Positions 1 through 25,274 of a stretch of 25,274 nt of DNA are shown piece after piece. Made by a program: the position numbers and the translations under genes. Positions within the stretch are counted from its first letter, which is position 1. Each line of letters begins with the position of its first letter. Source of the stretch: a virus; IMG/VR virus record IMGVR_UViG_3300037071_001442, positions 1-25,274 of that record. One strand, 5' to 3'. The notes under the pieces were generated by a model. That model made no database searches, was not told where the DNA came from, and saw only the letters and a program-made list of their open reading frames with translations.

Positions 1-155
1 GTTTGAATCCCTTGTAATCCCGCGCTTATATTACCTGTTTGGTTAAAATAACAACAGCCATTACTTTGACCAGCAATAATTATAAGATACCCTGCTTTAC
101 ACAAGTTACTATTCGTGTTTGGGATTGGTGAACTATTTACGTTTGCTTCTGCCAT
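1..155 (-). CDS. SGNH/SASA-type carbohydrate esterase, N-terminal fragment (cut by window edge)
   Basis: Only the first 51 codons lie in the window; the frame is open to base 1. After about 20 polar residues it reads LIIIAGQSNGCC, and IAGQSN is the block I nucleophile motif of the sialate-O-acetylesterase/carbohydrate-esterase branch of SGNH hydrolases (PF03629-like), in which the Ser acts as nucleophile. The ATG overlaps the stop codon of the upstream lectin gene as TAATG, so the two are probably translated together. Being last in a tail/adhesin run suggests a virion-borne deacetylase acting on host surface polysaccharide; this is inferred. The other catalytic residues (Asp, His) lie outside the window and cannot be checked. 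Confidence 0.72.
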   Translation of the reverse strand, partial: MAEANVNSSPIPNTNSNLCKAGYLIIIAGQSNGCCYFNQTGNISAGLQGIQ

Positions 156-889
156 TAGAAAGGATATTGTATGCCAGTGCCACTATTGTACAAAGTAGCT
201 ACTTCAGCAGTGGTTAACGCTCGACTCCATATTCCAATTTCATCTAAACGTCCGCCAAAAGCATTACTACTTCCAGCAAAACTGAATAAGTGTAAATTTC
301 CTGATGCTGACGCAAGTGTCTGAACTGTTGCCTGAGTTGTAATATTTGCGCCATTCAAATAAGATTTAAATGTAGCGCCATCGTATGTATAAACAATATG
401 ATTCCATGCTGAAACCGTTGGAACCAAATCACTATATGTCAAAAATGTTGTGCTTCTTGCGTAAAACTGTACTTTACCAGCAGTATATCCATAAATAATT
501 GAATAATCATTGTCGGTACTGCCAGCATTAAGTTTACTTAAAATATATGTATTAGTGTTTCCTGCATTTGGATATACCCACAAAGAAAAAGAAAATGCTG
601 TTGTGAGATTTAAACTAACAGAATTTGGAATATTTATATCTTGAGTAAACGCTCCGTTGTTATAAGCTCCTTGATTTATCTTACCTTGAGGGACACCAAA
701 AGACACACTTGCCGCCGCAACTCCATTATTAGTGCCAGTAGCATCTGTCGCGTTACCGTCCATTTTATAATAACTAACTATACCACTCAACACTGAACTT
801 AAAGAACCATCGCTATAATTCAAAACTTCAGCGTATCCTGTGCCAGAATTTTTTATTGTTGTAGGTACATCAACTTGTTGATTAGCCAT
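155..889 (-). CDS. LamG-like (concanavalin A-like) lectin-domain phage surface protein
   Basis: 244 aa. Residues about 36-240 form a recognisable LamG-like jelly-roll (Laminin_G_3 type). It opens with SYYKMDGNATD (39-49), continues with FSFSLWVYP (99-107), ILSK (116-119), WNHIVYTYDG (162-171) and YLNG (177-180), and closes with GRLDEIGIWSRAL (213-225) and an EVATLYNSG end. In this family the sandwich binds glycans or serves as a structural module in adhesins. There is no signal peptide, as expected for a phage structural protein. The first 35 residues may anchor it to the tail or head. The gene lies 2 bp after the preceding gene and overlaps the esterase gene, so a lectin plus esterase receptor-binding pair is likely. 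A head-fibre role is the main alternative. Confidence 0.85.
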   Translation of the reverse strand: MANQQVDVPTTIKNSGTGYAEVLNYSDGSLSSVLSGIVSYYKMDGNATDATGTNNGVAAASVSFGVPQGKINQGAYNNGAFTQDINIPNSVSLNLTTAFSFSLWVYPNAGNTNTYILSKLNAGSTDNDYSIIYGYTAGKVQFYARSTTFLTYSDLVPTVSAWNHIVYTYDGATFKSYLNGANITTQATVQTLASASGNLHLFSFAGSSNAFGGRLDEIGIWSRALTTAEVATLYNSGTGIQYPF

Positions 890-891
890 TG

Positions 892-1281
892 TTATCTTTT
901 AAATACAAAAATTGCTGATATTGTTCCTGTTGTGTTTGCTCCTTTTGCCCAATTAGCGCGAATATACTCTCCTGTAAAGGCCGTATAACGAATCATATTA
1001 GAAGATGTTCCAATTGCAACCGTAATAGTTGCGCCCGAAATGTCATTCCAGTTTGTTCCGTCATTGCTATCCTGAAGTTTTATAACCCCGTCCGATGCGT
1101 CTAATCCTGTTGCTATAAATTGCAAAGAAGCAAATGTGTATATTTTACCAGCATCTTGATACGTCCCAGCTGTATTGTTTGCATTTGCGGCTGTTGCTGC
1201 GGCAATTGGCTGAGATTTAGCTCCTCCAAAAAGATTTAAAATGCCTACTAATATTGAATTTAATACTTTTGAATTGTCCAT
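892..1281 (-). CDS. small beta-rich structural/decoration protein
   Basis: 129 aa. A short hydrophobic stretch near the N-terminus (LNSILVGILNLFGGA, about 7-21) is followed by an Ala/Thr-rich linker and a beta-rich region. The phrase IKLQDSNDGTNWNDISG is typical of beta-sandwich domains in phage structural proteins, where a per-sample 'SNDGTNW' strand recurs. Function is inferred from this style of sequence and from the position between a fibre-like protein and a lectin; no catalytic motif is visible. The N-terminal segment could be an anchoring helix. A terminator sits directly upstream, so the gene may need its own promoter or readthrough. Confidence 0.75.
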   Translation of the reverse strand: MDNSKVLNSILVGILNLFGGAKSQPIAAATAANANNTAGTYQDAGKIYTFASLQFIATGLDASDGVIKLQDSNDGTNWNDISGATITVAIGTSSNMIRYTAFTGEYIRANWAKGANTTGTISAIFVFKR

Positions 1282-1293
1282 TTTACTTTATTT

Positions 1294-1315
1294 AAAAAAG
1301 GGGTTTTTACGCCCC
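1294..1315 (-). terminator. Rho-independent terminator after the fibre-like gene
   Basis: Read leftward, GGGG (1315-1312), an 8-base loop and CCCC (1303-1300) are followed by six T residues. It lies 10 bases beyond the stop of the gene ending at 1325. The stem is short, so termination may be partial. Confidence 0.65.
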
Positions 1316-1324
1316 TAATTAATA

Positions 1325-2020
1325 TTAATTACTAAAAGGTGTTGCGATTGTTCCAGTTCCTAAAGTAACTCCAGACACACTCCATTGAGTTGCTGAAATC
1401 ATAGTAAACTCTAACCATCCGCCAATTAATCCACCAGTTGTAGTAGCGTTTAATGTTAATGTTTTATTAGCTGTAGACGCCGCGAATAGCGCATCATTTG
1501 TAGCGTTGGGAGCCGCGATAGTTCCATATACGCCGCCTAAAAACACATCTGACCCTGTTGTATTAACCACATAAGTACCACCAGCAGTTACGGCTTTAAT
1601 CACCTTAACCTTAAACATAGTACCAACTCCACCCGCTGTACAAGCTGGTAACGTAATAGTGTTTGCTACAGTAGTTGTGGTCGCGTTAGCTAAAAAAACT
1701 GACCCGCTTGCTGTAATAGCAGGAGATAAGTTTAATAGCCAAGGTGTAACTGGCGCTTGTAAAGAAGTTCCTGCTCCGCTTGTTCTTGGAGTAATAGTAT
1801 CTGTAGTAACACCAGCTGCGTTTGAAAACGTCTCTGTACCACTATGGGTATTAGTCCCCGTAAAAGCAATATTGTTATCGGAAATGTCAGTTGTAATTGC
1901 CGTTTGAATTGCCGTGTCCATTTGACCCTTGCTTACACCATCAGTAGCCAAAACACCATCAGCTACATTTTGTTGTTTTTTTCCGTGAAAGTCAAATCCA
2001 CTTGAATTTTCTGTTATCAT
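1325..2020 (-). CDS. tail- or head-fibre-like structural protein
   Basis: 231 aa, rich in Thr, Ala, Gly and Asn, with no Cys-based or catalytic motif beyond one isolated Cys. The start (GKKQQNVADGVLATDGVSKGQMD, about 13-35, cited here by position) resembles the KIQNVADP..DAVTKKYVD opening common to phage fibres. The segment FTGTNTHSGTETFSN (about 53-67) is the 'theme-variant' style of fibre repeats. The C-terminal part is a Thr/Gly-rich beta-strand region. It probably forms a trimeric fibre on head or tail; which one cannot be told from sequence. A-rich sequence, not a Shine-Dalgarno site, precedes the ATG. Terminators lie on both sides. Confidence 0.78.
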   Translation of the reverse strand: MITENSSGFDFHGKKQQNVADGVLATDGVSKGQMDTAIQTAITTDISDNNIAFTGTNTHSGTETFSNAAGVTTDTITPRTSGAGTSLQAPVTPWLLNLSPAITASGSVFLANATTTTVANTITLPACTAGGVGTMFKVKVIKAVTAGGTYVVNTTGSDVFLGGVYGTIAAPNATNDALFAASTANKTLTLNATTTGGLIGGWLEFTMISATQWSVSGVTLGTGTIATPFSN

Positions 2021-2035
2021 AATTTTATGTTTTAT

Positions 2036-2062
2036 AAAAAAGGGCAGGTTTTTTGCCTACCC
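2036..2062 (-). terminator. Rho-independent terminator after the 550-aa structural gene
   Basis: Read leftward, GGGTAGG (2062-2056) pairs with CCTGCCC (2048-2042; 7 bp with one G-T pair) and is followed by TTTTTT. It begins 29 bases past the stop codon at 2091. Confidence 0.8.
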
Positions 2063-2090
2063 TTTTTAAGATTATTGAATTATTTAATTA

Positions 2091-3743
2091 CTAAGAAATT
2101 AATTTGTCATCAGCTACAGCAAAGAATTCTCCAATAGAACAAGCTGGATCACCACCGCCAATATTAACTATTTGATAAAAAGGAATCATTTCATCCCCAG
2201 CATCAAAAATTAAAGCAGTAGTACCAACTGAATAAATTGGATAAGATGTACCGTTAACAAAAGCTGTTACGCTTCCGTCTAAAGCTACTTTTAACCAAAC
2301 TAATACAGAAACTCCATCAGAAGGAGCAACAGCAGAAATTGCTTGTAAAGTCGTGCCACCATTAATGTTAGCGCGAGTTGCAAACAAGTCACCGTTAATC
2401 CATGTTGTACCAGCAGCCGAACTACCGTTACCAATAGTTGCATAATCAGTATAGTTATTAATAACCGCACCGTAAACAGCTTTTTTACGGAAACCAACCA
2501 TAAAGGCAGCATCAGTATAATCACCCATCACATAACGTGCAGCTACCATAAATGGAGCTTTTCCTACCACAAATGATTGATCTCCTAATGTTTGTTGATT
2601 TGCTGATGTATGAGAACCTTCAGTTGCCGTATCATCTTGGTCAATTAACAATCCTGTTGCATCCAATACTGGAGCTACAATTGTTTGTGTGCCAATATTT
2701 GTACGGTTTAACGGAGTGTAACCATATTGCCAGCCTAAGGTATCAGCAGTTCCTGTTGGAGCCGCTCCTAATGGGTCTTGAAATACAATTGGACGGTCAA
2801 ACCATTCTTGAACACAAGAAGCGTCAGCAGAATAAACTTGAACCATTAATTTATGAAATACGCGTTCAATAGCTTTAAAGCCAGCTAAATTTGTAGTAGC
2901 CGAACCAGTGCCGTTATCAACCCATACAGTTTTTAACTTCTGAATAAGAGCGTCTTGACCAGTTTGGTTATGAGCCGCTGCTGTATTAAATGAATTAATC
3001 ACAAAAGCCTCATAAATTTGACCAGAAACAGCACCTAAACCAGCGGTTGTTAAAGGAGGAGCAATTAAAGTACCTTGAATTAAGTTACCGTACATGAAAT
3101 CCATTACTGGCTTACCGTTAGCTAAATCAGCACCTACACCAAAAGCATAAACTGCCGCTGTTGTAACCGCGATGTTATTTGTAGCGTAACCAGTTCCATC
3201 ATTGTTTTGCCAGATTTGAACTGTTGATTTACCCATACGGCCACTTTGACCTTGAGCGTAAAGTAAGTTAGCGTCATTGTTCAATAATGGATTATAACCA
3301 GCGTCATCAGTAAAAGTAAAAGTACCATTACTTGTAACAGCCGCTACGCCATAATTTGAAGGATCGGCATTAATTTTAGCCACGATTTGAGTAGCAATGT
3401 ACTCTCTGCGTAACTGAGCCGTTGTACCTTCAACAGCCAAAGAAAGGCTTGTTTTGTAAGAATACAGCTTTAAAGGAGATTCAGAACCAGAGATATTACG
3501 TCTTGAGTCGCCGATTAATACTCCATAAACTGTACTTCCAACTGGAACCCATGTAGTATCTACACCTCCAATTGTTACTACTTGTGGTACTTCAGCTTTA
3601 TATTTAATCTGCTTAATAGAAGATAGTAATTTCTTCCATGTAGCACTTAAACCAGCTATGGTGATGTACCCACCACTGCTTTGTACGTCAGTCGCTGCGG
3701 ACGTGCGTAACAAAACTGCTTCGTTAATTTGTTGTTTTGCCAT
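2091..3743 (-). CDS. large virion structural protein (550 aa), exact role unknown
   Basis: The protein is beta-rich with few charged residues, as virion proteins often are. Residues about 100-160 include AQLRREYIATQIVAKINADP and then TSNGTFTFTDDAG. This pairing of an 'AxxIxAKINAD' helix with a 'GTFTFT' strand recurs in tail-tube, sheath and decoration proteins. The C-terminal third has repeated short strands ending with FDAGDEMIPFYQIVNIGGG. I cannot assign it with certainty; a head-decoration, tail or ring/muzzle protein are all possible. A weak -7-like box (TATATTTA, leftward, 3784-3777) lies 33 bases before the start, and a good terminator follows, so the gene may be its own transcription unit. 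Confidence 0.82.
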   Translation of the reverse strand: MAKQQINEAVLLRTSAATDVQSSGGYITIAGLSATWKKLLSSIKQIKYKAEVPQVVTIGGVDTTWVPVGSTVYGVLIGDSRRNISGSESPLKLYSYKTSLSLAVEGTTAQLRREYIATQIVAKINADPSNYGVAAVTSNGTFTFTDDAGYNPLLNNDANLLYAQGQSGRMGKSTVQIWQNNDGTGYATNNIAVTTAAVYAFGVGADLANGKPVMDFMYGNLIQGTLIAPPLTTAGLGAVSGQIYEAFVINSFNTAAAHNQTGQDALIQKLKTVWVDNGTGSATTNLAGFKAIERVFHKLMVQVYSADASCVQEWFDRPIVFQDPLGAAPTGTADTLGWQYGYTPLNRTNIGTQTIVAPVLDATGLLIDQDDTATEGSHTSANQQTLGDQSFVVGKAPFMVAARYVMGDYTDAAFMVGFRKKAVYGAVINNYTDYATIGNGSSAAGTTWINGDLFATRANINGGTTLQAISAVAPSDGVSVLVWLKVALDGSVTAFVNGTSYPIYSVGTTALIFDAGDEMIPFYQIVNIGGGDPACSIGEFFAVADDKLIS

Positions 3744-3810
3744 GATTTTTGTTTTTAAGTTAAATTATTAATGTTGTAAATATAACATATTTAGCAACGC
3801 TAAAGCAATG

Positions 3811-4593
3811 CTATGAAATATTTTTATTTACCTCCTTATCAACAAACATAGCTTTATTAAAGTCCGATATGTCCCCGCTCAAAATTCCCGCCACAACCCA
3901 ACACATTTTCTCCTGCACCTGTTCTGGTAAATTACTGTCCACTAAAATAGAGGTTAATATCACCTGTCCACTAGTTAAATCTTGCGTTGAATTAGTTGTA
4001 AACGTATCGGCTGGATTGTACGTAACGCCATTATATTCGCTTTGGTTAACCACCGTATAGTTTGTGAAAGGAGCTAAAACCCCCACTCCATCATCAATTA
4101 AATTGCTCTCATTGCCCATATAAAAGTTAGAGGGCGTTTTAAGATAAGTTAATTCACAAGTTGGCGTTCCTGTTGTCCCGCGATAAACTTTCCATCCAGT
4201 AGCGTCTTCTCTTTGAAAGATGTATTTATTAGTCGGCGCTGTATATGTATTTTGCAACTGCCTGTTAAGCTGATCGTCATCGGTTGGCGTTACTTCCGCT
4301 AATGTCCCGTCAATAAAGACATTCATTACCTGAAAATAATAATAGTCGGCAGGATAATTAATGTGGCTTACAATATAATCAGAGGTGGTTTGTAGCGTTG
4401 TAACGGCTGGAGTAGCGTCTGTTTTAAGAGTATATAAATACTTCCTTACTTCATCAGGTTGGTCTTTAAAAAACTCTACAATTTTCTTTTGCACCATCAC
4501 AAAAGTTATATTTATCTGATTAAAAGTAAATCGGGATGTTCTTGAGCGGTCTAAATAAGACATCACTCGTTCGTAGGAAGAAATTGCGTTCAT
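3811..4593 (-). CDS. probable head-tail connector / ring protein
   Basis: 260 aa. The N-terminal 50 residues are helical (RVMSYLDRSRTSRFTFNQIN), and are followed by YPADYYYFQVMNVFIDG (about 80-96), a pattern I associate with adaptor/ring proteins encoded downstream of the capsid gene in crAss-like and related Bacteroidota phages. The C-terminus is again helical (LPEQVQEKMCWVVAGILSGD). The position, two genes after the capsid gene, fits a connector that docks under the portal. This assignment is by context and sequence style only. The gene is bracketed by a terminator upstream (4621-4643), and a weak box TATCTTTA (4617-4610, leftward) lies 17 bases before the start. Confidence 0.72.
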   Translation of the reverse strand: MNAISSYERVMSYLDRSRTSRFTFNQINITFVMVQKKIVEFFKDQPDEVRKYLYTLKTDATPAVTTLQTTSDYIVSHINYPADYYYFQVMNVFIDGTLAEVTPTDDDQLNRQLQNTYTAPTNKYIFQREDATGWKVYRGTTGTPTCELTYLKTPSNFYMGNESNLIDDGVGVLAPFTNYTVVNQSEYNGVTYNPADTFTTNSTQDLTSGQVILTSILVDSNLPEQVQEKMCWVVAGILSGDISDFNKAMFVDKEVNKNIS

Positions 4594-4620
4594 TGTAAAT
4601 GTTTTGCCATAAAGATAAAT

Positions 4621-4643
4621 AAAAAAGGCGGTTATTAGCCGCC
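4621..4643 (-). terminator. Rho-independent terminator after the 375-aa capsid-adjacent gene
   Basis: Leftward reading gives GGCGG (4643-4639), loop CTAATAA and CCGCC (4631-4627), then TTTTTT. It is a GC-only stem in an AT-rich gap and begins about 25 bases after the stop at 4668. Confidence 0.85.
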
Positions 4644-4667
4644 CTTTAAATTTGTGTTTAATGAATG

Positions 4668-5795
4668 TTATGCTTCAGTAGCTTCTAATTTCTTAGCATC
4701 TATTTTAGCCTGTAGCGCCTCTGGTGAAATTTTAGCTACTTGCCATCCTTTCACCCCTAAAGCTTTTGCTTCAGCTCTCAAGGCTTCCATATCAACCTTT
4801 GGCGCAATGTTTTTTTCAACATCACCTGTTGATAACTTTTTTTCTCCCATCTGAGTTATTAAAGCCTCCATTTCAGCTAATCGTTTCTTTAGAGCCTCTT
4901 TTTCAGGGTCTTCGCCACCTACCATAGGTAATGAAGTGATTGGCTTAGATGTTTGCTCTAATCCTTTAGCTCTTTTATCAAGAGTAAATGTATTAATAGC
5001 CGCCGCCAAATCAGGATTCTTAACTAAATGAGCAATTGCTAATTCCTGAGTCTTACCAATGTTCATTCCGCCGTATTTAAATCCTTCCATTGGATTAAAT
5101 TCAATTACAGCCATTGACATCGCGTTTTTAAGAATAGTAAGGTAAGTTTTAGTTGGGCTGTTATACATATCCAAAAATTCCTTAGCTCTTGGAGCCTTTC
5201 CGTTAACCCCCTCTACAACGTTACACAATTCATTAGCTAATACCATCGGCGAATAAACATCAGGATTAATGCCCATATTACGAGCGCAATCCTTCAATTC
5301 TTCCCCATAAGGAAGTGACTCAATAATTTCAATAGCTTTTTTCTTATGTGAACGCGTGTCGATTTCTTTCTGAGCCGCCGCTTCTTTATCGCGCACCTTA
5401 AATCGAGGTCTGCCTTGCGTGTCTACAAATTTACCAGACTCAATAGCCTTTAATACTATGCAGCACAATTCAGCTTGCATTGGGTCAGTACGATCAAAAA
5501 AGGTATTATTACCCAATCTTAATCTTTGATACTGAATCTCCTTGCTGATATTGTGAATTCCAGTTGGTTTGCCCCAGATAATTCCAGTTTTTTTGTCTAC
5601 AAACTTTGCGTAAGACGCGTTATTAGATAGTCCGCGTTCTGAATCTGTTTTCTTTAAAGCCTCAATTTCAATCATCCCGTGTCTTGGACATATATCAGAA
5701 TTGTCAAAATTAATATGCTTGTGCTTCATTCCGTTACCATCTTGTACCCAAATGAATGGTGAAGTGGTATCTACTGTGTTATTTACGTTTTCCAT
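4668..5795 (-). CDS. capsid-adjacent structural protein with C-terminal SAP/HeH-like motif
   Basis: 375 aa. The N-terminal half is a mixed globular region with Cys and His (NSDICPRHGMIEIEALKK about 32-49, ELCCIVLKAIESGKFVDTQG about 109-128), and is followed by a helical middle. After a Pro/Gly linker comes a charged coiled-coil-like stretch (KEALKKRLAEMEALITQMGE). Residues about 336-366 (LRAEAKALGVKGW, then ISPEALQAKI) look like the helix-extended-loop-helix/SAP-like or Rho-N-like fold found at the C-terminus of some phage capsid-associated proteins, usually a small nucleic-acid or protein binding unit. It lies immediately after the capsid gene, so an auxiliary head protein is likely. The exact role is unknown. 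Confidence 0.75.
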   Translation of the reverse strand: MENVNNTVDTTSPFIWVQDGNGMKHKHINFDNSDICPRHGMIEIEALKKTDSERGLSNNASYAKFVDKKTGIIWGKPTGIHNISKEIQYQRLRLGNNTFFDRTDPMQAELCCIVLKAIESGKFVDTQGRPRFKVRDKEAAAQKEIDTRSHKKKAIEIIESLPYGEELKDCARNMGINPDVYSPMVLANELCNVVEGVNGKAPRAKEFLDMYNSPTKTYLTILKNAMSMAVIEFNPMEGFKYGGMNIGKTQELAIAHLVKNPDLAAAINTFTLDKRAKGLEQTSKPITSLPMVGGEDPEKEALKKRLAEMEALITQMGEKKLSTGDVEKNIAPKVDMEALRAEAKALGVKGWQVAKISPEALQAKIDAKKLEATEA

Positions 5796-5836
5796 TTTTT
5801 TTATGCGCCTCTCGCGCTTTTAAATTATTTAATAAA

Positions 5837-5861
5837 GGGCAATAGAGGTTTTCTACTGCCC
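5837..5861 (-). terminator. Rho-independent terminator after the major capsid gene
   Basis: Leftward, GGGCAGTAGA (5861-5852) pairs with TCTATTGCCC (5846-5837): ten base pairs including one G-T. It is followed by TTTATTAAATAATTT rather than a pure T run. It sits 10 bases past the capsid stop codon and would separate abundant capsid mRNA from downstream genes. Confidence 0.8.
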
Positions 5862-5871
5862 TAATTTATTT

Positions 5872-7362
5872 CTAGCCCTTGTAGATAATACCGCAAAGTG
5901 AAGTATTATAAACAACTAACATATCTTGTTTTAAGCAAGCGTATTTGTTAGCATCTTGTTCTGACTGTACGAAACCAGCTTTACCAGTTAAACCTAAGAA
6001 GTCAGCTTCAACCATTTTACGCGACAAGCCATTAGCCTGTTTGTGTAAAATTTCCATAGTAGGACTGTCGCCTGAACCAGACTTAGACATACCAATGAAG
6101 AAGATTGTGCTTGACATATCAGGATTACCTTGAGCGTCTAACGATGTAAACATACGAGGGTCATCAAACATTGTGTGCTTAATGAACGTACAGCTGTTAC
6201 CGTTAAGGTTAATGCGCATGAAGTTCATACCAGTTCCAGTTTTTGCTCCACCAGCTTCTTTAGAATCAAGAACAGTTTGGAATAAACTTGTATTTTGATT
6301 ACCAGAAATTGTCGGCGCAACACGCTGTAAATTAGCATAAGCAGCAGTACCACAAATACCATAGAACTCGATCTCATCAATTTGATTTGAACCAAGTTGC
6401 ATAGTCTGCATAATGTCTTCAAAGTCATCAGCAGTTGGATTTCCATCTGAACCAGAACCGTAAAGAATGTTGTTACCATTTACTTGTTGTTCGAAACCAT
6501 CACCTTGTACGATAGGGAATCCTGTTTCAGGATCGTTTCCTAAAGCAGAAGTTGTACGTAATGAACCATCAGAATTCTTCATAGAAGATACTCCGAATAA
6601 TTTATGACGCTCGTCTTCAGCTGACATGATAGCTTTTAATTGTTGTACTTTAGTGTACATCCAACCTCTTGCCATTCCTGCTGCGTTTGAATATTCATAC
6701 CATAAAATATCAGAATCAGCATCACCAGTAATGGTAGCTGTTTTACGCTGAATAGTAGTATGAGTAACAAATACATCAGGCTTTTTATCGCGAGAATAAC
6801 CACGTAATGAACCTTCACCAAATGAAGTGTGAACTGGCATACAGGTAAAAGTTCCTGTTTGAGCCGCCACATCAGTTGCATAAGCGAAAGTTGCTCCATC
6901 AACAGTTTGAAAAGTGTAAACGAATCCTGAAGTAACATTACCATTACCACCATCCATTACACGCGCTTGTAAACGAGAGTTGAACATTACAACATCACCT
7001 TGGTTAAGGTAATCGCTTTGCATTAATAATTGGAACGCTCCGCCAGTTGCAGAAGAACCAATTTGCGATAAGATAACCGCGTTAGTTTCGATACGGCCAA
7101 TCACATCAAAACGATATGCTTTATTGCCAATACCACTTCCTTTACCTACAAGGAATTTTTGCTTTGCTCCAGCTTCAGCGTTAATACCATAAGGTGTAAC
7201 TGCTCCATCTGTTAACAACGTCATAATATAACGACGATTTTTATACTCTAACCATTTACGGATTTCGGGCTTTAGCGCCTGATTCCTGATTAAGTCATTT
7301 TCATCTGTACAGGTCGGGCCAAAAGTGCCTTGTACGATGTTTATTTGTCCTTGAAGTGCCAT
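5872..7362 (-). CDS. major capsid protein
   Basis: 496 aa, with few Cys and rich in Gly, Ala, Asn and Thr. It lies two genes after the portal and next to a scaffold-like gene, with a strong terminator directly behind; length and place both fit the HK97-fold capsid protein of crAss-like and related phages (about 490-520 aa). Recognisable stretches include IRKWLEYKNRRYIMTLL (about 34-50), a Gly/Ser-rich region near 90-100, and FMRINLNGNSCTFIKHTMFDD (about 383-403). No catalytic residues are expected. The last 24 residues, ending LKQDMLVVYNTSLCGIIYKG, are strikingly shared with the N-terminus of the membrane protein at 13588-13983 (see findings). The stop is TAG whereas most neighbours use TAA. 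No promoter-like box is visible in the 34-bp gap upstream, so it may be co-transcribed with the scaffold-like gene. Confidence 0.85.
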   Translation of the reverse strand: MALQGQINIVQGTFGPTCTDENDLIRNQALKPEIRKWLEYKNRRYIMTLLTDGAVTPYGINAEAGAKQKFLVGKGSGIGNKAYRFDVIGRIETNAVILSQIGSSATGGAFQLLMQSDYLNQGDVVMFNSRLQARVMDGGNGNVTSGFVYTFQTVDGATFAYATDVAAQTGTFTCMPVHTSFGEGSLRGYSRDKKPDVFVTHTTIQRKTATITGDADSDILWYEYSNAAGMARGWMYTKVQQLKAIMSAEDERHKLFGVSSMKNSDGSLRTTSALGNDPETGFPIVQGDGFEQQVNGNNILYGSGSDGNPTADDFEDIMQTMQLGSNQIDEIEFYGICGTAAYANLQRVAPTISGNQNTSLFQTVLDSKEAGGAKTGTGMNFMRINLNGNSCTFIKHTMFDDPRMFTSLDAQGNPDMSSTIFFIGMSKSGSGDSPTMEILHKQANGLSRKMVEADFLGLTGKAGFVQSEQDANKYACLKQDMLVVYNTSLCGIIYKG

Positions 7363-7396
7363 AATTTGTTTTTAGTTTTTGAGTTAATTAAAGTTT

Positions 7397-8713
7397 TTAC
7401 TCACTACTAAAAGCCTTTTCTTCTTTTAAAATGTCAAATTGATTTGTTATCGGTTTTTTTGTTACTACTTGATTAGCCCCGCCTGTTTTAACTGTAGTTG
7501 GCGTGTTGTGTAACGTCTTCTTTTGTTCCAGTAATAATTTTTCCCGAACTCTGTTCTCGTAGGATTGCATCCCCTTATCATGGAACTCAAGCATTGTTAT
7601 GGCTCTTGCCAATTTCTCAGGATTGTTTAACAAGTCATTAACAGCACCACTATTAATTTTATTAGCGAGAAACTGTCGGTCTGTTTGGTTTAAATTCTTG
7701 TCCAAGAACGAAGGAACTCTGTCCAACGCTTTAATTACTTGTTCAATTTTCGCCTTTTCAGCCGTTGATTTTTCTTGTAACTGACGAGTCTGATACTCTT
7801 GTATTTTCTGTTGTTGAAAATTCTGTATGTTTACTTTTTCTTTGTTAAGATCAATTCTGATTTTAGAATCCAAAAGGTCAAGTTGATTTGAGTCTTTTAT
7901 CTTCTGCATTTCAACATCAATCATTTCGGGAGTGTACTCAGGATTAGATAATCTAATATCTTCTCTTATAAGCTCCTCTTTCCCTAATTTCAAATAGTTG
8001 TCTATTGTTAATGTCGGCGTAATAATTTGCTCTAATGTTAAATCAGGAATAGCATTTGCTAATTCTAAAGCAGTTGCTACATCGGGCTTTAATTTACTAA
8101 ACACCGATTCTTGAGCTTCAGTCTTTGCCTTTTCAATTTCAGCTTGCCATTTAGCTGTTTCAGCTTTTTCGTAAACGTCAAACCCATTTTCTTCTTTATA
8201 ATCGGCTGGCACTTCTAATCCTTTAGCTAGCATTAAAGCTTTCCAAGTGCCGTCTTCAGCGCCTAATAAACCAATCTTAACCTCGTCTTCTGTTACAAAG
8301 CCTTCTGTTTCGGTTTTCTTTAATTCAGCCGCTGAAATTTCTTCTTTGGTGGCTGTTTCTGGTAATCCTAATTCAACTGCCTTAGCTTTTAGCTCATCCG
8401 CGATTTTTGTTTCAGCCGCCTTAATTTCTTCAGGTGTGGCTGTTTCTGGTAGGCTTAATTCTTTGGCTTTTGCAACTAATGCTTCAGCATCTTTTACTTT
8501 ATTGTCGGCCTCTAATTTATCTTTATCCGCCTGTTCTTGAGGCGTAATTGTTAAATTAAGGTCAACTTCTGTTTTGGCAGTGCTGCCAGTGTCATCTGAT
8601 TTAAAAACTGGTTCGGTTTCCAATATGGCAAACGGGTCGTTTTTAACATCAGGTGTAGGTGTAGGTGTCGGCTCTCCCGATTTGTTTACAACTATGTCTG
8701 TGTTTTCTTCCAT
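7397..8713 (-). CDS. capsid scaffold-like protein
   Basis: 438 aa, very rich in Glu, Lys and Ala, and mostly predicted helix and coiled coil by eye. It lies between portal and capsid genes, the usual place for a scaffolding protein. An N-terminal Pro-rich tract (GEPTPTPTPDV, 13-23) is followed by two tandem copies of a helical repeat: KAKELSLPETATPEEIKAAE (82-101) and KAVELGLPETATKEEISAAE (111-130). The remainder has heptad-like stretches such as QQKIQEYQTRQLQEKSTAEK. Scaffold function is by position and composition; it has no recognisable protease motif. A weak TACATTTA box (8742-8735) precedes the start by 22 bases. Confidence 0.75.
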   Translation of the reverse strand: MEENTDIVVNKSGEPTPTPTPDVKNDPFAILETEPVFKSDDTGSTAKTEVDLNLTITPQEQADKDKLEADNKVKDAEALVAKAKELSLPETATPEEIKAAETKIADELKAKAVELGLPETATKEEISAAELKKTETEGFVTEDEVKIGLLGAEDGTWKALMLAKGLEVPADYKEENGFDVYEKAETAKWQAEIEKAKTEAQESVFSKLKPDVATALELANAIPDLTLEQIITPTLTIDNYLKLGKEELIREDIRLSNPEYTPEMIDVEMQKIKDSNQLDLLDSKIRIDLNKEKVNIQNFQQQKIQEYQTRQLQEKSTAEKAKIEQVIKALDRVPSFLDKNLNQTDRQFLANKINSGAVNDLLNNPEKLARAITMLEFHDKGMQSYENRVREKLLLEQKKTLHNTPTTVKTGGANQVVTKKPITNQFDILKEEKAFSSE

Positions 8714-8749
8714 TTTTATGTATTATTTTGAATGTAAATGTATTAAGTT

Positions 8750-10963
8750 TTATTGACCTTGCAAAAATTTATTTTCAGCGTTATGCTGGTCATTAACCAA
8801 CTTATTGCCAGATTTATTATCATCAATAGCCATTTGACCCTCTGTTTCAGCTCCAATCTTTTCTAACATCAGGTTTCTGGTTTCAGTTAATTGTTGTTCA
8901 TGAATTTGCTGTTGTTGTTGTAACATTTGCTGTTGCATAGCCTGTTGATTTTGAGCATCCGCCGCTTGTTGTCTTATTGCGTTTTCCTGAACTCTTACAT
9001 AAGCATCTTCAAATATTTGTTTGGCTTCTACAAAGGTTTCTGACATTTCAAATTTCAATACTTCCAAAGGAGTTATTTGCTGGGCGTTAATAGAAAACTC
9101 AAGCATTTGACGCATCTTTTGTTTGATCTCGTTATAACGTCCGCCGCTTTGTAAATACACGCCGTAATCCCTGAATCCAATCTCAGTAGTGATTTGCATA
9201 TACTTAAACTTCTCACTACCTAAAATTTGCTCGCCCTCATCCTGTCTGTAAAACGCATAACTAATCTTAGAAGCCTCCGCAATACGCATTAACACTTGTT
9301 CGGTATAAAGCTCCATTGCGTAATAAATAGGGGCTGTTTGCGTCCGCGAATTTTCTATAGCTTGCTGGGAATTCGTTACGGTAGCAGATGCCTGAATAGA
9401 CCCCTCCCTTGTTTCGTTAATACCAGTAAGTCTATCCATTGTCATTAGAATCTGGTCTTTAAGCGCCAACAATTGTTGCACTGACTGACTTAACCCTAAA
9501 TCGAATTCTTTAAACAACTCCATCCCTGATAAATTACGATTAGCAAAGTTTCCTGAAGCTGAACTGTCAACATCAATAAAACTATCGTTAGCCATATCGT
9601 AGGCAATTTCCTTTAGCGTCCGCTTTTTCGGCAACGCTGCTCTGTCGTACATGATAACCTTACCCTTAAATTTAGCAAGTTCTTTCATTATCTGATACAT
9701 TGTAATATCAAATAGATTATCAAAATTCTCTATTACTTTCTGTACTGAAATTCTTAGTCCATCAACAGTACCAACATTAATACCGATATAAGAACTATCA
9801 AGTATATAAGCTGGGTTATCGTGACGGCGCATTTGGAATGGTTTACGGCGCATATTTTTAAATATTACCCCTCCAATCATTGTCCCCTCCCACAAATCTT
9901 CTTCCCACTTAGTTTCGATTACATATTTACCCTTTTCAACGTCCTTTTCAAAAGCTTCTTTATTAAGTTCATATTGTTTAGGACTTATCTCAATTGTCAC
10001 CTTTTCGGTTTCGCTACTCCACTCTAATTGATTGGTGGTTTTAGGCGCGATTTTATAGTAACGAGGCTTCATTGCCTTCCATTCAATATGAATAACGTCC
10101 ACAAGTAATTGCTGTCCGTTCATAGTCCCCATCCACTGTCTTGTTGACCAGTTATCATACCAAGTGTTCTGCATATCCTGAAGCATATTTTTTTCAGCTT
10201 CAGTGAATTCATAACGATTCATTAATTGATAAACTGGCATCCTTTGGCGACAACCCTTAATCGGACTCTTTTCTAAGAAATAATCATTCTCAATCTCCTG
10301 ATAAATTGCATCGCGCGGATCAATTTTCAAATAATCAACATTACCCTTTTCGTCAATTTCAATCTTACCATAACAAGAACTTGTAACACAAACATCCAAG
10401 AATTGCTCGCCAAACTTTTGAACTAAATTTAGCTTCTTAATCTTCTCATTTATAATAAGTTGCATTATATCTTCGCACTTATCTTTGGGGCTATATTTAT
10501 CCCAAATCGGGTCTTCTTCAGAGCTTGGTATTTGAGCGCCCTCCATTACATCTACTCCCGCTTTATCTCGCAAATCTTCTAATGCTGGTTTAGCTAACAT
10601 AGCGCCCGTCATAAAATCCATTTGACGCATCTTATCGCTTATTGCCTCTATGTTAATAGTTTCAACAGTAGCTGCTAATGGTCTTTTGATCCACTCTCCG
10701 TGAAGTAAATTTAGTTTAGTTCTACCCGCGCGATAAGCTATGTATTTAGCTTTATTTTGTTTGCCGTAAGTTTTTTCCCACAGTCCGTTATGTGAGGCTG
10801 TTTTAACGCCATTATACGACTGATAAAGCGAAGTCATTTGCTGTCTTCGCCAATCGTATGTTGTAAGTAAATTTCGTGCGTAAAATAAAAACCCTTTACA
10901 CCAATCAGGTGTTTTTTGTGTTTCGGGAACTGAAATGTCGGGCAGACCAATATAATTACTCAT
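8750..10963 (-). CDS. portal protein
   Basis: 737 aa, immediately downstream of TerL and with the size expected for the dodecameric packaging vertex of crAss-like phages. The best evidence is the segment around 509-550, MDRLTGINETREGS followed by ATVTNSQQAIENSRTQTAP, which has the 'TGI..xREG...A....AI..S' pattern of portal stems in this group. N-terminal residues 20-90 are rich in aromatic and basic residues (YDWRRQQMTSLYQSYNG). The last 70 residues are Gln-rich with long Q runs (QQAMQQQMLQQQQQIHEQQL), probably a C-terminal barrel or coiled coil. An A-rich tract precedes the ATG and a 42-bp AT-rich gap separates it from TerL. Confidence in portal is high; lineage is less certain. Confidence 0.88.
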   Translation of the reverse strand: MSNYIGLPDISVPETQKTPDWCKGFLFYARNLLTTYDWRRQQMTSLYQSYNGVKTASHNGLWEKTYGKQNKAKYIAYRAGRTKLNLLHGEWIKRPLAATVETINIEAISDKMRQMDFMTGAMLAKPALEDLRDKAGVDVMEGAQIPSSEEDPIWDKYSPKDKCEDIMQLIINEKIKKLNLVQKFGEQFLDVCVTSSCYGKIEIDEKGNVDYLKIDPRDAIYQEIENDYFLEKSPIKGCRQRMPVYQLMNRYEFTEAEKNMLQDMQNTWYDNWSTRQWMGTMNGQQLLVDVIHIEWKAMKPRYYKIAPKTTNQLEWSSETEKVTIEISPKQYELNKEAFEKDVEKGKYVIETKWEEDLWEGTMIGGVIFKNMRRKPFQMRRHDNPAYILDSSYIGINVGTVDGLRISVQKVIENFDNLFDITMYQIMKELAKFKGKVIMYDRAALPKKRTLKEIAYDMANDSFIDVDSSASGNFANRNLSGMELFKEFDLGLSQSVQQLLALKDQILMTMDRLTGINETREGSIQASATVTNSQQAIENSRTQTAPIYYAMELYTEQVLMRIAEASKISYAFYRQDEGEQILGSEKFKYMQITTEIGFRDYGVYLQSGGRYNEIKQKMRQMLEFSINAQQITPLEVLKFEMSETFVEAKQIFEDAYVRVQENAIRQQAADAQNQQAMQQQMLQQQQQIHEQQLTETRNLMLEKIGAETEGQMAIDDNKSGNKLVNDQHNAENKFLQGQ

Positions 10964-11005
10964 TTTTTAGAATTGATTTCACCAAAAATAAGCATTTTTT
11001 TGTAA

Positions 11006-13012
11006 CTACGTACCAAACAGGTCGCTATCTTGCTCATCGTTTTTCAACTCCTGAGTTTCTACGTTATGATGGTAGTTTCCGTTTCTGTCAAAAGTGCCAG
11101 CGTGAAGGTTGAAAGCTTCATCAATATCAGAGTCGTCGTGATTAGATGGAGGCGCTTCTTCTGCCGCTGCTTGCATTAAAGCAATCCCATAAGCATCCGC
11201 CAAATCGTTATCCGACCCTTCTTCAACTTCATCAAAGTTCTGCAACTGATTAATTAATTCATCAAACCATATCTGGTCAACATTATAATAAATAGCGGTA
11301 TCCATTAAACCTACCATTTTAGGTCGGCTTCCCTTTGTTAACAATATTCCGTGAACGTGAGTTTGGTCTGAATTAGAGTTTTCAAATGCTTTTGGACGTA
11401 AGGCTAAGTATTGTTGTCCGTAATTTTCTTCGAAATATTTTATCACATGAGGTTTTGCAGCATCTATCAAAGTAGCCCCTTGTAAATTATAATACACAGC
11501 TAATTTTAAACACATTTCATAAAACATTTCCTTACGCTTAGGTCGCGTACAAATTACCGCAACAGGCGCTATTTGCGGGGCGTTTACAATAGTATTAGCT
11601 CGTATCAATACGCACATAGCCCCTAATGATTTAGAGGTCTTAGAAGTGTCCTGATCGTAGCTGTCGATTCCGCCTGAATATAGCCCCCAATATCCTTTTA
11701 ATGGATGTCCGTTGTCAAGTATTAAAAATGTAGTTTCGTCTTTATCTTCTTTTGTAGCTGGTTTTGCAATTATTTGTAAGGGAATTTTTCTAAGCTTTGT
11801 ATTCTCATCCATCGCCCAATCCAATTTCCATCGGGAATATTTTTTTGGTGAATTAGAAACAATATATTCTTGGTCGTTTAGTTTTTCAGTGTCGAATTCA
11901 TTAACCGCCGTTTTTCTAAACATATCCTTTTCTTCTAAAGGATTGTTCTGCTTATACTCTAAATACTTCTTTTTATTTCCGCTTTTAGCAAGCTTATCTG
12001 ACTTCTTTAAAATAAATTCTTTCGCCGCTATTTCATCTTCAACTCCAATTAATTCAAACTTTTTGTGGGTCAATAATAAATTAGGAATCTGCTCAATAAT
12101 TTCTCCGTTACGGGTAGCGCCTCCGTAATTTGGCTTGTGCATTCGAGTGGCTGGCGCTAAAAATTTAATCATATTAAATTCATCAGCGTGTTCCCAAATA
12201 TATTTATAATCTTTAGAGCCTTTATTTACATTCCCCGCTGTACCGTAAAAAAGCATCGTGCCAATTTGTTTATCACCATCAGTTAATGTATCCTCAGTTG
12301 CATTATAAAACTCAATAAGATTAGGAAATTCTCCGCACTCCTCTGCTACAACATCGTTTAAATATAATCCCTTAAATAAATTGGGGTTATTAAACATTGT
12401 TCTAACGTGAATTTTATTTTTTGTTCCTTTATCAATCCACTGATTGTTTTCGTCTTGTATTTCATAACCCGCTTGTACTTCATCGTTATTACTAATTAAT
12501 GTTTTAGTTTGTAATTCAAGTGGCATTAAAGAATCTCCATTACTCCACTTAGTCATAAAATCTAAAGCATAATCTTTTAACCCTGCCGCTATACCAGCGT
12601 TATATCCATACGTAAATCTATAACCATAATCAATTACAGCCTTATGCGTAAACTCTGAAATACCTTTTCGTCGCGCTTTACCAATAATTATATTTTTACC
12701 TTTAGATTTAGCATATTCATATAATAAGGAAATTTCGTGGTGCAAATCAACTATATCTGGTGTAATAATACCGTTAATAGTTGACATATAATTAAAGTTT
12801 AAATAATAATAAAACCTTCCTGTTATATATGTCCCGCCACTTTGGTAGCCGTTAAAAATCCTAAAAATTTGCTCCTCCCAGTACTTTTCAAAATCTGGCG
12901 TTCCTTTTACTTTAGGATTTAATCTTGAGTCTGCATATTTCGGAATTCCGTAACGTGCGACAGGATTTAAGCAACAGCCCTTCCCTTTATAATATGGCGG
13001 ACGTAAAATCAT
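11006..13012 (-). CDS. terL: terminase large subunit (TerL)
   Basis: 668 aa. Residues 61-74 (TYITGRFYYYLNFN) are the aromatic 'GxxYYxLNF' lead-in common in crAss-like terminases. The ATPase has a degenerate Walker A, GKARRKGIS (111-119), a Walker B ending VVAEECGEF (221-229) with catalytic Glu at 224/225, and a coupling motif GTMLFYGTAG (251-260). The C-terminal nuclease shows GGIDSYDQD (447-455), LIDAAKP (515-521) and DNDLADAYG (601-609), giving three acidic sites as expected for an RNase H-fold headful or cos-cutting nuclease. It packages DNA through the portal encoded next. The ATG overlaps the preceding gene's stop (ATGA), so translation is coupled. Confidence 0.93.
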   Translation of the reverse strand: MILRPPYYKGKGCCLNPVARYGIPKYADSRLNPKVKGTPDFEKYWEEQIFRIFNGYQSGGTYITGRFYYYLNFNYMSTINGIITPDIVDLHHEISLLYEYAKSKGKNIIIGKARRKGISEFTHKAVIDYGYRFTYGYNAGIAAGLKDYALDFMTKWSNGDSLMPLELQTKTLISNNDEVQAGYEIQDENNQWIDKGTKNKIHVRTMFNNPNLFKGLYLNDVVAEECGEFPNLIEFYNATEDTLTDGDKQIGTMLFYGTAGNVNKGSKDYKYIWEHADEFNMIKFLAPATRMHKPNYGGATRNGEIIEQIPNLLLTHKKFELIGVEDEIAAKEFILKKSDKLAKSGNKKKYLEYKQNNPLEEKDMFRKTAVNEFDTEKLNDQEYIVSNSPKKYSRWKLDWAMDENTKLRKIPLQIIAKPATKEDKDETTFLILDNGHPLKGYWGLYSGGIDSYDQDTSKTSKSLGAMCVLIRANTIVNAPQIAPVAVICTRPKRKEMFYEMCLKLAVYYNLQGATLIDAAKPHVIKYFEENYGQQYLALRPKAFENSNSDQTHVHGILLTKGSRPKMVGLMDTAIYYNVDQIWFDELINQLQNFDEVEEGSDNDLADAYGIALMQAAAEEAPPSNHDDSDIDEAFNLHAGTFDRNGNYHHNVETQELKNDEQDSDLFGT

Positions 13013-13539
13013 TTCTTGGCTATTACTTTTTCATAGTAAGACTTCCTATCCATTATCTCCTCAAGCCAGCTTCGCTCCATATTACCCTTGATCTTACCCT
13101 GTTTTCTTATCGATTCGGCAACTTCACTCTCTAATTCAATAATATCTTTTCTTAGTCCTGAAATAATTTCGCGGGCATTCTTAATGGCTGTTACAGAAGT
13201 TTCGTTATCCACAACTTCTAACATCTGCTCAATTTTCTTTTGATACCTAGCTACCTGTTCTACTTTTGGATTATACTGAAGTGATTTATACACCTCTATC
13301 GCGCGATTAACTTTAGGGGATGTAAGAATTTTAGGATTATTGTCATTCCATACGTGAATCATAGCCTTTCGGATACGGTCTTCTTCAGGAAACTGTCTAT
13401 AAATACTAAAATAGTCGTAAGCAAGAATTACATAAAGCAATTCGTCTTCGTTAAGAACCCCTAATTCGGGGGAAAGTTTAACCACTTCTGGTCGTAAAAT
13501 TACGTTTTGGCGGTCATCCGCGTAAATAAGTAAACTCAT
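13009..13539 (-). CDS. terminase-leader protein, coiled coil; possible small terminase
   Basis: 176 aa, highly charged, without any strong family motif. Residues about 1-60 form a compact start (LLIYADDRQ, then ILAYDYFSIYRQFPEEDRIRKA). Residues 90-150 read as coiled coil (VEQVARYQKKIEQMLEVVDN, then RKDIIELESEVAESIRKQ). It is directly upstream of, and overlaps by 4 bp, terL, which is the usual position of a small terminase subunit that recognises packaging DNA. That role is a positional inference only; the sequence shows no clear HTH. A leftward TATATTTG box lies about 31 bases upstream of the start. Confidence 0.7.
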   Translation of the reverse strand: MSLLIYADDRQNVILRPEVVKLSPELGVLNEDELLYVILAYDYFSIYRQFPEEDRIRKAMIHVWNDNNPKILTSPKVNRAIEVYKSLQYNPKVEQVARYQKKIEQMLEVVDNETSVTAIKNAREIISGLRKDIIELESEVAESIRKQGKIKGNMERSWLEEIMDRKSYYEKVIAKK

Positions 13540-13570
13540 ATATCTGTGTTTCAGCCTCTCGCTGTTGCAA

Positions 13571-13578
13571 CAAATATA
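13571..13578 (-). promoter_or_regulatory. Bacteroidota-type -7 promoter box (TATATTTG) for the terminase operon
   Basis: Leftward sequence TATATTTG matches the Bacteroidota sigma-A -7 consensus TAnnTTTG exactly and lies about 31 bases before the ATG at 13539. No TTTG -33 box is visible at the standard 19-21 bp, so a weaker, activator-dependent or alternative promoter is possible. The same octamer precedes the genes starting at 17517 (minus) and 18720 (plus). Confidence 0.5.
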
Positions 13579-13587
13579 GGGAATTAT

Positions 13588-13983
13588 TTAATATCGCATA
13601 TAGTAGTCCTTGCCTTTATGCTTAACATGAGATATAAAAGAGGTGTCAAGCGTGTCAGAAATTATTGTAAAAGCTAATATAAGAATCTGGGCATCTAAGT
13701 ATCCAATAGCTAAAGCTGTTATTTCTCCGCAAAAAATTGCGAGCGGAATTAACAATGCGTTAATGGCAATAAATCCAAGCAAAAATGCAAATATCAATAA
13801 CCAACCTTTTTTTCTACATCGGAATCTAACTATCTTGTATAAATAGTCGTTGTATTTTTTCTCCGCCCATGTTTTTTTTCTTTCTGGCGGCAATTTATAA
13901 ATAACACTACATATAGATGGGCTATACACCATTAACATATCTTGCTTTAAAAAAGCCGCCTTATATTCAAACTCATTTTCCAT
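13588..13983 (-). CDS. small membrane protein carrying a capsid-C-terminus-like N-terminal peptide
   Basis: 131 aa. Residues 8-30 (KAAF, then LKQDMLMVYSPSICSVIYK) repeat the capsid protein's last 23 residues before its terminal Gly (15/23 identical). They are followed by a basic linker (KLPPERKKTWAEKK, then RFRCRKKGW to residue 61). Two hydrophobic helices come next, about 61-84 (LLIFAFLLGFIAINALLIPL) and about 88-108, with no signal peptide and a basic C-terminal tail (HVKHKGKDYYMRY). Positive-inside reasoning puts both ends, including the capsid-like peptide, in the cytoplasm. The gene sits between the nuclease and terminase genes, and its ATG overlaps the nuclease stop as TAATG. Function is unknown; see findings for the hypotheses (capsid tether, decoy, exclusion protein). 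Confidence 0.8.
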   Translation of the reverse strand: MENEFEYKAAFLKQDMLMVYSPSICSVIYKLPPERKKTWAEKKYNDYLYKIVRFRCRKKGWLLIFAFLLGFIAINALLIPLAIFCGEITALAIGYLDAQILILAFTIISDTLDTSFISHVKHKGKDYYMRY

Positions 13984-14738
13984 TAAAACGCTTCGTTTGT
14001 ATCCTCTGCCACTACAACTTTACTAGCCAATAAAGCATCTATTTGAGGCTTGTATGTTTCGAGTAATAATTTAACGTCCGTCTTAAGATAAACAACTGGT
14101 ATTACTTGATGTTTTGTAAAATCATCGGGCGGAATAAAATGGATAAACAATCGTTTAATTTTTCGCCCCGTTAAATTTTCCCACATATATGCGTATAAAC
14201 TTAACTGTAATGAATATTTTACATAATTACATTCTGACAAATGCTCAAATGGCGGGTATAGATTTTTACTATACTCGCTATTGTATAAAATACCCTTCGA
14301 TTTATTTGTTTTGAAATCAGAAATAATAACAGAAACATTTTTTCCTGTGCCCACCGCTGAAATTTTATCCGCCGTCCCCGCTATACGATATTGCTCATCG
14401 TACAAACACACCTCGTCGTGACTACGCCATCCCTTATATACTTCCAATATGCTTTTCAATCCTTCTTCCCATTCAGGTTTTTCACAAGTCTTGAATTGAT
14501 TATATGTTTCAAGGGCTTCGTGTATGCTGGTTCCGTGATCCCGCGCGTCATCGCCTTTAGCCTTCCATTCAGCAAGTTTTTCTGGCGTGGCGTTTTTATA
14601 CGCGAACGTGTTTTCAAATGGTTCTGATAGCATATTCAGAATTTTTGATACCGATATATACTCATCGCTGTTTACGTGCGTGTAAACGTGTTTAATAGGC
14701 TCTAAAGCCACTTTCTCCTCGAATAGTCCGTGAGCCAT
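13983..14738 (-). CDS. PD-(D/E)XK superfamily exonuclease (RecB/Cas4-like)
   Basis: 251 aa. Motifs of the superfamily are in order: GTSIHEALE (69-77), RIAGTADKI (118-126) with Asp124, VIISDFKTNK (137-146) with the D-x-K pair Asp141/Lys143, and YSLQLSLYAYMWE (175-187) with the supporting Gln178. RLFIHF (196-201) supplies the last strand. Such phage nucleases process DNA ends for recombination or replication; a metal-dependent 5'-3' or 3'-5' activity cannot be chosen from sequence. It is short, so there are no helicase domains. There is no visible four-cysteine Fe-S cluster as in canonical Cas4. It is tightly packed with genes on both sides, which suggests an operon with the 255-aa protein at 14926 as possible partner. 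Confidence 0.85.
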   Translation of the reverse strand: MAHGLFEEKVALEPIKHVYTHVNSDEYISVSKILNMLSEPFENTFAYKNATPEKLAEWKAKGDDARDHGTSIHEALETYNQFKTCEKPEWEEGLKSILEVYKGWRSHDEVCLYDEQYRIAGTADKISAVGTGKNVSVIISDFKTNKSKGILYNSEYSKNLYPPFEHLSECNYVKYSLQLSLYAYMWENLTGRKIKRLFIHFIPPDDFTKHQVIPVVYLKTDVKLLLETYKPQIDALLASKVVVAEDTNEAF

Positions 14739-14923
14739 TATTTTTCTTTAATTATTTCTAAAATACGTTTAAACTTACTCTTTTTAGCGTAAGCTGTTGT
14801 AACAACTATAAAAACACCACTTATTTCGTCACGCGTATATAAATAATGGTCATCGCTTTTATAAACATTTCCATATTGATGCCTGAAGGTATAAATGCCT
14901 TGTTTCAGTTTTGGTTCTACCAT
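14738..14923 (-). CDS. small basic protein of unknown function (61 aa)
   Basis: 61 aa. It starts MVEPKLKQGIYTFRHQYGNV and is rich in Tyr and Lys, ending KKSKFKRILEIIKEK with a basic helix. No family is recognised. It fits without gap between its neighbours: its ATG is 3 bp after the preceding stop (14926), and its stop overlaps the nuclease ATG as TAATG. That spacing supports a real gene, probably translationally coupled to the nuclease. Confidence 0.75.
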   Translation of the reverse strand: MVEPKLKQGIYTFRHQYGNVYKSDDHYLYTRDEISGVFIVVTTAYAKKSKFKRILEIIKEK

Positions 14924-14925
14924 AA

Positions 14926-15693
14926 TTATGCTTTTTTAAGTATTGGTTCTGGTGTTTTGTTTATTGTGAGTACATTTTCATCTGCATTTAAAGTGAAAGT
15001 TTCTTCTACCACTTCTGTTTTTTGTCCGCCAGCAATTAAATCTTCTGTAATGTCAGTATCATCGTCAACAACTAACCCGTCAGCCTCAAGTACCACGCAA
15101 CCAAATTTTTTCTCTAATATGCTGGATAACAGCTCTTTCTGTTCGTCAGGCGACATATTTTTAATAGCTTCAATATCTACACCCTGCTCTTTTGTCTTCT
15201 CGAACCAACGAACCAACACTTCTTCGTCGGTCACTTGAACTGAGCCAGACATATAATGTTCAACTTCTGTAATAATCTCCTTAATAATCAATTGTACAGC
15301 ATCAAAGTTATGATAATTGTCGCCCGATTCAATCTTAGCTGTTTTAGGCTTTATCTCTTTATTACCAAGTGATAAAATAGAACCTTCCAGTATAAATCCA
15401 GTACCTTCGTCTTCAGTTGTGTCGATTACAATTTGCAGTCCCGTGATTTCTGTTTCTTGGATGGTGTAGTCTTTAGTGGCTTTATCTTCATCACCGCGCA
15501 AAATTCTACACAACTCCAAATAAAACGGTCTTAGTTCTTTAAATTTATTTTCAAGTCCCAAGTGAATAGGTTGCTTGTTCTTTTCCTTCACTTCTTTATT
15601 AAACACGCGACCATTCTTTTCAACTTGTGTAAGATGCGTGGTCAACAAACCTCCAAAACCGTTGCCCAAAATTTTTACTGATTTTAATTTCAT
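14926..15693 (-). CDS. unknown protein beside the phage nuclease, possible DNA-recombination partner
   Basis: 255 aa. The N-terminus is basic and beta-strand-like (KSVKILGNGFGGLLTTHLTQ), and IHLGLENKFKELRPFYLELC follows at about 43-62. The middle (about 85-125) reads as alternating beta strands ending in KTAKIESGDNYHNFDAVQL. The C-terminus is very acidic (residues about 205-225, DGLVVDDDTDITEDLIAGG). No motif is decisive. An acidic tail and the adjacency to a PD-(D/E)XK nuclease recall phage single-strand-binding or annealing proteins, but that is context only. It could equally be an unrelated regulatory or head-associated protein. Confidence 0.82.
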   Translation of the reverse strand: MKLKSVKILGNGFGGLLTTHLTQVEKNGRVFNKEVKEKNKQPIHLGLENKFKELRPFYLELCRILRGDEDKATKDYTIQETEITGLQIVIDTTEDEGTGFILEGSILSLGNKEIKPKTAKIESGDNYHNFDAVQLIIKEIITEVEHYMSGSVQVTDEEVLVRWFEKTKEQGVDIEAIKNMSPDEQKELLSSILEKKFGCVVLEADGLVVDDDTDITEDLIAGGQKTEVVEETFTLNADENVLTINKTPEPILKKA

Positions 15694-15705
15694 TTTTTAT
15701 ATGTT

Positions 15706-15882
15706 TTAGTTATTGTTAATTTTCTCTTTATTCCAAATCCTATCAAGTAAACTTCCTTCGTCCGCCGAATAAGCTATTTTTTCCAAATCAGCCCTTAAAT
15801 TTTCTTTATACTCATCTTCTATTTTTTGAAGCCAAGTTTTTTCAAAAAGTTGCCTTTGCTGATATTCGTCGTTACTTGCCAT
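15706..15882 (-). CDS. small coiled-coil protein of unknown function (58 aa)
   Basis: 58 aa beginning MASNDEYQQRQLFEKTWLQK, helical and charged throughout, ending RIWNKEKINNN. An in-frame upstream ATG at 15954 exists, but that extension would lie entirely within the coding frame of the previous gene. I chose the ATG at 15882 because it leaves only an 11-bp overlap with the preceding stop, like the other overlaps here. No family is recognised. Confidence 0.65.
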   Translation of the reverse strand: MASNDEYQQRQLFEKTWLQKIEDEYKENLRADLEKIAYSADEGSLLDRIWNKEKINNN

Positions 15883-16234
15883 AATGTTTATTCCCGCACG
15901 ATTCGCAAGTTTTAGTGGTTTTATATCGCCGATACATTTTACCCTCATATACACCTATTGAATCGCCTCCATTGTCAGTGCTAGTTAAAAGTGGCTCAAT
16001 AAATTTTTCTGAGGCTTTAATAACGTCTCCATTGGCTCTAACGAGCCAAAAATCATCATACGCGTCAACTCTCGCTAATTCAGCTAAAGCGTGTCTCGAT
16101 TCAGTAAACGAACCTTCTGGCAATTCTATTTCTCCAACCAATTTACTTTCATAAAAGTATTGAATCTTATCCCCCTTAAATGAAAGTCCGCCCATTATTG
16201 ACTGAAGCTTAATTTGTATTTCTTGTCTATCCAT
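15872..16234 (-). CDS. unknown protein with C-terminal Cys2 motif (120 aa)
   Basis: 120 aa. It begins MDRQEIQIKLQSIMGGLSFK, includes YFYESKLVGEIELP (27-40) and ELARVDAYDDFWLVRANGD (about 51-69), and ends KTCESCGNKHYGK with a single Cys-x2-Cys (110 and 113) plus His117. This could be half of a zinc knuckle or a redox motif; one Cys pair is not enough to call a zinc ribbon. It overlaps the next gene by 11 bp and the upstream gene by 8 bp, so it belongs to a tight operon. Function is unknown. Confidence 0.78.
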   Translation of the reverse strand: MDRQEIQIKLQSIMGGLSFKGDKIQYFYESKLVGEIELPEGSFTESRHALAELARVDAYDDFWLVRANGDVIKASEKFIEPLLTSTDNGGDSIGVYEGKMYRRYKTTKTCESCGNKHYGK

Positions 16235-16496
16235 TACACAATATATTTAAGGCAAATGCCCTGTCATAAAAATCATTCCTTTTGCCGTCTGCGATTTCTT
16301 TAACTAAAGCACCTATTGGCATATTAATTCCAGTGTTATTATACGTTCTAATAAGCCTTCCAAGTTGCCTTACAGATAAATTTAAACCGTCTTCCGCCAA
16401 TTTAATTCTTATAGCCTTTTCGTTAGTTGGTTTAGGAAAAAAATTTTGCCCGTCCTCAGAAACAAACTTTCTACCGTCAATTATTACTTCTTCCAT
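16227..16496 (-). CDS. unknown protein, possible HTH-like fold (89 aa)
   Basis: 89 aa. After a beta-like N-terminus (MEEVIIDGRKFVSEDG), residues about 25-75 are helical with the phrase RIKLAEDGLNLSVRQLGRLI and then PIGALVKEIADGKR. A helix-turn-helix-like reading is possible ('LSVRQLGRLIRTYNNTG'), but no family match is claimed. Its ATG overlaps the stop of the 47-aa gene upstream as TAATG and its own end overlaps the next start by 8 bp. Confidence 0.72.
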   Translation of the reverse strand: MEEVIIDGRKFVSEDGQNFFPKPTNEKAIRIKLAEDGLNLSVRQLGRLIRTYNNTGINMPIGALVKEIADGKRNDFYDRAFALNILCNG

Positions 16497-16639
16497 TAAA
16501 ATATAGGTTTCGAAAGGTCTATTTTATTCGCTTGTTTAATCCGCTTCTTAATTTTTCGGGGCAGACGATATTTTCTTTTATTAAGAAAAATTCTATCAAA
16601 AGCCCTTCTCGTTTTTTCTGTAATAACCACTTCTTCCAT
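16496..16639 (-). CDS. short basic protein (47 aa) between overlapping neighbours
   Basis: A 47-codon frame runs from ATG at 16639 to a TAA at 16496. Its start overlaps the preceding stop (TGATG) and its stop overlaps the next start (TAATG), so the frame exactly fills what would otherwise be a 142-bp hole in a gapless operon. That fit is the main evidence. The product is very basic in its second half (NKRKYRLPRKIKKRIKQANK), which would suit nucleic-acid binding. It is too short for family recognition. It shares only the first six residues (MEEVVI/MEEVII) with the next protein. Confidence 0.72.
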   Translation of the reverse strand: MEEVVITEKTRRAFDRIFLNKRKYRLPRKIKKRIKQANKIDLSKPIF

Positions 16640-17007
16640 CAATCCTGTTGTATCAAACAATTCTCATTTTCCATATACGACACATAACTATCCAAATCCT
16701 TAAACACCACTAAATGTACCGCCGCCGATTGTATCATTCTCCTTCTCTCCTTTGGTACAAATTCTATCAATTCCTGACTCCTATCAAAGTTAATAGGAAA
16801 GAAGCTCACTGTTACATCATAAGGTAATAACCTCCCATCCTCATCCACCGCTAAATTATCAGCCATTAAGTAAGTCCAAGATATTGGATCGGTTTCATCG
16901 CCCGACCATAAATTAGCCTCCTGTAAAAAGAATACAGTAGTATAAACAGCCTTCACGCCCTTTATATCCAATCCGTGATTCTTTGTTATGGTGTATTTAG
17001 AGGTCAT
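16639..17007 (-). CDS. unknown protein (122 aa)
   Basis: 122 aa beginning MTSKYTITKNHGLDIKG. It has aromatic-rich, beta-like stretches (VKAVYTTVFFLQEANLW, YDVTVSFFPINF) and ends with FKDLDSYVSYMENENCLIQQ. An earlier in-frame ATG at 17049 is possible but would overlap the preceding gene by 53 bp. ATG 17007 gives an 11-bp overlap, in keeping with neighbours. No family is recognised. Confidence 0.75.
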   Translation of the reverse strand: MTSKYTITKNHGLDIKGVKAVYTTVFFLQEANLWSGDETDPISWTYLMADNLAVDEDGRLLPYDVTVSFFPINFDRSQELIEFVPKERRRMIQSAAVHLVVFKDLDSYVSYMENENCLIQQD

Positions 17008-17215
17008 TAGTTTTTCTCTTTTTTGGAGGGTTATTGAATTCATACACATCGCGCATAAAATCTTCTCTTAAGACGGTTGTCTCAACGCCCGATCCTTTCA
17101 GCACTAAAACATCCATCAATTTCCCTTGAGTGCCAGAGGTCGTTTCCTTGCAAGTGAAATATCTATTACGATTATACACCTTATTCGCGTTTTCAATTAT
17201 TTCATCTATTCCCAT
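16997..17215 (-). CDS. small unknown protein (72 aa)
   Basis: 72 aa: starts MGIDEIIENANKVYNRNRYF, with VLKGSGVETTVLREDFMRD in the middle and a basic, Pro/Lys-rich tail NPPKKRKTNDL. It overlaps the upstream gene by 10 bp and the downstream one by 11 bp. Nothing in it identifies a function; the tight packing is the reason to accept it. Confidence 0.72.
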   Translation of the reverse strand: MGIDEIIENANKVYNRNRYFTCKETTSGTQGKLMDVLVLKGSGVETTVLREDFMRDVYEFNNPPKKRKTNDL

Positions 17216-17517
17216 ATCCCTTGTTCTATGAATTTACCCTCATTACTGAATACCAATTTCGTGTAGGCATTACCTACTATCTTTTCTGAGAAAGTCGTTG
17301 TGCCGTCACTAGCAGAGCGTATTTCGCTATTCTGAAGCGCTATTACTTTTAATTTTTGGTCGGCGGAGAAACCTTCTAAATACCCATACTCCCCTACCTC
17401 TACTTCATTAACCTTACACTCTATCCCAAACCCCCTATACAGTTCTACAAACTTCTCTAAGTCGGTTTTGCCCGCATTTAATTTTTGCTGATTAGTGCCA
17501 AATCCATCTGTTGCCAT
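17206..17517 (-). CDS. unknown protein (103 aa), first gene after an internal promoter
   Basis: 103 aa. It begins MATDGFGTNQQKLNAGKTDL, then has beta-like sequence FGIECKVNEVEVGEYGYLEG and VIALQNSEIRSASDGTTTF. It ends KFIEQGIWE. No motif is recognised. A TATATTTG -7 box lies 29 bases before its ATG, in a 75-bp gap that is wide for this packed operon, so it probably starts a transcription unit. Confidence 0.78.
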   Translation of the reverse strand: MATDGFGTNQQKLNAGKTDLEKFVELYRGFGIECKVNEVEVGEYGYLEGFSADQKLKVIALQNSEIRSASDGTTTFSEKIVGNAYTKLVFSNEGKFIEQGIWE

Positions 17518-17545
17518 AATTTTTATCGGTTTTACTTATGTTATG

Positions 17546-17553
17546 CAAATATA
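17546..17553 (-). promoter_or_regulatory. Bacteroidota-type -7 promoter box (TATATTTG)
   Basis: Leftward TATATTTG matches TAnnTTTG exactly and lies 29 bases ahead of the ATG at 17517. The expected -33 TTTG is not apparent at 19-21 bp. The gap (17518-17592) otherwise has no gene. Confidence 0.5.
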
Positions 17554-17592
17554 CTATTATTCCCCTTGTTTAGTTATAGAATTTATTAACAG

Positions 17593-18060
17593 TTAATACC
17601 TTAAAGTTGTCCAATGGATTAAATTATACTCCGCCGATTTATTGAAATGCCCGAAAAACTTAACCGAACTTTCAAATCCATCATTTATAGCCAGCCGTTG
17701 TAATTTAGGCAATCCCAATAACTTCCCATCCACATAAACATCAGGGGGCAATCCCGCCAATTTATAGTCAATCTTTACAACCTGAGTGCTAACACAAGGC
17801 GTTTGCTCTACAAATCTTTCAGGACTCGAATGATAAGGTCTCCCACTCCAATAAGCCAAATCCAACATCATTCCTTTCTTAATCATAAAGCTTGGACGCA
17901 TCGTATGATATTTCGGCATATAAACTTTAGGGGATTCTCCAGTAGTCAATAAGTCTAATGTTTCACGCCTAGTTAGCCCGCTCTTTAAACTTTGCATTAT
18001 CTTCTCCCGAAAACTTGTCGGCGACCCATCCGCCCATTTTTGCATAAAATATATTATCAT
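17593..18060 (-). CDS. unknown protein (155 aa)
   Basis: 155 aa. There is a helical N-terminus (REKIMQSLKSGLTRRETLDLL, about 18-38, cited by position) and then a segment with several Met and aromatic residues (YHTMRPSFMIKKGMMLDLAY). It continues through a PPDVYVDGKLLGLPKLQRLA stretch to the end. An alternative start is the Met at residue 6. Gene neighbours show 3-bp spacing to the upstream gene. No family is recognised and no function is proposed. Confidence 0.75.
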   Translation of the reverse strand: MIIYFMQKWADGSPTSFREKIMQSLKSGLTRRETLDLLTTGESPKVYMPKYHTMRPSFMIKKGMMLDLAYWSGRPYHSSPERFVEQTPCVSTQVVKIDYKLAGLPPDVYVDGKLLGLPKLQRLAINDGFESSVKFFGHFNKSAEYNLIHWTTLRY

Positions 18061-18063
18061 ACC

Positions 18064-18288
18064 TTAATCCTCCTTGTTAAAATAATCATCATCCCGAAAA
18101 AATTCTTCCGCCGATGCAATATAAGGACTCCCATCACCAACCTCCTCAATCCTATAATTCCTATACTCACTCTCATTTAAAGCCTCCAACATCCCCGCCA
18201 ATTCCTCATCACTCACCTTATAAACACTACTTATCAATACCCTTATAGCATTTTCTCTACTTATACCATATGTTGACTTACACCCCAT
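18064..18288 (-). CDS. small acidic protein (74 aa), first gene of the leftward block
   Basis: 74 aa: a basic/polar start (MGCKSTYGISRENAIRVLIS), a helix about 25-45 (VSDEELAGMLEALNESEYRN), and an acidic tail (AEEFFRDDDYFNKED). It is the promoter-proximal gene of the leftward block, with a TATCTTTG box 26 bases upstream. No family is recognised; small acidic first-gene products of phage operons are sometimes host-takeover or regulatory proteins, but nothing here proves it. Confidence 0.75.
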   Translation of the reverse strand: MGCKSTYGISRENAIRVLISSVYKVSDEELAGMLEALNESEYRNYRIEEVGDGSPYIASAEEFFRDDDYFNKED

Positions 18289-18313
18289 AATTATCAGTTT
18301 TTCAATTTATACG

Positions 18314-18321
18314 CAAAGATA
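18314..18321 (-). promoter_or_regulatory. promoter -7 box (TATCTTTG) for the leftward block
   Basis: Leftward TATCTTTG matches TAnnTTTG and lies 26 bases before the ATG at 18288, which suggests a short 5' leader. No clear -33 TTTG is seen at 19-21 bp; the upstream DNA is almost pure A/T. Confidence 0.55.
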
Positions 18322-18689
18322 CATATAAAGTTACAATAATTAATAACTAAATAAAAAATTATTTATAGTTATGAGGGGGATACTATGTCACCCTTTACGC
18401 GATTACGATCCCAAATGCCCGTACCCCCGCCTCTTTTTCTGGCGCTAATAGGTAAAAAAGGAATCTCTTATTTTTTGTTTTAATACGGGGGTTTTCGCAT
18501 CAGGTTTGTTGTATTTCGCGTGTCCTATGCGTTTACATCAAATTTGTTGTGAACATAACCTGATGAGACAAGGGAAAGAATAGCCCCCGTGTGGTGTGAT
18601 ATAACAGTGCTTAGCGTTGCTAATGGGTGATTTAGCCCCTATTTATGCTAATATGCGACTGTATATCGGATAGAGTGTTACTAAATACG
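18322..18689. other. divergent non-coding control region, left part
   Basis: No supportable gene. It begins with an A/T tract (18328-18370). A weak CGCC/GGCG hairpin follows at 18428-18444. Nested inverted repeats with an internal direct repeat lie at 18485-18590. A short, barely supported open frame of 32 codons starts at the ATG near 18384 on the plus strand but shows no coding features. Confidence 0.6.
18485..18590. repeat. nested inverted repeats plus a direct repeat
   Basis: ACGGGGG (18485-18491) is complementary to CCCCCGT (18584-18590). Inside this, CATCAGGTT (18498-18506) is complementary to AACCTGATG (18557-18565). Within the loop a 15-mer direct repeat occurs: CATCAGGTTTGTTGT (18498-18512) and CATCAAATTTGTTGT (18536-18550), 13/15 identical. 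The arrangement could be a folded RNA, a replication/partition site, or binding sites for a regulator between divergent units. Confidence 0.7.
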
Positions 18690-18697
18690 TATATTTG
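18690..18697 (+). promoter_or_regulatory. Bacteroidota-type -7 promoter box (TATATTTG)
   Basis: Exact TAnnTTTG match, 22 bases before the ATG at 18720, the same octamer and similar spacing as the leftward promoters at 17546 and 13571. No canonical -33 box is seen upstream. Confidence 0.5.
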
Positions 18698-18719
18698 GGC
18701 TATATTTAACACTATTTAT

Positions 18720-18920
18720 ATGCAATTATACATAATAACTAAAGACGGAATACCCTTTCCTGATGCCTTTACAAGCAAGAAACAAGCCCTTATTAATGCA
18801 GGGATCAGCTACAACAACGTAACGCGTAATGCCGATACGATTAACAGGAATGGCTCTAAATACTGTTTATATTCAATTAGAGCGCATAAGATTAAAGGCA
18901 GGGGAAAGGGCTTTAAATGA
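18720..18920 (+). CDS. small basic protein (66 aa) in the divergent region
   Basis: 66 aa from ATG 18720: MQLYIITKDGIPFPDAFTSK, then KQALINAGISYNNVTRN, ending HKIKGRGKGFK. An upstream ATG at 18645 is in frame but would add 25 residues of poor coding look and would lie over the promoter box, so I chose the later one. The basic tail and the helix-turn-like centre suggest nucleic-acid binding, but no family is recognised. It stands alone between two non-coding stretches. Confidence 0.6.
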   Translation: MQLYIITKDGIPFPDAFTSKKQALINAGISYNNVTRNADTINRNGSKYCLYSIRAHKIKGRGKGFK

Positions 18921-18969
18921 TTAATAATGCGTGTAATGGCTTTATTTTGCGTTTTAACTGATTTTGTTT

Positions 18970-18988
18970 ATTGTCGGGCGTAAAAATT
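18970..18988 (+). repeat. 19-bp direct repeat, copy 1
   Basis: ATTGTCGGGCGTAAAAATT here is 16/19 identical to ATAGTCGGGCGCGAAAATT at 19267-19285. The core GTCGGGCG occurs a third time at 20519-20526 in intergenic element A. It is a candidate regulator binding site. Confidence 0.55.
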
Positions 18989-19081
18989 TAAGTTAGGCGC
19001 TAATATTTGAATGATATAATATCTCCCCTCCCCTTTTTTGGTGGTTTTGGGTTTTATTGATCCCTTGTGATTTATCCCTGC

Positions 19082-19112
19082 TTTAGGTATATGTTTAACT
19101 TTGGTACTTTTG
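19082..19112 (+). promoter_or_regulatory. near-consensus Bacteroidota promoter (TTTA-19-TACTTTTG)
   Basis: TTTA (19082-19085, one base off TTTG) is followed after exactly 19 bp by TACTTTTG (19105-19112), a perfect TAnnTTTG -7 box. Transcription would start near 19119, leaving a long leader of about 360 bases before the 85-aa gene. Confidence 0.55.
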
Positions 19113-19266
19113 CTTTGTATTGTTTATCTGCTATCTATAAGATGTGAAAGGTTATTAGTGTTTGGTTCGTCCGCCGATTAAAATTTGTTTGGGTGGTGGT
19201 AATTGGTTTGTGATGGGGTTTAAATGCTCTCTGGCGTGTTAAGTGTGTGGTGTATAATGTATGGTA

Positions 19267-19285
19267 ATAGTCGGGCGCGAAAATT
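19267..19285 (+). repeat. 19-bp direct repeat, copy 2
   Basis: Second copy, 297 bp downstream of the first, with three mismatches. It sits at the transition to the AT-rich stretch containing the TTGCAATAGG repeats. Confidence 0.55.
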
Positions 19286-19333
19286 GTATAATGAATAAAA
19301 GATTAATTCTAATCGCAATTTTATTTCACTGTA

Positions 19334-19360
19334 TTGCAATAGGTTGCAATAGGTTGCAAG
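19334..19360 (+). repeat. tandem TTGCAATAGG repeat (2.7 copies)
   Basis: TTGCAATAGG occurs at 19334-19343 and 19344-19353, followed by a partial TTGCAAG. A related TTGCAACG lies at 19432-19439. Iteron-like tandem decamers before an early operon suggest binding of a replication or regulatory protein. Confidence 0.6.
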
Positions 19361-19480
19361 ATGTTTAAATAAATTGTTATAATTTACTGTAACCTTTAGG
19401 CGGGTAATACAGTATAAGAAGTATATTAGCATTGCAACGATAAATACTAACACACACATTAACCACTAAAACCTACTCAA

Positions 19481-19738
19481 ATGAAAATTAGCGAATTGAT
19501 TAAAAAACTTCAAATACTTCAAGAGAAACATGGAGATAATGAGTTAAGATTTAAAGCAAATGATTCTTTTGGAACGCTTGGCGGAGATATGAATCTTATT
19601 TTAAAAGTAGGTGAGGATAAACTAGGATTAGATTGGTTTGGCACTTGCACTAATAGAGATAGTAAGACCACTTTAATTGAATTCTATTTAAATAACGATT
19701 ACGACAACAAAAAACCAAAATTAACATTTAGAAGCTAA
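19481..19738 (+). CDS. small phage protein (85 aa) of the MKISELIKKLQ type
   Basis: 85 aa. It starts MKISELIKKLQILQEKHGDN, an opening shared by many small phage proteins of unknown function in which a helix is followed by 'GDxEL' and beta strands. It ends DYDNKKPKLTFRS. No catalytic motif is visible. It is the first of a string of co-directional small genes. The ATG follows ACCTACTCAA, a weak version of the AAACCCTGTCAA leader seen before later genes. Confidence 0.8.
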   Translation: MKISELIKKLQILQEKHGDNELRFKANDSFGTLGGDMNLILKVGEDKLGLDWFGTCTNRDSKTTLIEFYLNNDYDNKKPKLTFRS

Positions 19739-19761
19739 CCCCCTATACTAACCAATCATTA

Positions 19762-19778
19762 AAACCCTGTCAAACATG
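19762..19778 (+). promoter_or_regulatory. AAACCCTGTCAA leader, copy 1
   Basis: AAACCCTGTCAAACATG: the 12-mer ends 2 nt before the ATG of the 74-aa gene. Identical 12-mers occur at the same distance from ATG at 20024 and 21088. Confidence 0.65.
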
Positions 19779-20000
19779 AGCGCAACTAAAAAACAAATAC
19801 AATCTTTAAATATTTGCTTCGACCATAAAGGACTATTTACCTGCCCTTGTTGTAAAACTCAAAGTAGCCAATATCCTGACATTGAAAATAAAGGAGAGGA
19901 TAAAACGCAAATATTTTGCAACTATGGATGTGGGTATATATTTTTAGAAGACCATCAACAAACAGAAGTTAGAAGCAACTGGTGGGAAGCATACCTTTAA
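19776..20000 (+). CDS. small zinc-ribbon-like protein (74 aa)
   Basis: 74 aa with Cys at 23, 25 and 26 (TCPCCKT) and again at 48 and 52 (CNYGCGY), a classic paired-Cys zinc ribbon layout. The C-terminal part (EVRSNWWEAYL) is acidic and aromatic. Such small phage zinc ribbons may bind nucleic acid or host proteins. It follows the repeated leader motif. Confidence 0.8.
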   Translation: MSATKKQIQSLNICFDHKGLFTCPCCKTQSSQYPDIENKGEDKTQIFCNYGCGYIFLEDHQQTEVRSNWWEAYL

Positions 20001-20023
20001 AATTAACAAATAATAACCCTTAT

Positions 20024-20040
20024 AAACCCTGTCAATTATG
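20024..20040 (+). promoter_or_regulatory. AAACCCTGTCAA leader, copy 2
   Basis: AAACCCTGTCAATTATG: identical 12-mer, with the ATG of the 129-aa gene exactly 2 nt after it. Confidence 0.65.
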
Positions 20041-20427
20041 AAAACCACTAAAAAAGACCTCCAAGACCGCGTTAAACAATTAGAAGAACAGTTAAGCGAA
20101 GCCCGCGAGCGTAACGCAGGATTTAATAAATACAAGTTCGTTGAAGACCTTCAGACTGAAATTAAGGCACAAATTGAAAGCGGAGATATTGAAGATGAAG
20201 ATGGTATCCGCGAATATATTGATAGTGATATTGATAATGCTGTTATTTACTACAAACGCGCATTTGAAATAGCTATGGAATTGAACGCTACCCACTTTGA
20301 AGATGATAACTTTGGAATGCCTAAAGATATTAGCCAGCACGCGTATTTTGCCCTTTATGAGTACGTATATAATGAAATTGATATGAGCGGGTTAAATGAG
20401 CTAATTGAAGAAAAGCAAAACGCCTAG
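20038..20427 (+). CDS. coiled-coil protein (129 aa), unknown function
   Basis: 129 aa. A strong N-terminal coiled coil (KDLQDRVKQLEEQLSEARER, residues about 6-25) is followed by helical, acidic sequence containing EIKAQIESGDIEDEDGIREY and DNAVIYYKRAFEIAMELNAT. The C-terminus reads YVYNEIDMSGLNELIEEKQN. It resembles small phage proteins that form dimers through a leucine-type coil; no enzyme motif is seen. Translation probably depends on the leader motif directly before its ATG. Confidence 0.8.
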   Translation: MKTTKKDLQDRVKQLEEQLSEARERNAGFNKYKFVEDLQTEIKAQIESGDIEDEDGIREYIDSDIDNAVIYYKRAFEIAMELNATHFEDDNFGMPKDISQHAYFALYEYVYNEIDMSGLNELIEEKQNA

Positions 20428-20430
20428 CCT

Positions 20431-20496
20431 ATGCAAACTAACCTATTAACTATTCATGAACTACTAGAAGTGGCTCTGAATTACGCACTTAACTAA
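20431..20496 (+). CDS. possible 21-aa peptide gene
   Basis: ATG 20431 opens a 21-codon frame, MQTNLLTIHELLEVALNYAL plus N. It starts 3 bp after the preceding stop, and its TAA is the first three bases of the shared 15-mer TAACTATTCCCGCGA. It is amphipathic and helix-like. It is only weakly supported because it is so short. Confidence 0.4.
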   Translation: MQTNLLTIHELLEVALNYALN

Positions 20497-20605
20497 CTAT
20501 TCCCGCGATTTTCGGGAGGTCGGGCGAGGACGAATGGCTACCTATTTAGATGGTGACCCGCTAAACCCTTCCGCACTTAAATATTAACATTTAAAACATA
20601 AGACT
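20494..20605 (+). other. intergenic element A (structured non-coding)
   Basis: It opens with TAACTATTCCCGCGA, identical to the opening of element B. A short CCCG/CGGG hairpin follows (20502-20505 and 20513-20516). GGCTACC (20536-20542) can pair with GGTGACC (20552-20558) around a 9-base loop. The 22-mer at 20527-20548 recurs inverted in element C. The end, ACATTTAAAACATAAG, aligns with the end of element B. It is probably regulatory or a gene-cassette boundary. Confidence 0.6.
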
Positions 20606-20890
20606 ATGAAAGATTTAAAACATACACCAGCCCCGTGGATACACGAAGGACAGGGGATAATAGTAGCTGAAAAAAGAAAGGCTGTTATATTGGCAACCGT
20701 TAATGATATGACCACAAGTTTAGATTCTAAAAGAGAGTCAGTTCAAAACGCCAAACTAATAGCCTCTGCCCCTGAATTATTAGAGGCGTTAATCGGTATT
20801 CTTAATAGGAACGATGCCAGAAAAGCTAATAAACTAATCCCAATGGATATAGCTATTATAAAAGCAGCAATTAAAAAAGCCACTGAATAA
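20606..20890 (+). CDS. phage protein of the TPAPW...NAxLIAxAPELLEAL family
   Basis: 94 aa. It starts KDLKHTPAPWIHEGQGIIV and has the hallmark NAKLIASAPELLEALIGIL (residues about 48-66). This pairing of an N-terminal TPxPW motif and a C-terminal 'NAxLIAxAPELLEAL' helix is seen in a widespread group of small phage proteins of unknown function. Residues about 70-93 are an amphipathic basic helix (KANKLIPMDIAIIKAAIKKA). It is the first gene of the cassette between elements A and B. Function is unknown. Confidence 0.85.
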   Translation: MKDLKHTPAPWIHEGQGIIVAEKRKAVILATVNDMTTSLDSKRESVQNAKLIASAPELLEALIGILNRNDARKANKLIPMDIAIIKAAIKKATE

Positions 20891-20911
20891 CTAACCTTAA
20901 TACCTGAAATT

Positions 20912-21088
20912 ATGCGCAAGGAAGTATATTTTTTAAGAATAGTAGATGTTAATGGTAAAATTCACCAGCAATATTTAAAACGCTCTGAAATTACCCTTCT
21001 GCCCACTATATTAGCGGAAAACAAATCCGTTAACATTGAAAGTACTTACATAACTAAAGATCATTATAAACTATTGTTTAACTGTTAA
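20912..21088 (+). CDS. small basic protein (58 aa), unknown
   Basis: 58-codon frame, ATG 20912 to TAA 21088, starting MRKEVYFLRIVDVNGKIHQQ and ending YITKDHYKLLFNC. It looks like a single small beta/alpha domain. It starts 22 bp after the previous stop and its TAA is adjacent to the next leader motif, supporting it as a gene despite its length. Confidence 0.65.
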   Translation: MRKEVYFLRIVDVNGKIHQQYLKRSEITLLPTILAENKSVNIESTYITKDHYKLLFNC

Positions 21089-21104
21089 AACCCTGTCAAA
21101 TATG
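21088..21104 (+). promoter_or_regulatory. AAACCCTGTCAA leader, copy 3
   Basis: AAACCCTGTCAAATATG: third identical 12-mer with the ATG of the 56-aa gene 2 nt later. It begins with the last base of the preceding gene's stop codon. Confidence 0.65.
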
Positions 21105-21272
21105 AAACCTATTAAAACCTACACCCAAACCCCACAAGGCACAATGGTACACAATGGATATTTTATCCTTGATGCTGGAAATAGCCTAAAACACGTACCA
21201 ATTAGCGAAGTAATGGGAGAAAGAGCACCAATAGAAAACCCTTTACCGCTTGTAATAGTGCCGATAGGTTAA
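21102..21272 (+). CDS. small protein (56 aa), unknown
   Basis: 56 aa, MKPIKTYTQTPQGTMVHNGY then FILDAGNSLKHVPISEVMGE, ending LPLVIVPIG. It starts directly at the third leader motif and its TAA is part of the 15-mer TAACTATTCCCGCGA that opens element B. The frame is small but the leader and intact coding look support it. Confidence 0.68.
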   Translation: MKPIKTYTQTPQGTMVHNGYFILDAGNSLKHVPISEVMGERAPIENPLPLVIVPIG

Positions 21273-21397
21273 CTATTCCCGCGAATTCGGCTCTTTTGGC
21301 GAGGTTAGAGCAACGATAATAAGATGGAGATACCTAACTACCATTTAGCACTAAGCCCAGCGCAATTCAATTAATAACGCTTTAAAACTTAAATAAG
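21270..21397 (+). other. intergenic element B (structured non-coding)
   Basis: It opens with TAACTATTCCCGCGA, identical to element A. GGCGAGG and AAGATGG also align with A, as does ACTACCATTTAG against A's GCTACCTATTTAG. It ends CTTTAAAACTTAAATAAG, an expanded form of A's end, just before ATG 21398. A CCG/CGG mini-hairpin is possible at its start. The overall likeness marks A and B as copies. Confidence 0.6.
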
Positions 21398-21547
21398 ATG
21401 AAAAAGTTAATATTTATCCCCGCACTTTGTAAATTTACAACCGTTGTGGAAGAACGCGAAACCTTTTATATTGCTGAATACAATAAGCGTGGATTTGAAA
21501 CAATGGATTATCCAAAAGACCAAGTAACATTAATAAGTTTAAACTAA
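21398..21547 (+). CDS. small protein (49 aa), unknown
   Basis: 49 aa from ATG 21398: MKKLIFIPALCKFTTVVEER then FYIAEYNKRGFETMDYPKDQ. It is beta-like and charged, with one Cys. It lies between element B and a 73-aa gene that starts 5 bp after its stop. The frame is short, and position and good codon look are its main support. Confidence 0.6.
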   Translation: MKKLIFIPALCKFTTVVEERETFYIAEYNKRGFETMDYPKDQVTLISLN

Positions 21548-21552
21548 ATACC

Positions 21553-21774
21553 ATGAGAAAAATACCTAAAGCATATTGGATACTCCTAATGTACGCCATA
21601 GGTCGCGACGAATTAGGATACTGGGAAAAGATGGGCTATGATAGTGCCTATAGCGAAATTGAGGGCTTATACTCGCACTTTAACGCCTTCCATAAGCAAC
21701 ACCAAATAGAAGATTTTGAAACCGTTGTATTGGCTTATTTGCGGTCACAACTGCCAGACACAACGCAAATTTAA
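21553..21774 (+). CDS. unknown protein (73 aa)
   Basis: 73 aa, MRKIPKAYWILLMYAIGRDE then YSEIEGLYSHFNAFHKQHQI, ending FETVVLAYLRSQLPDTTQI. Aromatic and mostly helical, no signal peptide or transmembrane segment that I would call. Last gene of the B-C cassette; its stop is followed at once by element C. Confidence 0.72.
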   Translation: MRKIPKAYWILLMYAIGRDELGYWEKMGYDSAYSEIEGLYSHFNAFHKQHQIEDFETVVLAYLRSQLPDTTQI

Positions 21775-21865
21775 GCGCGGACGAGTAACGCCACACACAG
21801 AAAGCACAATTTAAATAGGTAGCCCTTCGTCCTGACCAAATAACCCTAATCCGTCGGAAAAGAAA
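21775..21865 (+). other. intergenic element C (structured non-coding)
   Basis: It starts with GGACGAGTAACG (21779-21790), matching GGACGAATAACG in element D. AATAGGTAGCCCTTCGTCC (within 21812-21833) is the inverted form of the element-A 22-mer (21/22 identical). GGACGA at the front can pair with TCGTCC at the back, forming a 6-bp stem. It ends in a purine-rich run before ATG 21866. Confidence 0.6.
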
Positions 21866-21952
21866 ATGAAAACAACAACTAGAAATAAACTAATTAAAAT
21901 AATGAGAGAAGAACGTAACAGATACGCCCCTATCCCTCCTAAAAATAGATAA
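21866..21952 (+). CDS. possible 28-aa basic peptide
   Basis: ATG 21866 opens MKTTTRNKLIKIMREERNRY then APIPPKNR, a very basic 28-aa frame ending 3 bp before the next ATG. Weakly supported by position alone. Confidence 0.45.
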   Translation: MKTTTRNKLIKIMREERNRYAPIPPKNR

Positions 21953-21955
21953 GCT

Positions 21956-22093
21956 ATGAAAACGCAATACTGGAACCCTGACAAAAACGCATGGGTAGAT
22001 AAATTACCGAAAAAGTTTATTGACAAACTTGTAAAAACAAGACAAGTGCCAACTGAAACTATTCAACCCGTAACCGTAACTAAGGAACAATAA
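21956..22093 (+). CDS. small basic protein (45 aa), unknown
   Basis: 45 aa: MKTQYWNPDKNAWVDKLPKK then IDKLVKTRQVPTETIQPVTV. The YWNPDKNAWV start and Pro-containing tail suggest a folded small domain with a free tail. Starts 3 bp after the previous stop and 7 bp before the next ATG, so spacing supports it. Confidence 0.6.
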   Translation: MKTQYWNPDKNAWVDKLPKKFIDKLVKTRQVPTETIQPVTVTKEQ

Positions 22094-22100
22094 AACCCCT

Positions 22101-22361
22101 ATGCTAAGTAAAGACAAAAAATACTTTGCCCTGAACACCATAATCTTTGAAAAAGGACAGACAATCCAGCACAAGAATTTAGGATACACGGCTGTTATTA
22201 AAAGATTCTTAGCCCACGGTAACGCCCTTATTGAAATACCAAACACCCCCGAAAATCAACGTATCTGGGCTTGCTTGAAGGATTCTAAAGGCGCTTACCA
22301 GATAAAAGCTACTAACTTAGCTAAACATTTTAAACATCAAATACTAACTTTAAACCTATGA
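22101..22361 (+). CDS. unknown protein (86 aa)
   Basis: 86 aa beginning MLSKDKKYFALNTIIFEKGQ, with KNLGYTAVIKRFLAHGNALI (25-44) and a helical C-terminal end (ATNLAKHFKHQILTLNL). Beta-rich look with a basic surface. It overlaps the next gene by 4 bp (ATGA), so the two are co-translated. No family recognised. Confidence 0.75.
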   Translation: MLSKDKKYFALNTIIFEKGQTIQHKNLGYTAVIKRFLAHGNALIEIPNTPENQRIWACLKDSKGAYQIKATNLAKHFKHQILTLNL

Positions 22362-22669
22362 AAAAAACAGCGATTCAAAAAAGACATGAGATTTACACAT
22401 CAGCCTTTACAAATTACAATTCTTTTACAAGCCAATCAGGTAGTAGGATGTTGGGGGCTTGCGAAGCGATAACTTGGGCAATTACTGGTTCTTTTTGTAA
22501 TTCGGATGAAATATGCTCCAAGCGCAAATACCCTGAGCTTTTTAGGTTTAAACAAAACGATAATATGTTATGGTTGGACGAAGAAAGATTTTCTAAATTA
22601 TCATACAGAAAAAGAATTAAAATGCGTAAAATAGTACTACAAATTTGCGCCGAAATGACTAAACCCTAA
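22358..22669 (+). CDS. unknown protein (103 aa)
   Basis: 103 aa: basic N-terminus (MKKTAIQKRHEIYTSAFTNY), a hydrophobic middle with two Cys (CEAITWAITGSFCNSDEICS, about 35-54) and a basic, helical C-terminal third (YRKRIKMRKIVLQICAEMTK). Four to five Cys overall could form disulfides or bind metal, but no clear motif. Coupled to the preceding gene by a 4-bp overlap. Confidence 0.75.
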   Translation: MKKTAIQKRHEIYTSAFTNYNSFTSQSGSRMLGACEAITWAITGSFCNSDEICSKRKYPELFRFKQNDNMLWLDEERFSKLSYRKRIKMRKIVLQICAEMTKP

Positions 22670-22673
22670 TACT

Positions 22674-22997
22674 ATGCACCCATCAATAATGTTCGGCGGA
22701 GAGCCAAAGAAATTTAGTGAATTGCTTGAAATGGTAATGGCGGACATTATTGTCTGCCCCGAAGTAAAACAAGACATCCGCCAATTAAAAGTTTGCCTGA
22801 TAACTGATATATTTAGCTGTGGCAAGTGTTTAAATGGCTTTTGCGTGGGTTATGAAGATTATCTATCCCCCACTACCTTTATGTTTGACTGTCTTTATGA
22901 TAAGACCATAGATGAATTAGAGCTAATACTCGCTGAATTGTCAGCGAAATTAAAACTACAAGCAATGTCCGCTATTGAATGGCGAGGCATTAGATAA
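22674..22997 (+). CDS. unknown protein (107 aa) with several Cys
   Basis: 107 aa. It starts MHPSIMFGGEPKKFSELLEM and has a cysteine cluster at about 28-56 (VCPEV, then VCLITDIFSCGKCLNGFC) that might bind a metal or form a structural knuckle. The C-terminus is helical (DELELILAELSAKLKLQAMS). It starts 4 bp after the previous stop, as part of the same small operon. Function unknown. Confidence 0.75.
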   Translation: MHPSIMFGGEPKKFSELLEMVMADIIVCPEVKQDIRQLKVCLITDIFSCGKCLNGFCVGYEDYLSPTTFMFDCLYDKTIDELELILAELSAKLKLQAMSAIEWRGIR

Positions 22998-23114
22998 ATT
23001 ACTCCGCCCTCTTTTGTTCAGCGTTTTCCCTGACAGGTGGATATGAATAAAATGGCGGGGCTTATTGTATTGCAGGACGAATAACGATTTTTTAACTGAT
23101 AAAATATTAAAGCC
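22998..23114 (+). other. intergenic element D (structured non-coding)
   Basis: CCGCC (23004-23008) can pair with GGCGG (23054-23058), and within that loop TTCAG/CTGA form a smaller hairpin. AGGACGAATAACG (23074-23086) matches GGACGAGTAACG of element C and the start of the element-A 22-mer. The ATG of the 162-aa gene follows at 23115. Confidence 0.55.
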
Positions 23115-23603
23115 ATGAATTTCACTTCACAAAGTCACAACCGCAAAAACTCTATCCTAAAGGACGGAACCCACTTGGTAACTATCTCTGAAGTGTCGGA
23201 CGATTTAGCTAAAGGCTTTCCTTCTCTCTGGTCAGATCGTACACCACAATTAAGATTTAAGTTTAAAAGTGCTTCAGGCGCGTTCATAAGTCAGTGGGTC
23301 AACTTACTTGGTTATTATACTAAAGAGTCCATCGGTGAAATAATTCCCGCTCATATCACATTTAAACAGCATCCTGTTTCAAAAGAATTCTTTGCTGTTG
23401 ATGTTCGCAATAACAAGCGTATTGAGAATAAAGAAAAGACTGCTGTTTGTCATGCTATTATCGGACGCATAGCTTCATCTTCAGGAATGATCGACGGGCA
23501 GGATTTTGGTTTAAATGATCTTCTTGGTCGGCAGTTATATATTACTGTGGCTAATGGTAAAGTAACGCATACTCACACTATACAGGAAATGGTTTCTAAA
23601 TAA
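23115..23603 (+). CDS. unknown protein (162 aa), possibly SSB-like
   Basis: 162 aa. The order 'KDGTHLVTISEVSDD' (about 16-30), then RTPQLRFKFKSASGAFISQW and NLLGYYTKE, recalls phage proteins with an OB-like beta barrel in which a G-T-H-x-V-x-I start leads to a 'PQLxFxF...W' core. The second half is helix/strand mixed, GRIASSSGMIDGQDFG followed by LLGRQLYITVANGKVTH. I have no direct family match, and there is no acidic C-terminal tail as expected for classical SSB. The gene ends at the minus-strand terminator, and is the last in the rightward block. Confidence 0.75.
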   Translation: MNFTSQSHNRKNSILKDGTHLVTISEVSDDLAKGFPSLWSDRTPQLRFKFKSASGAFISQWVNLLGYYTKESIGEIIPAHITFKQHPVSKEFFAVDVRNNKRIENKEKTAVCHAIIGRIASSSGMIDGQDFGLNDLLGRQLYITVANGKVTHTHTIQEMVSK

Positions 23604-23625
23604 AAAAAGCGGGTACTTTGCCCGC
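23602..23625 (-). terminator. Rho-independent terminator ending the leftward unit at 25268-23709
   Basis: Leftward, GCGGG (23625-23621), loop CAAAGTA and CCCGC (23613-23609) are followed by TTTTTTT and the end of the rightward gene. The T run serves the minus strand; no T run exists for the plus strand, so it is not clearly bidirectional. The gap before it also holds CCGCT (23667-23671) pairing with AGCGG (23693-23697) around a small TGCT/AGCA hairpin. Confidence 0.75.
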
Positions 23626-23708
23626 CCTATCAGCTCGTTATTGATTCGACTTTCTACTCAGTGTCACCGCTCAAGGACTGCTGCTAAAGCAAAGCGGATG
23701 TGTTTATT

Positions 23709-24242
23709 TTAAGTAAGTTGTTTTCTGAATGTCTCGCTTTTAATTTTAGAAGCCATTTCTTGTACTCGCTTCCATTCTTCATATTCTTTAGGAGTTAAAT
23801 CATCAGTCGTTTTTGGCTTCCCTTCAGTCACAAGTAAATCATTTGCCTTACAAAATGCTGAGTAAAATATATCAAGCTCTTGTTTGTATAGTCGCGGATA
23901 AACCCCCAGCATTGATTCTATTTCCATGTACTCGGCTACTGTACAAGTGACAAAGTAATTCCCTTTAAGATTTAACTGTTTAACTTTCTTAGTCGGTATC
24001 TCTCCGTATTTAGGAATTTTATAATTGACGCGGGCTACAATTTGTCCCCATAATCTCACAGTATCATCATCTTTAAACTTAAAGAAATAGTCCGCCGTTT
24101 TCTCCCCTTCAATATCTTCAATGGTTAGCTTATGCTTTTTCATTAAGTCATTAAGCATTTTATCGGCGTTAATTTTTTCTCCGCCAATACCCTTATCCGC
24201 AAGTGCCTTTAACTTTTTAGCTAATTCTATGTGTTTACTCAT
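23709..24242 (-). CDS. DUF2786-like phage protein (177 aa)
   Basis: 177 aa. The N-terminal 45 residues, LAKKLKALADKGIGGEKINA then LNDLMKKHKLTIEDIEGEK, match the pattern of the DUF2786 helical domain (a 'LAxxLxAxAdkg...A..mL..Lm.kHxLt.edie' signature). The remainder (about 46-177) is unassigned but contains DDTVRLWGQIVARVNYKIPK and helical, charged C-terminal sequence. DUF2786 proteins are common in phages and their role is unknown. The start overlaps the upstream gene by 8 bp. A terminator follows the stop. Confidence 0.8.
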   Translation of the reverse strand: MSKHIELAKKLKALADKGIGGEKINADKMLNDLMKKHKLTIEDIEGEKTADYFFKFKDDDTVRLWGQIVARVNYKIPKYGEIPTKKVKQLNLKGNYFVTCTVAEYMEIESMLGVYPRLYKQELDIFYSAFCKANDLLVTEGKPKTTDDLTPKEYEEWKRVQEMASKIKSETFRKQLT

Positions 24243-24588
24243 TGATCTTAAACATTATTTGATTAACCTCTCCCCACCCCTTAAACACAGGGTGTAGGTA
24301 TACTGTCTTTCCTTCCTTCATTACACATCCAGCCTTGTGAAGTCTTCCAATCGCCGTCGAAATATTTGCCAGCGGGATGCCTGTTTGCTTTACTATTCTG
24401 TTTCTTACATGATGATCGATGTTTATTGTAGCGTCCGCCATTAAAACAAGCTCATTAAGCAACGATAACTCTGTTGGGGAGGTAATGTTCCATTTTAAAT
24501 AAACAATGCCTTTAAGGGCTTCTATGCGACTTAAGGATATGGTCTTTTGTTTTATGGGTTTTGTTTCTGTTGTAGTGTTGTCGAGCAT
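24235..24588 (-). CDS. winged-helix DNA-binding protein, RepL-like
   Basis: 117 aa. Residues about 40-105 fit a winged helix: a first helix SLLNELVLMADATINIDHHV, then a recognition region KQTGIPLANISTAIGRLHKA and a wing CVMKEGKTVYLHPVFKGWGE. The phrase 'TGIPLANISTAIGRLHKAG' resembles the HTH of RepL-type replication initiators and MarR-like regulators. It probably binds phage DNA as an initiator or regulator. Neighbouring DUF2786 and zinc-ribbon genes give no further clue. It overlaps the downstream gene by 8 bp. Confidence 0.75.
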   Translation of the reverse strand: MLDNTTTETKPIKQKTISLSRIEALKGIVYLKWNITSPTELSLLNELVLMADATINIDHHVRNRIVKQTGIPLANISTAIGRLHKAGCVMKEGKTVYLHPVFKGWGEVNQIMFKINE

Positions 24589-25026
24589 TTATTCTAATGT
24601 TTTATTGCAATTTTGACAAAATTTATTCTTAACATCCGATTCATCATAGCTATTACAGCCACAAATTCTACATTCTATAAACTCTTTACAAATATCGCCA
24701 CCGTGAAAAATAATTCTATATTGCGGTCTGTTTTTTTGTTCGTATATATCAACAGTATCTGTATGATTACCGCCCATTCTGTCGGAAAAATAAATAAACA
24801 TTAAAGACTCGCATTTCGCACAATAAATCGCGCCCGTCCACGGTTCTGATTTTTCGCCGTAACTATTAGCCTTATTTCCGCAATTAAGACAACCGCTTTC
24901 TTCACATTTATAGCGGGTCATATCAACATCTAATCGTTTAACGAAATGAAAATTATCCTTCACTTCTTGCATTTTAATTTCCTTTGATTTAAGAAAATCA
25001 TTTATTGATATACCTCGCTCTTTCAT
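24589..25026 (-). CDS. double zinc-ribbon protein (145 aa)
   Basis: 145 aa with two Cys clusters. The first has Cys 41, 46 and 49 (CEESGCLNCG) paired with Cys 69 and 72 (CAKC). The second has Cys 119, 122 and 124 (CRICGC) paired with Cys 137 and 140 (CQNC). Two tandem ribbons suggest binding of nucleic acid or a partner protein; there is no catalytic motif. The ATG is 1-4 bp from the neighbouring gene boundaries, so it is in an operon with the winged-helix gene. Confidence 0.8.
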   Translation of the reverse strand: MKERGISINDFLKSKEIKMQEVKDNFHFVKRLDVDMTRYKCEESGCLNCGNKANSYGEKSEPWTGAIYCAKCESLMFIYFSDRMGGNHTDTVDIYEQKNRPQYRIIFHGGDICKEFIECRICGCNSYDESDVKNKFCQNCNKTLE

Positions 25027-25268
25027 TTCCTTATCTCTTTCAATATTTGGTCATTAATAGCCCACAAACTTGCGTTACTATATCCCCCCTCTGCTATCTG
25101 ATTATAAAGCTTTGTCCATTTTGATGCAGGAGCGCTATACTGTACCATGTACGTTAATCCAAAGTTAATTAAATACTCTGAATTTGATACTCTGAATATT
25201 AATCCTTTTTCCACTAACTTAATAAATGTATCTCTTGTGGCGTGTATGTTGGTGGGATAAGAATTCAT
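25023..25268 (-). CDS. unknown protein, start uncertain at window edge (81 aa or longer)
   Basis: 81 aa from ATG 25268. It reads MNSYPTNIHATRDTFIKLVE and then GLTYMVQYSAPASKWTKLYN, ending LKEIRK. The frame stays open to the window end, so a start further upstream cannot be excluded. Its stop overlaps the next start by 4 bp (ATGA). No family recognised. Confidence 0.7.
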   Translation of the reverse strand: MNSYPTNIHATRDTFIKLVEKGLIFRVSNSEYLINFGLTYMVQYSAPASKWTKLYNQIAEGGYSNASLWAINDQILKEIRK

Positions 25269-25274
25269 CGGCGC

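Follow-up and report, generated by a model that had tools for sequence, protein, structure and literature searches.

Several bacterial defence systems are known to respond to proteins of the phage head. For CapRel (PMC9712102) and staphylococcal Thoeris (PMC11312562) the major capsid protein (MCP) acts as the trigger or as an escape locus, and the same role is listed for it with CBASS, Pycsar, Lit, PifA and SEFIR (PMC10884400). Avs1-4 recognise the large terminase and the portal (PMC12931631). For CapRel, triggered by the MCP and by Gp54, and for Lit, activated by the Gol part of T4 gp23, it is the MCP or a binder of an overlapping site that meets the immune sensor (PMC9712102, PMC11578894). 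Phages also encode proteins that act on the virion assembly of others or on virion-protein sensors. Tab, the tail assembly blocker of Pseudomonas prophage JBD26, acts in the first way; it is expressed from a prophage, targets the tape measure protein and is not known to be a piece of a structural protein (PMC10884400). The DSR2 inhibitor DSAD1 is a small accessory phage protein that counters a virion-protein sensor, and it is not known to be a copy of the sensed protein (PMC11087589).

The genes analysed here share with CapRel and Lit the putative meeting of an MCP, or of a binder of the same site, with an immune sensor. They differ in that the CapRel and Lit proteins are triggers, Gol being part of gp23 and Gp54 having no sequence similarity to the MCP, whereas the phages of this clade encode free-standing copies of MCP and portal segments, whose partner is putative. 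A gene set of capsid and portal fragment copies was not found described in the literature. What appears new is the anatomy, which we could match to no described system; the function is putative.

A capsid-like peptide in a membrane protein of a crAss-like phage

The window is the whole stretch of DNA analysed, 25,274 nucleotides. Since its full-length MCP and portal are distantly related to phicrAss001 gp32 and gp20, we class the window phage as a divergent environmental crAss-like virus. The best Foldseek matches of an AlphaFold2 (AF2) model of the MCP are phicrAss001 capsid chains (E 3e-19), and the gene order TerL, portal, MCP fits a Crassvirales-like phage.

A sequence-only reading of this DNA had claimed that a 131-aa membrane protein begins with a copy of the C-terminus of the phage's own MCP. 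Both open reading frames are present as claimed (Table 1), and residues 8-30 of the small protein align without gaps to MCP residues 473-495, with 15 of 23 positions identical and a BLOSUM62 score of 80. The top score among 2,000 shuffles of the membrane protein was 51, all-against-all BLAST within the genome gave the pair E = 3.4e-6, and an MCP profile scored 13.8 bits on the window ORF, compared with a maximum of 5.3 bits for the reversed MCP profile over 1,659 small ORFs. The protein holds only the last hairpin of the MCP, not the whole P- and A-domains of an HK97-fold capsid protein. Hydropathy backs the two hydrophobic stretches described after a basic linker. The gene looks real, because its start codon shares bases with the stop codon of the nuclease gene upstream (TAATG) and a second contig of the same virus (a 31.9-kb IMG/VR contig) carries an identical copy. 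The statement that no protein of such a plan has been described agrees with our searches: Pfam, PHROGs and PADLOC gave no match (the PADLOC models being run on the window protein and on three further mimic proteins), and homologues came from the same virus only in IMG/VR and were absent from the phage collection.

Table 1 Features of the window and one gene of a related contig (positions are those of the window unless a contig is named)
Feature	Position	Strand	Basis or remark
Major capsid protein (MCP), 496 aa, HK97 fold, crAss-like	5872..7362	-	phicrAss001 gp32 profile match, E 2e-8
MCP segment matching the membrane-protein peptide, residues 473-495	5878..5946	-	alignment; C-terminal hairpin in model
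Portal protein	8750..10963	-	phicrAss001 gp20 match, E 1.2e-66
Terminase large subunit (TerL)	11006..13012	-	phrog_6681; no copied fragments found in the clade
Putative small terminase (TerS)	13009..13539	-	position before TerL; orthologues in relatives
131-aa membrane protein gene, stop included	13588..13983	-	ORF; between nuclease gene and TerS
Hydrophobic segment 2, residues ~88-109	13657..13722	-	hydropathy
Hydrophobic segment 1, residues ~59-84	13732..13809	-	hydropathy
Capsid-like peptide, residues 8-30 (KAAFLKQDMLMVYSPSICSVIYK)	13894..13962	-	alignment, BLAST, profile
PD-(D/E)XK-type exonuclease, upstream border of slot A	13983..14738	-	phrog_298, E 1.6e-26
Conserved 255-aa gene ('ssb-like' is a working label only), marks slot B	14926..15693	-	relatives
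58-aa member of the 'MASN..EY.QR' leader family	15706..15882	-	comparison with relatives
Free-standing 68-aa gene	G005 52783-52986 = L010 989-1195	- (G005), + (L010)	homologous to the fused domain of L106

The peptide's 69 bases match the MCP genes of the window phage and of its relatives L003 and L004 at 46, 49 and 44 positions, respectively. These three MCPs are 78-85% identical, and their last 30 residues are almost frozen (29/30 identical in L003 and 28/30 in L004). Because the DNA is about equally distant from the three genes, the copy probably predates the split of the three phages; it is an old copy, as had been proposed, and a fresh duplication is ruled out. The different synonymous codons reported for 8 of the 15 identical residues were confirmed, and they had been taken as a sign of selection on the peptide. 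Neutral drift simulated from the window MCP accumulated 8 silent changes by the time of 8 residue changes in 0 of 2,000 runs, which favours selection, but 5% of the runs from an L003-like ancestor reached 8 silent changes, so that constraint on the peptide is suggested, though not strongly.

Copies of MCP and portal segments in related phages

A self-comparison of 15 related contigs revealed such copies in other phages, and further scans of IMG/VR with TerL and MCP alignments yielded about 67 TerL-bearing contigs; all relatives are metagenomic and without a known host. About 17 small ORFs on 13 contigs carry copies of 20-45 residues of the MCP or the portal, drawn from five segments of the MCP and two of the portal. 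The window protein is thus a member of a recurrent set and not the one odd protein it had been taken for, and a unique self-mimic is ruled out by these copies. Five within-genome pairs were found by BLAST (E 3.8e-12 to 1.9e-5). In contig G005 (L010) an 82-aa ORF copies MCP residues 190-224 with 54% identity (E 4e-12), and a second ORF, of 73 aa, copies portal residues 435-479 with 49% identity (E 4e-10); a 72-aa ORF of G012 copies portal residues 430-471 (E 1e-6), and the C-terminal end of a 109-aa ORF of G009 corresponds to MCP residues 308-329 (68% identical, E 2e-5). Profile searches added ORFs in L076, L055, L097 (three), L106, L074, L075 (two), L056, L083 (one, with a borderline second) and L069. 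One and the same portal segment is copied in several phages, and residues ~430-480 and ~159-203 of the window portal have counterparts copied in small proteins of relatives. In the members that derive from the portal no membrane segment is obvious, so the membrane setting is not general.

The phenomenon is confined to this clade so far. Six gut or marine crAss records (~18-50 kb of each examined) held no such ORF, and neither a tblastn search with the MCP against the phage collection nor a search with the portal alignment against the bacterial genome collection gave a match. Short N-terminal portal pieces in L082 (3812-4063) and L105 (3861-4082) were rejected as mimics, as they look rather like split or frameshifted portal genes.

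As a control against chance, 1,659 distinct small ORFs were searched with profiles built for nine conserved proteins and, in parallel, with profiles of the reversed alignments, and matches above 6 bits were counted. The MCP profile gave 9 matches (0 reversed) and the portal profile 10 (1 reversed), one of the ten being the split portal gene of L082, whereas TerL gave 0 and 0. For TerS (7 vs 3 reversed), scaffold (2 vs 2), connector (1 vs 0), the exonuclease (4 vs 3) and the ssb-like protein (2 vs 2) a clear excess over the reversed profiles was not seen, and a 375-aa head protein gave 2 matches vs 5 reversed. The absence of TerL fragments is informative, since TerL makes up 15% of the large-ORF residues (MCP and portal together 22%). 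A weak hint of a TerL fragment in G002 (47978-48283; 2.5 bits, 0/300 shuffles) is not claimed, as no TerL match in the survey exceeded 4 bits. MCP and portal likewise dominated when small ORFs were matched to large ones by BLAST and edge pieces, whole homologues and split genes were set aside.

These matches are also concentrated in one place. An operon zone, defined as the 8.5 kb upstream of TerL on the TerL strand, accounts for 17 of the 18 matches and for 488 of the 1,659 small ORFs (P 1e-8); the window ORF has both an MCP segment above the reversed-profile background and the location upstream of TerS and TerL by which the set is defined. The portal match at G012 55004-55213 lies outside the zone and probably arose by chance. 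That the resemblances as a whole are an accident or a detection artefact is hardly credible. In its favour, 7 of the 17 members score below 10 bits singly (L056, G009, L083, L069, the two of L075, and L097 3538-4002), and the recurrent segments are partly the most conserved, and so the most easily detected, parts of MCP and portal. One or two of these seven could have arisen by chance; for G009 there is BLAST support, and the L074/L075 pair (portal 160-203) and the G009/L056 pair (MCP 280-323) are mutually supporting. For the whole set, chance is ruled out by the shuffles, the location and the reversed profiles (MCP 0, portal 1 above 6 bits), with the BLAST E values and the clustering in the operon zone pointing the same way.

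Location, leaders and exchange of passengers

Within the zone the genes occupy two slots. Slot A, from the exonuclease to TerS, holds the members of the window, G005, G012 and L097, and slot B, upstream of the ssb-like gene, holds most of the others. At least one fragment gene is present in 12 of 40 contigs with a complete zone and in 10 of 22 TerL clusters. Six contigs whose TerLs are 96-100% identical (G008, G009, G010, G012, G015 and L069) carry different fragments or none.

Some of the copies stand behind a shared leader. The 'MASN..EY.QR' leader, limited to this clade, was found in 10 members, three of which have a significant MCP or portal passenger; the other passengers, including that of the window's own 58-aa member, gave no significant head-protein match. 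At the DNA level the leader and the 3' junction of these genes align between phages and the middle is unrelated, as in G015 and L069, whose TerLs are 99.6% identical. A seventh match to the MASN pattern, in L154, was discarded as chance, lying inside a longer frame in a record without a portal. A Tat-like leader is shared by five members (G005, L055, G002, L097 and L076, not the window protein), three of them with MCP 190-226 as passenger. The motif RR-x-F-[LI]-[KR] is visible in four of the five, L076 reading RGGFLK, and Tat export is putative. G009 and L056 have a leader domain in common, and in L106 (122-290, +) the portal mimic is fused to a domain homologous to the free-standing 68-aa protein of G005. 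Tat-like leader proteins with other passengers occur at L097 4007-4420 (+) and at G002 47978-48283 (-), the latter equivalent to L004 106-414 (+), where 'VVHNPMFDG' (cf. MCP ~390) and 'YYAGIDPASEDGSKGAVLISW' (terminase nuclease-like) are both below significance.

The swapping of leaders and passengers indicates frequent recombination, and a GIY-YIG endonuclease gene (L010 1813-2706) lies between an MCP-mimic gene and the ssb-like gene. Both would suit an origin of the copies as recombination debris, that is, new genes born of captured phage-gene pieces, with the resemblance tied to no function. We regard this as improbable: TerL, which is nearer and longer than the MCP, contributed 0 fragments compared with 9 from the MCP and 9 from the portal; frame and peptide are preserved despite the divergence of the DNA; and the Tat-like and portal-type families keep 35-39% identity across distant phages. 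The MCP and portal specificity, the shared location, the patchy presence and the exchange of passengers argue instead for a protein-level function under diversifying pressure.

Structural units and putative function of the copies

In the AF2 model of the MCP (mean pLDDT 76) the copied pieces fall on secondary-structure units: the strands at 197-226 that precede the spine helix, this helix itself (237-256), the helix 311-324 with the strand 331-337, the strands at 381-395, and the C-terminal hairpin 472-494. It is the last of these (strands 472-484 and 490-494) that the window peptide copies. For the 73-aa portal mimic the model (mean pLDDT 81) shows a small alpha/beta unit, and 14 of its 15 best PDB matches are portals; the matches are weak (E 2.5-6) and the input alignment included portal rows, so the fold search illustrates the relationship only. 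Portal residues 430-480 presumably form the clip domain, by analogy with T4-type portals; the phicrAss001 paper leaves this unsettled, and we do not use it as evidence.

From this anatomy we propose that the membrane protein may be one of the exchangeable accessory genes of an environmental crAss-like phage clade, each carrying a copied unit of MCP or portal (hairpin, helix-strand or portal subdomain), either by itself or preceded by a leader or anchor. Expressed from the operon that directly precedes the packaging genes, the copied units would act as protein-level mimics, filling the site at which a partner binds MCP or portal but contributing nothing else of either protein. The likeliest partner would be a host immune sensor of newly made MCP or portal, for which the mimic would be a non-activating competitor. 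We infer that the ORFs are translated and that their products bind and antagonise such a partner. We see here an apparently undescribed form of molecular mimicry, perhaps a decoy, and antagonism of host sensors of MCP and portal is, tentatively, our first choice among the readings. Somewhat more doubtful is its extension to an undescribed gene class, in which leaders and captured capsid or portal segments form cassettes that serve as decoys matched to different host sensors.

The decoy reading is supported by the restriction of the copies to MCP and portal, for which the reversed-profile controls were clean, by their common operon zone and patchy presence, by the standing of the MCP as an immune trigger or escape locus, and by the recognition of portal and large terminase by Avs proteins. 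The recurrence of one and the same portal segment, one copy of which gives a (weakly) portal-like AF2 model, also speaks for it, and the swapping of fragments among phages with TerLs 96-100% identical, together with the replaced middle of the MASN genes, fits arms-race genes. It is weakened by the ability of epitope-carrying peptides to activate, as Gol activates Lit (PMC9712102), and by the finding of no TerL fragment although Avs proteins sense TerL. Some copied strands look like the core of the fold and not its surface, those members that have a Tat-like leader would be moved out of the cytoplasm, and the phages of the clade have no known host or matching defence system; these points weaken it as well.

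Whose head proteins are copied bears on the alternatives. When each mimic was ranked against all full-length MCPs or portals, the window peptide scored 80 with its own MCP and 83, 82 and 82 with others (rank 4 of 40). The own protein came first for the G005 73-aa ORF and for G009, second for the G005 82-aa ORF, fifth for L055 (a near tie) and for the MCP mimic of L076 (115 vs 137 against G005), eighth for G012 (86 vs 95), 11th for L074 and 16th for L106. For a portal mimic of L097 it was 46th of 55 (48 vs 95 against L138/L140). By this ranking the resemblance is to the head proteins of the clade generally, and the copies, which are old, are usually not nearest to the protein of their own phage. 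The sequence-only reading was therefore too specific in naming the phage's own capsid: the window peptide scores slightly better with other MCPs and several mimics are clearly nearer to foreign proteins. Strict co-variation with the own MCP, the check it had proposed, was not seen in this ranking.

The nearness of L097, L076 and G012 to foreign head proteins would suit a role in interference between phages, in which dominant-negative pieces enter or block the MCP shells and portal rings of co-infecting relatives. MCP and portal form shells and rings, where a few bad subunits are costly, the genes are accessory and exchanged, and Tab is a precedent for blocking a competitor's virion assembly (PMC10884400). 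We nevertheless think interference rather unlikely, as the window peptide, the G005 73-aa ORF and G009 are about as near to their own protein as to any other, so that self-poisoning would need explaining, and the set includes no copies of TerS or of further virion proteins.

A third possibility is a factor for the phage's own assembly: anchored or soluble fragments would nucleate, tether or time the heads by strand exchange with the MCP or by occupying portal surfaces. In T4, prohead formation begins at the inner membrane and involves a membrane chaperone; the members with Tat-like leaders, like the window protein, have hydrophobic stretches, and the genes adjoin packaging and head genes. This we hold to be unlikely, since near-identical phages lack the gene or carry another fragment and no anchor is obvious in the members derived from the portal. 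Mimicry or a decoy fits the wider anatomy better than the tethering of procapsids does, and we favour the host-sensor decoy, followed by interference between phages and then by a factor for own assembly.

If the mimics are antagonists, each would mark a surface of MCP or portal that some cell component recognises, which would offer a sequence-based route to hidden head-protein sensors in the hosts of these phages and to the part of the protein that they read. If they poison rivals, phages would compete in a way that is new. In both cases, a type of small phage gene labelled 'hypothetical' gains a traceable origin and a testable function.

Two other arrangements were seen among the contigs. In L144 (uncultured phage cr131_1) the major head protein is annotated as two parts that flank an HNH endonuclease gene (21672-24051), probably an intron-like insertion. 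G006 (991-3327) and G009 (42697-45031) each carry a tandem pair of ~380-aa paralogues that are 31% identical.
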